From assembly GCA_017592775.1 (NCBI GenBank), contig JAGFNJ010000003.1, forward strand, positions 107,610 through 171,609: a stretch of DNA of 64,000 nt, given 5' to 3'. The DNA is from Candidatus Accumulibacter conexus (lineage in GTDB: Bacteria; Pseudomonadota; Gammaproteobacteria; Burkholderiales; Rhodocyclaceae). Made by a program: the position numbers and the translations under genes. This document shows positions 1 through 64,000 of the stretch, piece by piece; position 1 is the first letter of the stretch; each line of letters opens with the position of its first letter. The notes under the pieces were generated by a model. It saw only the letters and a program-made list of their open reading frames with translations. It did not search any database and had not been told where the DNA came from.

Positions 1-350
1 AATGGCTTTTGCCGGCGCATCGCGCACCCAGTGCCCGCTGGCCGACGCCATGCAGGCAGTCACACGGGCAGGTAGCCATCATCGCCGAAGCGCACAAGGG
101 TGTATGTGCGCCAGCGAACGGAAGATCGGCCGCGGCGAGGCACAATGCGCACTCGCCGACAAGTTCCAGCACTTTCGCCGCTACTGGGCGGGCGGCACGA
201 TCAGGCAGATTGACCTTGTCCAGCAAGCGCAGCAGTTCCTCGTCCGCGACATCCTGCTCCCGCAGCGAATGCGGCAACTGGCTGCGCAGGCGCTACCCCT
301 GCCCTTTGCCAAAACGAGGTACGCGCCGGCGGAGCCCCAACGCCATTCGC
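1..350. other. Left edge, no confident gene
   Basis: A minus-strand frame stays open from about position 290 off the left edge with no stop, so it could be the start of a gene running out of the window. It has no convincing ATG with a ribosome-binding site and matches no family I recognise. High-GC DNA keeps several frames open by chance, so nothing is called here. Confidence 0.3.
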
Positions 351-800
351 TCAGTAAGGCTTACCGTGGCCTCGACCGCCGTTCTGGGGCTTGTCCCACT
401 GCCCCCGACGATGGTCACCCCGGTACTCGTCGTGACGGTCGTCTCGACGGTCCTGCTGGTATTCCTGGTATCGTGGTACATACTCGCGTTCATACCAGCT
501 GTTGCGCACGAAATAGACCCGCTCGCCGCAGGCCTCGTAGGCGCCGCAATACCGGCGCCAGTGCTTGGCGTGGCCGGGCGGAACGTTGAGGTAGATCGGC
601 GGACGCACAACCGGCACCCGCTCGATGACCACCGGCTGCCGGTAGATGAGTCTTGGCGGCGGATAGCCAGCGATGTCGACATGACCATGGAAACCGGGTT
701 GGCCGACGCTGACGGATACGCCAACCTCGGCGGCGAGTACCGGCAAGGTGCCGGCAGTGCTGGCGGCTGCCAGTACGAGGGCGATTGATGAACGCTGCAT
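351..800 (-). CDS. Small secreted basic protein of unknown function
   Basis: A 149-residue protein. It begins with a typical signal peptide (MQRSSIALVLAAASTAG, Ala-rich cleavage region near residue 23). The middle is Pro/Tyr/Val-rich. The C-terminal third is low-complexity, rich in Asp, Arg, His and Gly. An AAGGAG ribosome-binding site lies seven bases upstream of the ATG, which supports this start. Two cysteines (in CGAYEAC) could form a disulphide in the periplasm. Short secreted proteins of this build are common in betaproteobacteria, but I know no function. The gene stands alone, with the collagen-like lipoprotein gene upstream on the same strand. Confidence 0.7.
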   Translation of the reverse strand: MQRSSIALVLAAASTAGTLPVLAAEVGVSVSVGQPGFHGHVDIAGYPPPRLIYRQPVVIERVPVVRPPIYLNVPPGHAKHWRRYCGAYEACGERVYFVRNSWYEREYVPRYQEYQQDRRDDRHDEYRGDHRRGQWDKPQNGGRGHGKPY

Positions 801-848
801 GTCGGACTCCTTGTTGGCGGTACTTGCAGACGACGCGCGGGCGCATGA

Positions 849-1348
<500 letters not shown>

Positions 1349-2245
1349 GATGGTTCCTTCCTCGTGGCTTGCCGGAACGACCCTCGCCATCGTGGGCCAT
1401 CCCCCGGATTTGATCAGCTTCCGGCGACAATTTTCTGCGTCGGCGGATCGGGCCATCGCTACTGCGCGGACGGAACCGTGCTGACTTCCAGACATCCTCT
1501 GAGGGCAACCATCTGAGGCCAGCGCAGCACCGTTGACGGTGAGGCTATGCCAATCCCGGCAGGCAGTCGGTGCGCTGGCACGCATTTCCGTGCGACTCGT
1601 TCGGCTGCCGCGACGGAGAATCACAGCCAGGGCCCGACAGTCAACCGTGAACGCCTTCCGCCTCGCGTCTGCCCGTTCTGCCGACGGTTGCCGATAGGGA
1701 TCGCGACCCAGGCCGCGATGGTCGGGGAGGCGTGGCTCCCGCCCATCAGAAGACTTCTCGGGCGCTCCCGGATCCAAGTTGGGCATTGACGCTGCTGGAT
1801 GAAGGCTCCCTTCCTTGTCCTTGCGACCCCGCTGACCGCCGCGGCGCAGCGCGCGCCGCAGTTCGCGCGGCTCGGCTGGCCGTGCGCACTCGGCCTGCTC
1901 GGCCTCCCGCGGTGCATGCGCCCGCCACAGGTGCTGCCCGAAGGACGGGCGATTGGTCTGCCGGGGGCGCTGGCACTTGCCTGCGGGCGGCCGTTCGCAG
2001 GCGGAGTGACCCGCGGCAACGATTGCCACCGTTGGCCGTGCGGTCATCTATACTGACCACAGATCGGTCCCGCCCCCGCCTTCGGGTCGCGGGGCTGCTG
2101 CTGGCCGGCAGCCGTCGCCGCGAGTGCTGGCGGGATCAGGGTGTGTCATGTCCGGGGCGGCAGCAGCACGTTTACGCTCCTGCCGTCAGCGATTCGCAGC
2201 GGGCAGCAGCGACGGTCGGTAACGAGGCGAGGGGACAGGTTTGCC
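1349..2245. other. 897-bp intergenic region, no gene seen
   Basis: Several frames are open but none has a plausible start, signal or recognisable domain. The open frames look like GC-rich shadows. Promoters of the divergent genes at 1348 (minus) and 2246 (plus) should lie here. I could not pick a convincing -35/-10 pair. Confidence 0.4.
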
Positions 2246-5200
2246 ATGAATTCGCTGTCGCAACAACGGTGGCCACCGGTTCGTTGCGGGCACGCGATGC
2301 GACAGCGCGCCTTCGCCGTTCTCGCACTTCTCGTCCTGTCGCTGCTGGCCATCGCCTGGCCCGGCGTCGCGATCGCCATCCAGAACTGCCACGACTACAC
2401 CTACTACGCGCTGACCGGCGAGGACGGCAACATGCTGAGTGCCGGCGAACTGCGCACCCGCCTCACCGCGAGGGGCTACACCAGGTACAAGTACAGCACG
2501 TCGGCTGCGGTCGGCGAGCAGGGCGAGAAGGGGCGCTATCGCCCGGGCGACGTGCTCCTCTTCGGCGACAGCCATTCCGGCTTCGTCAACGCGGCGGGAA
2601 CGATCGACCATTATTTCCAGAGCTTCGTCGGCGACAGGCTGCCGCGCAGGAGCGAGGTCGTCGATCCACGCGACCTCGATTACCAGAAGACCCTTCTCAA
2701 GGGCTGGACCGTTCAGCGCATCCTGAAGGAGCACCGGAACTACCGCGCGGACCAGATCGAGATCTGGCGCAAGCGAAACCCCGACACGGTCGGCTTCGTC
2801 GAGTCCTGGGGCCAGGTCACCAAGGACGCCGGGCAGGTGAGCCTCGCCGTCCGCAGGACGGGCAGCGGCACGGGTGCGATCAGCGTGCAGATCGTTCCCC
2901 GAGGCGGCTCGCCGGGTTTCGGGACGGCATCGGCCGGTGTCAGCTACCGGCTCGCCAGCGACACGCTCAACTGGGCCGACGGCGAACTGGGCACACGGGC
3001 GGTCGAAGTCGAGATCCTGAACAGCGACGCCGAACCCGGCGACCTCGGACTCATGCTCGGTCTTGCCGTCAGGAGCGGCAATGCCCGCCCGGATCGCTGG
3101 CCGGAGACTACCCTCATGATCAATCGTGCGCCTGCCAGGCGCGACCGCGACCAGATGGGCGGCGAGATCAGCTTCGTCGAGGACACGGTCAACGCTGCTC
3201 CGGCCGACCGCCAGGTCCGGCTAATCGTCACCCGCGACGGCTTCAGCAAGGGAGAAGTGACGGTCGAGTACCAGTCGCAGGCCGGCAGCGCGCGACCGGG
3301 GATCGACTATACATCGGTCTCCGGCAAGCTCACCTGGACCGAGAGCGACAAGGGCATGCGCAGCATCGACGTTCCCATCCTGGCCGGTGCCGGCGTCGGA
3401 GCGGCGGCCAGCTTCACCGTCACGCTGGCCAATCCGTCCGGTGGTGCCCAGCTCGTCCGCCCTACGACGGTGACCGTGAACCTGCAGCGAGCCGCACCGG
3501 CGGCTCCCGGACAGGCGTTTTCCGGAGGTTCGAGGGACGGCCCGGCGGGTGCAGGGGAAAGCGAACGGAGTCCTCCCGCCGCACCGCCGCCGGCACGGCG
3601 CCAGGAATGCCGCCATCTGCGGCTGAGTCCGGATGCGGTCCGGATCGGCCCGGGCCGTCAGCTCAGCTTCAGCGCCATGGCGGTCTTCAGCGACGGTTCC
3701 GAGACTGATGTGACGCGCCTGGCGAGCTGGCAGCCGGGGCCGGCCAACACCTACACCGCGCCGCTGGAGGTGCGATTCAACGAGCGCGTCATCGTCAGGG
3801 CACGCTGGCACGACTGCGAGGGGAAGGCCACCATCGAGCTGCAGGCACCCGCGTGGACGCCGCCACTGAGCCACGCCGACGATCGCCGGCCGGGCGAACC
3901 AGGAACCGAGCCCTGGCGCCCGACCTGGTACGTCCTTTGCGACCGGAGCGGCCGCGTCGTCTACGGCGAAGACACCACCCCTGCCCTGTTCGGCATCATC
4001 GATGGCCCGTTCATGGGACCGCGACGCGCCGAACAGTGGATCCGGGAGAACTGTCCGCGAACCGTGTGCACGATCGAAAGCACACGCGGCGTCTGCGCCC
4101 GCGAGCCACCCGTGGCCGCAACCGGTGGAGACAACAGCTACCATGCCCTCTGCGATCCGGCCGGACGCGTCGTCATCAGCCGCTCCAGCAGCCTGCCCGG
4201 GCACAACGTGCTGTCACCGGCACTCGTTGGCGAGGCCGGCGCCCGCTGGTGGATCGAGCAGAACTGTCCCTCCTCGACCTGCACGCCCGGCGGAGCCTGC
4301 GTCCGTGCCGGCGCGATCCGCACCGGCAGCCGCTGGGCGGTGGTCTGCAGCCGGCGACACGGTGGCGTCGGCTTCACCGAGTACCCGAATCGCGTCGATA
4401 GCTGGGTCTGGGCCGAACATCTGCTGAGCGACGGCGACGCCCGCAACTGGATTGCCAGCAACTGCCCCAGCGAGCGTTGCGACCAGAATGGCCGCTGCCT
4501 GCCCGGCAGCCAAGCCACTGCTCTGACCGCTCAACAGCGGCCCGTCGAGGTGCCGACAGGCACCGTGCTCGACCTCTACGGACAGCGCGAGGGCTCGCGC
4601 CAGGGTGCCGGCGGTGGCAACCTTGGCCCGTACTGGGGTCCTGGCGGACGCTTCTCATCGGACACGTTGCGGCAGCAGATGGCGCGTGACGCGCAGACGC
4701 AACCGGCGGTGCGCGACGGTGACCATGGCTCCGGCAGCGGCGAGAGCCACTGCTCCAGCGACTCCATGTGCGGCGCCGGCTACCGCTGCCAGGCCGGCCA
4801 CTGTCTGCCGGCCACGGCCAGCGACGGTCCGCAGCAAAGCGGCGCGACGACTCGCGACGCGACCAGCCAACCGGCCGGCGGAGCAAGTCCGGCCGTCACC
4901 GCGGCTGCGGCGCCACCTGCCACACCGGCCATCCGGCCGGCTGCGACGGGCACTGTGCCAACTGCGACCCCGACCGGAGTCTACGAACCCAAGGGGAGCG
5001 GCCAGCCCTGCCTGCAGGTCGGGCAGCAGATGGAAGGGCGCTGTCGTCAGATGTCCGAGGACTGCAACCGTCGCAACTGCTCGGGCGGTGGTTACTCGGG
5101 CTGCGCCCTCGACTGCCCGGGCTGTGGCGGCTACTTCGGCAACTACATCGCCTGGTGCAGTCTGCACCCCAGCTACCAAGCGAAGGTGACGGCCGGCCTG

Positions 5201-5425
5201 ACGCGCTTCGTGGCCGAGATCGGCAGTTGCATCACCCAGTTTCTTGCTGACGGCAAACCCGGGCGACGCGAACGGGGCGCTGAATGTCAGCGCCGGGCGC
5301 AACGCAAGCTGGACGAGGGCCGCGACGCCTGGGTGCAGCAGACGTGCCAGGCGCGCTGCGCCGAGGATGGCCGCAAGGGTGTGGCGGTCCTCGGCGGTGC
5401 CCGTCACCGCTGCGAATGCCACTGA
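2246..5425 (+). CDS. Large secreted CHAP-like / Calx-beta / Cys-rich repeat protein
   Basis: A 1059-residue exported protein. The ATG at 2246 follows a GAGGGGACAGG purine-rich stretch. The hydrophobic segment AVLALLVLSLLAIAWPG (from about residue 22) is the signal peptide. Residues about 40-130 look like a CHAP/NlpC-P60-type fold, with an NCHDYTYYAL cysteine and a PGDVLLF...SHSGF histidine region (possible Cys-His pair for peptidoglycan amide hydrolysis). Two Calx-beta-like modules follow (about 195-285 and 308-412), then a Big-like beta domain (about 450-535). Three copies of a Cys-rich repeat come next (about 558-752: W-x-V/A-x-C-D...W-I-x-x-N-C-x-x-x-x-C). The C-terminal region is Cys-rich (about 830-1059) with CSSDSMCGAGYRCQ and a CPGCGGYFGNYIAWC motif. 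A role in cell-surface adhesion or wall remodelling is inference. The next gene encodes another envelope protein. Confidence 0.8.
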   Translation: MNSLSQQRWPPVRCGHAMRQRAFAVLALLVLSLLAIAWPGVAIAIQNCHDYTYYALTGEDGNMLSAGELRTRLTARGYTRYKYSTSAAVGEQGEKGRYRPGDVLLFGDSHSGFVNAAGTIDHYFQSFVGDRLPRRSEVVDPRDLDYQKTLLKGWTVQRILKEHRNYRADQIEIWRKRNPDTVGFVESWGQVTKDAGQVSLAVRRTGSGTGAISVQIVPRGGSPGFGTASAGVSYRLASDTLNWADGELGTRAVEVEILNSDAEPGDLGLMLGLAVRSGNARPDRWPETTLMINRAPARRDRDQMGGEISFVEDTVNAAPADRQVRLIVTRDGFSKGEVTVEYQSQAGSARPGIDYTSVSGKLTWTESDKGMRSIDVPILAGAGVGAAASFTVTLANPSGGAQLVRPTTVTVNLQRAAPAAPGQAFSGGSRDGPAGAGESERSPPAAPPPARRQECRHLRLSPDAVRIGPGRQLSFSAMAVFSDGSETDVTRLASWQPGPANTYTAPLEVRFNERVIVRARWHDCEGKATIELQAPAWTPPLSHADDRRPGEPGTEPWRPTWYVLCDRSGRVVYGEDTTPALFGIIDGPFMGPRRAEQWIRENCPRTVCTIESTRGVCAREPPVAATGGDNSYHALCDPAGRVVISRSSSLPGHNVLSPALVGEAGARWWIEQNCPSSTCTPGGACVRAGAIRTGSRWAVVCSRRHGGVGFTEYPNRVDSWVWAEHLLSDGDARNWIASNCPSERCDQNGRCLPGSQATALTAQQRPVEVPTGTVLDLYGQREGSRQGAGGGNLGPYWGPGGRFSSDTLRQQMARDAQTQPAVRDGDHGSGSGESHCSSDSMCGAGYRCQAGHCLPATASDGPQQSGATTRDATSQPAGGASPAVTAAAAPPATPAIRPAATGTVPTATPTGVYEPKGSGQPCLQVGQQMEGRCRQMSEDCNRRNCSGGGYSGCALDCPGCGGYFGNYIAWCSLHPSYQAKVTAGLTRFVAEIGSCITQFLADGKPGRRERGAECQRRAQRKLDEGRDAWVQQTCQARCAEDGRKGVAVLGGARHRCECH

Positions 5426-5482
5426 GCGAGACAGCACGCGCGCAACCTGAAGCCAGACGACCGACGACGAGAAAGGACCACG

Positions 5483-7594
5483 ATGCACGCCGCTGCGCGC
5501 GCGCCGACAGAGTTCCCCGGGAGTTCCGCCATGCCTGCCCCCTTGGCGACAGCAGCCACCGGCAGGCAGTGCAGCGTCACCGCCCGCGGTTGCCTGATGC
5601 GCTGCTTGCACCTCCTGCGCACCTTGCTGTTGGCTGCGGCTTCCGTCGCCGGCGCAGCCGAGTTCGGCCTGCAGCTGCGCGATGCCGGCGACGCGAGTGG
5701 TGCCGAGGTCTCGGTGGTGGCCGCGGGCAGCAGCGCCGCGACAGCGGGAGTCCGGCCCGGCGACATCGTCCGCCGTCTGGAGCAGACGCCGGTCACCGGC
5801 GCCGACCAGTTTTCATCGCTGGCCCGCAGCCTGCCCGCCGGCAAACCGGTGACGCTGCGCATCTCGCGCCAGGGCTGGGAGCGTGACATCCTCTTGCCGG
5901 CGGAGGCAGCCCGACCGACGCCGCCGCGGTTCGGGCTCCGCTTGGCCGAGGCGGCTGCGGGAGTCCAGCCCGCCGGCAGCGTGGCCATCGCCAACGTCCT
6001 CGCCAACACACCGGCGGCTCGCGCCGGCCTGCAGCCGGGCGATATCGTGACGCGAATCGACGGGCGGCAGCCAGCCGGCGCGAGCCAGCTCGTCCGCCTG
6101 CTGCAGGAGGCCGCCGCGGCCAGTCGCCCGTTGCGTCTTGCCGTCCGGCGCGACGGCTGGGAGAAGGAAGTGCTGCTCAGCCCGGGTCCGATGCCGGCCG
6201 GCCTGACAACCGCCGAGTGGAACGATGCCGACCAGCTCGCCGCGGCTGCGGCACCCGCTCCCGCCGCCGCCGCGAGCAAGACGGCTGCCGACCCCGCAGT
6301 GCGCGCGCCGGTCGCCGAAGCGCCGGCGGCGGCGCAGGCGCGCGCCGAACTGCTGGCAATGGACGACGCCGGCTACCGGACCTACAAGGCCGACCTCGAG
6401 GTGGCCGACGCCCGCTACGAGAGCGGCGACTGGCAGGAAGCCGAACGCCACTATCGGCAGGCGATTGCGCGCGTACCCAGCGAGGCGCAGAGCTGGGCCA
6501 GACTCGGCCACGCCCTGCTGATGCAGCAGCGCTTTGCCGACGCCGTGCGTGCCTGCCGCAAGGCTCTCGACCTCGGCGGGCCACGTGCCGAGAATCTCAA
6601 CAACCTGGGCCTCGCATACTTCGAACTCGAAGCGCTCGCCCAGGCCCGGGACGCCTACCTCAAGGCCATCGAGACGGCGCCGGGATGGCCGCTGCCCTAC
6701 GCCGGTCTCGCCCTCGTCCACTTCACGCGCAAGGACTGGCCCGAGGCCGAGAAATACTACCGCCTGGCGCTCGAACGTGATCCCGGCCATGCCGACTACC
6801 GCCAGATGCTCGATGCCGCCCGGCAGCGGCAGGGCGAGGCGGCAACGGCCGGCGAGAAGACACCGGATGCGGCCGCGCCACCGTCAGGCACCGCCGCCCA
6901 ACAACCGGCGGCGATGCCCGTGGCAACGGCGGTCGAGCCGGCAGCGCGCCCTGCCGTCCGGGCCAACGGCGTTGCGCCGGCCGAGGCCGTGCCGGTGGGC
7001 AGGAAGGCGATGATCGCCATCGGCGAATTCATGGTCAAGGCGGCGGGTGCGGGGCAGTTCGTCGGCGACGGCCTGCGTGAAATGATGATGACCACGATGC
7101 ACGAGAATGGCCGCTTCATCGTCGTCGAACGACTCGATCTGCAGGGCCTGGCGGCCGAACAGGCCCTCTCGCGGTCGCCACTGGCGCGACCGGACGCAGT
7201 CATTGCGGAACGGCAGATGGATGTCGCCGAAATCATGGTCTCTGCGGCCGTCACCGAGTTTGAGCTCGAAGCCTCGGGTTCCGGGCTCGAACTCGGCGTG
7301 CCGAAGATCCCGCTCACTTTCGGTCACCAGTCCCGCAACGCCCACCTGGCGATCGATGTCCGCGTGATCGACATCGCGACCGGCCGCGTGCTCGGTGCAA
7401 AGCGGATCGAGGGCAAGGCGAGCGCATCGCAGACCAGCATCGGCGCCACCCTGTCGCGCCGCGGAACCGCAATCCCGGTCAGCCTCGGCGGCTTTCGCAA
7501 CACACCGATGGAAGCAGCGATCCGCGACTGCGTCCAGAAGGCCAGCGAATACATCACCAGCAGCACGCCCAGGAAGTACTTCCGGCACGACTAG
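5483..7594 (+). CDS. PDZ-PDZ-TPR-CsgG-like envelope protein
   Basis: A 703-residue protein. A GAAAGGA ribosome-binding site five bases before ATG 5483 supports this start. A second ATG at 5597 directly precedes the hydrophobic signal (LLRTLLLAAASVAGAAEF) but has no ribosome-binding site, so the true N-terminus is uncertain. Two PDZ modules occupy about residues 54-135 and 150-235; both carry the G-V/L-x-P-G-D-I-V carboxylate-loop signature. TPR units lie at about 300-440. The C-terminal about 190 residues resemble CsgG/curli-assembly lipoprotein domains (IAIGEF...VGDGLREMMM...RFIVVER...DVRVIDIATGRVL). CsgG forms outer-membrane secretion pores. Here there is no lipobox Cys near the signal, so a periplasmic scaffold is more likely than a pore. 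It follows the secreted protein at 2246-5425 by 57 bp and may be co-transcribed. Confidence 0.8.
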   Translation: MHAAARAPTEFPGSSAMPAPLATAATGRQCSVTARGCLMRCLHLLRTLLLAAASVAGAAEFGLQLRDAGDASGAEVSVVAAGSSAATAGVRPGDIVRRLEQTPVTGADQFSSLARSLPAGKPVTLRISRQGWERDILLPAEAARPTPPRFGLRLAEAAAGVQPAGSVAIANVLANTPAARAGLQPGDIVTRIDGRQPAGASQLVRLLQEAAAASRPLRLAVRRDGWEKEVLLSPGPMPAGLTTAEWNDADQLAAAAAPAPAAAASKTAADPAVRAPVAEAPAAAQARAELLAMDDAGYRTYKADLEVADARYESGDWQEAERHYRQAIARVPSEAQSWARLGHALLMQQRFADAVRACRKALDLGGPRAENLNNLGLAYFELEALAQARDAYLKAIETAPGWPLPYAGLALVHFTRKDWPEAEKYYRLALERDPGHADYRQMLDAARQRQGEAATAGEKTPDAAAPPSGTAAQQPAAMPVATAVEPAARPAVRANGVAPAEAVPVGRKAMIAIGEFMVKAAGAGQFVGDGLREMMMTTMHENGRFIVVERLDLQGLAAEQALSRSPLARPDAVIAERQMDVAEIMVSAAVTEFELEASGSGLELGVPKIPLTFGHQSRNAHLAIDVRVIDIATGRVLGAKRIEGKASASQTSIGATLSRRGTAIPVSLGGFRNTPMEAAIRDCVQKASEYITSSTPRKYFRHD

Positions 7595-7612
7595 CCGCCA
7601 GCGGCAACGCCC

Positions 7613-8284
7613 ATGGGAACGCCCCGCAACAGCAGCAAAGTGCTCCTCGCCGTGCTCCTGCAAGCGGTCATCGCCGTGGCAGCGGAGCCGGCCGCGCGCA
7701 CCGTACCGACGCACCAGGTACTCGAACTGTTCGCGCAGCGGGAGCGGGCGCGCAGCGAGCAGTTGTGGCTGCGCAGCTACCTGCAGCCACCGCTCGTATT
7801 GCCGTTCGCCGCCCGCCATCCGCAGCGCCTCGAATGGCAGGACCCGTGGTCCCGCCCGCCGCGCAGCGAGCCATTGCACGATGGGCGCCAAATGCCGTGC
7901 AGCGCGCCGCAGCACCCGGCGCCGCCCTATCGGCGCTGCCCTGAACTCAACGGCTGGCGATTCCGCGTGGTGGCGATCCGGGGAGCTGCCGCCGCCCAGC
8001 GGCCGGATCGACGCGGCGCCGGGAAGGCGCACGGCCAACCCGGCCTGGAGTTGGCGGTCCGCGATCCACCGACCTCGGCATGGCCGTGCAGGCCGGGCCG
8101 GCGAACTGCCGAATCGTGGCCGAGGTCGATCTCCTGCCGCCAGCCCCGGCCCGGGCCAGCCCGGGCCAGCCCGGACCCGAGTGGATCCGGCCGCACGCTG
8201 CCGGATGCTATGATCTCCGCTCGCGCGGACCCGAACCCACGGCCAGCGGCGACCACCGACGGCGCAACGGGCGGAGCCGGGTAG
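7613..8284 (+). CDS. Putative small exported protein, unknown
   Basis: A 223-residue frame starting 18 bp after the PDZ-TPR-CsgG gene. The first 25 residues form a believable signal peptide (SSKVLLAVLLQAVIAVAAEP), and residues 30-80 look like ordinary protein. The last 80-100 residues are Pro/Arg/Gly-rich with unusual composition, and include a repeated GGGCCAGCCC-like stretch near 8150-8175. The real end may be displaced by a frameshift. No family is recognised. Position suggests co-transcription with the upstream envelope genes. Confidence 0.4.
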   Translation: MGTPRNSSKVLLAVLLQAVIAVAAEPAARTVPTHQVLELFAQRERARSEQLWLRSYLQPPLVLPFAARHPQRLEWQDPWSRPPRSEPLHDGRQMPCSAPQHPAPPYRRCPELNGWRFRVVAIRGAAAAQRPDRRGAGKAHGQPGLELAVRDPPTSAWPCRPGRRTAESWPRSISCRQPRPGPARASPDPSGSGRTLPDAMISARADPNPRPAATTDGATGGAG

Positions 8285-8348
8285 CGCGCCCGCTCCAACT
8301 GCCGGCAGAGCCGGAGCGACCATCATCGAGCACGCAGGAGGTGCGCCC

Positions 8349-8837
8349 TTGTCCGATCCCCTCAGCCAGATGATCCTCTATCTCGTCCAGCACGGCGAGG
8401 CCGTCACCGAGACGGTCGACGCCCGGCGGCCGCTGAGCGCAGCGGGCCGCGCCACCGTCGACCAGGTTGCCACTTGGTCAGCCCGGCACGGCCTGACCGT
8501 GGACCAGATCCGCCACAGCGGCAAGCTGCGCGCCGAGCAGACCGCCAGCATCCTCGCTGCCCGGCTGCAGCCGCCGCGCGGGGTCGTGGCGCAGAGCGGC
8601 CTGGCGCCCAACGACGATGTCCGACCAGTGGCGAAGACGTTGGCCGGCGAGACGGGCTCGCTGATGCTGGTCGGCCACCTGCCCTTCCTCGCGCGCCTGG
8701 CAGCCCTGCTCCTCAGCGGCGACAGCGACCGGTCGCTGATCCGCTTTCGCTACGCCGGCCTCGTCGGACTGGTCCGCGACGGCGACCAGTGGGCGATCAG
8801 TTGCGTCGTCCCCGCCGACCTGACCGGTCCGCAGTGA
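8349..8837 (+). CDS. sixA: SixA-type phosphohistidine phosphatase
   Basis: A 162-residue protein of the histidine-phosphatase (phosphoglycerate-mutase-like) superfamily, matching SixA in length and layout. SixA removes phosphate from phosphohistidine on PTS-family or sensor proteins. The catalytic loop reads LVQHGEA, so the usual Arg before the phospho-accepting His is Gln. The other signatures are present: IRHSGKLRAEQTA and the second catalytic His in MLVGHLPFL. The start is a TTG placed seven bases after a perfect AGGAGG (8336-8341). The first ATG (8370) lacks a ribosome-binding site and would cut the protein close to the catalytic strand. Confidence 0.85.
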   Translation: MSDPLSQMILYLVQHGEAVTETVDARRPLSAAGRATVDQVATWSARHGLTVDQIRHSGKLRAEQTASILAARLQPPRGVVAQSGLAPNDDVRPVAKTLAGETGSLMLVGHLPFLARLAALLLSGDSDRSLIRFRYAGLVGLVRDGDQWAISCVVPADLTGPQ

Positions 8838-8970
8838 TGTGCGCAGCGCTCGCTCCGCAGCCGATCGACAGAACCGACGGTGCCGACACGCGCCACGGAC
8901 CGGCCGACCGGGGGCGGAGCGAGCGCCGCACCCTGCCGCTGCGGGATCCGACGATGACGCCAGACGGCCG

Positions 8971-9627
8971 ATGAACGACGACGCGCTTCGCCCGGCAGCC
9001 GGACAGGGCAGCGAGCGGCTGATCGACGGACCAGAAGAGGCAGTGGCGACGCTCATCCTCGCGCACGGTGCCGGCGCCGGCATGGACGCGCCGTTCATGC
9101 AGGCCGTCGCTCTCGGGATCGCGGAGCGTGGTCTGCGGGTCATCCGCTTCGAGTTTCCATACATGGCGGCGAGCCGCCGCAGCGGCACGCGCCGTCCGCC
9201 TGACCGCCCTGCGGTCCTGCGCCAGGCCTGGCTCGACGTGCTGGCGTCGACGGCGGCGCCAAGACCGTTCATCGGCGGCAAGTCGCTCGGCGGCCGCGTC
9301 GCCAGCCTGATTGCCGACGAGTTGGACGTCGCCGGGCTGGTCTGCCTCGGCTACCCGTTCCACCCGGTCGGCAAGCCCGATGTGCTGCGAATCGACCACC
9401 TGCGGGTCATGCGGACGCCGACGCTGATCCTGCAGGGCGAGCGCGATCCCTTCGGCAGCGTGCACGAAGTCGGCGGCTACCCACTGTCGCCGCAAGTCCG
9501 ACTGCACTGGCTGCTGGATGGCGACCATGGTTTCACGCCGCGCGTCGCATCCGGGCGCACCCAGGCGGAGAACTGGCGTGAAGCCGTTGACGCGGTCTGC
9601 GACTTCGTCGCCGCGGTCTGCTGCTGA
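8971..9627 (+). CDS. Alpha/beta hydrolase of the KANL3/Tex30 type
   Basis: A 218-residue alpha/beta-hydrolase. It shows the oxyanion-hole motif HGAGAG (about residue 31), a nucleophile elbow GKSLGGR, an acidic residue in LILQGERDPFG, and the His in LLDGDHGF near the C-terminus, so the Ser-Asp-His triad appears complete. Small cytoplasmic hydrolases of this type (COG3571) are widespread, and the substrate is unknown. The ATG at 8971 is chosen because upstream in-frame sequence is Arg/Pro-rich and unlike protein. It lies 133 bp after sixA. Confidence 0.8.
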   Translation: MNDDALRPAAGQGSERLIDGPEEAVATLILAHGAGAGMDAPFMQAVALGIAERGLRVIRFEFPYMAASRRSGTRRPPDRPAVLRQAWLDVLASTAAPRPFIGGKSLGGRVASLIADELDVAGLVCLGYPFHPVGKPDVLRIDHLRVMRTPTLILQGERDPFGSVHEVGGYPLSPQVRLHWLLDGDHGFTPRVASGRTQAENWREAVDAVCDFVAAVCC

Positions 9628-9867
9628 CCGCCGTCAGCCCGAGCTTCGCTCTGCACGGCTGCCGCGGGCGCGGCGCCGAGGCCCGTCCACCTTTGGCCCC
9701 TGCGCGGGCAGGGCAAACGGACGCTTGGCGAACAAATCATCGCGCGCAGCCGAGGAAGGCCACCTTCGAGAGGTCCCATGAACCGGATGCGGGCTGGATT
9801 GAACCGGCCAACCAGCCAAGGAAGCCAATCGAGCCGCTCACAGGGTCCAGATTTTCTTGAGATTTCT

Positions 9868-9941
9868 TGGAGGCGCGAGCGGGAGTCGAACCCACCTACA
9901 CGGATTTGCAATCCGGTGCATAACCGCTTTGCTATCGCGCC
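9868..9941 (-). tRNA. tRNA-Cys (GCA)
   Basis: Read on the minus strand, the 5' GGCGCGA acceptor strand at 9935-9941 pairs with TCGCGCC at 9872-9878. Discriminator T and an encoded CCA follow (9868-9871). The anticodon loop TTGCAAA gives anticodon GCA (Cys). The T arm contains GGTTCGACTCC. It lies 63 bp from tRNA-Gly, and both sit upstream of nothing on that strand except 240 bp of intergenic DNA. Confidence 0.95.
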
Positions 9942-10004
9942 ACGCCCGTCGGCTGACAGGCGGTCCGGCTGGCTCGGAGTGGTCCGAGTGCCGTGCAGAA
10001 GACT

Positions 10005-10080
10005 TGGAGCGGGAAAAGAGTCTCGAACTCTCGACCTATACCTTGGCAAGGTATCGCTCTACCAACTGAGCTATTCCCGC
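10005..10080 (-). tRNA. tRNA-Gly (GCC)
   Basis: On the minus strand, the 5' GCGGGAA (10074-10080) pairs with TTCCCGC (10009-10015), followed by discriminator T and an encoded CCA. The D arm reads TAGCTCAGTTGGTAGAGC, and the anticodon loop CTTGCCAA gives GCC (Gly). It sits about 100 bp downstream of pgsA on the same strand. The arrangement pgsA-tRNA-Gly-tRNA-Cys is common in proteobacteria. Confidence 0.96.
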
Positions 10081-10184
10081 TTGAAGCGAGTGCGCATTAT
10101 AAATGCCTGCCCGATGCTGTCAACGCATTCTTCCCGACGCGCCGCGGCAATCAAGGGCGGGCCGACGCTGCCGGCGGCCGGCCA

Positions 10185-10763
10185 CTAACGCCGGCGATCC
10201 TCCTCGATCAGGTGCGGCCAGGCCATTCGCATGTAATACCCCATCGACCACAGGGTCAGCACCGCTGCGATATAGATCAGCCAGGTGCCGAACTCGAAGG
10301 CGCTGACCCCGAGCACAGGCTGGTAATACAGGAGCAGCGGAATGGCGATCATCTGCGCCGTCGTCTTGATCTTGCCGATCATCGACACGGCGACGCTGCG
10401 GTGCGCACCGATGCGCGCCATCCATTCGCGCAGCGCCGAGATCGTGATCTCGCGACCGATGATGATCGCCGCCAGGATGGCATCGAGACGACCCAACTGG
10501 ACGAGGACGATCAGGGTGGCCGCGACCATCAGCTTGTCGGCGACCGGATCGAGAAAGGCACCAAAGGCCGAGGTCTGGTGCCAGCGCCTGGCGAGATAAC
10601 CGTCGAGCCAGTCGGTCGCGGCGGCGACGACGAAGATCAGCGTCGCCGCCAGGTCGCGCTCGGCGAGGCGCAGCCACGACTCCGGCAGGTAGTACACGGC
10701 GATCAGCAGCGGGATCAGGATGATCCTCAGCCAGGTCAGCAGGATCGGTATGTTGATTGGCAT
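10185..10763 (-). CDS. pgsA: CDP-diacylglycerol-glycerol-3-phosphate 3-phosphatidyltransferase
   Basis: PgsA makes phosphatidylglycerol phosphate from CDP-diacylglycerol and glycerol-3-phosphate at the inner membrane, the committed step to phosphatidylglycerol and cardiolipin. The 192-residue length is typical. The CDP-alcohol phosphotransferase signature D-x2-DG-x2-AR-x8-G-x3-D-x3-D is complete (DWLDGYLAR...GAFLDPVADK, about residues 50-75), and four to five hydrophobic helices follow. Its ATG overlaps the uvrC stop by one base (TGATG), which indicates translational coupling. The two tRNA genes follow on the same strand. Confidence 0.96.
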   Translation of the reverse strand: MPINIPILLTWLRIILIPLLIAVYYLPESWLRLAERDLAATLIFVVAAATDWLDGYLARRWHQTSAFGAFLDPVADKLMVAATLIVLVQLGRLDAILAAIIIGREITISALREWMARIGAHRSVAVSMIGKIKTTAQMIAIPLLLYYQPVLGVSAFEFGTWLIYIAAVLTLWSMGYYMRMAWPHLIEEDRRR

Positions 10764-12580
10764 CAGTGCAAAGCCGTGTAGATTTTCTCGGCCAGTTCCC
10801 GGCTGATCCCGGGGACTGCGGTGAGTTGGTCAACCCCGGCGTCCGTGATTCCCTGCAGGCCGCCAAAACGGGCGATCAGGGCTTTGCGTCGCTTCGGTCC
10901 GATGCCACTGATCTCGTCCAGACGCGAACTCCTGCCGGCCTTGCCGCGTCGCGCGCGGTGCCCGGCGACGGCGAAGCGATGTGCCTCGTCGCGAATCTCC
11001 TGGATCAGATGCAGTGCGGGATGTCCCGGGGGCAATTGTAGCGGCTTGCGGGCGTCTGCGAAAACGAGTGTTTCGAGTCCCGGTTTGCGCGCCTCGCCCT
11101 TGGCGACGCCGAGCAGCGGCAAGTGCGACAGCCCGAGTTCCTCGAGCGCCGCCGCTGCCGCGCCGACCTGGCCGCTGCCGCCGTCGATCAGGACCAGGGT
11201 CGGCAGTACGCCCTCGCCCGCCGACAGCCTCTCGTAGCGCCGCTGCACGGCCTGCCGGATGGCGGCGCAGTCGTCGCCGGGCTGAATGTCGGCGATGTTG
11301 AAGCGGCGGTATTCGCCGCGCCGCATTTCGCCGCCCTGATGGACGACGCAGGAGGCGACGGTGGACTCGCCCTGCGTGTGACTGATGTCGAAGCACTCGA
11401 TCCGCACCTCGTGGTCCGGCTCGATGTCCAGTTCGAGCGTCCGGCACAGCTCGTCCAGTCGTGCCTCCTGCCGCGAGAGCGCAACGCGCCGCGCGGTGAT
11501 CGCCAGGCTGGCGTTCTGCTCGGCCATCTCGACCCAGATGCGCTGGACGGTAAAGCGCGGCTGTCCCACCCGGACGCGGACGGCAGTCATCGCCGCCAGC
11601 GACTCGGCGACCTCGGCATCGGGCAGTGCCAGGTTGAGCAGGATGCGCGGCGGCATCGGATGCGCCAGGTAGTGCTGGTACAGGAAGGCCGTCAAGACCT
11701 CGAGGGGCGACGAATCGGCGGCATTGGCGGGAAACTGCGGTCGGTCGCCGAGATGCCGGCCGCCGCGGACCATTGCCAGGTTCACGCAAGTCAGGCCGTC
11801 CGCGGCGACCGCGGCGACGATGTCGACGTCGCCATCGCGGCCGCTTTCGACGTACTGCTTCTCCTGCACCTGGCGCAGTGACTGGATCTGGTCCCGATGG
11901 ACCGCAGCCTGCTCGAAGGCGAGCCGGGCCGCCGCCTGGTCCATCAGCTCGGTCAGGCTGCCGATGACGTCGCCCTGGCGCCCCTGCAGGAACATGCCGG
12001 CGAGCCGGACGTCCTCGGCATAGCGTGCGGCGTCGATCAGTCCAACGCAGGGGCCGGAGCAGCGCCTGATCTGGTACAGCAGGCACGGTCGCGAGCGGTT
12101 GTTGAACACCGGGTTGTCGCAGGTCCGCAAGCGAAACATCTTCTGCAACAGATGAATGCTCTCGCGCACCGCGACCGACGACGGGAACGGGCCAAAGTAA
12201 TCGGCACGGCGATCGGTGGTGCCGCGAAAGAAGGCAAGTTGCGGATAGGTCTCGTGTGTCAGGACGATGTACGGGTAGGACTTGTCATCGCGGAAGAGAA
12301 TGTTGTAGCGCGGCGCCAGGCTCTTGATGAGGTTGTTCTCGAGCAGCAACGCTTCCGCCTCGGAACGCGTCACCGTCGTCTCGACACTGGCGATCTGCGC
12401 CACCATCAAGGCGATGCGCGGACTCGGATGCCGCTCGCGAAAATAGGAGGCGAGCCGCTTGCGCAGATTCTTCGCCTTGCCGACGTAGAGAACCTGGCCA
12501 TCGCCGTCGATCATCCGGTAAACGCCCGGCAGCTCGGTCAGCGTGGCAAGCAGGGCTTTGGCATCGAAGGCTTCGGTCAT
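10763..12580 (-). CDS. uvrC: Excinuclease ABC subunit C
   Basis: UvrC makes both incisions around DNA lesions after UvrAB loading in nucleotide excision repair. The 605-residue protein has the N-terminal GIY-YIG nuclease (GVYRMI...VLYVGKAKNLRKR, residues about 15-45). A UVR/UvrB-binding segment lies near residue 205, an RNase-H-like C-terminal nuclease includes ECFDISHTQGE and LVLIDGGSGQVG, and the tandem helix-hairpin-helix tail is ISGIGPKRRK...VPGISRELAE. The frame is open further upstream, but the family N-terminus fits the ATG at 12580. It is co-transcribed with pgsA in the standard order. Confidence 0.97.
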   Translation of the reverse strand: MTEAFDAKALLATLTELPGVYRMIDGDGQVLYVGKAKNLRKRLASYFRERHPSPRIALMVAQIASVETTVTRSEAEALLLENNLIKSLAPRYNILFRDDKSYPYIVLTHETYPQLAFFRGTTDRRADYFGPFPSSVAVRESIHLLQKMFRLRTCDNPVFNNRSRPCLLYQIRRCSGPCVGLIDAARYAEDVRLAGMFLQGRQGDVIGSLTELMDQAAARLAFEQAAVHRDQIQSLRQVQEKQYVESGRDGDVDIVAAVAADGLTCVNLAMVRGGRHLGDRPQFPANAADSSPLEVLTAFLYQHYLAHPMPPRILLNLALPDAEVAESLAAMTAVRVRVGQPRFTVQRIWVEMAEQNASLAITARRVALSRQEARLDELCRTLELDIEPDHEVRIECFDISHTQGESTVASCVVHQGGEMRRGEYRRFNIADIQPGDDCAAIRQAVQRRYERLSAGEGVLPTLVLIDGGSGQVGAAAAALEELGLSHLPLLGVAKGEARKPGLETLVFADARKPLQLPPGHPALHLIQEIRDEAHRFAVAGHRARRGKAGRSSRLDEISGIGPKRRKALIARFGGLQGITDAGVDQLTAVPGISRELAEKIYTALH

Positions 12581-12803
12581 CGGCAGGGTGAGGCTGGCAG
12601 CGGCAGGCGCCGCGCGGACGGTCACCGGCGATGGTATCACGCGCGCTGCGGCGCCAGTCGTGCACCTGCAGCGACTGCGAGACCGGGCAGCCGCAGGGGC
12701 GGGATGCGCCCGGGCGCTTGCGGGAAGTCTGATTGACCGTGCTGCGCCGGCCGGCATACACTTGTTCCATGAGCTGCATCGCCAACCCGTCCAGCGCCTG
12801 CCG

Positions 12804-15251
12804 GTGAGCACCGGGCGCAACGAACCCTGCCCCTGTGGCAGCGGCAGGAAATACAAGAACTGCTGCCTCGGGCGCGGCAGCGGCGGCGGCAGTCCGGACG
12901 GCGCTCCGACCGCCATCGACCCGGCACATCTGCTGGCGATGTATCGCGGCGGCCGCTTTGCCGAACTGGCTGCGCTGCTTCGCCACCTGCTCGGGACCGC
13001 GCCGCAGTCAGGCTTCCTCTGGGGGCTGCTCGGCGCCAGCCTCGAGGCGCAGGGCGAGGACGGCCTGCCGGCCTGGCAACGGGCGGCGACCCTGTCGCCG
13101 AAGGATTTCGACGCCCAGAGCGGCCTCGGCAGGGCTCTCGTTGCGCATTCGCGACTGGCCGATGCGGCCGCCTGCTTCCGGCGAGCGCTCGCCCTGCAGC
13201 CGGGAAATCCGCTTGCCCTCTTCCACCTCGGCGACACGCTGCGCATGCTCGGCAACTTCGACGAAGCGGCGCAGCACCTCGGCCAGCTTCCCGCTCGCGC
13301 TGCCGATTTCGTCGACGGACTGGTTGCGCTCGCCCTGACGCTCGGCGAGCTCGGCCGCTTCGACGAGGCCGAAGAGCTCTGCCGGCGCGTATTGCAGCGC
13401 GCGCCGGCGACCCCGGCAGCGCACTTCTGCCTGGGTAACGTCCTCCTCCGCTCCGCCCGCCTTGCCGAAGCCAGACAATGCTTCGTCGCCGCGCTGCAGA
13501 CCGACCCGAACTGGCTGCCGGCACTCGAGGGCCTCGGCAACGTGCTGCAGGAACTCGGCCAGACCGCGCAGGCGAGCGAGTGCTATCGCAAGTGCCTCGA
13601 GATCAGCCCCGGCCTGCCGACGGCCAACGCCAACCTGGGACGGCTCTTCGTCGAGCAGAACCGCTTTGCCGAAGCGGAGACCTGCTACCGGCAAGCCGTC
13701 CAGTCCGATGCGCAGAATCCCGCGCTGCTCGAGCGACTCGCCAGCGTGTTGCAGGAACTCGGGCGCGCGGCGGAAGCCCGGAGCTGCTACCTGCGCGCGC
13801 TCGCCCTGCAGCCCGACCGGGCAAGCGCGAGGCTGGCGCTCGCCACGGCGGCGCTGCCGGTGCTCGCGCAGAGCGCCGACGAAGCCGCAGGCATCGCGCC
13901 GGGCTTCGCCGCCGCGCTCGAAGAACTGGCCGACTGGCTGCACGCCGAACGGCGCCCGCCGCTCTCCGCCGCCGACTTGGCGGCGACGCAGCAGGCGTTC
14001 TTCCTCGCCTATCGGACCGGCAACCATGTCGGGCTGCTGTCGCGTTACGCCGACCTCGTCAGCGAATGCCTCGACCCACAGGACCGCCCGCAGCCGCCGC
14101 CCCGCTCGCGGATTCGGCTGCTCATCGTCTCGCATCACGTGCGCTGGCACTCGGTCTGGAACATCGTTCTGCGCGGCCTGCTGCTGCACATCGACCGGCA
14201 GCGTTTCGAACTGCTCGTCTACCACCTCGGCAACAGCGAGGACGAGGAAACCGCCTTCGCCCGCGGCCTGGTCGATGGCTGGCGCGACCGACAGACCGTC
14301 GTCGATGCCGCCGGCTGGCTGGCTGCCGCCGCCGCGGACTGCCCCGACGTCATCTTCTACCCCGAGATCGGCATGTCGTCACTCTGCTACTTCCTCGCCG
14401 CGCACCGACTGGCGCCGCTGCAGGTGGCAGGCTGGGGACACCCGATCACCACCGGCCTGGCGAGCATCGACCTGTTCCTCTCGGGAGAACTGCTCGAACC
14501 CGCGGATGCCGACGCCCACTACCGCGAGCGACTGATCCGCCTGCCCGGGACCGGCTGCTGCACCGCCCCGCTGCCGCTGGTTGCCGAACCGCTCCCGGAT
14601 GACGTCGAAAGCCGCTTGCGGGACATGCCGGGAGCGCGCTTCGTGATCGCCCAGCGGGCGATCAAGTTCGATCCCGGTGACGACGACCACTACGCCCGGA
14701 TCGCCGCCGCCTGCGGCGCGTGCGTCTTCATCATCCTGCGCGATCCGGTCTGCCCGTGGGCGACCGATCTCATCGTCGCCCGCCTCGAGTCGGCATTCCG
14801 CGGCTGCGGGCTCGATCCGGCGCGGCACCTCCTGAGCATTCCCTGGCTGTCGCCGGCGACCTTCCTGACCCTGCTCGACCGCTGCGACGTCTATCTCGAC
14901 TGCCCCGCCTTCTCCGGCTACACGACGGCGTGGATGGCCCTGCACCGCGGCCTGCCGATCGTCACGCTCGAGGGCGCCAGCCTGCGCCAGCGACTCGCCG
15001 CCGGGCTGCTGCGCCGCGCCGGATTGCCGGCAACCGTTGCCGCATCGGCGGATGAGTACGTCGCCATTGCCGCCGGGCTCGCCCGGACGTGTCGCGACGA
15101 GGCGCGCCGTGCAGCCCAGCGCGCGGCAATCCGCGCCGCCGCGCCGGCCGTCGACGACGACGTGCGCGTCGTCAGGGCCTTCGAGGAGTGCCTCGCGAGC
15201 GCGCATGCGACACACAGCGCTGGCGCGACCCGCGAGCCGGGCAAGGAATGA
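12804..15251 (+). CDS. SEC-C / TPR / GT41-like (SPINDLY-OGT) glycosyltransferase
   Basis: An 815-residue protein if the GTG at 12804 is the start. No clear ribosome-binding site is visible, and the frame is open upstream. Residues 4-20 form a SEC-C zinc-binding motif (EPCPCGSGRKYKNCC). About eight TPR repeats follow (about 60-345). The C-terminal about 350 residues resemble the O-GlcNAc-transferase/SPINDLY family, with QVAGWGHPITTGL...DLFLS, a basic patch and DVYLDCPAFSGYTT...GLPIVTLEG near the nucleotide-sugar site. Such enzymes glycosylate proteins on Ser/Thr. The target is unknown. Its stop overlaps the start of the amidase gene (ATGA), so the two are coupled. SEC-C fused to a GT41-like enzyme is not a standard arrangement. 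Confidence 0.85.
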   Translation: MSTGRNEPCPCGSGRKYKNCCLGRGSGGGSPDGAPTAIDPAHLLAMYRGGRFAELAALLRHLLGTAPQSGFLWGLLGASLEAQGEDGLPAWQRAATLSPKDFDAQSGLGRALVAHSRLADAAACFRRALALQPGNPLALFHLGDTLRMLGNFDEAAQHLGQLPARAADFVDGLVALALTLGELGRFDEAEELCRRVLQRAPATPAAHFCLGNVLLRSARLAEARQCFVAALQTDPNWLPALEGLGNVLQELGQTAQASECYRKCLEISPGLPTANANLGRLFVEQNRFAEAETCYRQAVQSDAQNPALLERLASVLQELGRAAEARSCYLRALALQPDRASARLALATAALPVLAQSADEAAGIAPGFAAALEELADWLHAERRPPLSAADLAATQQAFFLAYRTGNHVGLLSRYADLVSECLDPQDRPQPPPRSRIRLLIVSHHVRWHSVWNIVLRGLLLHIDRQRFELLVYHLGNSEDEETAFARGLVDGWRDRQTVVDAAGWLAAAAADCPDVIFYPEIGMSSLCYFLAAHRLAPLQVAGWGHPITTGLASIDLFLSGELLEPADADAHYRERLIRLPGTGCCTAPLPLVAEPLPDDVESRLRDMPGARFVIAQRAIKFDPGDDDHYARIAAACGACVFIILRDPVCPWATDLIVARLESAFRGCGLDPARHLLSIPWLSPATFLTLLDRCDVYLDCPAFSGYTTAWMALHRGLPIVTLEGASLRQRLAAGLLRRAGLPATVAASADEYVAIAAGLARTCRDEARRAAQRAAIRAAAPAVDDDVRVVRAFEECLASAHATHSAGATREPGKE

Positions 15252-16060
15252 ACTTCTGGCGGCGGCATCGTTCGTGCCGGCAACGGCACACCCACTGGCG
15301 GTCGTGCCCATTGCCGGTCCATGCCGCCGGTCTTGTGCTTGTGGCGAGCATCGTCGCCGGCTGCGGCGCCCTGCCCACAGGCCCTGCCGCAGGCGTCGTG
15401 TCGGTGCCGTCGCCGAACCACAACGCCCGCCGACCGAACTTCGTCATCCTCCACGACACCACGAGCAGCACCGTCGAGCCGGCACTGAAAACGCTCACCG
15501 ATCCGGCACGCGGGGTCAGTTCGCATTACCTGATCGGCCGCGACGGCACCCTCTACCAGCTCGTCGATGAGGAGCGGCGCGCCTGGCACGCGGGCGCTTC
15601 CCACTGGGGCGGCAACACCGACCTCAACTCGGCGTCGATCGGCATCGAACTCGACAACACCGGCGCCGAGCCCTACCCCGAAGCGCAGATCGTCCGCCTC
15701 CTGCAACTGTTGCAGGAGCTGCGCGAACGCTACCGGATTCCGGCGGGCAACGTCATCGGCCACGGCGACATCGCTCCCGGCCGCAAGGTCGACCCAAGCC
15801 GCCATTTCCCCTGGCAGCGGCTGGCGGCAGAGGGCTTCGGTCTCTGGTGCCGCGAACAGCCACCAGAACAGGATCCCGTTGCGGTCGACCCGCTGCTCGC
15901 GTTGCAGGCGATCGGTTACGACGTTACCGACCCGGCGGCCGCCGTGGCGGCGTTTCGCCGCCATTTTCTCGGCATCGACCTGGCCGGCGAAACGAGCCTG
16001 GCCGAGCGCCAGTTGATGCTCTGCCTGCTGCTCGAGAAGCGGCGCAAGCCGGCGCCCTGA
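15248..16060 (+). CDS. N-acetylmuramoyl-L-alanine amidase lipoprotein (Amidase_2, AmiD-like)
   Basis: A 270-residue lipoprotein. A basic N-terminus and hydrophobic segment lead to the lipobox VAGC at about residue 38. The Amidase_2 (PGRP-like) domain has the zinc ligands in VILHDT and IGHGDIAPGRKVDPS and the conserved SSHYLI strand. A C-terminal peptidoglycan-binding-like helical segment follows (about 215-265). AmiD-type enzymes cut the lactyl-alanine amide of peptidoglycan or anhydro-muropeptides from the outer membrane. An AAGGA ribosome-binding site directly precedes the ATG, which overlaps the glycosyltransferase stop by four bases. Confidence 0.9.
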   Translation: MNFWRRHRSCRQRHTHWRSCPLPVHAAGLVLVASIVAGCGALPTGPAAGVVSVPSPNHNARRPNFVILHDTTSSTVEPALKTLTDPARGVSSHYLIGRDGTLYQLVDEERRAWHAGASHWGGNTDLNSASIGIELDNTGAEPYPEAQIVRLLQLLQELRERYRIPAGNVIGHGDIAPGRKVDPSRHFPWQRLAAEGFGLWCREQPPEQDPVAVDPLLALQAIGYDVTDPAAAVAAFRRHFLGIDLAGETSLAERQLMLCLLLEKRRKPAP

Positions 16061-16123
16061 GCGGCAGCGGACAGCCGCCCCGCAGCGGCCGCGACCGGCG
16101 GCGGCGGCAGCGGCGGCCGCTCC

Positions 16124-16855
16124 TCATGCCTTCAGGCTGAAGGGCGTGAAGTTGGTCTGCACGTCATAGTAATCCTCGTTCTCCGCCCGCTTCAACGTTC
16201 GCACCACGCGGTAGGTGACCGGCGTGAACACGACCTCGACCATCACCTTGACGACGAACTGCGACAGCATCACCTGCCACAGGATCTCGTTCGGGATCAG
16301 TCCCGAATCGTAGAAGGCCAGCGGGTAGAAGAGGGCCGAGTCGACTCCCTCGCCGACGATCGTCGAACCGATGGTCCGCGTCCACAACCAGCGACCGCGG
16401 GTGAGGATCTTCATCTTCGCGAGAACGAAGGAGTTGACGAACTCGCCGCAGAAGAATGCGACCAGCGAAGCGAGCACGATGCGCCAGGTCGAGCCGAAGG
16501 CGACCTCGTAGGCGGCCTGGTTCTGCCACTCCGGCGCCGGCGGCAACTGCACGACGATCCAGGCCATCGCCGAAGCGAAGGCCATCGCCGCGAACCCGGC
16601 CCAGATCACCCGCCGCGCCCGCGCGTAGCCGTACACCTCGGTGAGGATGTCGCCGAAGATGTAGGAGATCGGGAAGAACAGGACACCGGCACCGAAGGTC
16701 ACCGGCCCCAGGAGCGGCAGCGTCACCTGTGCCGCCTTCGCCGGTCCGATCAGGTTGGAGCACAGGTAGACAGCGACGAAAGCGGCCATCACCAGATCGT
16801 AATAGCGGTAGGTGGTCGCCGGACGCGGTGCCGCCGGAGAGGCTTCATCATGCAT
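16124..16855 (-). CDS. Queuosine precursor transporter (YhhQ/VUT family)
   Basis: A 243-residue polytopic membrane protein with about six helices, matching COG1738/YhhQ. Family features include the charged loop GDILTEVYGYARAR after the second helix and a GEFVNSFVLAKMK segment in the middle. YhhQ-type proteins import queuosine precursors (preQ0/preQ1) for tRNA modification. The assignment is by family, and no queuosine riboswitch is apparent upstream. The start chosen (MHDEASPAAP) gives a short cytoplasmic N-terminus. The gene converges with the amidase gene and diverges from psd. Confidence 0.88.
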   Translation of the reverse strand: MHDEASPAAPRPATTYRYYDLVMAAFVAVYLCSNLIGPAKAAQVTLPLLGPVTFGAGVLFFPISYIFGDILTEVYGYARARRVIWAGFAAMAFASAMAWIVVQLPPAPEWQNQAAYEVAFGSTWRIVLASLVAFFCGEFVNSFVLAKMKILTRGRWLWTRTIGSTIVGEGVDSALFYPLAFYDSGLIPNEILWQVMLSQFVVKVMVEVVFTPVTYRVVRTLKRAENEDYYDVQTNFTPFSLKA

Positions 16856-17078
16856 CGGCCGGTTTATACCACTGAAGTCGGCCGGCTGCAGCCTTGGCAC
16901 GGCAGCGCGGCGAAGCAGCGGCGAGCGGCGGCGTCCGGCGACTCCGCCGACCGTGCCAGGAGCCGCTGCACAAGCCGGCAGGAAAGCGGGCAACGAGAAC
17001 CGCCTCGCCCAGGCGAGCCGACGCAACTGCCGGCGGCGCGGCCGGCGGACGAAGCGCCGCGACCGCCGTGCGAAGCAC

Positions 17079-17084
17079 TATAAT
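17079..17084 (+). promoter_or_regulatory. Probable psd -10 element
   Basis: A perfect TATAAT lies 28 bp before the psd GTG start, followed by CCCGAC where transcription would begin. No good -35 box is present at 16-18 bp, so it may need an activator or be weak. Confidence 0.4.
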
Positions 17085-17112
17085 CCCGACCTCGACTCCC
17101 GCGGATACCATC

Positions 17113-17970
17113 GTGCCTGACCGTCTCGCCGTCTTCGCCCAATACCTCATGCCGAAGCAGGCGCTGACGACCCTGGCCGGAAAGCTCGCCGAGAGCGAGT
17201 CGGGCAGCCTGACGACGCGCGTCATCCGCTGGTTCGTTCGCCGCTACGGCGTCGACCTGAGCGAGGCGGTCGACGCCGACCCGGTCTGCTACCGCAGCTT
17301 CAACGAGTTCTTCACCCGGCCGCTGCGCGCCGGCGCCAGGCCGCTTGCCGACGCCGGCTTCGTCTGTCCGGTCGACGGCGCCATCAGCCAGTTCGGCGCC
17401 ATCGAGCGCGACCAGATCTTCCAGGCCAAGGGCCACCATTACACGACGACCGCCCTGCTCGGCGGCGACAGTGGACTCGCCGCGCGTTTTGCCAACGGCG
17501 CTTTCGCCACGCTCTACCTCAGCCCGCGTGACTATCACCGCATCCACATGCCGGTAGACGGCCGCCTGACGCGGATGATCCATGTCCCGGGCGCACTGTT
17601 CTCGGTCAACCCGGTGACGGCGCGCGGCGTGCCGGGGCTGTTCGCCCGCAACGAACGGGTCGTCTGCATCTTTGACGGCGATTTCGGCAGCTTCGCCCTC
17701 GTTCTCGTCGGTGCGACGATCGTCGGCAGCATGGCGACGGTCTGGCACGGCACCGTCAACCCGCCACGCAGCGGCGTCCTGCGCGAATGGTCCTACGACA
17801 CGCAGCCGGTCACTCTCAAGAAGGGTGAGGAGATGGGCCGTTTCCTGCTCGGCTCGACGGTGGTGATGCTCTTTCCCGCGGACGTCCTGCGCTTCAATCC
17901 CGACTGGTCACCGGCGCGCCCGGTGCGCATGGGCGAGGCAATGGGCGAGCCCATCGGGCCCCGGATGTGA
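17113..17970 (+). CDS. psd: Phosphatidylserine decarboxylase proenzyme
   Basis: Psd decarboxylates phosphatidylserine to phosphatidylethanolamine at the inner membrane. The 285-residue protein carries the PVDG region with the catalytic Asp (about residue 90), the LSPRDYHRIHMP histidine motif (about 136-147), and the self-cleavage LGST motif near residue 248, where Ser becomes the pyruvoyl group of the alpha chain. The GTG start is the only candidate fitting the family N-terminus (VPDRLAVFAQYLMPK). A TATAAT box lies just upstream. Confidence 0.95.
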   Translation: MPDRLAVFAQYLMPKQALTTLAGKLAESESGSLTTRVIRWFVRRYGVDLSEAVDADPVCYRSFNEFFTRPLRAGARPLADAGFVCPVDGAISQFGAIERDQIFQAKGHHYTTTALLGGDSGLAARFANGAFATLYLSPRDYHRIHMPVDGRLTRMIHVPGALFSVNPVTARGVPGLFARNERVVCIFDGDFGSFALVLVGATIVGSMATVWHGTVNPPRSGVLREWSYDTQPVTLKKGEEMGRFLLGSTVVMLFPADVLRFNPDWSPARPVRMGEAMGEPIGPRM

Positions 17971-18053
17971 GTGCCGCTGTCGGGAGCGGAACGTGCTGCC
18001 GCGACTCCCGGTAACGGCAGACGGTTGCCGAATCCCACTACTCCTACCTAGCC

Positions 18054-19058
18054 ATGGCAATCTTCCGCTGCAACAAATGCGCTCATCTGCAGGAACAGGC
18101 CGACAGCGAGATCGGTGTGACGCTCGCCTGTCCGCGCTGCGACCACCCGACACAGGTCTACCCCACCATTTTCTTTGTCACGCGGCTGCTCGAGAAGTAC
18201 TTCACCGCCCAGCGCGAGGTGATTCGCCTGACCACTGCAGCCACAGCCGGCGCGGCCGGCGCGGCGCCACCGGCGAAGCCGGCCGATTCCGCCGGACCAC
18301 CGGCAGGAGTCGATCTGTCGAACACCGACCGCATGACGAGCAACGAACAACATCAGCCGATTGCCGACTGGTTCAGGCGCAAGCAGGTCTCGGTCCAGAT
18401 TGCGGCCGGTGCCGTCGACACGAGTGGCTTCTTCGACGAAGTCGCAACCCTGATCGGGCGCAATCTACCGCTGCTGAAGGAGGTACTCGACCGCATCCGC
18501 TGGGCGCAGCAGAAGGGCTACGCGAGTACGGTGATCCCCTTTGACGGCAAGTCGCCCGCCGACGTGCAAAGCCTGACGAGCTTCTGCCGCCAGCTCTACG
18601 AGTACTCTTTCGTCGCCAAGACAGTCCCCAACAAGCAGAAGAACCATCTGCTGCTCGTCGTGCAGACTGCTCCCGCCATTCGCCATTTCTTCAACGGCGA
18701 ATGGCTGGAATGGTTTGCCCTGATGAGCTGCATGGAGCAAGCCACCGCGCGTGGCAAGCAGTTCTCGTGTGCCCGCAAGCTGGGGCTGACGCTCGCCGAC
18801 GGAGAGCAACTGGAGGTCGACGTGTTCCTGCTGCTCGACGGCGGGCTACCGATCCTCATCGAATGCAAGAGCGGTGAGTATCGCCAGGACATCGACAAAT
18901 ATGTCGGGCTGCGCAAGCGCCTCGGCCTGAGTGGCACGAACCTGATCCTCTGCGTCGCCGGTCTCGAAGACGAGATCGCGAAGGGCCTGACCGCCATGTA
19001 CGACCTGAGCTTCGTCAGCGAACGCGGACTGTTGCAGCACCTCGGCCGCCTCGTCTGA
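18054..19058 (+). CDS. Zinc-ribbon protein with C-terminal PD-(D/E)XK nuclease-like domain
   Basis: A 334-residue protein. The N-terminus has a zinc ribbon (CNKC at about 6-9 and CPRC at about 26-29), followed by an Ala/Pro linker (about 60-85) and a helical middle region. The C-terminal about 110 residues show a PD-(D/E)XK pattern: Asp in EVDVFLL (about 255) and ILIECKSG (about 267-273), followed by an Asp/Lys/Tyr helix (DIDKYVGLRKRLGL). This resembles the DUF1887/Card1-type nuclease domain of CRISPR ancillary proteins, but I see no CARF domain. The LILCVAGLEDEI strand completes the fold. Nuclease activity is inferred from the motif. Neighbours (psd, acyl-CoA ligase) give no functional hint. 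No ribosome-binding site is obvious before the ATG. Confidence 0.7.
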   Translation: MAIFRCNKCAHLQEQADSEIGVTLACPRCDHPTQVYPTIFFVTRLLEKYFTAQREVIRLTTAATAGAAGAAPPAKPADSAGPPAGVDLSNTDRMTSNEQHQPIADWFRRKQVSVQIAAGAVDTSGFFDEVATLIGRNLPLLKEVLDRIRWAQQKGYASTVIPFDGKSPADVQSLTSFCRQLYEYSFVAKTVPNKQKNHLLLVVQTAPAIRHFFNGEWLEWFALMSCMEQATARGKQFSCARKLGLTLADGEQLEVDVFLLLDGGLPILIECKSGEYRQDIDKYVGLRKRLGLSGTNLILCVAGLEDEIAKGLTAMYDLSFVSERGLLQHLGRLV

Positions 19059-19174
19059 CTGCTGCCTGGCAGCGGGATCGACGACGGCTGGTGGCCCTCC
19101 GGCGGCCGCCGCCCCGCATCCGGGCCCTTGGCGGCGTCGGCTTGCGGTGGCACCCTCGCCCCGCCTCCAGGATC

Positions 19175-20815
19175 TCAAACGCCAGGCAGCCGATAGTCCC
19201 TGAACTGCTCGCGCAGACGCAGCTTGTGCAGCTTGCCGGTGGCGGTGTGCGGCAGTTCGTCGACGAAGGCGACATCGTCCGGCAGCCACCAGGTGGCGAC
19301 CCTGTCGCGAAGGAAATCGATCATCGCCTCCCGGCTGAGTTCCTGGCCCGCCTTGCGGACGACGATCAGCAGCGGCCGCTCCTGCCACTTGTCGTGCGCG
19401 GCGCCGATCACCGCCGCCTCGGCGACCGCCGGATGGGCAATGGCGGCGTTCTCGAGAGCAATCGACGAGATCCACTCGCCACCCGACTTGATCACGTCCT
19501 TGGCGCGGTCGGTGATCTGCATGTAGCCGTCGGCGTCGATCGTCGCCACGTCGCCGGTGTCGAAGAAGCCATCGCCGTCGACATTGCCGGCGCCCTCGTC
19601 GCGGTAGTAGGCGCGGGTGATCCACGGCCCGCGAACCAGCAGATGGCCGGCGGCCTGCCCATCGTGCGGCAGCTCGACGCCGTCGTCGTCGACGATCTTC
19701 ATCTCGACGCCATAGACCGCCCTGCCCTGCTTCTCCTGCAATGCCAGGCGCTGCTCGGGCGAGAGGCCGGCGTGCCGCGGCAGGAAGTTGCAGACGCTGC
19801 CCAGCGGCGACATCTCGGTCATCCCCCAGGCGTGGACGACGAAGGCGCCGAACTGGCTCGCGAAGCGCTCGCTCATCGCCCGCGGCGCCGCCGAACCGCC
19901 GATGACGACACGCCGCAGGCAGAGTTCCTCTGCCGGTTGCAGGCCCGCCGCCTCGACGTACTGCTGCAGCATCAGCCACACCGTCGGCACGCCAAGCGCC
20001 AGGGTGACGCGTTCGTCGCGCATCAGTTCGTAGACGCTGCGCCCGTCGAGTGCCGGTCCCGGCATCACCAGCCGCGCGCCGCTCATCGCGCCGGCGTAGG
20101 GCATTCCCCAGGCGTTGACGTGGAACATCGGCACGACCAGCAGGACCGTCTCGTGCGCACTGACGGCCAGTCCGTCGACCGCGCAGGCAGCCCAGGAATG
20201 CAGTACCGACGAGCGGTGCGAGTAGAGAACGCCTTTCGGGTTGCCGGTCGTCCCCGAGGTGTAGCAGAGCGACGAGGCACTGTTCTCGTCGAACTGCGGC
20301 CACGAGAAATCGCCGGACTGTCCGCCGAGCAGCTCTTCGTAACACAGCAGATCGGGCAGGCTGCTTGCGGGCATGTGGGCGCGATCGGTCAGGACGACGT
20401 AGCCGCTGATCCCGGGCGCCCGCGCCGCCAGCTTCTCGACCAGCGGCAGGAAGCCGGGATCGAAAAACAACAGCCGGTCTTCGGCATGGTTGACGATGTA
20501 CTCGATCTGCTCCGGGAAGAGGCGCGGATTGATCGTGTGCAGAACCGCCCCCATTCCCGAAACGCCATAGTACAGCTCCATGTGCCGATGGCCGTTCCAC
20601 GCCAGCGTCGCGATCCGCTCGCCGGCGCCGACGCCGCGCGCCGTCAGCGCGTTGGCCAACTGGCAGGAGCGGCGCCGGATGTCGGCATAGGTACAACGAT
20701 GGATCGGCCCCTCGCTCGTGCGCGAGACGATCTCCCCCTGCGGATGCAGGCGGGCGGCGTGCTCGATGAGCGAAGAGATCAACAGCGGTTGCTCCTGCAT
20801 CAGTCCCTTGAGCAT
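19175..20815 (-). CDS. AMP-dependent long-chain fatty-acyl-CoA ligase
   Basis: A 546-residue ANL-superfamily adenylate-forming enzyme that activates a fatty acid to acyl-AMP and then acyl-CoA. It has the P-loop-like motif [11 protein letters not shown] (about 185), the A5 [10 protein letters not shown], the A7 FFDTGD, the A8 hinge [16 protein letters not shown] and the catalytic Lys in TATGKLHK near the C-terminus. It is most like medium/long-chain ligases (AlkK/FadD3 type); chain specificity cannot be read. Its ATG overlaps the stop of the upstream hydrolase by one base (TGATG), so the two form a coupled pair. Confidence 0.92.
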
Positions 20816-21726
20816 CAGTCGTCCTCCTCCGACGGGTTGCTTGGCAGCGCCTGCAGCGTGCGCATGAGTTCGCTGCCGTAGGCCGGGAACTCATGGATAT
20901 CGGCATGCGCGGCGTCGGCCAGGCGCAACAGCCGGGCGTGTGGTACCGTTGCCGCCAGTTGCTCGCTGTGCGCGATCGGGATCAGTCGGTCCCTGTCGCC
21001 ATGCACCAGCAACAGCGGGCCGTCGATACGGACCGCATCGGCGCAGGTGGCCAGCGGATAGCGCAACAGCGCGGGCGGCAACAGCGGGTGATGCTGCCGC
21101 ATCAACTGCCGCATGCTGCAGTAGGGTGAGACGAGGATCGTCAGGTCCGGCTGCACCTCGGCGGCCAGTCCCGCCGCCAGCGCGGTGCCGAGCGAGCGCC
21201 CGTAGATCACCGTGCGCCGGCCGGCGTAGGCGGGCGCAACCGCCTGCCAGGCGGCGCGCACGTCGGCGCGCAACTGCTCCTCGCTCTCGATGCGTCCACC
21301 ACTCTTGCCATAGCCGCGATAGTCGAGCAGCAGCAGATCGTAGTTCGCGGCGCGATAGAAGTCGGTGCTGGTCAGCCAGTCGGCGGCGTTGCCGCTGTTG
21401 CCGTGCAGGAAGAAGATCAGCCCGCGCGGATTCGGCAGCCGCAGGTGCAGCGCCGAAAGGGTCGCGCCGGCGACCGGTATGGCGACCTCGTGGACGTCCG
21501 CCAGAGCGAATCGGTGCGTCGCCGGCAACGGCGCCGGCCGGAAGATCAGCCGCTCCTGATGGTGGTAGATCCAGGCCAGCAACACCAGATAGGCCAAGCC
21601 GGCGAGAGCAGCCAGCGAGCCAAAGGCCCGCAGCCAGCCACGCGCATTGTGCCATGGCGCCACACGGTCGCCCGCCGGTGGCGCCAGGATGCCGGCAGGC
21701 GCCGGCAAGGGTCGTTCGCCGATCAT
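20815..21726 (-). CDS. Membrane-anchored alpha/beta hydrolase (BEM46/ABHD13-like)
   Basis: A 303-residue protein with one N-terminal transmembrane segment ([18 protein letters not shown], about residues 37-55) followed by an alpha/beta-hydrolase. It has FLHGNSGNA (oxyanion), the nucleophile elbow YGRSLGTA, the Asp in [11 protein letters not shown], and a late His in [12 protein letters not shown]46-type hydrolases are membrane-associated and poorly characterised. Coupling to the acyl-CoA ligase suggests a role in releasing or handling acyl chains, which is inference. Confidence 0.85.
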
Positions 21727-21735
21727 CGCGCTGCC

Positions 21736-22023
21736 TCAGGCAAGCTGTTGAAAGCGATGGATCAACGGTGGCTGCGCCAACAGCTCGCCCGCCCGCTCGA
21801 TGGCGCGCGCGACATGCGCCGTCGCCAGATGCCCATCGGCTGCCGCCTGATCGGACCAGCGCTCGGCGGTGACGAACTCGCATGCATCGTCCTGGTTGTG
21901 GAACAGCTCGTAGCCGAGACAGCCGGCCTCCTCGCGGCTCGCCAGCGCCAGCTCGACGAGCACCGCCTGCAGCCTCCCCTCGCATCCCGCGCGGGCCGTG
22001 AGCCGCGCCATGATCCTGATCAT
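21736..22023 (-). CDS. Antibiotic biosynthesis monooxygenase (ABM) domain protein
   Basis: A 95-residue single-domain protein of the ABM/dimeric alpha-beta barrel family (YgiN-like). The pattern is IRIMARLTAR (strand), EGRLQAVLVELA (helix), EEAGCLGYELF (strand), EFVTAERWSD and a C-terminal helix before the strand PLIHRF. Members oxidise quinones or act as heme-free monooxygenases. A GAGGAGGGAG ribosome-binding site precedes the ATG at 22023 and excludes the longer open frame. It is 9 bp upstream of the hydrolase gene, likely in one operon. Confidence 0.85.
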   Translation of the reverse strand: MIRIMARLTARAGCEGRLQAVLVELALASREEAGCLGYELFHNQDDACEFVTAERWSDQAAADGHLATAHVARAIERAGELLAQPPLIHRFQQLA

Positions 22024-22177
22024 CGCTCCCTCCTCTTCTCCGGATCCGGCGTTCATCGTTGCCGGACGTTCATCAACCAACCATCGACCATACGCAGCCG
22101 GCACTCTCGCGGATGCAGCCGGGCCGCCCGATGCCCGACGAAGCGGCGGCAGGAGTGCCAGCCGCAAGGGCGGGGCC

Positions 22178-23132
22178 TCAACCATCGACTCCCCGTTCCG
22201 CGGCAGCCAGCGCCGGGGCGGTTGCGGTGCGACCCTGGTCCAGCGACACCGGACAAACTCCCCGTGGCGCTGCCGCCGGGCCCAGCGTCGCGATGTCGTA
22301 ACCACGCGGATAAGCGGCCCGGGCGATCCGCGTCCGCAGCATCGGCTGCCGCCGCCGCGGCAACCAGCGCAAGAGGCGTGCCCGGCAGCGCAGCGCGGCC
22401 GCGACCGTCCGCTGCAGCCACCGCGGCGCCGGCTGCAAATCGAGTGCCGCCAGCAGCGGCGGGTCGAGCAGCGCGTGGATGCTGCGGCGAACCAGCGGCC
22501 GCAAGGGCGCCGGGAACCAACTGGCGAACATTTCCCGCGTCGCCAGCGCGACCTGCCGGCTGGCCGCCTGCGGGCGGAAGTTCCGCTTTTCGTAGTCGCT
22601 GCTGAAGGCAGCGAAGTCGGCCAGCGTCGCGGGAATCCCGAGGATCTGCATGCGCTCGCCAACCGCGCGCCAGAAGCGGAACCACGCCAGGCGTTCGTCT
22701 TCGCTCATCCGTCGCCAGCCGAAACGCTCGTTCCAGCGCAACGGCTCGAAGACGAAGGTCGACAGCACATAGAGAAAATCCTCGTTGGCGATGCGGAACC
22801 GCGCGTGCAGCTCGTTCATGCTCCTCGTTGGCGATGCGGAACCGCGCGTGCAGCTCGTTCATGCGGCCGATCGCGCGCTGCCCGCGCACGCTGTCGAAGC
22901 CGTTCTCGATGATCTCGCTGACGATCAGGTCGGTGTCGTCGTAGCGCTTCTGCGGCCGCCCCTCGAACTCGCCGGTCGCGTGCAGCAGGCCGCCGATGCG
23001 CACCGACGCGAAGCTGCGGAACAGTGCCAGTTCGAGGGCACGCGTCGTGTCCCAGGGAAAGGCGACGGTCGCCAAGTGCCGCACCACCTGCTGACAATTG
23101 CGACACTCGTCGGCGTGCGAGCGAGTCGTCAT
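22178..23132 (-). pseudogene. MpaB-family (DUF2236) oxygenase, frameshifted by a 43-bp duplication
   Basis: Two frames together encode one DUF2236/latex-clearing/MpaB-type heme oxygenase. The N-terminal part starts at ATG 23132 (AAAAGGAGGAG ribosome-binding site) and runs MTTRSHADE...RAIGRMNELHARFRIANE. The rest continues in another frame from DFLYVLSTFVFEP to the stop at 22178. At the junction a 43-bp unit is present twice in tandem (22779-22864). Because 43 is not a multiple of three, the frame is lost. Removing one copy restores a continuous protein of about 300 residues with the family's conserved DDTDLIVSEI and ERFGWRRM...ERLAWFRFWRAVG segments. It is either a real recent knockout or an assembly error. 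Confidence 0.8.
22779..22864. repeat. Perfect 43-bp tandem duplication
   Basis: Copies at 22779-22821 and 22822-22864 are identical (each begins TCCTCGTTGGCGATGCGG and ends TCGTTCATGC). The duplication lies inside the MpaB-family gene and is the sole cause of its frameshift. Confidence 0.97.
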
Positions 23133-23459
23133 CGTGCTCCTCCTTTTCTTCTGCTCGATGCACGAAGATACGCGCTGGCGACGGCAGCGGATGCAGCCGG
23201 CAGGCCGATCACGCCAAGCCTGCGCGCAGGCACGCTCCTGGATTACAATCCCCGCGGTAGCCGCAGCCGCGTGCCGCCGCTTCGCCGCTGCGTCGGGCAA
23301 CGGCAGCCACTGACCACACTCTTGCCCGGTGGCCTGCCGCCGACGGCCGGGGGTTCCCGTCAGGTAGCTGTCGGGACACGCGCAGCAGTGGAAAGTTCTG
23401 ATCGCCCGACGGTGAATTCCCGCCCTCGTGACGACCTGCAGCAACAACCGGACCTCGTG
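23133..23459. other. Divergent intergenic region
   Basis: About 330 bp between the oxygenase pseudogene (minus) and the PLD-FHA gene (plus). A TACAAT-like box occurs at about 23243-23248 on the plus strand, and no further gene is evident. The plus-strand frame of the PLD-FHA gene is open through this region, so a longer N-terminus starting at a GTG near 23390-23410 cannot be excluded. Confidence 0.35.
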
Positions 23460-24695
23460 ATGCATCGGAAGATTTCGCTCATCGTTCAGCCCGGCGACAG
23501 CTTCTTCCCGATCGTGCGCGCGATCGACCGTGCCGAGCGCTCGATCAACCTGACCGTCTTTCGCATGGACGATCCGATCATTCAGCGCGCGCTGATCGAA
23601 GCCCGCCAGCGGGGCGTTCGCATCCGCGTGCTGATCTCGAGCAGCGCCCGCGGCTGGGAGGAACGCAATCGCAAGCTGCTCAAGGACGCGAACGAGGCCG
23701 GCATCGACACCCGCGAGCCCGCCGGCGACAGCAAGCGCGCGCGCTACCACTACAAGGTGATGACGGTGGACGAGGCCGAGGCCTTCGTCTTCACCTTCAA
23801 CCCGACACGCGACAACCTCCACTACGCGCGCGACTTCGGCGTCGAGGTCCACAGCCCGTCGATCGCTGCCGAAATCAACCGGCTGTTCGACGCCGACTGG
23901 GCGGATCAGCCCTTCGCCCCCGACCAGAACTCGCCGCTCCTGGTCAGCCCCTTCAACAGCCGGCAGAAGATGGAGACGCTGCTCGCCGGCGCACGGACTT
24001 CGATCCAGATCGCCGACGCCAAGCTGTCCGACCCGGCGATGCTCCGCCTGCTGATGAAGAAGGCGCGCAGCGGCATCCGCGTGCGCGTCCTCGGCGACGA
24101 GAGCCAGCGCCGCACGCTGCCGCTCGGAGTCGAGTTCCGGGCGGTGCCGCGCTACCGGCTGCACGCCAAATGCAGCATCATCGACGGCACCACCGCCGTC
24201 ATCGGCAGCATGAACCTACGCACCGAGAGCCTCGACCGCCGCCGCGAGCTTTCGATCATCGTCGACGACGCCGAGCTGTTGCAGGCGCTCGGCGCCGTCT
24301 TCGACAGCGACTGGGACCACAAGGCGCCGCTGCCGGACAGCACGGCGACGCAGGTGCTGCGGCTGAGCCAGTTGGCGCCGGCCGAGCCGCTGCCGTCGGC
24401 AGCGGCGGGTTTCGTCCTCATCTCGCGCACGAACCCGCAACTGCGGCACGTGCTGCGCGAGGGGACGAACACCATTGGACGGGCGCAGGAGAACGACCTC
24501 GTCATCGGCGACGCCCGCGTCAGCAGGTACCATGCCCGCATCAGCCTCGACGACGGCATCTGCTTGCTCATCGACCGCGAGAGCGGCAACGGTACCTTCC
24601 TCAACGGCGAGCGAGTCACTGGCCGCAGGTTGCTGCGCCCCGGCGATGTCGTGCGCATCGCCGACTGCGACGAGTTCCGCTTTCTCGAACTCTAG
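23460..24695 (+). CDS. Phospholipase D-like protein fused to a C-terminal FHA domain
   Basis: A 411-residue protein from ATG 23460. It contains two PLD half-sites: a first with YHYKVMTVDEAE...FTFN at about residues 95-120 (HxK kept), and a canonical HAKCSIIDG...GSMNL at about 234-255. Together they form the phosphodiesterase/phosphatidyltransferase core. Residues about 322-411 are an FHA domain: TIGRAQENDLVIGDARVSRYHARI, then NGTFLNGERV. FHA domains bind phosphothreonine, so the enzyme may be recruited to a phosphorylated partner. Substrate (phospholipid or nucleic acid) cannot be decided. There is no signal peptide, so it is probably cytoplasmic. PLD-FHA fusions are unusual. Confidence 0.85.
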   Translation: MHRKISLIVQPGDSFFPIVRAIDRAERSINLTVFRMDDPIIQRALIEARQRGVRIRVLISSSARGWEERNRKLLKDANEAGIDTREPAGDSKRARYHYKVMTVDEAEAFVFTFNPTRDNLHYARDFGVEVHSPSIAAEINRLFDADWADQPFAPDQNSPLLVSPFNSRQKMETLLAGARTSIQIADAKLSDPAMLRLLMKKARSGIRVRVLGDESQRRTLPLGVEFRAVPRYRLHAKCSIIDGTTAVIGSMNLRTESLDRRRELSIIVDDAELLQALGAVFDSDWDHKAPLPDSTATQVLRLSQLAPAEPLPSAAAGFVLISRTNPQLRHVLREGTNTIGRAQENDLVIGDARVSRYHARISLDDGICLLIDRESGNGTFLNGERVTGRRLLRPGDVVRIADCDEFRFLEL

Positions 24696-24965
24696 GCTTC
24701 CTCCACGGCGGGCCCCGACGGACGACGATGACGATCGAGCGGTGCCCATGGCGATCGCCGCCAGCACTGCAAGCGTCCGAAGCGCGTGTGTTTCTCCATG
24801 CCCGTCCGCCGCGGCGCTGGCAGACGGGAAGAGTTTTCCGGGGCGCCGGGAGCGGGCTGGCGGATTGACACCCCTTGGCGCGGTCCCTACACTCGGCCTG
24901 CTGCGCCTGGATTGGTCATCCGTCGGCGCGAGCCAAGCGCAAACTGCTTCGCAGGGGAGGCCTGC

Positions 24966-25550
24966 ATGGGTGACATGAGCGAGCTGATGGACCGGGCGCG
25001 ACACCGCATCAGCGTCTGCGACTATCACAGGATGGCCGAAGCCGGTGTGTTCGGGCACCAGGACAGGGTGGAACTCATCGAGGGAGAGGTCTTCGACATG
25101 GCCCCGATCGGCAGCCAACACGCCCATGTCGTCAACCAACTGGCGCGCCTGTTCACGCTCGCCGCCGGCCAGGACTGCCTGGTCAGCACGCAGAATCCGA
25201 TCCTCCTCGGTGATCGCTCTGAACCGCAGCCCGACCTTGCCCTGCTCAAACCGGGCGACTACATGGCGCGCCTCCCCGGCCCATCGGATGTCCTGTTGAT
25301 CGTCGAGGTCGCCAGCTCATCCATCGACTACGACCGGGGCGTGAAACTCGAGCTGTACGCGCGGCACGGCATACCCGAAGTGTGGCTGCTTGACCTGACA
25401 GGCAATGAATTGCTCGTCTTTCGCGAGCCGGAGGGTGGGACCTATCGGTCCAGCGAAGCACCACACGCAGGGGACCCTGTCGGACCAGTGCTGTTGCCGC
25501 GGATTGAATGGCGGCTCGGTGAGGGGAAGACATGGGCCGTGCCCTTTTGA
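24966..25550 (+). CDS. Uma2-family restriction-endonuclease-fold protein (DUF820)
   Basis: A 194-residue protein of the Uma2/DUF820 family, which has a PD-(D/E)XK nuclease fold. Features: [25 protein letters not shown] at the N-terminal core, the acidic PQPDLALL strand, [10 protein letters not shown], and the [14 protein letters not shown] helix-strand. These genes are abundant in cyanobacteria and filamentous or metagenomic bacteria; their biological role is unknown and they are often linked to mobile DNA. A GGGGAGG ribosome-binding site precedes ATG 24966. It is followed after 49 bp by the yiaA-like gene. Confidence 0.88.
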
Positions 25551-25599
25551 CCACGCACCACCTCGCGACAGCAATGAACACCAAGCAAAGGAGCCGTAC

Positions 25600-26040
25600 A
25601 TGCAGGTTCAGCCGCAACGCCCGACCGGAGCCTTCATCGGCGCATCGTGGGCAGCCCTCCTGGTCGGTGCCATCGCGTACCTGACTGGCCTCTGGAACGC
25701 CGGCATGGAGCTCAACGAGAAGGGCTACTACTTCACGGTCCTCATGTACGGCCTGTTCTCGGCCGTTTCGCTGCAGAAGTCGGTGCGCGACAGGCTCGAA
25801 AGCATCCCCGTGACGGCCATCTACTACGGCCTGTGCTGGGTCTCCCTGCTCCTGGCGGTGCTGCTGCTCACCATCGGGCTGTGGAATGCCACGCTGGTGG
25901 CCTCCGAGAAGGGCTTCTACGCGATGTCCTTTCTCCTCAGCCTGTTTGGCGCCGTCGCCGTGCAGAAGAACATCCGCGACCTCGCCCACTTCAAGGACGA
26001 ACCGCCCCTCCAGAGCCCGGCGACGCTGCCGGAGGAGTGA
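25600..26040 (+). CDS. YiaA/YiaB-family inner membrane protein
   Basis: A 146-residue protein with two repeated units, each made of two hydrophobic helices ([20 protein letters not shown] ... [22 protein letters not shown], then [18 protein letters not shown] ... [20 protein letters not shown]). This is the YiaAB duplication architecture. The function is unknown. An AAAGGAGCC ribosome-binding site six bases before the ATG sets the start. Confidence 0.88.
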
Positions 26041-26177
26041 GGCCGCGTCGTGCGCAGCCACGCATCCGGCTCAACCGGGTGTCGGAGATACACCTGGCTT
26101 CGCCACCGCCAGCCGCCGGGCGGCGAGCGGACTGGCGACGCCCAGCCGACGGCGATCGAGCACGGGCGTGATCGGCA

Positions 26178-26405
26178 TGCCGGTGCCGTAGGGTAGCCAC
26201 AGGATCGGACCGGTCGTTCCCGCACCCGGAATCGGCAAGCGGGCTACTTCTTTCGGCGTGAGCACCGCCGACAGGCGCCGGCAAGCCTTGGCCGGCGCGA
26301 ACTCATCGCGCCCGGAAAGAGCGGCGCCGGGCACCTTCTTGTAGCAGAAGAGCAGCGCGCTCTCTGCCCGGTTCTGCCGCTTCTGCATCCACGCCGCAAC
26401 GCGCC
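26178..26405 (-). pseudogene. Fragment of an integron-type integrase (IntI-like tyrosine recombinase)
   Basis: The minus-strand frame reads (from about 26390 down) QNRAESALLFCYKKVPG, then ACRRLSAVLTPKEVARL, and then ILWLPYGTGM. These align in order with the integron-integrase/XerD core: the ALSALLFLY-x-x-VLG helix, the linker before RRLPVVLT, the VLTPEEVARL helix and the LLYGTGMR segment carrying the first catalytic Arg. Here the residue after GTGM is Pro, not Arg, and the sequence then loses all similarity. The N-terminal domain and the catalytic C-terminal half (HxxR, Tyr) are missing. It is transcribed away from the cassettes to its right, the orientation expected of intI. Identification is by motif order only. 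Confidence 0.55.
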
Positions 26406-26478
26406 CCGTCACGGCAAGAGGCATCGGCCAGGCCCTGCATGGCCACCGCCGCAGAGGCTGGCCGCAGCGACGGTCGCC

Positions 26479-26725
26479 GCCGGCGCCGCCACCCAGCTGC
26501 ACCGGCGCCTGCTGCGCGCGCAGATCGACCACGTCACCGCCGACGAGGGCGAGATGAGCCTCGGCGTGGAGTCGTTCGCGATCGGCCCCGGCGACACCAT
26601 CTGCTGCGCGCGACGAAGCCCACATCGCGTCACCGCGTCGCCGTTGCGGCCAGTGACCCGCTGCTCCTGCTGTGCGGCTGCTCGCCAGCATCCGCGCCTG
26701 CAGACACCGGGCTGGCCCCAACCCG
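26479..26725 (+). pseudogene. Decayed cupin-domain gene
   Basis: One frame (ATG near 26554) reads GEMSLGVESFAIGPGDTIC...SPHRV, the first cupin motif (G-x-G-D-x...P-x-G-x-x-H). The Gly/Pro-rich turn is damaged. The match continues in another frame with DPLLLLCGCSPASAPADTGL, which resembles the C-terminal end of small cupins (LVLLCCC-x-P-x-Y-x-x-EDT). At least one frameshift therefore lies near 26600-26640, and no start or stop is intact. It sits between the integrase fragment and the 21-bp repeats and looks like debris of an older gene. Confidence 0.45.
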
Positions 26726-26850
26726 CCGGCAACATCCGCCCGCGCGCCGCGGGCGCGGTCCGTGCGGGAAAAGACTACCGGATGGACTACCGGATGGGCG
26801 ACAACGGCGGCGCGTGACATCGCCGAACGGCTGCCTGAGGGACCAGGGTG

Positions 26851-27102
26851 CTTCCATGAGGCATCAGGATGCTTCCGTGAAGCGTCGGGATGCTTCCGTG
26901 AAGCGTCGTGATGCTTCCCTGAGGCGTCAGGATGCTTCCCTGAAGCGTCAGGATGCTTCCCTGAAGCGTCAGGATGCTTCCCTGAAGCGTCAGGATGCTT
27001 CCATGAGGCGTCAGGATGCTTCCCTGAAGCGTCAGGATGCTTCCCTGAGGCGTCAGGATGCTTCCCTGAAGCGTCAGGATGCTTCCCTGGGCGGTCGGCG
27101 TG
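26851..27102. repeat. 21-bp minisatellite, 12 tandem copies
   Basis: The unit is CTTCCCTGAAGCGTCAGGATG. The CTTCC block recurs exactly every 21 bp from 26851 to 27082. Copies differ mainly at the C/A/G after CTTCC and at A/G in TGAAG/TGAGG. Because 21 is a multiple of three, all frames remain open. The plus strand reads DASLKRQ heptads in the same frame as the gene at 27237; the minus strand reads PDASGKH or GSILTLQ heptads. No spacers are present, so it is not a CRISPR array. Confidence 0.95.
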
Positions 27103-27236
27103 CCTTTCGAAAGCCTCAGGATCGCCGTCACGGGCGTCAGACACGCGGTGCGTTGACACGACTGCCTGCGGCAACCTACCATTTTCGGCGAGGGACAATC
27201 CGTTTCTCGACAACTTCATATTCCGGGGGGAGCAAC

Positions 27237-27602
27237 ATGGCAAAGAACGAAAAAATCCGCCTGTCGGCGGAAACACAGCAGGCCGATGAAAACGCCTTTC
27301 TGGCGCTCAAGGCGATCGCCGGCTACAGCCCGGCCAACCCGGCCTACAGCCTGGCAACGGTCACGGCCCGATACGATGCCATGCGCGCCGCCGCGGAGGT
27401 CGAACTGCGCGCCCAGAATGCGCTCGACGCCGCACGCGACGCGGCGATTGCCGCGCAGTGGGAACATCACAACCTGATTCTCGGCGTCAAGGATCAGGTC
27501 ATCGCCCAATTCGGCGCCGATTCGGACGAGGTCGCTTCGCTGGGCGTGAAGAAAAAGTCCGAACGCAAGGCGCCCGCCCGCACTGCCAAAGCTTCCAAGT
27601 AG
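27237..27602 (+). CDS. Small helical protein of unknown function
   Basis: A 121-residue, Ala/Lys-rich, probably all-helical cytoplasmic protein. A GGGGGGAGC ribosome-binding site six bases before ATG 27237 sets the start, although the frame stays open far upstream through the 21-bp repeats. The ending (ILGVKDQVIAQFGADSDEVASLGVKKKSERK, then a basic tail) matches a short conserved segment that I recall from hypothetical proteins of cyanobacteria, planctomycetes and betaproteobacteria. No function is known. It lies next to the island's left side. Confidence 0.75.
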   Translation: MAKNEKIRLSAETQQADENAFLALKAIAGYSPANPAYSLATVTARYDAMRAAAEVELRAQNALDAARDAAIAAQWEHHNLILGVKDQVIAQFGADSDEVASLGVKKKSERKAPARTAKASK

Positions 27603-27839
27603 ACCGCCGCGTGCCGGGCATCGGCGCATCGGCAACCGCGGGGGAAAGGACATGGCGTCTCGTCCCCCGCCGCAGCGACGCCGGTCGCCGCCCGTCGGTC
27701 CTTCACTTGGGATGCGGGCAGCAAGCGAAGCGGCCGCGGCCGTGACGCATTTGCAGGCAATTTTAGTGGACCAGCCAATGCGCCATCGTCTTCTTCCATC
27801 AGCGAATCTGCCGCACATCGTTGATGGCGATTGCATTTC

Positions 27840-27884
27840 GACGCAAAGCTTTGCGTCATGTAGCATTGCGACTTCACGTTGGAC
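27840..27884 (+). other. Possible attI/attC core site at the start of the cassette
   Basis: GTTGGAC at 27878-27884 fits the integron recombination core GTTRRRY. It lies 17 bp before the first cassette gene, where a cassette junction is expected. A perfect 18-bp palindrome (GACGCAAAGCTTTGCGTC, 27840-27857) lies just upstream. I cannot find a matching RYYYAAC on the left side, so it may be an attI-type site or a decayed attC. Confidence 0.35.
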
Positions 27885-27900
27885 ATCTTAAGGAGCCACA

Positions 27901-28350
27901 GTGAAGTCTCTTGGCATTGCACTGCAAAAGAATTTTCTGCGCTATGCGGTTCTGGATGGCGACTCAGGGAATCCAACCCTAGTGGAGAAAGGCCGTCAAA
28001 CCACTTGCGATCCAAATGACATTCCCGCGTTAATGGATTGGTATGAAACACATTTCCAGCACTTGATATCTGCTCACGCCCCAGATGTGATCGGATACAA
28101 ACTTGTCCTGGAACCCAAGATAGAACAGCAGCACAACCTTTCATTTCCGCTAGGCATTTTGAATCTCTTGGCACAAAAGGAAGGGATACCCATTAACGAG
28201 TTCTCACAGCGAGCAATAACACCTGCCAAGCTAGGCCTCGGAAAGACAACCGATCTGATGGTTCTTGTTGATGAAACGTTCGGCGAGCATCCACCGTATT
28301 GGGATAAGTACCAGAAGGAAGCTGTGTTAGTCGCGTGGTTTTGCCTATGA
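27901..28350 (+). CDS. Unknown protein, possibly RNase-H/RuvC-like fold, paired with a kinase
   Basis: A 149-residue protein starting at GTG 27901, five bases after AAGGAG (27890-27895). I do not recognise the family with certainty. The order of elements suggests an RNase-H/RuvC-like fold: an opening strand SLGIALQKNFLRYAVLDG, a helix, the strand PDVIGYKLVLEP, a GIPINEF strand and a final helix QKEAVLVAWF. The usual first catalytic Asp is not visible (Ala/Gln in that place), so it may be inactive or bind nucleic acid without cutting. GC content is clearly lower than in the flanking chromosome. The stop overlaps the kinase ATG (ATGA), so the two are made together. It is the first gene of a cassette closed by attC 29370-29436. 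Confidence 0.75.
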   Translation: MKSLGIALQKNFLRYAVLDGDSGNPTLVEKGRQTTCDPNDIPALMDWYETHFQHLISAHAPDVIGYKLVLEPKIEQQHNLSFPLGILNLLAQKEGIPINEFSQRAITPAKLGLGKTTDLMVLVDETFGEHPPYWDKYQKEAVLVAWFCL

Positions 28351-29363
28351 CTACTCCATCGACCATTGGGAAATACGTGCTACAGAAGCGCTTAGGGGGC
28401 GGTCATTTCGGCGAAGTATTCTTGGCCCATGATCGGGCTCTAGCCTGCAACAAGGCGATCAAGCTAGTTCAGATTGCCGACCCGTCGGAGATTATGCAGA
28501 AGCTCGGTGAGGCTCAAATCCTCGATAAATGTCGCCACAAGCACATCGTCCAGATCAATGAGGCCAACGTGTTTAACGTCGGCGGCGACAAGATTCTTGT
28601 ACTTGACCTTGAATACTTGCCCGAGGGGTCATTAGAGAGCGAGATGCAAAACCGCTGGATTTCGGCTAAGGAAGCATGCTCAAGAATTGCATGCGTGCTG
28701 TCTGGCCTGCACTTCGCCCACTCCAACGGATATCTACACCGAGACGTAAAGCCGGGCAATGTTCTCATTTCCGGCGACACCACCAAGCTCTCTGACTTTG
28801 GCTTGGCGACCACAACACTCAACTTGGTTGGCAGCGATCAAGGCTACCTCGCTCACTGCCCTCCAGAGTTTTACGACACTGGGGAAACAAGCGTATTGAC
28901 GGATGTGTTTGCTACAGGGCTCACCCTATTCAGAATCATCAATAACATCGCCGATTGGAGAGTTCAACTCAGCATTTTGCCAAAGGTCGATGAATTGATT
29001 CAGTCGGGGCGATTGACAGCTGCCATTGGTTACGAAGACTTCGTTCCCGAGAAGCTACGAAGAATCTCCCGGAAAGCCTGTCATCCCGATCCTGGCAAGC
29101 GCTATGGTTCCGCTCTAGATATGAAGGACGATCTAGATGCCCTACGTTTCGACATCGAGTGGCATAGATCAAGTCCAGACAATTGGTCTGGATTCTCTTC
29201 CGGGACAATTCACGAAATTGAAATCGTCGCAAAGCGAGGCGATTTTGAGGTCGTATACCGAAAGAATGGACGCCGTACTAATGCGCTTACCTCAGTGCAA
29301 CCAACAATTTACGATGCTAGAGCTGAGGCCGTGCGCATCGTCGCGCAAACCACGTTGAAGTAG
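28347..29363 (+). CDS. Hanks-type Ser/Thr protein kinase in an integron cassette
   Basis: A 338-residue eukaryote-like kinase. Visible motifs: glycine loop GGGHFGEVF (about residue 18), AIK lysine (about 36), catalytic loop HRDVKPGN (about 133), DFG in LSDFGLA (about 152), and a PPEFY in place of APE. The domain ends near residue 265. A 70-residue C-terminal extension follows, without a transmembrane helix or PASTA repeats, so it is cytosolic. ATG 28347 overlaps the upstream stop by four bases. The stop is followed six bases later by attC, as in integron cassettes. Its substrate might be the paired protein. Bacterial kinases of this type (e.g. Stk2) can act in abortive infection, but a defence role here is inference. 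Confidence 0.92.
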   Translation: MTTPSTIGKYVLQKRLGGGHFGEVFLAHDRALACNKAIKLVQIADPSEIMQKLGEAQILDKCRHKHIVQINEANVFNVGGDKILVLDLEYLPEGSLESEMQNRWISAKEACSRIACVLSGLHFAHSNGYLHRDVKPGNVLISGDTTKLSDFGLATTTLNLVGSDQGYLAHCPPEFYDTGETSVLTDVFATGLTLFRIINNIADWRVQLSILPKVDELIQSGRLTAAIGYEDFVPEKLRRISRKACHPDPGKRYGSALDMKDDLDALRFDIEWHRSSPDNWSGFSSGTIHEIEIVAKRGDFEVVYRKNGRRTNALTSVQPTIYDARAEAVRIVAQTTLK

Positions 29364-29369
29364 GCCGAT

Positions 29370-29436
29370 GTCCAACTCATCATTCCACCGGACCTGCGCG
29401 AAAAGCCGCGCAGGCCGGTGAATTCAGACGTTGAAC
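29370..29436 (+). other. attC recombination site (integron cassette end)
   Basis: The left core R'' GTCCAAC (29370-29376, RYYYAAC) and right core R' GTTGAAC (29430-29436, GTTRRRY) flank an imperfect palindrome. ACCGG-A-CCTGCGCG pairs with CGCGCAGG-CCGGT around an AAAAGC loop, and ATTCCACCGG pairs with CCGGTGAAT leaving an extrahelical base. Length (67 bp), cores and structure fit a canonical attC. It begins six bases after the kinase stop. Confidence 0.8.
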
Positions 29437-29621
29437 TAAAGCGCTGCGCGCTGGTGTAGGCACCCCACCGCAGCCCACCGCTCCTTCTCTTCTGGCTGTC
29501 GCCCCCTGAATTCGCTTTTGCCGTGACCCTGACGGGTCCGCGCCTCGCTTCCCACGCCGCCCGCAAAACCTCGATCCTCCTCGCTGCAGGGGACGTCCCC
29601 GCAGCCATCGAGGAGAGAGTC

Positions 29622-30470
29622 ATGAGTGAGCTGCGTGAACGCATGAGCAACGCGATGTGCCTGCGGGGAATGGCGGCACGGACGCAGGAAGCCTATCTCG
29701 GCGCGGTGGCTGATCTGGCGATGTTCTACCATCGATCCCCGGCCGAGCTGCGCGTCGAGGAGGTGCAGGCCTACCTGCTGCACCTGATCCGCGACAAGAA
29801 GCTCGCCTACGCGAGCGTCAATCAAGCCTCCTGTGCGCTGCGCTTCCTCTATCGGCGGGTGCTCGGCCGTCCGGAAGCCGGTTTCGACATCCCGATGGCG
29901 AAGGTGCCCCAGCGCCTGCCGCAGATTCTCTCGCGCGAAGAGGTCGCGCGGCTGATCGACGCGGCGCGAACGCTGCGCGGGCGAACGCTGCTGATGACCA
30001 CCTACGCCGCCGGCTTGCGGGTGTCCGAAGCGTGCAGCCTGCAGGTGGGGGACATCGAGAGCGCCGCCGATCGCATGTGCCTCAAGGTGTGCCACGGCAA
30101 GGGCGGCAAGGATCGCTACACGCTGCTGTCGCCGCGCCTGCTCGCGGCCCTGCGGACATACTGCCGTGACACCCGGCCGCAACGGTGGTTGTTCACCAAC
30201 CGCACCGGCAGCGGCCCGATGGAGATCCAGATCGCGCAGCGGATCTACTACGCGGCGCGCAACGCCGCCGGCATCGCCCCCGAAGGCGGCATCCACGGTC
30301 TTCGCCATGCCTTCGCCACGCACCTGCTCGAAGCCGGCGTCGATCGCTACCGCATCGGTCGGCTCCTCGGCCATGATCATCTGTCGACGACCGCGCGCTA
30401 CCTGCACCTGGCGCGCGCGCAGCTGACCGACCACACCTCGCCCCTGGAGCTGCTCGACCCGCTCACTTGA
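29622..30470 (+). CDS. Tyrosine recombinase/integrase accompanying IS91
   Basis: A 282-residue XerC/D-like recombinase. An N-terminal SAM-like core-binding domain (MSELRERMSNAMCLRGM...SVNQASCALRFLY) is followed by the catalytic domain with Arg in TYAAGLRVSEACSL (about residue 132), HGLRHAFATHLL (HxxR, about 226), LLGHDHLSTTARYLH with Tyr about 263. All catalytic residues (R-K-H-R-H-Y) appear present. A GAGGAGAGAG ribosome-binding site precedes ATG 29622. Recombinases of this type are regularly found upstream of IS91-family transposases. It is distinct from the decayed IntI at 26.2-26.4 kb. Confidence 0.92.
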   Translation: MSELRERMSNAMCLRGMAARTQEAYLGAVADLAMFYHRSPAELRVEEVQAYLLHLIRDKKLAYASVNQASCALRFLYRRVLGRPEAGFDIPMAKVPQRLPQILSREEVARLIDAARTLRGRTLLMTTYAAGLRVSEACSLQVGDIESAADRMCLKVCHGKGGKDRYTLLSPRLLAALRTYCRDTRPQRWLFTNRTGSGPMEIQIAQRIYYAARNAAGIAPEGGIHGLRHAFATHLLEAGVDRYRIGRLLGHDHLSTTARYLHLARAQLTDHTSPLELLDPLT

Positions 30471-30480
30471 GCCACCACCA

Positions 30481-31636
30481 GTGACGCTGGCCGAGGTCTT
30501 CCGCCGGTACGGGCCGGCGTACCTCGCCAGCCACGTCCTGTCGTCGGCCAGGGCGAAGGTCTGGCGGGCGATCGTCGCCTGTCGCACGGCCACTCGGCGG
30601 CCACGTCGAGACCTGTGACTGCTGCGGGGTGACGCGCCACGTGTATCACTCGTGCCGCAACCGCCACTGCCCGCAGTGCCAGACCCGGGCCAAGGAGGAC
30701 TGGCTGACGAAACGGCGCGAGGAGCTGTTGCCGGTACCGTATTTCCATCTGGTGTTCACCCTGCCGCATGCGCTGCACGCGCTGATCGGCCAGCGCCCGC
30801 GGGTGATCTACGAGATGCTCTTCGGCGCAGCATCGGCCACCCTCGGCGAGTTCGGCGCCAACCCGCGCTGGCTGGGCGGCAAACTGACGTTCTCGCTGGT
30901 GCTGCATACCTGGAAGCAGGACCTTGGCCGGCACGTGCATGTGCACGCCGTGGTTGCCGGCGGGGCGCTGACGCCCGCGGGGGAATGGAAGTCGCCGAAG
31001 CGCGGCTTCCTGTTTCCGGTCCGGGCGCTGTCGCGGGTCTTCCGCGGCAAGTTCATCGCGGCGCTGGGCGAGGCCCGAGGCGCCGGCCATCCGTTGGCCG
31101 AAGCGCTGGCCGACGAGAAGGTCTGGCGCGCCCTGCGCCAGCAGTTGCTGCGGCACGACTGGGCGGTCTACGCGAAACAGCCGCTCGGCGGCCCGGAGCA
31201 GGTGCTCGAGTACCTCGCACGCTACACGCATCGGGTGGCGATCTCGAACGAGCGTCTCGTCGGCATGGACGAGACGACGGTCCGTTTCCGCGTGCGCGCG
31301 ACGCCGGGCAAACGCGTCCTGCAGTTGCCGGCGGAGGAGTTCATCGAGCGCTTCCTGCTGCACGTGTTGCCGGGCGGTTTCAAGCGGATTCGGCACTATG
31401 GCCTGCTGGCACCGGCGGCGAAGTCGACGAAGCTGGCGCTGGCGCGCCAGGCCCTGTCGGTGCCGGCGCCCGATCCGGTGGTCACGGCGACGGTGGAGGA
31501 GTTCCTGCAGCGCGTCGGTCGCGCCGAGTGGGCGCGCTGTCCCCACTGCGGCGCGGGTCGGTTCGTGCCGACGGCGGCGATACCGCCCCTGCGTCAGGCG
31601 ACGCCGCAGGGCGCCTCGGTTCGTGGCCCGCCATGA
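30481..31636 (+). pseudogene. IS91-family HUH transposase, N-terminal frameshift
   Basis: The GTG at 30481 opens a frame reading VTLAEVFRRYGPAYL...KVWRAIVACRTA that stops at about 30618. The family sequence then continues in another frame as GGHVETCDCCGVTRHVYHSC, then CPQC, to 31636. A short indel at about 30588-30605 explains the break. The downstream part has the zinc-finger Cys cluster, the HUH motif HVHVHAVV, and the YLARYTHRVAIS tyrosine motif of Y1/Y2 rolling-circle transposases. Catalytic residues are therefore intact but the zinc-binding N-terminus is split. A shorter product from the GTG at 30629 is possible but probably inactive. Confidence 0.85.
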
Positions 31637-31841
31637 GCACGGCCAAGGGGTGGCGAGGGGATTGCTGTGGGCGATGGCGGTTCAGGCTGCCAGGGGGTGG
31701 CGCGTCACCGGCTCGCCGAAGGCTCCGTTTCCGCGCTGCTCGCCGTGGGTGGGAGTGTCTGGTTCTCTCCAGTCACCGGCTCGCGAGCACGGTGCGCCCC
31801 CCCTCTGCCTCTGCACCAGCCGTCTGGGTCTTGCCCGTGAC

Positions 31842-31869
31842 TTGACCGGCGGCACGGGACGCTTACAAT
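31842..31869 (+). promoter_or_regulatory. Sigma-70-like promoter reading into the SIR2-STAND cassette
   Basis: TTGACC (31842-31847) and TACAAT (31864-31869) are separated by 16 bp. It lies beyond the IS91 transposase and points right, through the attC site, towards the SIR2-STAND gene 245 bp away. IS91/ISCR elements are known to supply outward promoters; that role here is inferred from position. Confidence 0.5.
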
Positions 31870-31900
31870 CCCGATAAAGTACCGTCGTCGAGGCGCTTCA

Positions 31901-32027
31901 GTCCAACGAGGTTTATCTGCCGCGGATGCACCAGCGGCAAGGCCGGACGCTATCGGCGCGGCAGATAAACGCTATTCGTTCAAGGCCGGACGCTATCGGC
32001 GCGGCAGATAAACGCTATTCGTTAGGT
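31901..32027 (+). other. Second attC-like site with an internal duplication
   Basis: R'' GTCCAAC (31901-31907) and R' GTTAGGT (32021-32027) fit the integron cores. The 13-bp arms TTTATCTGCCGCG and CGCGGCAGATAAA can pair perfectly, extended by CGA/TCG next to the cores. The right arm is present twice because of a 43-bp tandem duplication, giving a total of 127 bp. With one copy removed the site would be 84 bp. It marks the left boundary of the cassette that holds the SIR2-STAND gene. Confidence 0.7.
31938..32023. repeat. Perfect 43-bp tandem duplication inside attC
   Basis: Units 31938-31980 and 31981-32023 are identical (each begins CAAGGCCGGACGCTATCGG and ends GCTATTCGTT). Each copy contains one right stem arm of the attC hairpin. 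Only the second copy is followed by the AGGT needed for a proper GTTRRRY core. Confidence 0.97.
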
Positions 32028-32113
32028 GCCGCACTGCGCTCGTGTTCACAGGATATTCTTTGTGCTCCCAACGATAGTGCAAAGCCGTCCAAGTTCGAAT
32101 TAAGGAGAATCCC

Positions 32114-34558
32114 TTGATTGAAGCCGATACAGCAAGCCGAGTGCGAGATGCACTATTCGGACAGCGATATAACCTTCTTCTTGGTGCTGGCGTGTCGCTC
32201 GATTCAACGGATCGGCACGGCAACCCACTGTTGGGTGCGGAGGACTTACGTAAGAGCCTGTGCGCTAGCACATCTTCTCGTGAGTCGTCACCACTTTGGC
32301 GCGTGGCGGGACATTTAACGCCCGCCCAAGTCGAATCGCATCTAACCCAGCCATACCAAGGTTGCAAAGCCGGCCCCACTCTCAAGCAATTGCCCCAATT
32401 TGCTTGGCGCATAGCATTCACGCTAAACATTGACGATGCTCTGGAGGGCGCATATCAATGCAGCCCCGGAAGACTCCAATCCTTGATCCCGGTGAATTAC
32501 ACAAGAGAGTTTGAGACCTTTCGGAATCCACAAGAACTCCCCCTCATTCATCTCCACGGCTTTGTCCGATCACCAGGTGAGAAATATGTCTTCTCACTTC
32601 AAGAATATGCGACTGTGCAACGAGGGATGAATGCCTGGGTTCATATGCTCAGTAGTCTGATAATCTCGGAGCCTTTCATAATCGCTGGAACCACGCTGTT
32701 CGAGCCCGATTTAGAGTATTTCTTGGCGCATCGTCCAAGCAATTCGACAATCATGTCGCGCGCCCCATCTATCTTGGTGGAGCCTTTCCCCGACGCCGGC
32801 ACGCGAAAGGACTGCGAAAAGCTCAATCTCGTGTTGGTTGAGGCGACGTTGCATGACTTCTTGTCTTGGCTCGTCCAAGAGTTTGGCGCTGCCCCTTCCC
32901 CCTTGTCATTGCGAGAGCCGAGCGCCCGACCGCGCATCATTTCTATTCCGTCGACGCTTTCGAGTACTGCGTTCTGGTCGGACTTCGACTTTGTAACTGA
33001 AACTGATCGGGGTGTAGCAACGACGATAACCGCGCCATCAGCGTTTGCCTTTGGCCGTCCACCGAGCTGGGACGATATTCGAAAGAAGCGCGACGTACCA
33101 CTTCAAGACCAGCTGCAGCTGATTGATGAAGTGCGACGCTGGCAAGCGTCGGACGATCCCAATCAGTTCATCTGCTTTACTGGTCGGGCCGGAGCAGGGA
33201 AGTCAACTACAATACGGCGAGTAGCCACGGATCTCACCGCCCACGGCCTCCAAGTCTTCTATCTCAAGGCGAGAGCAGGATTCGATGTTACGTCGGCCTT
33301 CGAGTACTTTTCTCAGGTCGATGACCCCATCCTACTTGTAACCGATTCCTTGGCTGAGCACGGCGATCAACTTGTTGACCTAATTCAACAGATAGCTGGA
33401 TCCAGAAGAATCTGCGTTCTAGGTACCGAGCGGCAGTACCGAATGCGGTTGGTTCTGGAAATTCTTGCTGACGTACCCTACCGCCAGTTTGATGGCGGTC
33501 GTTGGCAAATCGAAGAGCGCACTGAGTTGATACGGCGGTACTCGGCGATGGGGGTTGTTGGCAATCATGATGCTCTTGCCGACCCGCAGAAATACGCTTC
33601 CAAGATTGCTGAGGACACAGTGGCGGAGGCTGTCTGTCGTATCCTCAATGACTTCCGCCCCCTCCGCACCATAGTTCGATCACTGTGGAATGATACCGTC
33701 GCCGACCGACGACCAGCTTATTTAGCCGTCGCACTGGCCTACTACTGCCATCCTGTTGGCATTCGACGAGACGTTATTTTTGATCTATACCGCTCCGAAC
33801 TAATTGAGGAGCTTGGCCTCGCGGATGCACCACTTCGCGTGTGCACTCATCCTGATGACACCGACTTTCTCGTCCCCGCCAACGCAACGCTCGCCACTCT
33901 CCTTCTGGAAGAGCTGTCTCGTCTAAAACCTCAACGGCTACTGGATATTTCCGCGCAACTGGCTAACGCGCTAGCACCATTTGTAACTCGTCACACAATC
34001 AAACAAAGGACGTCCGAGGCGCGCCTTGCGGGCAGGCTATTTGATGCAGACGGCGTGATGCCGGAACTCCTAAAGGAGCGGTTTGATACCTTCTACGAAG
34101 TGACTATTGAACGGTGGAGGTGGAATAGTCGCTACTGGGAGCAGCGTGCTCTTTGGGTCGGCGCACGAGATCGGCCACTATCCATACAGCATGCCCGTTA
34201 TGCGGTGGCAATTGAGCGCCATCCGTTTCCGATGACAACCCTTGCAAATGTATTGTTCTCGGCTATTGGCGAAACCACGCCACCGAAGCTCGAGTACTTC
34301 TCCGAAGCCCTAGGATTAATGGAGGAGACACTCCGCATCGAATCGAGTTGGGAGCGAGGCCGGACCCGGAAAGCCTACTGGGTAATGATTGAGGGCGTTG
34401 CAGTATTCATTAAGGCAGGCGGGAGCCTCACACCGCGACAATTCACTTTCGTTGAACGCGCAGTGGGCGATGCAATTCGTACGTCCCACTCTGACAGCGA
34501 TATACATGAACGCGCCACGGACGTACTACGGCTTGCCACAAGAGACAGCGGAACCTAA
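32114..34558 (+). CDS. SIR2-STAND NTPase, probable Avs5-type anti-phage protein
   Basis: An 814-residue protein starting at TTG 32114, six bases after AAGGAG. Residues about 1-275 resemble a SIR2 domain: LLLGAGVSLDS (NAD-binding glycine loop, about 20-30), TLNIDDALEGAY, LIHLHGF and GTTLFEPDLEYFL. A STAND-type P-loop NTPase follows, with Walker A GRAGAGKST (about 356-364) and a Walker B-like PILLVTDSL (about 403-411). Winged-helix and helical-repeat regions run to the C-terminus. In Avs5-type systems the repeats sense a phage protein, the NTPase oligomerises and SIR2 destroys NAD+. Here the trigger is unknown. GC content is low compared with the chromosome, and the gene lies in the cassette after attC 31901-32027. 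It is complete and without frameshift. Confidence 0.85.
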   Translation: MIEADTASRVRDALFGQRYNLLLGAGVSLDSTDRHGNPLLGAEDLRKSLCASTSSRESSPLWRVAGHLTPAQVESHLTQPYQGCKAGPTLKQLPQFAWRIAFTLNIDDALEGAYQCSPGRLQSLIPVNYTREFETFRNPQELPLIHLHGFVRSPGEKYVFSLQEYATVQRGMNAWVHMLSSLIISEPFIIAGTTLFEPDLEYFLAHRPSNSTIMSRAPSILVEPFPDAGTRKDCEKLNLVLVEATLHDFLSWLVQEFGAAPSPLSLREPSARPRIISIPSTLSSTAFWSDFDFVTETDRGVATTITAPSAFAFGRPPSWDDIRKKRDVPLQDQLQLIDEVRRWQASDDPNQFICFTGRAGAGKSTTIRRVATDLTAHGLQVFYLKARAGFDVTSAFEYFSQVDDPILLVTDSLAEHGDQLVDLIQQIAGSRRICVLGTERQYRMRLVLEILADVPYRQFDGGRWQIEERTELIRRYSAMGVVGNHDALADPQKYASKIAEDTVAEAVCRILNDFRPLRTIVRSLWNDTVADRRPAYLAVALAYYCHPVGIRRDVIFDLYRSELIEELGLADAPLRVCTHPDDTDFLVPANATLATLLLEELSRLKPQRLLDISAQLANALAPFVTRHTIKQRTSEARLAGRLFDADGVMPELLKERFDTFYEVTIERWRWNSRYWEQRALWVGARDRPLSIQHARYAVAIERHPFPMTTLANVLFSAIGETTPPKLEYFSEALGLMEETLRIESSWERGRTRKAYWVMIEGVAVFIKAGGSLTPRQFTFVERAVGDAIRTSHSDSDIHERATDVLRLATRDSGT

Positions 34559-34780
34559 TGTGCGACAATAGGGGACAGACCGTTCGCCGTGATCGGCGGT
34601 ATATCCAGCGGGTTAAAGTCCCGTGAAAGGAGTTGTCCGTACGCCTTTCTAGCACCGGGAAGCGGCGTTCGAGTAATCGGAGGTCGTAAGTTTCCCAAGG
34701 GCAAAGCAGGAGGCCGCAACGCAAGTGAACCAAGGAGCCATTAGGGGACAGACCACGGTCTGCTGAACGAGGGATGAGTC
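34559..34780. other. Intergenic segment with direct repeats and a group II intron-like fragment
   Basis: A 13-bp repeat TAGGGGACAGACC occurs at 34569-34581 and 34742-34754; the second copy is part of an inverted repeat (CAGACC/GGTCTG). Between them, GCGGGTTAAAGTCCCGTG and CGCAAGTGAACC resemble pieces of bacterial group II intron domain I, and GTGCGAC at 34560 fits the intron 5' consensus GUGYG. There is no reverse transcriptase gene. If it is an intron relic, insertion into the cassette's attC could explain why none is visible after the SIR2-STAND gene. The reading is tentative. Confidence 0.35.
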
Positions 34781-35027
34781 ATGAAGCGCAACGTATACGT
34801 TGAAACCTCGGTCATCAGATACCTGACGGCTCGTCCCAGCAAGACCATTCCCGGGGCAGCTCATCAGCAAATTACACTGGCTGGATTATCTGCTGACATG
34901 GAACTGTCGGCATATCGCAAACCCGGAGATACAAATACGCATTGCGGAGCAATTTGAGCAGATTGGTCTATTTCTACCCTTCATTTGTACACCGGAAGAA
35001 CTTCTTGGAGAAGCCAATGCTGAATGA
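34781..35027 (+). pseudogene. PIN-domain (VapC-like) toxin with internal deletion
   Basis: ATG 34781 opens MKRNVYVETSVIRYLTARPS, the N-terminus of a PIN-domain ribonuclease with its first acidic residue (Glu in VETS). After about 32 residues the frame is lost. In another frame the family's C-terminus follows at once: LDYLLTWNCRHIANPEI, then QIGLFLPFICTPEEL, ending at TGA 35025-35027. The middle about 80 residues that hold the other catalytic acids are missing. The gene is thus a deletion relic and cannot make an active nuclease. It overlaps the following small gene by 11 bp. Confidence 0.75.
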
Positions 35028-35223
35028 CGAAGTGATCGATGAAGTGCGGGCCATTCGCGACGCCCATGCCGCTCGGTTTGCTTACGACCTGCGCGCAATT
35101 TATGCAGACCTGAAGAGGTCGGAGGCTGAGCGTATTGCCGCCGGCCATCCATTTGTGTCTCCTCCATCTGAACTTCCTGTGCCTGGCTCTGCATTGCAGC
35201 GGACTCGCTTCGCTCACCGCTGA
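35017..35223 (+). CDS. Small partner protein of the PIN toxin (orphaned)
   Basis: A 68-residue protein from ATG 35017 (CTTGGAG lies just upstream). The first about 45 residues (NDEVIDEVRAIRDAHAARF, then YDLRAIYADLKRSEAERI) match small helical proteins that I recall next to this PIN family, where they probably act as antitoxin-like partners. The last 15-20 residues look unusual and may come from a rearrangement. Because the toxin gene is broken, this gene is probably an orphan. Confidence 0.55.
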   Translation: MLNDEVIDEVRAIRDAHAARFAYDLRAIYADLKRSEAERIAAGHPFVSPPSELPVPGSALQRTRFAHR

Positions 35224-35260
35224 ATTTGAGCGTTGGCTGCCTTTTTTCCATCCCCACAGC

Positions 35261-35749
35261 ATGAAAATCCGCGAAGCCTCGCACGCAGACTTGCCAACAA
35301 TCGCCATGCTTGTCAGCGAGTCAAACAAGGACGTTGCAGTCAGGTTCGGCCTGAATGCCGAAAACTGCCCGAAGCATCCTTCCTTCTATACCGAGAACTG
35401 GGTGCAGGCAGATCTCGCTCGCGGCGAAACGTACTTCATCCTGGAAGACCAATCCGAGCCGATCGGATGCGTGGCCTACGAATGCCCACGCCCAGGCCTC
35501 GCGTATCTGAACCGTCTGTCCGTTCTGCCGGCGCACAGGAACAAAGGTGCGGGCGCTCGCCTTGTTCAGCACATCGTCCAGCACGCGCGCAGTTTGTCAG
35601 TGCAAACCATCAGCATCGGGGTGATCGGCGAGCACACCGATCTGCAACGCTGGTACAACAAGCTCGGTTTCAAGGACGAAGAAACAAGGCGCTTCCCTCA
35701 CTTGCCGTTCTCCGTGAAGTACATGTCCCATGCGCTACCGGGCGGCTGA
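35261..35749 (+). CDS. GNAT-family N-acetyltransferase
   Basis: A 162-residue single GNAT domain. The pattern is MKIREASHADLPTIAMLVSES (strand and helix 1), YFILEDQSEPIGCVAY (beta 2-4), LNRLSVLPAHRNKGAGARLVQHI (motif A with the acetyl-CoA-binding loop Q/R-x-x-G-x-G/A, here RNKGAGA), then SIGVIGEHTDLQRWYNKLGF (motif B). The substrate is unknown. It starts at ATG 35261, 38 bp after the small partner gene. GNAT genes are frequent integron-cassette cargo, but I found no attC flanking it. Confidence 0.88.
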   Translation: MKIREASHADLPTIAMLVSESNKDVAVRFGLNAENCPKHPSFYTENWVQADLARGETYFILEDQSEPIGCVAYECPRPGLAYLNRLSVLPAHRNKGAGARLVQHIVQHARSLSVQTISIGVIGEHTDLQRWYNKLGFKDEETRRFPHLPFSVKYMSHALPGG

Positions 35750-35926
35750 GCGTTCAATCGAGGGGACGTGTCCCACGTGGCAAGTCATTCTCGTGGTGCG
35801 TCGGCATGTGGCCCCGCCCGGCGCTCGAGGCCTCCGCCGACATGGATCGGTGGACGGCAACAGGGGACCACGGTCTTGTCCCTGCCGGGACTCCGACCCA
35901 CGCCCGGTTTCCAAAAGGAGCCGAAA

Positions 35927-36727
35927 GTGAACCCTGGCGATGAAATGCGCAACTCCTCCGCGAACGGCCGGCTGTGGGGCGTGCGGGCCCGCGACTGGGC
36001 AGAGGTGCAGGAGGGGCAGTGCAGCGCTGCCTACGAGGCCGTGTTTGACGCGCTTTCACTCCGTCCGGGAAGCAGGTACTGCGATGTCGGTTGCGGCGCC
36101 GGAATGGCCGCCCTGCTCGCTGCGTGTCGCGGCGCCGAGGTTGCAGGCGTCGATGCCGCTGAAAGCCTTCTCGCAGTCGCCCGTGAACGCGTTGCGCTCG
36201 CGGATTTCCGCCTTGGCGACCTGGAACAACTGCCATTCGCAGACGGCAGCTTCGACTTCGTCACTGGCTTCAACGCCTTTCAGTTTGCCGCCAATCCGGT
36301 TGCCGCGCTCGTCGAAGCCAGGCGAGTCGCGAAACCGACTGGCCGGATCGTCGTCCTGACATGGGGCAACCCGCAAGGAATGGACGCGGCAGCACTGGTC
36401 ACGGCGCTGAAGCCACTCTTGCCGTCGCCACCGGTTGGCGCACCGGGGCCCTTTGCGCTGTCCGACGAGGGTGCCTTGACGACCTTTGCCGACTCTGCCG
36501 GCCTGACGGTGCTGAAGCTTTCACACGTGAACTGCGAGTGGCGTTACCGGGACCTGCACACCGCGCTGCGCGGACTGGGCTCGTCAGGCGTCGCAGCAAG
36601 GGCGGCGGAACACAGCAGCGGCGAGGCCGTCGATGCGGCGCATGCAGCGGCATTGGCGCCCTTCCGGTGCGATGACGGCAGCTATCGCCTGGGCGCCTCG
36701 TTCCGCTGGCTCCTCGCTGCCCCCTGA
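35927..36727 (+). CDS. Class I SAM-dependent methyltransferase
   Basis: A 266-residue methyltransferase (Methyltransf_11 type). Motif I CDVGCGAGMAALLAA (about residue 49), acidic residue after strand 2 in VAGVDAAESLL, LPFADGSFDFVTGFNAFQF (motif II-III) and RRVAKPTGRIVVLTW (post III). The substrate is not predictable. GTG 35927 is chosen because AAAAGGAG ends six bases upstream; the first ATG lies six codons later. High GC returns here, so this gene probably lies outside the island. Confidence 0.88.
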   Translation: MNPGDEMRNSSANGRLWGVRARDWAEVQEGQCSAAYEAVFDALSLRPGSRYCDVGCGAGMAALLAACRGAEVAGVDAAESLLAVARERVALADFRLGDLEQLPFADGSFDFVTGFNAFQFAANPVAALVEARRVAKPTGRIVVLTWGNPQGMDAAALVTALKPLLPSPPVGAPGPFALSDEGALTTFADSAGLTVLKLSHVNCEWRYRDLHTALRGLGSSGVAARAAEHSSGEAVDAAHAAALAPFRCDDGSYRLGASFRWLLAAP

Positions 36728-36743
36728 CGGAGACGGCCACCGC

Positions 36744-37850
36744 ATGCGCCGCCGCAGCTTCCTCGCCACTCCCCTGCTGTTGCCGAGCCTGAGGGGCACC
36801 GCGGCGGCCGCCACCGCCGTCGACTACCCAGCGGCAAAGGCCGGCATCGAGCTGGTCTTCCCGCGCGATCACGGCGCGCACCCGGACTTTCGCACCGAAT
36901 GGTGGTACGTGACCGGCGCCCTCGACGCGCCACTGCCTGACATCGGCTTCCAGTTCACCTTCTTCCGCAGCCGGCCGGGAATCGCCGAAGGCCTGCGCTC
37001 GCCGATCGCCGCACGCCAGATCGTCTTCGCGCACGCCGCCCTGACGATTCCCGGCAAGGGCCTGCAGCACGCCGAGCGCGCCGCCCGCGCCAACCTCGGC
37101 GCCCGCTTCGCCAGCCACGACCTGGACGTCCGCATCGGTGCCTGGCGGATGTTCCGGCAGGAGATCGGTGGCCGCGAATCGTTGCAGTTGCGCATGCAGG
37201 GTCCGCCGTTTTCCTGGGAGCTGTCGCTGAGCCCGTCGCAACCGCTGCTGCTGCAGGGCGATGCGGGCCATTCGCGCAAGGGACACGCGCCGGATTTGGC
37301 GAGCCACTACGTCAGTTGGCCGCAAATGCGGGTCGCCGGGACACTGCTGCGCCAGGGCCGGCGACAAGCGGTCGACGGCCGCGCCTGGTTCGACCACGAA
37401 TGGTCGACCGCGCTGCTCGGCGGTAGCGCCGTCGGCTGGGACTGGCTGGGAATCAACCTCGCCGATGGTGGCGCGCTGATGGCTTTCCGCATGCGTGACG
37501 CCGCCGGCGCGACGCTCTACGCGCACGCTGCCTGGCGCGATGCCGGCGGCCGCCTGCAGCAGTTCGCCAGCGAGCAGGTTCACTTCACGCCGTTGCGCCA
37601 CTGGCAATCGCCGCGCAACGGCGCCCGCTATCCGGTGGAGATCGAGGTCCGCTTCGGCGAGCACGGCATCCGCACGCGCCCGGTCGTCGACGACCAGGAG
37701 TTGTCGACCACCCTGCCGACGCCGGTAAGCTACTGGGAGGGCCTGGTGCACGTCGAAGGCAGCCTGAGCGGTCGCGGCTACCTCGAAATGACCGGCTATG
37801 CGGGTCGACTGCGCGTCGGCGGCGAAACCGGCGGCCGCCTGCCGGCCTGA
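36744..37850 (+). CDS. Exported lipocalin-like protein (CrtC/AttH family)
   Basis: A 368-residue protein with an N-terminal Arg-rich Tat-like signal (MRRRSFLATPLLLPSLRG). The body matches the AttH/carotenoid 1,2-hydratase (CrtC) lipocalin-like family: FPRDHGAHPDFRTEWWYVTG near the N-terminus, GFQFTFFRS, HYVSWPQMRV, GRAWFDHEWS, GWDWLGINL and a C-terminal SYWEGLVHVEGS. Many members are encoded beside ABC transporters; here none is. Absence of carotenoid genes nearby argues against a hydratase role. It starts 16 bp after the methyltransferase. Confidence 0.85.
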   Translation: MRRRSFLATPLLLPSLRGTAAAATAVDYPAAKAGIELVFPRDHGAHPDFRTEWWYVTGALDAPLPDIGFQFTFFRSRPGIAEGLRSPIAARQIVFAHAALTIPGKGLQHAERAARANLGARFASHDLDVRIGAWRMFRQEIGGRESLQLRMQGPPFSWELSLSPSQPLLLQGDAGHSRKGHAPDLASHYVSWPQMRVAGTLLRQGRRQAVDGRAWFDHEWSTALLGGSAVGWDWLGINLADGGALMAFRMRDAAGATLYAHAAWRDAGGRLQQFASEQVHFTPLRHWQSPRNGARYPVEIEVRFGEHGIRTRPVVDDQELSTTLPTPVSYWEGLVHVEGSLSGRGYLEMTGYAGRLRVGGETGGRLPA

Positions 37851-37871
37851 TGGACGCAGCGGCGCCGGCCG

Positions 37872-39398
37872 TCAGAGCCCGAGGAAGGCGCGAATCCTGT
37901 CCAGCATGCCGGTCTCGGGCTTCGTCCCACCCGGCGTCTCCGCGACGTAACGGTGCGAGAACTCGTTCATCTCCTGCTCGCGGCGCGCCAGGATGCCGGC
38001 GAACGCTTCAGCGATCGCCGGCCGCGACTGGATCAACTGCTGCACCGTCGCCTGGTCGAGACGATAGCAGACGAGGTCGCTGCGGGCGATGACCGTGTCG
38101 CGGCGCAGTTCGCCGGTGAGGACGCCGCGCTCGCCGAAGGTGCTGCCGGCCTCGATCGTGCGGAACAGCTGCCGCGGCTGCTCGGGAAACTGCAGCCACA
38201 CGTCCGCCTCGCCGGCGGTCAACAGATAGAGCCAGTGGGCGACGTCACCCTGCCGGTAGATCACGTCACCGCTGACGAAGGGGGCATGGATGAGGTGCGC
38301 GCTGATGGTCAGCAGTTCGTCCTCCTGCAGGCTGGAGAAGATCTCGAAGCGGCGCAGGTCGGCCAGCCGCCGTTCGCCTTCGCGCCGCTGGATCGACTTG
38401 CGATGGGCCTCGTTCTCCTTCGTCACCAGCAGCGACTGCTCCGGCACGGCCAGTTCCATGCCACCGCGCTGCAGGGCGGCGAGCAGGTGCACGCGCACCG
38501 CCGAGTCGGTCGGATCGTCGGCCTGCGGGTCGATCATCCAGTAGCGCAACGCATAGCGCGCGTAACCGGGACCGAACTCCATCAGGACGCACGATGGCCG
38601 GGGATCGTCGGCAACGTTCGGAATCTCGGCGACGCTGATCGCCGTCTCGACGGCAGCGATCACCTGCGTCGGCGGCGAATCGTAGGTGAGGTTGAACCAC
38701 ACCCAGCGCCGCCACGGCCAGCTCGCAACCTCCTCGCGGCCATAGACCGTGAAGCGGCCACGCATCAACTGGCTGTTGGGCACCACCACCACCTCGCCGT
38801 TGCGTGTCCGGATCGTCGTCTGCCGCCAGCGCACCTGCGCCACGCGACCGTTGACGTCGTCGATGCGGATCCAGTCGCCGGTACGCAGCGAATTGTCGAG
38901 CTGCAGTGCCACGCCGGCGAGGATGTTGCCCAGGGTATCCTGCATGGCGAACGCGAGCACGGCGGTGATCACCGCCGAAGTGGTCAGCAGGCTCGACGGA
39001 TCGAGGCCGACGAAGTGCAGCCGGGCGAGGATGAACACGCCGTACACCAGCAGGACGCTGATGTCCTCGGCGATGCGGGCGACGACGATGCCGACGCGCG
39101 GCAGGATCGCCCGGAAGACGAAGATCGCCAGCAGCCGGAACAGCGCCATTCCGGAACCGATGACGAAGATCTCGTGCAGCATCACCGCCAGCCGCGAGTA
39201 ATCGAGCGCTTCGAGCATGGCACCGACCAGCTGGCCGACCAGGCAGAGGAGGAAGACGACGAAGGTCGCCGCCACCCGCCGGCGTTCCTTGGCCAGCATT
39301 CGCAACGACAGCAGCGTCACGCCGACGGCAGCAACGATGACGTACTTCGTCTCCGGCAGCCAGAAGTAAGCCCAGATCTTCTGCAGCATCAGGTCCAT
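37872..39398 (-). CDS. MscS-family mechanosensitive channel with cyclic-nucleotide-binding domain
   Basis: A 508-residue inner-membrane protein. Four to five transmembrane helices (about 20-165) lead to the MscS pore helix and beta domain (AVITAVLAFAMQDTLGNILAGVALQLDNSLRTGDWI, about 140-180). The MscS C-terminal region follows, then a cNMP-binding domain (about 345-470) with FVSGDVIYRQGD and the phosphate-binding cassette GSTFGERGVLTGELRRDT. This is the bacterial cyclic-nucleotide-gated (bCNG) channel architecture, in which the ligand gates an MscS-like pore. The phosphate-binding cassette keeps the Gly-Glu and Arg residues. Confidence 0.92.
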   Translation of the reverse strand: MDLMLQKIWAYFWLPETKYVIVAAVGVTLLSLRMLAKERRRVAATFVVFLLCLVGQLVGAMLEALDYSRLAVMLHEIFVIGSGMALFRLLAIFVFRAILPRVGIVVARIAEDISVLLVYGVFILARLHFVGLDPSSLLTTSAVITAVLAFAMQDTLGNILAGVALQLDNSLRTGDWIRIDDVNGRVAQVRWRQTTIRTRNGEVVVVPNSQLMRGRFTVYGREEVASWPWRRWVWFNLTYDSPPTQVIAAVETAISVAEIPNVADDPRPSCVLMEFGPGYARYALRYWMIDPQADDPTDSAVRVHLLAALQRGGMELAVPEQSLLVTKENEAHRKSIQRREGERRLADLRRFEIFSSLQEDELLTISAHLIHAPFVSGDVIYRQGDVAHWLYLLTAGEADVWLQFPEQPRQLFRTIEAGSTFGERGVLTGELRRDTVIARSDLVCYRLDQATVQQLIQSRPAIAEAFAGILARREQEMNEFSHRYVAETPGGTKPETGMLDRIRAFLGL

Positions 39399-39481
39399 CG
39401 CGCATCACTCCATCGACCGGTCGCCACCCTGCCCCGTTTTCCCGGCCGCCATGGCCGGTGCAGTCAGCCGTCCGGGGAAAC

Positions 39482-40765
39482 TCACACCAGCCCGTCGAAG
39501 AGCTGCACCTCGACGACATCGCCGGCAGCGACCGGGCCGCGCTCGTGCCCGAGGACGATGAAGCAGTTCGCCTCGGCCATCGAGCGCAGGACCCCCGAGC
39601 CCTGGGCAGCGGCGGGCCGGACGCGCCAGCCGCCGGCGGTCTGGCTGAGGATGCCGCGCTGGTACTCGCTGCGTCCCGGCAGCTTCTTCAGGCTGTGCTC
39701 GCACACTGCCGGCAGCAGCGGCACCACGGGCAGCGGATCGGCGCCCATCAGCCGGTACAGGGCCTCGCGGACGAACTGGTAGAAGGTCACCATCACCGCC
39801 ACCGGATTTCCCGGCAGCCCGAACAGCCAGGCGCCGCGATCGGCATTGCCGGCGGCGGCACCGATACGGCCAAAGGCCAGCGGCCGCCCGGGCTTCATGG
39901 CGATCTTCCAGAACAGGACTTCGCCCAGCTCGGCCATCAGCGGCCTGACGAAATCCGCCTCGCCGACCGACACGCCACCGCTGGTGAGCACCACGTCGGC
40001 CGCCGCAGCCGCCTGGCGGAAGGTCTCGGCGAGCAGTGGCGGATCGTCGGCGACGACGCCCAGGTCGAGCAGATCGCAGCCCATCCGGCTGAGCATGCCG
40101 AACAGGGTGTAACGGTTGCTGTCGTAGACCGCGCCTTCGGCCAGTGGCGCGCCGATCGAGCACAGCTCGTCGCCGGTCGAGAAAAAGGCCACGCGCAGGC
40201 GTCGGAAGACGCTGACTTCGGCGAAACCGAGCGAAGCCATCAACCCCAGCTCGGCCGGCCGGATCAGCCGGCCGGCGGTCAGCGCCGGACGGCCGAGCGC
40301 CAGGTCCTCGCCCGCCAGGCGGATGTTCTGGCCCCGGCGCTGGCCGCCCGGGATGCCGACGCGCGCACCATCGACGCGGACGACTTCCTGCATCACGACG
40401 GCATCGCAGCCCGGCGGCGGCACCGCGCCGGTCATGATCCGGACGCACTCGCCGGCTGCCACCACGCCGGCGTACGGGCGGCCGGCCATGGCGGTGCCAA
40501 CGACGCGCAGCGACGTCTCGCCGGTGGCATCGAGGTCGGCGTGGCGCAGCGCGTAGCCATCCATCGCCGAGTTGTCGGCAGCGGGAACGTTGCACGGGGC
40601 GATCAGGTCACGGGCCAGCACGCGGCCGAGCGCGCTGCGCAGCGCGACGCGCTCGCAGGCCAGCCGCGGGCGCAACTGGTTGTGGATGAAAGCGCGCGCC
40701 TGGTCGACCGCGAGCGCGTCGGGATCGTGATCGTCGAGGCAACTGAAACGGGAGGAAAGGCTCAT
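39482..40765 (-). CDS. moeA: Molybdopterin molybdenumtransferase
   Basis: MoeA inserts molybdate into adenylated molybdopterin to give the molybdenum cofactor. The 427-residue length is typical. Motifs: DNSAMDGYALR near residue 65, FFSTGDEL, YDSNRYTLFGML, TSGGVSVGEADFVRPL (about 265), and the late PGNPVAVMVTF. It lies just downstream of moaA on the same strand (71 bp). Confidence 0.95.
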   Translation of the reverse strand: MSLSSRFSCLDDHDPDALAVDQARAFIHNQLRPRLACERVALRSALGRVLARDLIAPCNVPAADNSAMDGYALRHADLDATGETSLRVVGTAMAGRPYAGVVAAGECVRIMTGAVPPPGCDAVVMQEVVRVDGARVGIPGGQRRGQNIRLAGEDLALGRPALTAGRLIRPAELGLMASLGFAEVSVFRRLRVAFFSTGDELCSIGAPLAEGAVYDSNRYTLFGMLSRMGCDLLDLGVVADDPPLLAETFRQAAAAADVVLTSGGVSVGEADFVRPLMAELGEVLFWKIAMKPGRPLAFGRIGAAAGNADRGAWLFGLPGNPVAVMVTFYQFVREALYRLMGADPLPVVPLLPAVCEHSLKKLPGRSEYQRGILSQTAGGWRVRPAAAQGSGVLRSMAEANCFIVLGHERGPVAAGDVVEVQLFDGLV

Positions 40766-40836
40766 GGCAAGCTCACGGACGACTGACAGGATGGAGGCGC
40801 TGCAGCGCCGGCCGGCGATGATCCCGCTGCAACCGC

Positions 40837-41931
40837 TCAGCCGCCGGTCATCGACATGAAGCGCAGCACCTGCGGCGAGGCCATCTGGTTGCCGAAATCA
40901 TGCCCCCTCGCCTTGATTCCCATGCCGTCGATGATCGCCGCGCGCAGCGGCTCCTTGTCGAGCGGATGCGCCCGCAGGATCGGCAGCAGCGGCACGGCGC
41001 CGTTGCTGCCGAGGCAGGGGTAGAGTTCGCCGCGCGCGGTGATGCGGACGCGGTTGCACGTGTCGCAGAAGTTGTGACTGTGCGGCGAGATGAAGCCAAC
41101 GCGCGTCGGGCTGCCCGGAATCCGCCAGTAGCGCGCGGGGCCGCCACTGCTTTCGGCGGACGGCACGAGGACGTGGCGTGTCTGCAGTCGGGCCAGCGCC
41201 TCGTCGCTGCCGAAGAAGCGGTCGTCGCGCGCATGGCCGACGTCGCCCAGCGGCATCTGCTCGATGAACGAGATGTCGATTCCCCGCCCGACGGCGAAGT
41301 CGACGAGATCGATCAGTTCGTCGTCGTTCACGTTGCGGATCATCACCGTATTGATCTTCAGGCGATCGAAGCCGGCCGCCTGCGCCGCATCGAGGCCGCG
41401 CAGGACCTTCGCCAGGTCGCCGACGCGGGTGATCTGGCGGAAGCGCTCGGGCTGCAGGGTATCGAGGCTGATGTTGATCCGCCTGACACCGGCCGCCCGC
41501 AACTCCGGCGCAAAGCGTTCGAGCTGCGAGCCGTTGCTGGTCATCACCAGTTCGCGCAGACCCGGCAGGCGCGCGATCCGCTGCAGCAGCCAGACGACGT
41601 TGTGCCGCACCAGCGGTTCGCCGCCGGTGATCCGCACCTTGTTGACGCCGAGTTCGACGAAGGTACTGGCGACGCGCAGGCACTCCTCGAGCGTCAGCAC
41701 CTGCGCACGTGGCAGGAACTCCATCTCCTCGGCCATGCAGTAGTTGCAGCGGAAGTCGCAGCGGTCGGTGATCGACAGCCGGATGTAGCTCACCTGCCGC
41801 CCGTAGCGGTCGATGAGCGGCGCCGGCGATTGGCGCTGATCGGTCGCCAAGCGCTGCGGCGGCCGCAGAGTCGCATCGCCGCCGGCCGGCGGATCGGCAA
41901 CGTCGTCTGGCGGCAGTGATTCAATGCGCAT
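40837..41931 (-). CDS. moaA: GTP 3',8-cyclase
   Basis: MoaA is the radical-SAM enzyme that cyclises GTP in the first step of molybdenum-cofactor synthesis. It has an N-terminal 4Fe-4S cluster motif CDFRCNYC (Cys 58, 62, 65), GGEPLVR, and a C-terminal cluster in FCDTCNRVRITARGELYPC. It ends in the conserved Gly-Gly needed for activity. The 364-residue protein has a 40-residue N-terminal extension before the usual start, so a later start is possible. It is followed by moeA. Confidence 0.96.
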   Translation of the reverse strand: MRIESLPPDDVADPPAGGDATLRPPQRLATDQRQSPAPLIDRYGRQVSYIRLSITDRCDFRCNYCMAEEMEFLPRAQVLTLEECLRVASTFVELGVNKVRITGGEPLVRHNVVWLLQRIARLPGLRELVMTSNGSQLERFAPELRAAGVRRINISLDTLQPERFRQITRVGDLAKVLRGLDAAQAAGFDRLKINTVMIRNVNDDELIDLVDFAVGRGIDISFIEQMPLGDVGHARDDRFFGSDEALARLQTRHVLVPSAESSGGPARYWRIPGSPTRVGFISPHSHNFCDTCNRVRITARGELYPCLGSNGAVPLLPILRAHPLDKEPLRAAIIDGMGIKARGHDFGNQMASPQVLRFMSMTGG

Positions 41932-42043
41932 CGGCGAGACTCCCGCGGACGTGCCGTGGAGAAGAAAACGGTGGACACCGTGGCGGCGGATTATAGCCCA
42001 CTTCCGCCGGCCACTGCCCGCCGCGACGACCGCCGGCGGACGA

Positions 42044-42697
42044 TCACCGGCTCCATGCGGCGAACTCCTCGAAGGCAGCCAGGCGGCGCAGATCGTCGGG
42101 CCGATCGACATCCCACAACGGCGGCAGCTCGAGCCAGTGCAGCCCGGTGCCGGCCAGCCGCGTGCGCGTCTGCGCCATCACCCGCTCGCTGCCCCAGTCG
42201 ATGCCGGCAAACAGCGACGGCTGCGGCTGGCGCAGCCCGACGAGGACATAGCCGCCATCGTCGGCCGGGATGAAGACCGCGTCATGCCCGCCCGCCGCCT
42301 CGTCGCGCAACGCGGCGGCGGCGGCAAGCAGATCGGCCGGCTGCAGCGCCGGGCAGTCGCAGCCGATCAGCAGCAACGGACCGGCATGGGCGGCAAAGGC
42401 GGCCGCCATTCGCGCACCGAGATCGCCGGCTGCCTGCGACCGCAGTTCGACGCCGCAGCGCCGGTGCAGGGCACGGAAGAAGCGCTGCCGGGCATCCGGT
42501 GCCGCCCAGACGCAGACCCTGCCGATCGCCGCCTGCTGCGCGACCGCCAGCGCGCGCAGGGTCAGTCGGCGCTGCAGCCGCGCGGCGGCGACCGCGCCCA
42601 GCGCCGGAATCAGCCGCGTCTTCGTTGCGCCGGCCAGCGGCGCGCGACTGAAGACGGCGATCGCGACTTCTTCAGTGCTGCCGCGGCGAGTAGCCAT
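42044..42697 (-). CDS. TIGR04282-type glycosyltransferase (GT2-like, arsenosugar type)
   Basis: A 217-residue protein of the TIGR04282 (DUF2064) family: FSRAPLAGATKTRLIPALG at the N-terminus (nucleotide-binding loop), LLLIGCDCPALQP and DAVFIPADDGGYVLVGL as the metal/sugar region, and LFAGIDWGSERVMAQT. These proteins nearly always sit beside a TIGR04283 partner, as here. The family was named from arsenosugar clusters, but no arsenic gene is visible, so the product may be a different glycoconjugate. Its N-terminus overlaps the partner gene by 26 bp. Confidence 0.88.
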   Translation of the reverse strand: MATRRGSTEEVAIAVFSRAPLAGATKTRLIPALGAVAAARLQRRLTLRALAVAQQAAIGRVCVWAAPDARQRFFRALHRRCGVELRSQAAGDLGARMAAAFAAHAGPLLLIGCDCPALQPADLLAAAAALRDEAAGGHDAVFIPADDGGYVLVGLRQPQPSLFAGIDWGSERVMAQTRTRLAGTGLHWLELPPLWDVDRPDDLRRLAAFEEFAAWSR

Positions 42698-43445
42698 AGC
42701 GTACCGCCAGTCGCCGGGGATCGGCGCCGAAGAAATAGCTGGCGCGCAGACGCCACATCAGCAGGATCGTGCGCACGACGCCGTGCTTCTGCCAACGGCG
42801 CGCCGAGGTGCGCACCGGCTGGCGCAGGCACGCCGGCCGCCCCACCCGCTTGAGGCGCTTCGCCAAGGCGATGTCCTCCATCAGCGGCAGGTCGGGAAAG
42901 CCGCCAAGCCGCTCGAAGACCTCACGGCGAACGAAGATGGCCTGATCGCCGGTGGCGATTCCGGTCAGCCGCGAACGCCAGTTCATCATCCGCTCGACGA
43001 CGCGCAGCAACGGCTGTGGGCCATCGATGCGCACGTCGAAGCGGCCCCAGGCGGCGCCGGCTGCCAGCGCCGCGCGGATCAGCCCGGCAGCCGCCGGCGG
43101 CAGACCGGTGTCGGCATGCAGGAAGAGCAGCACCTCGCCCCGGCTGGCAGCAGCACCGGCGTTCATCTGCGCCGCCCGGCCGCGCACCGAGTCGAGTACC
43201 CGGTCCGCCAGTGCGCGCGCGAGCCGCGCGGTGCCGTCGGCACTGCCGCCGTCGACCACCAGCAGTTCCGCCCCCTGCCACCGCAGCGCAGCCAGCTCGC
43301 CCAGTTGCGCCGCGATCGTCGCCGCTTCGTCGAGCACCGGCACGATCACCGACAGCCACGGCTTCGCCTGCGGGGTGATCGCGGACGGCGGCGAGGCTGT
43401 CTGCTCGGCGCTCTCGGCAGTGTTCGGGACAGGCGGACAGGTCAT
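42672..43445 (-). CDS. TIGR04283-type family-2 glycosyltransferase
   Basis: A 257-residue GT2 enzyme. It has LSVIVPVLDEAATIAAQL, the VDGGSADGT motif, GRAAQMNAGAAASRGEVLLFLHADT (DxD-like HAD) and GDQAIFVRREVFERLGGFPDLPLMEDI (ED acceptor motif), typical of TIGR04283. Start 43445 is preferred to 43460 because GGAGG lies eight bases before it. It probably acts together with the overlapping TIGR04282 gene. Confidence 0.9.
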   Translation of the reverse strand: MTCPPVPNTAESAEQTASPPSAITPQAKPWLSVIVPVLDEAATIAAQLGELAALRWQGAELLVVDGGSADGTARLARALADRVLDSVRGRAAQMNAGAAASRGEVLLFLHADTGLPPAAAGLIRAALAAGAAWGRFDVRIDGPQPLLRVVERMMNWRSRLTGIATGDQAIFVRREVFERLGGFPDLPLMEDIALAKRLKRVGRPACLRQPVRTSARRWQKHGVVRTILLMWRLRASYFFGADPRRLAVRYGYSPRQH

Positions 43446-43729
43446 CGATGCATCCTCCATAGGCCGCATCTTAACGCAGCGTCGGCCGGCTGGACGGCGC
43501 CGGCCGAGCAGGCAACGAGATGCTGCGGCGACGGGCTCGCCCGCAGCCAGCCCGACGACCGGTGCCGCGGCACTGCCGCCAGCGGCGACGACCGCCAGCG
43601 CGCAGCGCCAAGGCACGCGGCGTGACATAAGCCCGCTCCGCGCGGCAGTGCTTCAGGGTATAGTGCGTCCTGTGGTCCGGCGACCGCTCCCTGACGAGTC
43701 GGTACCACCGCCCATCGCCGCGATGCCGA

Positions 43730-44560
43730 ATGATGAATTCCCCTGACCTTCCCAGCGCAGGCCTGCCAGACGCAGCCGGCATTCCATTCGCCGTGCCCGG
43801 CGCAGAACGGGTGCCCGATGACGCGTTCGGGCCTTGCCTGACGCTCGCCATCGGCAACGCCTGGCAGAGCTTCCGCTGGATTCCGCCCGGCCGCTTCCTG
43901 ATGGGATCGCCGGTCGACGAAGCAGAGCGGGGCAGTGCGGAAGTCCCGCACGAAGTGACGCTGAGCCGCGGCTTCTGGCTCGCCGACACTGCCTGCACGC
44001 AGGCACTGTGGATGGCGGTATGGCCGGTCAACCCGAGCCATTTTGCGGATGATGCGCGCAATCCGGTGGAAAACGTCGCCTGGCACGACGCGCAGCGCTT
44101 CATCGGCGAACTGAACCGCCGCCTGCCGGGCTTGCCGGCGCGCTTGCCCACCGAGACGGAATGGGAGTATGCCTGCCGCGCCGGGACGACGACGCCGTTT
44201 TCCTTCGGCACGACGGTTTCGACCGACCAGGTGAATTACCACGGCCGCTACCCCTACCCCGGCGGCGAACCGGGACCCTATCGCCAGCGCCCGCTGCCCG
44301 TCGGCTCGCTACCGCCCAACGCGTGGGGACTGTGCGAGATGCACGGCAACGTCTGGGAATGGTGTGAGGACTGGTACGCCGATTACCCGCAGGAACCACA
44401 GACCGATCCGCGCGGTCCGTCTTTCGGCAAGATGCGTGTCCTCCGCGGAGGCACCTGGAGCGACCCCGCACGCTACGCGCGCTCCGCCACCCGCAGCCGC
44501 ATCGAACCGGCCTATCGTCCGCGCAGCACCGGCTTCCGGCTCGTCCTTGGCGCGCGCTGA
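43730..44560 (+). CDS. Formylglycine-generating-enzyme/sulfatase-modifying-factor-like protein
   Basis: A 276-residue protein with an FGE/SUMF1 (C-lectin-like) domain. Motifs: WIPPGRFLMGSP at the beginning, PVENVAWHDAQRFI, LPTETEWEYACRAG, GLCEMHGNVWEWCEDW, RVLRGGTW and the final FRLVLG. True FGEs need two active-site cysteines late in the domain. Here the late region reads ATRSRIEPAYRPRSTGFRLV without Cys, so it is probably a binding or non-enzymatic paralogue. No sulfatase gene is nearby. Confidence 0.85.
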   Translation: MMNSPDLPSAGLPDAAGIPFAVPGAERVPDDAFGPCLTLAIGNAWQSFRWIPPGRFLMGSPVDEAERGSAEVPHEVTLSRGFWLADTACTQALWMAVWPVNPSHFADDARNPVENVAWHDAQRFIGELNRRLPGLPARLPTETEWEYACRAGTTTPFSFGTTVSTDQVNYHGRYPYPGGEPGPYRQRPLPVGSLPPNAWGLCEMHGNVWEWCEDWYADYPQEPQTDPRGPSFGKMRVLRGGTWSDPARYARSATRSRIEPAYRPRSTGFRLVLGAR

Positions 44561-44938
44561 GCAGTTGCCGACGAATCGTCGCCGGCGACCCCCAGCCGAC
44601 CGCGGGGTGCGGGCGAGCCACGGCGACTTGCCGGGCAGCGGGCGGCGGGGCGTGCCCGCGCCACCGCCGGTCGGCCCTGCGGACAATGCCTGCACGACCG
44701 CCGCCATCCCTGCCCGGGGGTGCCGGCCGGCCCCGCGGCGGCGATCCGTTGCCGACCACCCGCAGACGCTCCACACCCCGACTGCGCGGTACAATCGCCG
44801 CCACGGCAAGCAGGCAACGCGACGCCCGGACACGCGCAGCACCGCAGCGGCGGGGAACCGGCTGCCTGCGGCACGTGTCAATGGGCGAGTTCGACAGCGC
44901 TTCAGCAGACACCGAAACGGCACTGAAAGAAGAAACTG
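44561..44938. other. Leader region of the CheB-CheR-GGDEF-EAL gene
   Basis: About 380 bp without a convincing gene. A TACAAT hexamer at about 44790-44795 could be a -10 box for the downstream gene, but the -35 region is not recognisable. Confidence 0.3.
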
Positions 44939-47900
44939 ATGAGCATCGACAGCGCAGAAGAACCGAGAAAGAGACGCGCCAACGTACGCCGCCCGGCCGC
45001 GCTCGCCAAGGCCGCCGACGGCGACGGCCCGCACGCACGCGGCGACGAGCGGCCATTCATCATCGGCATCGGCGCGTCCGCCGGCGGCCTCGAGGCGCTG
45101 AGCCTGCTGCTGCCGGGCCTGCCGAAGAACCTTGGCCTGAGCTACGTCGTCGTGCAGCACCTGTCGCCCACCTATCGCAGCATGATGTCGCAATTGCTCG
45201 GTCGCGAGACGACGATGCCGGTTCGCGATATCGAGGACGGCATGTCGCCGGAGCCCAACACCGTCTACATCACGCCACCGAATCGCAACCTGACGCTGCT
45301 GGCCGGCCATTTCCGGCTCGTCGAACCGGCACGCGAATCGATGCCGAAGCCCTCGGTCAACCGCTTCTTCGCCTCGCTGGCCGAGGAGATCGGTGAATCG
45401 ACGATTGGCATCATTCTCTCCGGCACCGGTTCCGACGGCGCCGCCGGCATCCATGCGATCAAGGCAGCAGGAGGCTTCACCTTCTCGCAGGATCCCGAGA
45501 CCGCCAAGTACAGCGGCATGCCCCAGTCGGCGATCGACACCGGCAGCGTCGACTGGATCCTGCCGCCCGAGAACATGGGTGCCGAGATCAGCCTGATCGT
45601 CCTCAACCGTGGCCTGATCCCGGTCGCGACGCAGGCCGCCAGCGCTCCGGCAACGCTGAAGACGCTGCTCGGCAAGGTGCGCAGCCGGACCAAGGTCGAT
45701 TTCTCGCAGTACAAGGAGCCCACCCTGTGGCGGCGAATCGAGCGGCGGATGGCGGCCAACCACGTCAGCACGCTGCATGACTACCTGCAGGTGGTCGACC
45801 AGACGCCGGTCGAACTCGACAAGCTGTGCAAGGACATCCTGATTTCGGTCACCGCCTTCTTCCGCGACACCGATGCCTTTGCCCGCCTCGACAAGGTGGT
45901 CGCCGAGATCCTCGCCGGCAAGCAGCCCGGCGACGACATCCGCGTCTGGGTCGCAGGCTGCGCCACCGGCGAGGAAGCCTATTCGCTGGCGATCCTGTTT
46001 TCCGAGCGCCTCGGCGCTGCCTTCGACCAGTACCGGCTGCAGATCTTCGCCACCGACATCGATCTCGATGCGATGGCGCTCGCCCGCCGCGGCGTCTTTG
46101 CCGCATCGAGCCTGGCGCACATGGACCGCGGTCGCATCCGCGCCCACTTCACGCCGCACGGCGATCGCTACGAGATCAACAAGAACCTGCGCGACGTGGT
46201 CATCTTCGCCCGCCAGGATCTGGTGCAGGATCCGCCGTTCCTGCGGCTCGACCTGGTGAGCTGTCGCAACGTCCTGATCTACTTCCAGAGCGAGTTGCAG
46301 GCGCGGCTGCTGTCGGTCTTCCATTACGCGCTCAACGCTGGCGGCTACCTGTTCCTCGGCAAGTCCGAGGGAATCTTCCAGCAGGAAGCGCTGTTCGGGG
46401 TCGTCGACAAGGATGGCCGCCTGTACCGCCGGCACGGGGTGAGTGCCCGGCTGCCGCTGTTGCGCTCGGAAATGCAGCCGCCGGCAGCCGGGCTCAACCA
46501 GCACCAGCGGATCGGCAAGCCGACGACGCCACTGGCTTTCGAGAACATCCTGCTCGATGCGGCCGGGCGTCACTTCATCCCGACCAGCATCCTGATCAAC
46601 GGCAAGTTCGAGATTCGCCACATCCACGGCGACGCCAGTCGCCTGCTCAACGTCTCGCCGGGCAAGCCGGCCTTCGACCTGATCTCGCTCATCCGGCGCG
46701 AACTGCGCACCGAAGTGCAGGTGCTGATGCGGCAGGCGCAGGTGAAGCAGACGGTCGCCTACGGACGTCCGCGCCACATCAAGGCGCTCGACCCGACGCG
46801 CGGCGTTCGCCTGTCGGTGCACCCGCTGTCGGCGATCGACAGCGAAGCGCTGTTCATGGTCTGCATCGAATGGATCCAGCCGGCAGCGGGCAAGAACGCG
46901 ATCGAGGACAACAACAACGCCACCGACAAGGAACTCGAGGATGAACTCGCGGCAACGCGCGAACACCTGCAGACCCTGGTCGAGGAACTCGAGACCTCGA
47001 ACGAGGAGATGCAGGCGCTGAACGAGGAGATCCAGGCGTCGAACGAGGAAATGCAGGCCTCGAACGAGGAGCTGGAGGCGTCGAACGAGGAACTCCAGTC
47101 GACCAACGAGGAACTGGCGACGGTCAACGAGGAACTGCAGATCAAGACTGCCGAGACGCAGGAACTCAACATCGAACTGGAATGCATCCAGAACAGCGTC
47201 GACTACCCGCTGCTGGTGCTCGACCGCAATCTCGGCCTGCAGCGTTTCAACAGCGCCGCGGCGCGGCTCTTCAAGCTGGGTGCGGCACAGAGTGGCCGTC
47301 ACCTGCGCGACCTGCCGCTGCCGCCAGGCATGCCCGACTTGGTGGCGAACAGCCAGCAGGTGATCGAGTCGCAGACGGCGCTCGACTGCCAGATCGTCAA
47401 CGCCAACCGCCGGCACTATGCGCTGCACATCGTCCCGCTGTTGCGCGACACACAGCGCATCGCCGGCGTCATCCTGCTTTTTGCCGACAACACCAACCTC
47501 TACGAGATCGAGCGGTCGGCGCGCGAGACGCAGGTGCGGCTGCTCGCCGTGATGAACAACTCGGTTTCGACGATGGCCGTCAAGGACGCCTCCGGGCGCT
47601 ACCAGTTCGCCAATCCGAAGTTCGAGGCGACCTTCGGTTTCGCCGGCGGCGAGGTCATTGGCAAGACCGATCTGCAGCTTTTCCCGGCCGAGGTCTGTGA
47701 CGTCTTCCGCGAGAGCGAACTCGAAGCGATGCGCCTGCGGCAGGGAATCGAACGTGAGGAAGCGCTGCCGCTGCCAGGCGGAACGCGTCATTTCCTGGCC
47801 GTTCGCTTCCCGCTGCTGGACGACGATGGCGCCATCACCGGCCTCTGTTTCCAGGCGACCGACATCACCGCACGCAAGGAGGCCGAAGACAGCCTGCGAC

Positions 47901-49552
47901 TGGCGGCGATGGTCTTCGACCGCGCCTCCGAAGGGGTGATGGTCACCGACACCGGGCAGCGCATCCTGACCGTCAATGACGCCTTCACCGTGCTGACCGG
48001 CTACACCCGTGAGGAAGTCATCGGCGAGAAGCCGAGCCTGCTGCGCTCCAACCTGACCCCGCCCGAGCTCTATCAGGAGATGTGGGAGCGCATCAACCGC
48101 CTCGGCGTCTGGCAGGGCGAGATCTGGAACCGCCGCAAGAACGGCGAGCCGTTCCTCGAATGGCTGTCGATCAACACGGTCAAGGACAAGAACGGCAAGG
48201 TGGTGAACTATGTCGGCATGTTCAGCGACATCACCAAGGTGCGCGAGTCGCAGCAGCGCATCGAGTACCTGGCGACGCACGACGAGCTGACCGGGCTGCC
48301 CAACCGGGCACTGTTCAACGACCGCCTGCACCTCGCGCTGGCGCGCGCCGAACGCTCGCACGAGAGCATGGGCGTCGTCTTCATCGACCTCGACAATTTC
48401 AAGGTCGTCAACGACACCCTGGGTCACGTCACCGGCGACCGCCTGCTCAAGCAGGCGGCGTTGCGACTGCTCGATTGCGTTCGTTCCGAAGACACGGTGG
48501 CCCGACTGGGTGGCGACGAGTTCGTCGTCCTGCTCGAAACAACCGACCGCAAGGAAGCGACGCGAACGGCCGAGCGCCTGCTCAGCGCGCTGAGTGCGAG
48601 CTACCATTTCGAGGAACACGAATGCTTCGTCAGTGCCAGCATCGGCCTCAGCATGTTCCCCGAGGACGCCGCCGATGCCGGCGCGCTGATCCGCAATGCC
48701 GATTCGGCGATGTATCGCGCCAAGGACCACGGCAAGAACGCCTTCCGCTTCTTCACCGCCGATCTCGCCAGGCATGCGGCACGCCGACTCACCCTCGAGG
48801 CGGGCTTGCGGCGTGCGATCGAGAGCGGAGAGCTGACCGTCTGCTATCAGCCGCAGGTCATCCTCGGCAGCCAGCGACTGATCGGCGCCGAGGCACTGGT
48901 ACGCTGGCAGTACAACGGCGAGACGGTTGAGCCGGTGGAGTTCATCCCGGTCGCCGAGCAGAGCAACCTGATCGTCGCCCTCGACGAATGGGTTCTCGGT
49001 GAGGTCTGTCGTCAGATCGCGGCGTGGGAGCAGAGAGGGTTGGCGAACGTGCGCATCAGCGTCAACCTCTCGGCCCGCCATTTCCGCAAGGAAGGCATGG
49101 CCGGCGACCTGATGCGGATCGTCAGTGCGCACGGCGTCGCGCCGCAGCGCCTGTGCATCGAGATCACCGAAGGCGTCCTGATGGACTTCGACCGCGCGCA
49201 GAGAATGCTCGTCGAACTGGTGGCCTGCGGCCTGACGATCAGCATCGATGACTTTGGCACCGGCTTTTCGTCGCTCTCCTACCTCAAGCGCTTCCCGATC
49301 CACGAACTGAAGATCGCCCGCAGCTTCGTCGACGGCATCTCGACCAGCGCCGACGACCGCGCGATCGGCTCGGCGATCATCGCCCTGGCGCACAATCTGG
49401 GGATGAGCGTCGTCGCCGAGGGAGTCGAGGACGCAGCCCAGCATGCCGAACTCGACGCGTCGGGCTGCCACCACGGCCAGGGCTTCCTCTACTCGCGGCC
49501 GCTGACAGCCGACGATTTCGCGCTCTGGCTGCAGGAACGCCACGCGAACTGA
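44939..49552 (+). CDS. CheB-CheR-PAS-GGDEF-EAL hybrid signalling protein
   Basis: A 1537-residue cytoplasmic protein. CheB methylesterase (about 40-225) has its Ser-His-Asp triad in GASAGG, QHLSP and GTGSDGAAG. The CheR methyltransferase (about 230-500) has CATGEEAYSLAIL and LVSCRNVLIYF. A coiled coil of EExxxSNEE repeats (about 664-740) and three PAS domains (about 750-1100) follow. Next is a GGDEF domain with intact RLGGDEFVVL (about 1190) and an I-site RSED five residues before it, then an EAL domain (EALVRW about 1316, late DDFGTGFSSLSYL). It could both methylate/demethylate partners and make or break c-di-GMP. There is no receiver domain or transmembrane segment. The next small gene overlaps its stop by one base. 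Confidence 0.95.
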   Translation: MSIDSAEEPRKRRANVRRPAALAKAADGDGPHARGDERPFIIGIGASAGGLEALSLLLPGLPKNLGLSYVVVQHLSPTYRSMMSQLLGRETTMPVRDIEDGMSPEPNTVYITPPNRNLTLLAGHFRLVEPARESMPKPSVNRFFASLAEEIGESTIGIILSGTGSDGAAGIHAIKAAGGFTFSQDPETAKYSGMPQSAIDTGSVDWILPPENMGAEISLIVLNRGLIPVATQAASAPATLKTLLGKVRSRTKVDFSQYKEPTLWRRIERRMAANHVSTLHDYLQVVDQTPVELDKLCKDILISVTAFFRDTDAFARLDKVVAEILAGKQPGDDIRVWVAGCATGEEAYSLAILFSERLGAAFDQYRLQIFATDIDLDAMALARRGVFAASSLAHMDRGRIRAHFTPHGDRYEINKNLRDVVIFARQDLVQDPPFLRLDLVSCRNVLIYFQSELQARLLSVFHYALNAGGYLFLGKSEGIFQQEALFGVVDKDGRLYRRHGVSARLPLLRSEMQPPAAGLNQHQRIGKPTTPLAFENILLDAAGRHFIPTSILINGKFEIRHIHGDASRLLNVSPGKPAFDLISLIRRELRTEVQVLMRQAQVKQTVAYGRPRHIKALDPTRGVRLSVHPLSAIDSEALFMVCIEWIQPAAGKNAIEDNNNATDKELEDELAATREHLQTLVEELETSNEEMQALNEEIQASNEEMQASNEELEASNEELQSTNEELATVNEELQIKTAETQELNIELECIQNSVDYPLLVLDRNLGLQRFNSAAARLFKLGAAQSGRHLRDLPLPPGMPDLVANSQQVIESQTALDCQIVNANRRHYALHIVPLLRDTQRIAGVILLFADNTNLYEIERSARETQVRLLAVMNNSVSTMAVKDASGRYQFANPKFEATFGFAGGEVIGKTDLQLFPAEVCDVFRESELEAMRLRQGIEREEALPLPGGTRHFLAVRFPLLDDDGAITGLCFQATDITARKEAEDSLRLAAMVFDRASEGVMVTDTGQRILTVNDAFTVLTGYTREEVIGEKPSLLRSNLTPPELYQEMWERINRLGVWQGEIWNRRKNGEPFLEWLSINTVKDKNGKVVNYVGMFSDITKVRESQQRIEYLATHDELTGLPNRALFNDRLHLALARAERSHESMGVVFIDLDNFKVVNDTLGHVTGDRLLKQAALRLLDCVRSEDTVARLGGDEFVVLLETTDRKEATRTAERLLSALSASYHFEEHECFVSASIGLSMFPEDAADAGALIRNADSAMYRAKDHGKNAFRFFTADLARHAARRLTLEAGLRRAIESGELTVCYQPQVILGSQRLIGAEALVRWQYNGETVEPVEFIPVAEQSNLIVALDEWVLGEVCRQIAAWEQRGLANVRISVNLSARHFRKEGMAGDLMRIVSAHGVAPQRLCIEITEGVLMDFDRAQRMLVELVACGLTISIDDFGTGFSSLSYLKRFPIHELKIARSFVDGISTSADDRAIGSAIIALAHNLGMSVVAEGVEDAAQHAELDASGCHHGQGFLYSRPLTADDFALWLQERHAN

Positions 49553-49779
49553 TGCCGGATCTGCCGAGCTTCATCAAGCGCTGCAGCATGTGCAACCGGA
49601 TTCGCGTTCGCCAGGAGTGGGGCGAGGTCGATGAGGCTCTGCCCATGGCCGCCAGGGTGAACGTGATGTACGGTGTCTGTCCGGACTGCCTGCGGGGCGT
49701 TGCGCTGCGACTGTCGTCAGCGGCACCGGCGATCCGCGCTGCGCAACCGGTCTCGGCGGCAGGGAAGGCACCGGGCTGA
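49552..49779 (+). CDS. Small CxxC protein of unknown function
   Basis: A 75-residue protein whose ATG overlaps the previous stop (TGATG). Two Cys pairs (CSMC at about 11-14 and CPDC at about 43-46) suggest a zinc ribbon. The spacing and the sequence RVNVMYGVCPDCL resemble short zinc-ribbon proteins found next to response regulators in betaproteobacteria. Coupling to the CheB-CheR-GGDEF-EAL gene suggests a regulatory accessory, which is inference. Confidence 0.65.
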   Translation: MPDLPSFIKRCSMCNRIRVRQEWGEVDEALPMAARVNVMYGVCPDCLRGVALRLSSAAPAIRAAQPVSAAGKAPG

Positions 49780-49819
49780 TGCACGGCGGCGACGCTGCCC
49801 CGCTCGCCGGCAGCCCGCC

Positions 49820-50353
49820 TCAGTCGCCCTGCTCGTGGCGTGCGCTTTCGACGTCAGTGGGCGCTTCCGCGACATTGCCTGCGAGCAGTTGCTGCTCGAT
49901 GCTCTCGACCAGCCCCTGCGCCGCGTCCTCGATCATGTCGAGGACGAGGTCGAAACCATGGCCGAGGCCGTAGTAGGGATCGGGCACTTCGTCATCGTCG
50001 AAGCTCTTCGAGTAGCTCATCAGCAAGCCGAGCCGGTCGTGCTTCTCCGGCGGACAGATTCGCTTCAGGACGTCCAGGTTGTTGCGGTCCATCGCAAGGA
50101 TCTGGTCGAAGTACGTCAGATCCTGCGATGCGACCTTGCGCGCCCGCATCTCCGAGAGGTCATAGCCGCGCACCGCGGCCGCCCGCTGCGTCCTCTGATC
50201 CGGTGCCTCACCGGCATGATAGCCATGGGTCCCTGCCGAATCGACCTCGACCCGGTCCTCCAGGTTCTTATCGCGCAAGAAATGGCGGAAAACGCCTTCT
50301 GCCGTTGGCGATCGACAGATGTTTCCCATGCAGACGAACAGAACCTTGATCAC
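49820..50353 (-). CDS. Low-molecular-weight protein-tyrosine phosphatase
   Basis: A 177-residue LMW-PTP. The P-loop CMGNICRSPTAEG (C-x5-R-S) lies near the N-terminus, and the general-acid loop DPYYG is about 110 residues later. A GTG at 50353 is taken as start because it immediately precedes the first strand (IKVLFVC). The frame is open further upstream, with weak ribosome-binding sites. Standalone genes of this type often act on tyrosine-phosphorylated regulators; no exopolysaccharide kinase is nearby. Confidence 0.92.
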   Translation of the reverse strand: MIKVLFVCMGNICRSPTAEGVFRHFLRDKNLEDRVEVDSAGTHGYHAGEAPDQRTQRAAAVRGYDLSEMRARKVASQDLTYFDQILAMDRNNLDVLKRICPPEKHDRLGLLMSYSKSFDDDEVPDPYYGLGHGFDLVLDMIEDAAQGLVESIEQQLLAGNVAEAPTDVESARHEQGD

Positions 50354-50631
50354 CTTCAGTTTCCGGATACCGTGAAGCCCGCCTCGGGCCGATGCAGCCC
50401 GAACGGCGGCAGCAGGGGAACACACGCCGGCCTGCAGGCGCGACTGGCCAAGGCGCTATGATCGGCGTAAACGCGCGCGAGCGCAACAGCGAAGCCGCAA
50501 ATCCGCGATCGCGCCGGACCCGGCCTGGCTGCGACACGTCCGGACCATCCGGCGACCTCGCGCCGCTGCCAGATCGACCGGCAGACGCGCGGCCAACACA
50601 GAAAGGCGCGACAGGGACGCAACGAGCTGCC

Positions 50632-50637
50632 TATAAT
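50632..50637 (+). promoter_or_regulatory. -10 box for the Ala-rich protein gene
   Basis: A perfect TATAAT 44 bp before ATG 50681, giving a short leader. The -35 region (about 50609-50614) is not close to TTGACA. Confidence 0.4.
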
Positions 50638-50680
50638 CCGAATTCCATTTTGACCGGTGTCATACATTGGGGGAATCACG

Positions 50681-51082
50681 ATGAGCATTCTGGATCAGGC
50701 CAAGGAAGCTGCTGCGGCAGCACTCGAGAAGACGATCGAAGTCGCCGGCTCGGCAGCGGAGGCAGTCGGGGAAGCCGGCGCGAAGGCGAAGGAGCTCGCC
50801 GAGGAAGCCGGCGCGGCCGTCGCCGAAGGCGTCAGCACGACGGCCAGCAAGGCGATGGAGCTGGCGGCCGGGGCGGTCGATAGCGGCAAGGAACTCGGCG
50901 CAACGCTGATCGGCGAGGCGAGCGAGTTGCTCGACAAGTCGCGGGCGGCTCTTGCCCGGGCCGGCGAAAGCATCGTTGGCGATGGCGCCGAAGGCAGCGC
51001 GACGGCTTCGGACAGCAGCAGCGGCAACACCGGCAGCGATGATGCCGGCAGCCCGACCGGCGAAGCCCCCGACAAGGGCTGA
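50681..51082 (+). CDS. Ala/Glu-rich helical protein (LEA/CsbD-like)
   Basis: A 133-residue acidic protein. Residues 1-100 are an amphipathic helix rich in Ala, Glu, Lys and Gly (MSILDQAKEAAAAALEKTI), with 11-residue-like periodicity typical of LEA or stress-induced proteins. The tail is Ser/Asp/Gly-rich and disordered. A TTGGGGGA ribosome-binding site precedes the ATG. The function is unknown; a stress-protection role is inferred from composition. Confidence 0.75.
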   Translation: MSILDQAKEAAAAALEKTIEVAGSAAEAVGEAGAKAKELAEEAGAAVAEGVSTTASKAMELAAGAVDSGKELGATLIGEASELLDKSRAALARAGESIVGDGAEGSATASDSSSGNTGSDDAGSPTGEAPDKG

Positions 51083-51121
51083 GCGCTGCCGCCACCGTCG
51101 TCGCGAGCCGATCGGGAAGCC

Positions 51122-52570
51122 TCAGCTACGACCCGGAACCTTCCTTTTCACCGCCACCCGCGCAGCGGGTGGCGGTCTGGCGCTGCCGGCCGCAGCCGCC
51201 CTGCCCCGCGCGGCCGGCGCCTGGCCGCGGCGGTTCTGCTCCGCCGCCGGCCGGTCGGCAAAGGGGTTGCTGCTGACGTTGAACTGGATCTGCAGCGGCG
51301 TCCCCTGCAGCTTGAAGACCTCCCGGAAGGCGTGTTCGAGATAGCGACGATACGACTCGGGCACCTTGTCGAGGGCGTTGCCGTGAATCACGATCAACGG
51401 CGGATTGCGGCCTCCCTGGTGTGCGTAGCGCAGCTTCGGCCGGAACTGGCCGCTGCGCGGCGGTGCCTGCCGGGCGACGGCGTCGATCAGCACCCGTGTC
51501 AGTTGCGGCGTCGGCAGATTGACGGTGGCTGCCTGATGCGCGGCATCGACCGAGCGGAAGAGCGTTTCAAGGCCCTGCCCCCGGAGCGCCGAGACGTAGT
51601 GAAAGCGGGCAAAGTCGATGAACGACAACTGGCTTTCGAGAGCCGCCTTGATCTGCTCGCGCAGGTAAGGCTCGAGCCCGTCCCACTTGTTGACCGCGAC
51701 GACCAGCGCACGCCCGGATTCGCGAATGAATGCCGCGATGTGCGCATCCTGGTCGGAAATGTCCTGCCGCGCGTCGAGTACGAGAACCACCACCTGCGCC
51801 CCTTCGATCGCCTGCAGGGTCTTGATCACCGAGAACTTTTCGATCGTCTCGAAGACCTTGCCGCGGCGCCGCAGACCGGCGGTGTCGATCAGGCTGTAGC
51901 GGCGGCCACCACGTTCGAACTCGACTTCGATCGCATCGCGGGTCGTTCCCGGCTGGTCGAAGGCGATCACGCGCTCCTCGCCGATGAGGGCGTTGATCAT
52001 CGTGCTCTTGCCGACGTTCGGCCGACCGACGATCGCCACCCGGATCGAATCGCCGACACCATCCTCCGGCAGCGGCTCGGGCAAGGGCTCCAGGGCGAGT
52101 TCCATGAGTGCCCGCACGCCTTCGCCGTGCGCCGCCGAAATCGCTACCGGCTCGCCGAGACCCAGTTCATGGAAATCGGCAGCGACGACCCCGGGACTGA
52201 GGCCTTCCGCCTTGTTGACCGCAACCAGGACGGGCCGACCCGACCGCCGCAGACGGTTGGCGATTTCCTTGTCGAGCGCGGTGACGCCGCTGCGGCCATC
52301 GACCAGAAAGACGATGACGTCCGCCTCGTCGATCGCCTGCTCGGTCTGTCGCGCCATCTGGTGAACGATGCCGTCGCGGGCAAGCGGTTCGAAGCCGCCG
52401 GTATCGACGACCAGATAGGGCTTGCTGCCCAGCCGCCCGTGCCCGTAGTGACGGTCGCGCGTGAGGCCCGGGATGTCGGCCACCAGCGCGTCGCGTGTCC
52501 GTGTCAGGCGGTTGAAAAGCGTGGATTTGCCGACATTGGGCCGCCCGACGAGGACGATGCTCGGCTTCAT
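51122..52570 (-). CDS. der: Ribosome biogenesis GTPase Der (EngA)
   Basis: An essential double-GTPase for 50S assembly. Both P-loops GRPNVGKST are present (residues about 8-16 and about 185-193), with DTGGF/DTAGL switch II and NKAE/NKWD G4 motifs, then the KH-like C-terminal domain. The 482-residue protein has a basic Ala/Arg-rich tail of about 35 residues beyond the KH domain. A perfect 11-bp inverted repeat (51151-51175) lies in the tail coding sequence. It is the last gene of the rlmN-der operon; its start lies four bases before the bamB stop. Confidence 0.97.
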
Positions 52571-53706
52571 TGCGCGTCGATCGCGAGCACACTGCCCTTG
52601 CCGGTCTGCGTCAGCAGACTGCTACCGAAGCGTTGCAGCGGCGCCCGGATCGGGCTGCCATCGGTGCTCAGGCGGGCGACGAAGGAGCCGTCGTCGCGAC
52701 TGAGGAAGTGCACCACGCCCTTGACGTCGCCGACCACGATCATGTTGCGCAGCGGCTGCGGCGCGGTCAGCCGGCGCAGGAAGAGCTTGTCCTGCTTCCA
52801 GAGACTGGCGCCGCTCGCCTTGTCGAGTGCATGCACCGCTCCCTTGTCGTCGGAGACGTAGACGTATCGGCTGTCGACGCCGAGACCGGCAGCACTCGAG
52901 ATGTCGCGCGACCAGATCAGGCTGCCGTTGCCGAGATCGAAACAGGCGATGCGCCCCTGGAAGGCTGCGGCGCAGATCATCCGGCCGTCGATCACCGGCG
53001 CACTGGTGACGTCGGCGACTCGATCGAGTTCGGTGGCCCCCTTCGGCAGCGCGACCGTGCCCTCCCAGAGCGGCGCACCGTTGTCGAGGCTGACGGCCAG
53101 CAGTTTGCCGCCGGGAAAGCCGACGAAGACGTATTTCTCGACGATCAGTGGCGCCGCCGTGACGCGCAGGGACAACGGCGTACTCGGCCGCTGATAGAGC
53201 CATCGGCGCTTGCCGTCGCTGGCATCGTAGGCGGCCAGGCGATGGTCGACCGAGCGCACGATCACCAGGTTCGAACTCAGCGCCGGTGGCGCCACCACCT
53301 CACTGCTGGCTTTCGCCTTCCACAACGGGCTGCCGTCGAAGGCGGAAAAGGCGAGCACCTCGCCTTTCGCCGTACCGACGACGAGCATCCGCGCGTCGGC
53401 GCCGACGCCGCCGGCGAGCGGCACCCCGGCCTTGATCCGCCAGGCAGGCTGCCCGTCGTCGAGGCGGACGATCGTTCCGTCGCGCGCCGCGGCATAGACG
53501 GTCGAGCCGACGACCGCCGGCACCAGTGTGTAGTCCTCGCTCTTGCCAACGCCATCCGACCACAGCACGCGTGCCTCGACGCTGCTCTGGATCGGCTGCA
53601 GCTCGGCCATTTTCGGCCCGCTGCTGCTGAAGGGATTCAGCGCATCGAGCGTCGAACAACCGGCGATGGCTGCCGCAAGCGCCGCTGCCAGGAGTGGTCG
53701 CATCAT
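52567..53706 (-). CDS. bamB: Outer-membrane assembly lipoprotein BamB
   Basis: BamB is the PQQ-like beta-propeller lipoprotein of the BAM complex. The 379-residue protein has a lipobox IAGC (Cys about 17) after a short signal, and repeated propeller blades with G-x-x-W motifs ([29 protein letters not shown]). The start overlaps the yfgM stop (TGATG), and the stop overlaps der by four bases. Confidence 0.95.
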
Positions 53707-54389
53707 CAGCCCGGCTCCCCAAGTGCATCGAGCTTGAGCTGCAGCGATTCGCGATAGGCAGCGTTGGCCTGGCTGTCCTGCAGCGAGTTCCTGCCCTTGC
53801 CACCGCCATCCGCACCGTCGAGTCCGGCCAGGGCAGCCTGGTACGCCGCCCGCGCCTCGCCTGCCTTGCCCTGCGCGGCCAGGACATCGCCACGGGCGTC
53901 GGCGAAGCGCGCCGTGAAACCGGCCGCCGGCGTTCCCTCGAGCAGCTTCAGAGCCTCGTCGTACGCCTTGTCGTCGAGCATCAGGGCCGCCAGCCGCAAC
54001 CGCGCGACATCGCGCAGTCCATCCTGGCCATGTTCGACGACCCAGGCGAGCTGCACCCGCGCCGTCTTGATATCGCCGGCATCGACCAGCACCCGCGCCG
54101 TCTTCAGCGCCGCCAGTGGCGCATAGGCCGTTCGGCCGTACTTGTCCGCCAGCTCGCCGCTCGCCGTCTTGATGCGCTGCGCATCGTTGCTGGCGATCGC
54201 TTTCTGCAGGCTGGCGAAAACCACCGCCGCCTGCGCGGTCTGCTGCCGCTCGTACCAGTTCCAGCCCTGCCAGGCCAGGGCCGCGAGGGCCGCGGCGGTG
54301 ATGATGCCGGTCACCAGATTGCCGTACTGCTTCCACCACGCCTTCAGCTCGGCGATCTGTTCCTGTTCCTCGAGGTCGTAGGTAGCCAT
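53706..54389 (-). CDS. yfgM: YfgM-family tetratricopeptide protein (SecYEG ancillary subunit)
   Basis: A 227-residue membrane-anchored TPR protein. It has a cytoplasmic N-terminus (ATYDLEEQEQIAELKAWWKQYG), one transmembrane helix (NLVTGIITAAALAALAWQGW) and a periplasmic TPR-like domain. YfgM binds SecYEG with PpiD and helps hand proteins to chaperones. The ATG overlaps the hisS stop, and it is followed by bamB, the usual gene order. Confidence 0.93.
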   Translation of the reverse strand: MATYDLEEQEQIAELKAWWKQYGNLVTGIITAAALAALAWQGWNWYERQQTAQAAVVFASLQKAIASNDAQRIKTASGELADKYGRTAYAPLAALKTARVLVDAGDIKTARVQLAWVVEHGQDGLRDVARLRLAALMLDDKAYDEALKLLEGTPAAGFTARFADARGDVLAAQGKAGEARAAYQAALAGLDGADGGGKGRNSLQDSQANAAYRESLQLKLDALGEPG

Positions 54390-55693
54390 CAAGCTTCTTC
54401 CCAATCCACAATTGCATCGATGATCTCGTCGGCCAGGCGGTCAACGCCGACGCGTCGCTGTTCATTCGCCTGCCCATCCAGTGCACGCAACGGCTTCAGG
54501 CTCGCCTCGCCGGCGCTTGCCTCGTCGTCGCCGATGATGACGGCGAAAGCGGCGCCCGAGGCGTCGGCCCTTTTCATCTGCGACTTGAAACCGCCACCGC
54601 CGCAATGAAACAGCACATCGATGCCGCGATCGCGCAGCGACTCGGCGACCCGCGCCGCCAGGCGCGACGCCGCCACCCCCTGATGCACGACATAGACATC
54701 CACCGGCTGCGAGCCGGCAGCACCACCAGACTCGCGGATCAGCGTCGTCAGCCGCTCGACGCCCATGGCGAAACCGCAGGCCGGCGACGCCCTGCCGCCG
54801 AGTTGCTCGACCAGCCCGTCGTAGCGACCGCCGGCACAGACCGTTCCCTGCGCCCCGAGGCGATCGGTCACCCATTCGAAGACCGTCAGATTGTAATAGT
54901 CCAGGCCACGCACCAGGCGCGGGTTGATCGCGAATGGCTGGCCGGCATCGCGCAGGACCTGCTGCACGCCTTCGAAGTGTGCCAGCGATTCGTCGCCGAG
55001 ATGATCGAGCAGCCGCGGTGCGCCAAGAATCATTTCCTGCAGCAATGGGTTCTTGCTGTCGAGAATGCGCAGCGGGTTGCTGTACAGGCGCCGCTGGCCG
55101 TCCTCGTCGAGCAGCGCACGGTGCCGCTCGAGGTAGGCAATCAGCTCGGCGCGATGGCGTGCGCGCTCCGCCGGCTGTCCGAGCGTGTTGAGCTGCAGGA
55201 CGATGCCTTCCAGCCCGAGGTCATCCCACAGGCGGGCGCCCATGAGGATCTGCTCGGCGTCGATGTCGGGCCCGGGAAAACCCAGAGCCTCGACGCCAAC
55301 CTGGTGGAACTGGCGATAGCGCCCCTTCTGCGGCCGCTCGTGGCGGAACATCTGGCCCGTGTAGTAGAGCCTCTGCGGCTGCTGCGCCACCAGGTTGTGC
55401 TGGATCACCGCCCGCACGCAACCCGCCGTTCCCTCCGGGCGCAGCGTCAGTTGCTCGCCGTTGAGGCTATCGACGAAGGAGTACATCTCCTTCTCGACGA
55501 TGTCGGTCACTTCGCCGATGGCACGCTTGAAGAGCGGCGTCGGCTCGACGATCGGCAGGCGAATCGGTCGGTAACCGTAGCTGCGCAGCCACGAACGGAC
55601 CGTCTCATCGAAACGGTCCCAGAACTCCGCCTCGTCGGGCAGGATGTCGCTCATGCCGCGCAACGACTGGATCTTGCTCGTGCTCGTGCTCAT
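54389..55693 (-). CDS. hisS: Histidine-tRNA ligase
   Basis: A class II aminoacyl-tRNA synthetase of 434 residues. Motif 2 region [11 protein letters not shown], the His-specific [14 protein letters not shown] and [14 protein letters not shown], and motif 3 FAMGVERL are present, followed by the anticodon-binding domain. Both ends overlap neighbours (ATGA with ispG, TGATG with yfgM). Confidence 0.97.
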
Positions 55694-56934
55694 CGAACGG
55701 CAGACTTTCTCTGGTAGGTACGCGCGACGTAGGCATCGACGATGGCGATGAACTCCTCGGCGATGTGCTCGCCGCGCAGGGTCACCGTCTTGACGCCATC
55801 CTCGAACACCGGCGCCGCCGGCACCTCGCCGGTTCCCGGCAGGCTGATGCCGATGTTGGCGTGCTTGCTTTCCCCCGGCCCATTGACGACGCAGCCCATC
55901 ACCGCCAGGGTCATGTTCTCGACCCCGTCGTGCTCGATCCGCCATTGCGGCATCCGGCGCCGGACATGCTCCTGGATCGACTGCGCCAGTTCCTGGAAGA
56001 AGGTGCTGGTCGTCCGGCCGCAACCCGGACAGGCGACGACCATCGGCGTGAAGGCGCGCAGCCCCATCGTCTGCAGCATCTCCTGCGCGACGATGACCTC
56101 CTGTGTCCGTGCCCCGCCGGGCTCTGGAGTCAGCGAGACGCGGATGGTATCGCCGATCCCCTCCTGCAGCAGGACCGCCATCGCTGCCGTCGACGCGACG
56201 ATGCCCTTCGAGCCCATGCCGGCCTCGGTCAGCCCCAGGTGCAGGGCATAGTCGCAACGTCGCGACAGCTCGCGATAGATGGCGATCAGGTCCTGCACGC
56301 CCGAGACCTTGCACGACAGCACGATGCGCTCGCCCGGCATGCCGAGCGCCTCGGCCCGGGCGGCCGACTCGAGTGCCGAGACGACCATCGCCTCGCGCAT
56401 CACGGCGACCGCATCCTGCGGCGCCGCCCGCCGCGCGTTCTCGTCCATGATCCGTGCCAGCAGATCCTGATCGAGGCTGCCCCAGTTGACGCCGATGCGT
56501 ACCGGCTTCCCGTAGCGGCAGGCGATCTCGATCATCTGCGCGAACTGCTCGTCGCGCTTGCGGCCGTGACCGACGTTGCCCGGATTGATGCGGTACTTGG
56601 CCAGCCCCTCCGCACACTCCGGATGGTCGGCCAGCAGGCGGTGTCCGTTGTAATGGAAGTCGCCGATCAGCGGCACATCGACCCCCATCCGGGCCAGTTG
56701 CTCGCGGATCGGCGCCACGGCGGCAGCCGCTTGCGGCGTATTGACCGTCACCCGCACCAGCTCCGATCCGGCCCGTGCCAGCTCGGCACACTGGATCGCC
56801 GTGCGGACGATGTCGGCCGTGTCCGTGTTGGTCATCGACTGGACGACCACCGGCGCCGCACCTCCGATCGTCACCTGCCCCACGCGAACCGGGCGCGTCA
56901 GCCGGCGCCGGCTGTCTTCGCCGCCAGCGCTCAC
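55690..56934 (-). CDS. ispG: 4-hydroxy-3-methylbut-2-enyl-diphosphate synthase (flavodoxin/ferredoxin)
   Basis: IspG (GcpE) converts MEcPP to HMBPP in the non-mevalonate isoprenoid pathway, using a 4Fe-4S cluster. The 414-residue protein shows [28 protein letters not shown], and the cluster ligands ACPGCGRT and [10 protein letters not shown]. The order rodZ-ispG-hisS is conserved in proteobacteria. Confidence 0.97.
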
Positions 56935-56959
56935 GGTCCGCCCACCACTTGCCGCAGCC

Positions 56960-57877
56960 TCATTCGACCGTCAACCGGGCCACATCACCCTTGCTGTGCG
57001 GCGCCAGGTCGATCGCGCGGCCGCGATAGTGCACCGTCACCTGCGTCGCATTGCCGATCACCAGCGAAAAAGGGGCCTGACCGCCGATCTCGCGCTGACT
57101 CGCGGCCGGCATCATCCCGGATACGATCATCTGTCCCATCGCATCGCGCACTTCGACCCACGCCGACTGGGCGAAAGAAAGCTTGAGGTCACCGCCGGTG
57201 GCCGCCGCGTCCGCTGCGGACGAAGCCGCCGCCAGCACCGTTGCGTTCGGGGCACTGACGGTGGTCACCGATTCGGAAGCTGCAGCGCGCGTCGTCGACT
57301 CGACGGCTGCCGGCGCCGCCGGCGCTGGCTGCGCCCGCTCCGCCCGTGGCGCCGCCGACCGGCTCTCGATCAACTCGCTCAGCCGCACCTGCCACGCATC
57401 CAGTGGAGCGAAAAAGTAGACCAGCACCGCCAGCCCGAGCAGCAGCAGGCCGCCAAAAACGGCCAGGTAATCCCGCCGCTCGACCCGTCGACCGGTCGGC
57501 GGTGGCAGGTGGGCGCTGGTTCCGGCCGACGCTGCGAGCTGTGGCTTCTGCTGCAATTCGGCGGCATCGAGACCGCGCATCAGTTGCTCGACGTCCAGAC
57601 CGAAGAGGCGCGCATAGTTGCGCACGAAGCCGCGGATCATCGTGTTGCCAGGCAGGAGCTGCCATTCCTCGTTCTCGAGCGCTGCCACCTGCCCCTGCCC
57701 GAGCTTGAGCGACTGCGCCACCTCGGCCAGACTGAGTCCGCGCGCCTCGCGCGCCGCGCGCAGTTGTTGCCCGACGCCCCCGGCGGGCGCTGCTGCCGAT
57801 GCGCCCGCTGCCACCCCGGCCGCGGCGGCCACCGGGGACTCCTCCGGCGGCAGCGGGAGAATGCCCTGCTCACTCAT
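56960..57877 (-). CDS. rodZ: RodZ-like cytoskeletal HTH protein
   Basis: A 305-residue bitopic protein. It has an N-terminal HTH_25/Xre-like domain ([20 protein letters not shown]..., about 35-100), one transmembrane segment (about 140-160), and an Ala/Pro/Thr-rich linker. A periplasmic DUF4115 domain follows ([15 protein letters not shown]...[21 protein letters not shown]). RodZ links MreB filaments to the membrane and sets rod shape. The gene overlaps pilW by four bases. Confidence 0.94.
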
Positions 57878-58674
57878 TCCGGTTTTCCCTTCAGCAATTC
57901 CTGCGCCTCGGGCGACAGCGGGAACTTTCGCCGCAACTGACTGGTGTAGCGGGCCTCGGCCGAACGGTTGCCCAGCGCCCGTTCGATTCGCACGCCGAGC
58001 CACAACGCCTCGGCGTTGGGCTCGTTGTGACGCAGCAGATCACCGAGCCCCTGGCGCGCCAGCTCGAGATCGCCCTTGCGATAGTTGATGTTCGCCAGCT
58101 CGAGCAACGCCGGCGGGTTGCCCGGCAGGATGCGCAGGCTCTGCTGCACGTAGCCCTCGGCCGTGTCGAGGTCACCAATCCTCGCATGGCAGCTACCGGC
58201 GTTGAGGTAGGCCTTCTCCGGCGTCTTGTAGAGGGGATTCTTCATTGCCGCCTGGATATGGCTGAGCGCTTCCTTCTCGCGCCCCACCTGGCAGAGGAAC
58301 CAGCCGTAATTGTTGTTGATCTCCGGATCCTTGCCGTCCAGGCTCAGTGCACGGCGGAAATCCTGGTCCGCCAGTTGCAGCTCGCGGATGCGGTACGCCG
58401 CCAGTCCGCGCATGCTGTAGGCGGTCGCATAGTCCGGGTCGATGAGGATGGCGATGCTCAGTTCCTCGAGCGCGACCGTCAGGTTGCCGCTCTGCAGATA
58501 CATCGCGCCGAGTTCGGTGTGCAGCTTGGCGCGTGTGCGCGGATCGCGCGGCTTCGTCGGCTGCCGCGAATCGACCTCGTCTTCGGCAGGCTTCTTCACT
58601 GCCGGCGACACCGAGCCCGAAGAGCAGGCTGCGAGGCCCAGGCAGACGACCAGACCGAGCAACACCCGTCTCAC
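57874..58674 (-). CDS. pilW: Type IV pilus biogenesis/stability lipoprotein PilW (PilF)
   Basis: A 266-residue TPR lipoprotein with lipobox LAAC (Cys 17) and about six TPR repeats, e.g. [20 protein letters not shown]. PilW/PilF is the pilotin that helps the PilQ secretin assemble. It follows rlmN with a four-base overlap, the family's standard context. Confidence 0.93.
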
Positions 58675-59786
58675 GCGCTTGCCCCCTGCGGCAGCAGTTC
58701 GAGAACGAAGCTGCGGTTGCTCCGCTGCGTCCGGTCGCGCACCTGCCCGGCCAGTTGACCACAGGCGGCGGCGATGTCATCGCCGCGCGTCCTGCGTGTC
58801 GTCGTGACGACGCCGCCGGCAAGCAGGATTTCGGCGAAACGACGCACCCGCGTCGCCGGCGAGCGCCGGTACGGCGAACCCGGAAAGGGGTTGAAAGGAA
58901 TCAGGTTGAACTTGCACGGCACCGCACGCGTCAGCGCCAGCAGCGCATCGGCCTGCGCATCCGAGTCGTTGACGCCGTCGAGCATGACGTACTCGAAGGT
59001 GATGAAATCACGCGGCGCCCGCTCGAGGTAACGCTGGCAGGCTGCCAGCAGCGCGCGCAACGGATACTTGCGATTGATCGGCACCAGTTCGTCACGCAGA
59101 CGGTCGTCCGGAGCGTGCAGCGAAACCGCCAGCGCCACCGGGCACTCGTCGCGCAGTCGATCCATCGCCGGCACCAGACCGGAAGTCGACACCGTGACCC
59201 GCCGCCGCGACAGGCCATAGGCGTTGTCGTCGAGCATCAGTCGCAGGGCCCGCACGGTGTTGTCGAGGTTCGCCAGCGGCTCGCCCATGCCCATCAGGAC
59301 GACATTGCTGATCAGTCGCTCGCCATTCGCCGGATGTTCCGGCCAGGCACCCAGCGCATGCCGCACCTGCCAGAGCTGGCCGATGATCTCCGCCACCGTC
59401 AGGTTGCGGTTGAAACCCTGCTTGCCGGTGGCGCAGAAGGAACAGTCGAGCGCGCAGCCGGCCTGCGTCGAAATGCAGAGCGTTCCGCGCTCCTCCTCGG
59501 GAATGAAGACGGCCTCGACGGCATTGCCGCCGCCGACGTCGAAAAGGAACTTGCGCGTGCCGTCTTCGGCCAGCCGGTCGGCGACGACCGGCGGTGGCTG
59601 CACCACCGCCAGCAAGTCGAGCTTCTCGCGCAGGCTGCGGGCGATGTCGGTCATCGCCGAGAAGTCCGCCTGCCCGCAGCGATGCAGCCAGCGCAGCACC
59701 TGCCGCGCACGAAACGGCTTCTCGCCCTGGTCGGCGAAGAAAGCCGCCAGTCCGGCGGCATCGAAATCGAGCAGGTTGACTGCCAT
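58671..59786 (-). CDS. rlmN: Dual-specificity rRNA/tRNA adenine-C2 methyltransferase RlmN
   Basis: A radical-SAM enzyme that methylates A2503 of 23S rRNA and A37 of tRNAs. The cluster motif CALDCSFC and GMGEPLAN are present. The catalytic Cys lies in the C-terminal region; the family's first active-site Cys is within [16 protein letters not shown] (about residue 340). The 371-residue length is normal. Confidence 0.96.
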
Positions 59787-59814
59787 GGTGACCGACGCGG
59801 CGGGTCCGCAGAGG

Positions 59815-60243
59815 CTAGCGGCCGGCGTAAACGCTCATCTCGGGGAAGAAGAACGCGACCTCGACCTTGGCCGTCTCTGGCCCGTCGGAACCGTGCACCG
59901 CGTTGGCGTCGATCGACTCGGCGAAGTCGGCGCGGATCGTTCCCGGTTCGGCCTTCTTCGGATCGGTGGCGCCCATCAGTTCGCGGTTCTTGGCGATCGC
60001 GTTCTCGCCCTCGAGCACCTGGATCATGACCGGCCCCGAGATCATGAAATCAACCAGATCCTTGAAGAACGGGCGCTCCCGGTGCACGGCATAGAAGGCG
60101 CCGGCCTCCTGCGGTGACAGCCAGGCCATCTTCGCGGCAATCACCTTCAGCCCATTGGTTTCAAAACGGGAATAGATCTTGCCGATGACGTTCTTCGCAA
60201 CGGCATCGGGCTTGATGATGGAAAGGGTACGTTCGCTGGCCAT
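59815..60243 (-). CDS. ndk: Nucleoside-diphosphate kinase
   Basis: A 142-residue NDP kinase that transfers phosphate from NTP to NDP through a phosphohistidine. The catalytic His is in the [10 protein letters not shown] motif (about residue 117). [11 protein letters not shown] and [14 protein letters not shown] are also conserved. It is 28 bp upstream of rlmN. Confidence 0.97.
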
Positions 60244-60588
60244 GGATCACTCTCCGGATGGGGTGGATGAAGAAAAATGACACGAAATCATATTGCTAGA
60301 CACATAACTTGAAGATTATACCAAGACTCGGGCATGAATGCCGATGGCGATGCAAATAGCAGCGTGGATCGACGCCGGTGGAGACGGCCGGGAGCGGTCC
60401 CGCTCCGGCAACGGCGGCCGTGTTGCCGCGATCAGACGCATCTGCGCGTGGCACGCCAGCCCATGGTGGACCGTCCGTCTCCTCCAGGCCGCAGCCCGCC
60501 GCGCGTACACCGCGAAAGACGGGGCGCACGCGGGTTTCCCCGCGCGCGCCCCGATACCGCCAGCCCCGATCGGCGAACGCCGCTACAG
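60244..60588. promoter_or_regulatory. Promoter region of the ndk-rlmN-der operon
   Basis: A 345-bp gap between the dctM stop and ndk. On the minus strand TATAAT lies at 60315-60320, preceded by TGG (extended -10 TGN-TATAAT). Transcription would start near 60308, about 65 bp before the ndk ATG. No good -35 is seen, as expected for an extended -10 promoter. Nothing gene-like is visible in the rest. Confidence 0.45.
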
Positions 60589-61872
60589 CTACATCATGCC
60601 GAGCTTCGTCGGCAGCCAGGTCGAAATGATCGGCACGTAGGTGACGGCGACCAGGAAGACGAGCATCGACAGCAGCCACGGCCAGACGGCGACGGTCAGT
60701 TCGGTGATCCCCATCTTGGTGATGCCGGAAGCGACGTAGAGATTCAGCCCAACCGGCGGATGGCACATGCCGACCTCCATGTTCACCACCATCAGGATGC
60801 CGAAGTGCACCGGATCGATGCCCAGTTTCATCGCTACAGGAAAGAGAATCGGTGCAAAAATCAGCACGATCGACGACGGTTCCATGAAGTTGCCGGCGAG
60901 CAGCAGGATGATGTTCACCGCCAGCAGGAAGGCGATCACTCCCAGTCCGTGCCCGAGCATCCAGTCCGCGAGCGTCTGCGGGATGTTCTCGTTGGTCATG
61001 ATGAACGAGAAGAGGACGGCGTTGGTGATGATGTAGAGCAGCATCGCCGACATGTTTGCCGAGCTGAGCAGCACTCTCGGCACGTCCTTCATCGTCAGAT
61101 CCTTGTAGACGAAGACGGAAACGAAGAAGGCGTAGACCGCGCTCATCGCCGCTGCCTCGGTCGGCGTGAACATGCCGCTGTAGATGCCACCCATGACGAC
61201 GATGATCAGGAACAGGCCCCAGGCCGACTCGCGGAAGGACTTCAGGCGCTGCGTGAAGGAAGCCTTCGGCATGCGCGGGTAGTCGAACTTCTTCGCCCGG
61301 TACCAGGTGACACCACCCAGCGTCATCGCCAGCAGGATGCCCGGGATGACGCCGGCCATGAACAGCGCACCGACCGAGGTGTTGGTCGCCACCGAGTACA
61401 TGACCATGACGATCGACGGCGGGATCAGGATGCCGAGCGCGCCCGAGGTGGTGATGACGCCGGCGCCGAAGCGGTTGGGGAAGCCCGCCCGGACCATCGC
61501 CGGCATCAGGATCGATCCGATCGCAACGACGGTCGCCGGCGACGAGCCGGACACCGCGGCGAACAGAGCACAGGCCATCACCCCGGCAAGCCCGAGGCCA
61601 CCGTACCAGTGGCCGACGACGTCGGTCGCGAACTTGATCATCCGCCGCGCGACGCCGCCGTGGGTGAGGAAGTTGCCAGCCAGGATGAAGAACGGAATCG
61701 CCATGATCTCGAACTTCTCGATGCCGGTGAAGAGCTTCAGGGCGACCGATTCGAGCGGCACCTGGGTGAACATGAAGAGGAAGCTGAGTACCGTCAGGCC
61801 GAGCGAAATCGAGATCGGCATGCCGGTCAGCATGAGGACCAGCAGGATGACAAAGATGATGATGGCGTTCAT
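60589..61872 (-). CDS. dctM: TRAP transporter large permease DctM
   Basis: A 427-residue membrane protein with about 12 hydrophobic segments, the transport subunit of a TRAP C4-dicarboxylate-type transporter. Family motifs: IPFFILAGNFLTHGGVARRM, AAVSGSSPATVVAIGSI, GALGILIPPSIVMVMY and GMFTPTEAAAMSAVYAF. Its ATG overlaps dctQ by four bases. Import is driven by a Na+/H+ gradient. The substrate is probably a C4-dicarboxylate or similar acid, which is inference. Confidence 0.95.
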   Translation of the reverse strand: MNAIIIFVILLVLMLTGMPISISLGLTVLSFLFMFTQVPLESVALKLFTGIEKFEIMAIPFFILAGNFLTHGGVARRMIKFATDVVGHWYGGLGLAGVMACALFAAVSGSSPATVVAIGSILMPAMVRAGFPNRFGAGVITTSGALGILIPPSIVMVMYSVATNTSVGALFMAGVIPGILLAMTLGGVTWYRAKKFDYPRMPKASFTQRLKSFRESAWGLFLIIVVMGGIYSGMFTPTEAAAMSAVYAFFVSVFVYKDLTMKDVPRVLLSSANMSAMLLYIITNAVLFSFIMTNENIPQTLADWMLGHGLGVIAFLLAVNIILLLAGNFMEPSSIVLIFAPILFPVAMKLGIDPVHFGILMVVNMEVGMCHPPVGLNLYVASGITKMGITELTVAVWPWLLSMLVFLVAVTYVPIISTWLPTKLGMM

Positions 61873-62567
61873 TGCTTCTTGCCTCCCTGGCCGGGCCGGT
61901 CTTCCGGATGGTGTTCTGGGTACTTCAGGTCGTGCGGATGCAGGTTGTCCTCGAGCCGGAACGTCTCGGCAACATCGGGATTCTCCTCGAGGCCGTCGAC
62001 GTGGCCATGGTCGTGATGCGGCAGCTCGCCCGTGCGGATGAAGCTCCAGGTCACCTGCAGGAAGCGGAAGCACATCAGCGACGAACCGAGCGGGATCGCA
62101 CTGTAGACGATCCACGTCGGCCACTCGAGGTCGGGCGTCGTCGGACCTTCGGGCACGTCGCCGACGTCCCAGCCAAGCAATGTATAGGAGGCGTAGTGGA
62201 AGCCGTTCTCCCAGACGAAGTGCGCCCCCAGCGTACCGACGATGCCGGTGAACAGGGCGCCGGCGAGCAGGCCGAAGATGACGAACTTGCCGCGCATCTG
62301 TTCGTCCATGCGGTTGATCAGCACATCCACACCGACGTGGATGCCGGTCCGCACACCGTAGGCGGCGCCGAACTTGGCCATCCAGACGAACATGATGATG
62401 CACAATTCCTGCGCCCAGCCGAAGTTGAGTGACAGCAGCCAGTCCTGCAGGCCGGGAATCGACATTCCCGAGAAATAGCGATGCATGACCGACAGGAAGA
62501 TGATCGTCGTTGCCGCCCCCATGAGGAAGGTGATCAGCCACTCCTCGAGGTGATCCAGTAGCTTCAT
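61869..62567 (-). CDS. dctQ: TRAP transporter small permease DctQ
   Basis: A 232-residue protein with four transmembrane helices, including FGWAQELCIIMFVWMAKFGAA with the family's Glu and the charged GIHVGVDVLI segment. It is longer than usual, with a His/Glu/Asp-rich cytoplasmic tail of about 45 residues (LPHHDHGHVDG) that might bind metal. It is fused functionally to dctM by translational overlap. Confidence 0.92.
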   Translation of the reverse strand: MKLLDHLEEWLITFLMGAATTIIFLSVMHRYFSGMSIPGLQDWLLSLNFGWAQELCIIMFVWMAKFGAAYGVRTGIHVGVDVLINRMDEQMRGKFVIFGLLAGALFTGIVGTLGAHFVWENGFHYASYTLLGWDVGDVPEGPTTPDLEWPTWIVYSAIPLGSSLMCFRFLQVTWSFIRTGELPHHDHGHVDGLEENPDVAETFRLEDNLHPHDLKYPEHHPEDRPGQGGKKQ

Positions 62568-62592
62568 AGAGAATGACTCCTCCGCCTGCCTG

Positions 62593-62628
62593 AAAAAAGG
62601 CCCGTTGGGTCAGGCATCCCAACGGGCC
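62593..62628 (-). terminator. Intrinsic terminator between dctP and dctQM
   Basis: On the minus strand a perfect 11-bp stem (GGCCCGTTGGG/CCCAACGGGCC at 62599-62609 and 62618-62628) with an 8-nt loop is followed by six Ts (62593-62598). It lies after the dctP stop and before dctQ. It probably reduces transcription of the permeases relative to the binding protein. Confidence 0.85.
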
Positions 62629-62650
62629 GTTTCCGTCCTCCCGGCCGCGA

Positions 62651-63664
62651 TCAGAATTTGGTCGGATCGAAGCCCGTCTCCTTGTACACCGACTGCAGCA
62701 GGTCCTTGCCGATGCGCGATTCCATCTTCACGTGCACCGGGGCCAGCGCCTTCTTGAAGGCCGTCTTCTCGTCCGCCGTCAGGGCGTACACCTGCGTCTT
62801 GCCGCTCTTCTTCACACCTTCCAGATCCTTGTCGTTCTGCTCCTTGGCGATCTTGTTGGCGTAGACGGTCGATTCCTTCATTGCCGTTTCGAGCTGACCG
62901 CGAACGTCAGCCGGCAAACCTTCCCAGAACTTCTTGTTGGCGATCACCGCATAGCCGAGATAGCCGTGCTCGGTCAGCGCGAGGTGTTTCTGCACCTCGT
63001 ACATCTTCTGCGTGTACAGGTTGGAGATCGGGTTCTCGGTGCCATCGACGACACCGGTCTGCAACGCCTGATAGACCTCGGAGAAGGCCATCACCTGCGG
63101 CAGCGCGCTCAGCGCACGGATCTGTTCCTCGAGCACCTTCGACGACTGGATGCGCAGCTTCTTGCCCTTCAGGTCGGCCGGCATCTTGATCGGCGTATTG
63201 GCCGAGAACGACTTGAAGCCGTTGTCCCAGAACGCCAGCCCGAAGACCCCCTTCGGCTCGAGCTTCTTCAGCAGGCTCTGGCCGACCGGACCCTGCGTCA
63301 CCTTGTGCAGTTCCTCGTAGTTGTCGAAGATGTACGGCAGGTCGAACAGTTCGAATTCCTTGACTCCGAGCGGGCCGAACTTGGCCAGCGACGGTGCGAG
63401 CATCTGCACCGCTCCGAGCTGCAGCGCCTCCATTTCCTCCTTGTCCTTGTACAGCGTCGAGTTGGCGTAGACCTCGACCTTGACCTTGCCCTTCGTCAGC
63501 TCTCCGGCCCGTTTGGCAAAGAATTCGGCGGCGAGTCCCTTCGGCGTGTCGTGCGCCACGACGTGGCTGAACTTGATGACGATCGGCTGCTGGGCGACGG
63601 CGGTGAAAGGGGTCGCCGCCAGCGTGCAGGCGGCCAGACCGAAGAACAGCTTGGCAAATCTCAT
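62651..63664 (-). CDS. dctP: TRAP transporter substrate-binding protein DctP
   Basis: A 337-residue periplasmic solute receptor. It has a signal peptide (MRFAKLFFGLAACTLAATPFTAVA, cleavage after AVA). The DctP signatures IKFSHVVAHDTPKG, VEVYANSTLYKD and FDLPYIFDNYEELHK are present. The conserved substrate-carboxylate Arg lies in KKLRIQSSKV, and GVVDGTENPISN follows. AAGGAGG lies eight bases before ATG 63664. The high expression expected is consistent with the terminator following it. Confidence 0.95.
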   Translation of the reverse strand: MRFAKLFFGLAACTLAATPFTAVAQQPIVIKFSHVVAHDTPKGLAAEFFAKRAGELTKGKVKVEVYANSTLYKDKEEMEALQLGAVQMLAPSLAKFGPLGVKEFELFDLPYIFDNYEELHKVTQGPVGQSLLKKLEPKGVFGLAFWDNGFKSFSANTPIKMPADLKGKKLRIQSSKVLEEQIRALSALPQVMAFSEVYQALQTGVVDGTENPISNLYTQKMYEVQKHLALTEHGYLGYAVIANKKFWEGLPADVRGQLETAMKESTVYANKIAKEQNDKDLEGVKKSGKTQVYALTADEKTAFKKALAPVHVKMESRIGKDLLQSVYKETGFDPTKF

Positions 63665-63875
63665 GTTTTCTCCTCCTTGAGAATGATGTCGGATTGGTGA
63701 CAACCGGTACTGCAGCGACGACTATCACAGAAACGCACGCCGGCGAACATTGTGGAAATCCGCAATGCGCTGACGACGGCGACCGGGCGGCGCACGCCGG
63801 CACCCGCCGCAGCAGTTCTCATTTTAGATTCCATGGTAGCGGGTGGTGAGGGTAGAGACTGTTGGAAGGGGTGAA

Positions 63876-64000
63876 TCAGCCGGTGTCTGGGGCGTTGGGA
63901 GCGAGGCGCTGCTGCATGAAGCGCATGAGGTGATCCCAGTCATCGAACGGCAGGTACTGTAGCAAGGCGCGCAGGTGTTCGAAGAAGGTACGGCGGGAGG
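63876..64000 (-). CDS. C-terminus of a probable transposase (partial)
   Basis: On the minus strand a frame enters from the right edge, reads SRRTFFEHLRALLQYLPFDD and then WDHLMRFMQQRLAPNAP, and stops at 63876-63878. The sequence resembles the helical C-terminal end of DDE transposases, but only 41 codons are available, so the family cannot be named. About 210 bp separate it from the dctP start. Confidence 0.4.
   Translation of the reverse strand, partial: SRRTFFEHLRALLQYLPFDDWDHLMRFMQQRLAPNAPDTG

What the first reader, a model, noticed from the sequence alone, without database searches (positions are those of the whole stretch)
27879..29430. Two-gene cassette: RNase-H-like protein coupled to a Hanks-type kinase
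The genes overlap (ATGA), share one ribosome-binding site region and one cassette boundary, and have low GC. The first protein resembles an RNase-H/RuvC fold lacking an obvious catalytic Asp. The second has all kinase motifs and no membrane anchor. I know no named system with this pair. Mobile two-gene units with a kinase and a nucleic-acid-binding-type protein are plausible anti-phage or stress-signalling systems, with the kinase as effector and the partner as sensor or substrate.
Basis: partly seen in the sequence, partly recalled or inferred. Interest (0 to 1): 0.85.

Follow-up and report, generated by a model that had tools for sequence, protein, structure and literature searches.

The report
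Integron cassette: dead-RuvC plus phage-exclusion kinase
A small mobile gene cassette carries a DNA-junction-enzyme look-alike that has lost its cutting residues, joined to a protein kinase; the same kind of pair sits in Shiga-toxin prophages, where the kinase is reported to abort infection by a rival phage, so this is probably a two-gene anti-phage module whose first half has been overlooked.

Summary
A 149-aa gene (27901-28350) and a Hanks-type kinase gene (28347-29363) overlap by ATGA, share one ribosome-binding site and form an integron gene cassette, 27879-29430, between an attI-like site and a 67-bp attC. GC is 0.505 against 0.666 for the window.

The pair is conserved: in 57 of 58 loci with a family-type small protein (33 of 34 distinct ones) the kinase lies next to it; in the other the contig ends. 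The kinases form one clade against 25 other kinases (SH-aLRT 99). Pairs occur in Stx and lambdoid prophages, a Bacillus SPbeta phage, type I restriction operons, beside DarTG-type genes, and before an attC in a second genome.

The small protein is RuvC-like without the catalytic acids: Asp is Ala and Glu is Lys here; the Glu column is basic in 24 of 24 rows.

The prophage version is 933W Stk, reported to abort HK97 infection, so "no named system" is wrong, while the anti-phage idea gains support. I propose a Stk-type abortive-infection module with a nuclease-dead RuvC regulator. Defence by this copy, the partner's role and its ligand are untested.

The parts
27725..27884 (+). attI-like site; core GTTGGAC at 27878-27884, crossover after G 27878
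   Evidence: 27840-27889 is 90% and 27725-27771 is 81% identical to the DNA beside an integron integrase gene of the same genome (L179); a TGACGCAA.GCTTTGCGTCA ... ACTTCACGTT block is shared by the 4 loci aligned; in G006 the same site is 83% alike up to 27880 and then carries another gene
27879..29430 (+). integron gene cassette, first after the attI-like site, holding both genes
   Evidence: between the two GTT crossover points; GC 0.505 against 0.666
27890..27895 (+). ribosome-binding site AAGGAG before gene 1
   Evidence: sequence
27901..28350 (+). gene 1: RuvC-like protein without the catalytic acids, 149 aa, GTG start
   Evidence: no Pfam hit on its own, weak NCBIfam RuvC 0.024; family profile against RuvC profile 97.8%; family profile against PDB RuvC 7w8d 3.4e-4; active-site columns A, K, Y, E
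28347..28350 (+). ATGA overlap of the two genes
28347..29363 (+). gene 2: Hanks-type kinase, 338 aa, with a C-terminal extension of about 80 residues behind the kinase domain
   Evidence: PF00069 5.4e-33, residues 9-253 of 337; PHROG 2361 serine-threonine kinase 3e-43; clade with the prophage Stk kinases
29370..29436 (+). attC site closing the cassette: R'' GTCCAAC 29370, R' GTTGAAC 29430; hairpin -38.9 kcal/mol on the bottom strand (RNA parameters)
   Evidence: 29372-29432 is 95% identical to a site in the array beside intI; hairpin; under the strict rule, set after the site had been seen, one call on each strand of the window, which by the values is this site, and 1 call in 20 simulated 64-kb sequences
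29390..31980 (+). IS91-like element with its own tyrosine recombinase (29628-30470) and Y2 transposase (30629-31636); context, not part of the pair
   Evidence: 91% copy at G000:C35; Pfam
32114..34558 (+). SIR2-like plus STAND NTPase gene, a defence-type neighbour; context
   Evidence: PF25199 1.6e-19, SIR2_2 4.3e-9; weak PADLOC mad8 1e-5 and ThsA 7.4e-4

Best explanation
A Stk-type abortive-infection module packed as an integron cassette. The kinase is the effector, kept quiet in uninfected cells; on phage infection it is switched on, phosphorylates cell proteins and stops phage growth at the cost of the cell. The RuvC-like partner, translated first and coupled to the kinase, is the regulator: a nuclease-dead junction-binding fold that senses a product of phage DNA metabolism (branched or annealed recombination intermediates, or the phage protein that makes them) and releases or activates the kinase. 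Shown here: the pair, its conservation, the lost active site, the kinase motifs, the cassette structure, the homology with 933W stk. [quoted passage not shown] Inferred: defence by this copy, regulation by the partner, the ligand and the targets.
For: Kinase next to the partner in 57 of 58 family loci, the other ending at the contig edge 3 bases on; 33 of 34 distinct partner frames. Partner next to 4 of the 30 Hanks kinases looked at in six genomes, the 4 being the family itself. Kinases one clade, SH-aLRT 99; Y..H..PE activation-segment motif in 17 of 20 family rows and 0 of 25 others. Immunity region repressor - DUF3024 - small - kinase in phage JLK-2012, EDL933 and a prophage-like region of a Providencia plasmid; the 933W kinase is cotranscribed with cI and aborts HK97 infection (PMC3564112); [quoted passage not shown] Defence-type neighbours: hsdM-hsdS-small-kinase-hsdR on two plasmids, DUF4433 and macro-domain genes, SIR2-STAND gene here; TIR genes in the array beside one intI of this genome; at the same attI-like site in G006 a DUF4238 gene, weakly matching PADLOC DUF4238-Pers. 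E66 column R/K in 24 of 24.
Against: No phage test exists for this copy, and it is only about 29% identical to the Stk kinase and 11% to its partner. The passages I could read name only the kinase, so the need for the partner in 933W is unknown to me. No structure could be predicted. PADLOC has no model for the partner. In 6 of 57 loci the kinase is split between frames (L024, L050, L053, L059, L093, L189): assembly error or decay. One member, L024, keeps Asp in the first column and a GFDLG motif. An attC was found at only 1 of the 6 other pair loci scanned (L002; not L049, L050, L023, L024, L126), so the cassette form is not general. No promoter was found by the scan.
Confidence: 0.68

Rival explanations
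1. Toxin-antitoxin pair in the plain sense: the partner binds and silences a toxic kinase, is degraded or displaced on stress, and needs no nucleic acid. The module stabilises its cassette or prophage, and defence is a by-product.
For: Order and overlap (small gene first, ATGA) are typical of antitoxin-toxin operons (recalled); Stk is reported near-silent in uninfected cells; integron cassettes often hold toxin-antitoxin pairs (recalled).
Against: The partner has the fold of DNA-junction enzymes by profile, and its former Glu became basic in all 24 rows, which suggests a kept nucleic-acid or acidic ligand; but an acidic ligand could be the kinase itself.
Confidence: 0.35
2. A regulatory kinase-substrate pair with no defence role, for example controlling recombination or cassette and prophage behaviour through phosphorylation of the RuvC-like protein.
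For: RuvC ancestry; found in integron and prophage settings.
Against: 933W Stk has a reported phage-exclusion phenotype; pairs sit inside type I restriction operons and beside other defence-type genes.
Confidence: 0.15
3. The partner is still an active junction nuclease that uses other residues, and the kinase regulates it.
For: The last acid is kept as E or D in 21 of 23 rows with a letter there; one member, L024, keeps D in the first column and a GFDLG motif.
Against: The E66 column is R or K in 24 of 24 and the D138 column has no D in 24, though E in 13; 33 of 34 distinct family frames lack the GIDPG-like motif that 52 of 54 RuvC-type hits have.
Confidence: 0.05

Closest known systems
Stk locus of Stx prophage 933W (PHROG 2361 kinase, PHROG 3875 RuvC-like partner)
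   Same: Same gene order, homologous kinase and partner, overlapping genes, kinase C-terminal extension, mobile context
   Different: About 29% kinase and 11% partner identity; HRD here, HFD there; integron cassette rather than repressor operon; no DUF3024 gene; described in the passages I could see as a kinase alone
RuvC Holliday junction resolvase
   Same: Fold by profile over about 135 columns
   Different: Catalytic acids lost; coupled to a kinase; shorter
PD-T4-6 and MADS MAD6 defence kinases
   Same: Hanks-type kinase domain; PADLOC models match it (mad6 2.9e-37, PD-T4-6 2.6e-35)
   Different: NCBIfam MAD6 score 103 bits against a cut-off of 460; no MADS operon recognised; PD-T4-6 is single-gene (recalled)
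HipA-like kinase pair DS-6 of DefensePredictor (PMC13092281)
   Same: Two genes, kinase with a non-kinase partner, defence lost in a catalytic mutant (passages)
   Different: HipA-related kinase and a DUF3037/DUF1829 partner, not Hanks kinase and RuvC fold
Integron-borne phage-defence cassettes (work of Darracq, Kieffer, Getz and colleagues)
   Same: Defence genes as attC cassettes in chromosomal or mobile integrons (passages of PMC12409362)
   Different: No RuvC-like/kinase cassette in the passages read; the Darracq and Kieffer papers are not held, so this is not a check of their lists

Membership tests
933W-type Stk phage-exclusion module | kinase in the same clade as prophage Stk | tested here: met
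   20 of 20 family rows on one side of a 99 SH-aLRT branch, 25 other kinases on the other; quick tree without bootstrap, outgroup from six genomes only, family rows picked and trimmed with a family profile
933W-type Stk phage-exclusion module | RuvC-like partner directly upstream | tested here: met
   PHROG 3875 for the prophage partner, but no PHROG hit for the window partner itself
933W-type Stk phage-exclusion module | expression from the repressor operon of a prophage | tested here: not met
   integron cassette; no repressor or other phage gene recognised beside it when reading the ORFs; this is context, not the module
933W-type Stk phage-exclusion module | aborts phage infection by kinase activation | not testable with these tools
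   needs a bench test
RuvC resolvase | four catalytic acids (D7, E66, D138, D141; numbers recalled) | tested here: not met
   window A, K, Y, E; reference RuvCs D, E, D, D in 8 of 8
RuvC resolvase | RuvC fold | tested here: inconclusive
   supported by profiles: hhalign 97.8% over 135 columns, PDB RuvC 3.4e-4, PHROG name of prophage relatives; no structure model
Integron gene cassette | attC with R'' and R' and hairpin at the 3' end | tested here: met
   29370-29436
Integron gene cassette | attI upstream | tested here: met
   by similarity to the DNA beside an intI gene
Integron gene cassette | integron integrase gene beside the array | tested here: not met
   none at this site; three IntI hits over the cut-off elsewhere in the genome (contigs C12, C1, C68)
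MADS | MAD6 kinase over its curated cut-off | tested here: not met
   103 against 460 bits
MADS | mad1-8 operon | tested here: not met
   of 7 neighbouring ORFs scanned against PADLOC only the SIR2-STAND gene touches a mad model, mad8 at 1e-5
PD-T4-6 | single-gene defence kinase matching its models | tested here: inconclusive
   many PD-T4-6 models match, but they seem to match Hanks kinases broadly, and this one has a partner

The most novel reading that the evidence does not exclude
A class of two-gene immune modules, spread through prophages, integrons and restriction operons from Bacillus phages to proteobacteria, in which a nuclease-dead RuvC reads phage recombination intermediates (or the annealing protein that makes them) and fires a Hanks kinase. 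It would explain 933W exclusion of HK97: I recall, without a source found here, that the HK97 trigger is Orf41, and by gene order in the HK97 record that would be the Erf-like annealing protein.
Probability: 0.3. Interest if true: 0.85.

Novelty: new variant of a known kind. Interest (0 to 1): 0.62.

Why it matters
It ties the reported kinase-driven exclusion by a Stx prophage to a wider mobile family and names a neglected second component with a lost active site. That makes the question of what activates the kinase directly testable. It also adds a kinase-based module to the defence-type cargo of integrons, and gives a sequence signature (basic residue in place of the RuvC Glu, Y..H..PE in the kinase) by which defence-finding tools could pick it up.

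Tried and rejected
Housekeeping RuvC as the identity of gene 1: rejected. The 54 weak profile hits without a kinase (L092 set aside) are a distinct set: 52 of 54 have the GIDPG-like motif, against 1 of 34 distinct family frames, L024; the 4 checked in Pfam are true RuvC. A MADS kinase: not supported; PD-T4-6: undecided. Searches of plasmids, phages and viral contigs with the window's gene-1 protein gave nothing, as did A5 and L002 in viral contigs; the window-type subfamily is rare, and the link to the prophage type came through the kinase. Promoter and terminator scan empty. No attC found at L049, L050, L023, L024 or L126, although the L049 DNA is 70% alike from 27869 on. A search on MADS was badly worded and useless; one for integrons and kinases returned mainly noise. 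Orf41 as the Stk trigger was sought; no listed paper held it together with 933W, so it stays recalled.

Full report
OBSERVATION. Gene 1 runs from GTG 27901 to TGA 28350 (149 aa) behind AAGGAG; gene 2 from ATG 28347 to TAG 29363 (338 aa), with an ATGA overlap. Gene 2 is a Hanks-type kinase (PF00069 5.4e-33) with its motifs in place and no likely membrane segment. The stretch has GC 0.505 against 0.666.

IT IS AN INTEGRON CASSETTE. 29370-29436 is a 67-bp attC (GTCCAAC ... GTTGAAC, hairpin -38.9 kcal/mol on the bottom strand with RNA parameters), 95% identical over 61 bases to a site in the array that follows an integron integrase gene elsewhere in the same genome (G000:C12:79555-80499, E 4.4e-147). 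27725-27884 resembles the DNA beside that integrase, with a block shared by the four loci aligned. At the same site in another species of the genus (G006) a DUF4238 gene follows instead, which weakly matches a PADLOC candidate. No integrase gene lies at this site. Under a strict rule, which I set after seeing the site, the window gives one call on each strand (this site, by the values) and 20 simulated 64-kb sequences give 1. A pair in another family of the class (G411, L002; 50% and 47% identity) is also followed by an attC, 2968-3034, and preceded by GTTGGAC, which suggests that the pair has travelled as a cassette more than once; G411's two integrase genes over the cut-off lie far away. Five other pair loci scanned (L049, L050, L023, L024, L126) showed no attC.

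CO-OCCURRENCE. In genome screens, family-type partners with a kinase were found in 1 of 101, 2 of 369, 3 of 398, 2 of 399 and 1 of 299 genomes; the own genome is one of these in the first four, thresholds differ, and the screens overlap. The further hits were weaker, and none has a family kinase in its locus. Recounted by script over 58 loci (window, L002, L019, L020, L021, L023, L024, L049-L095, L126, L151, L189, L190), a family kinase starts beside the partner's end in 57; the miss, L092, ends 3 bases after the partner. Many are near-copies: there are 34 distinct partner frames, 33 with a kinase, and the largest identical set has 17 loci, of the E. coli prophage type. In 6 loci the kinase is split between frames (L024, L050, L053, L059, L093, L189); in L189 an IS1 lies just behind. 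Reverse control: of 39 Hanks-kinase places in six genomes, loci were given for 30, and 4 of 30 have the partner, all four being the family.

KINASE TREE. 45 rows: 20 family kinases, picked by hand as one or a few per near-identical set, and 25 others. Left out were L117 (no profile hit), L106, L107, L114 (duplicates of L023, L024, L002), the further near-copies among L051-L091, the split kinases L050 and L093, and L092. The two groups are separated by one branch of SH-aLRT 99; L024 is a long fragment; the method was 'quick', without bootstrap. The motif Y..H..PE in the activation segment is in 17 of 20 family rows (not L023, L090, L126) and 0 of 25 others. Window, L049 and L002 have HRD; the prophage-type group HFD; L019 and L020 HND; L024 HGD.

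PARTNER. Alone it has no Pfam or PHROG hit and only a weak RuvC hit in NCBIfam (0.024). The family profile aligns with RuvC at 97.8% probability, E 9.6e-13, over 135 columns (the 38 RuvC rows had been collected as weak hits of the same family profiles, so this is partly circular). Further support: PHROG 3875, named RuvC-like resolvase, for the prophage partners (7.8e-91 for L051, 2.9e-24 for L094), and RuvC entries as the two best PDB hits of the profile (3.4e-4 and 0.046; a third hit, BstYI, 0.15). The columns of the four acids (8 of 8 reference RuvCs D, E, D, D) read in 24 family rows: R 19, A 2, H 1, N 1, D 1 (L024); R 20, K 4; no D (E 13, others 11); E 19, D 2, N 2, gap 1. The protein is therefore very probably nuclease-dead, with the site turned basic; that it still binds junction DNA is inference.

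WHAT IS KNOWN. The prophage-type pair lies in the immunity region repressor - DUF3024 - partner - kinase in phage JLK-2012 (kinase named stk), in EDL933 and in a prophage-like region of a Providencia plasmid; records of phi24B and related phages call the region similar to 933W. The E. coli pair is found by DNA similarity in 223 of 5426 complete E. coli genomes. Passages read: the 933W kinase is cotranscribed with cI and aborts HK97 superinfection (PMC3564112); [quoted passage not shown] The original paper (Friedman 2011) is not held. I recall, without a source here, that the HK97 trigger is Orf41. In the HK97 record Gp40, an Erf-like annealing protein, two recombinase entries and Kil (Gp43) follow in that order, so Orf41 would be the Erf-like protein. 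Searches for a described RuvC/kinase defence pair (and a term search in one paper) showed none in what I saw of the held library, which lacks most subscription journals.

OTHER SETTINGS. hsdM - hsdS - partner - kinase - hsdR on a Novosphingobium plasmid, and the same with a GIY-YIG gene on a Methylocystis plasmid; beside DUF4433 and macro-domain genes (DarT and DarG types, names recalled) in Mesorhizobium; in Bacillus phage SPbetaL7 behind a tyrosine recombinase gene, with two related viral contigs; beside a gene with Schlafen AlbA_2 and RecG-C-type domains in a Desulfobacteraceae MAG with 82-83% partner identity.

MECHANISM. Most likely an abortive-infection module: kinase effector, partner as regulator that reads phage DNA metabolism. 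The reasons are the 933W phenotype, the strict coupling, the dead but conserved junction-enzyme fold, and the defence-type surroundings. The partner could instead be a plain antitoxin; present data do not decide.

VERDICT. Real, conserved, mobile, and a new variant of a known but little-studied kind (Stk exclusion).

Noticed in passing
window 29390-31980: IS91-like element with a tyrosine recombinase and Y2 transposase; several matches in genus genomes begin at about 29427-29431, the attC crossover, so it may target or travel between attC sites.
   Followed up: partly
window 31901-32027: A second attC-like stretch with a perfect 43-bp tandem duplication (31938-31980 and 31981-32023), just before a SIR2-STAND gene; it falls short of the strict rule.
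   Followed up: partly
window 32114-34558: 814-aa SIR2-like plus STAND NTPase protein with low GC, probably another defence gene.
   Followed up: partly
window 26813-27164: Array of 21-bp repeats (11 overlapping registers) upstream of a phasin-like gene; ORFs of G006 at the same site read through a similar array.
   Followed up: no
L179 9226-13157: The array beside one of the genome's intI genes holds FRG and two TIR-domain genes, one also near ThsB_TIR.
   Followed up: partly
L019, L020: Partner-kinase pair between hsdS and hsdR of type I restriction operons on two alphaproteobacterial plasmids.
   Followed up: partly
L089 2314-5038: Bacillus phage SPbetaL7 carries the pair behind a tyrosine recombinase gene, all annotated hypothetical.
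   Followed up: partly
window 34742-34882: Stretch repeated at 79-92% in other genus genomes near integron-type sites.
   Followed up: no
window 24786-25550: 254-aa ORF matching PADLOC candidate PDC-S03 (2.2e-13).
   Followed up: no
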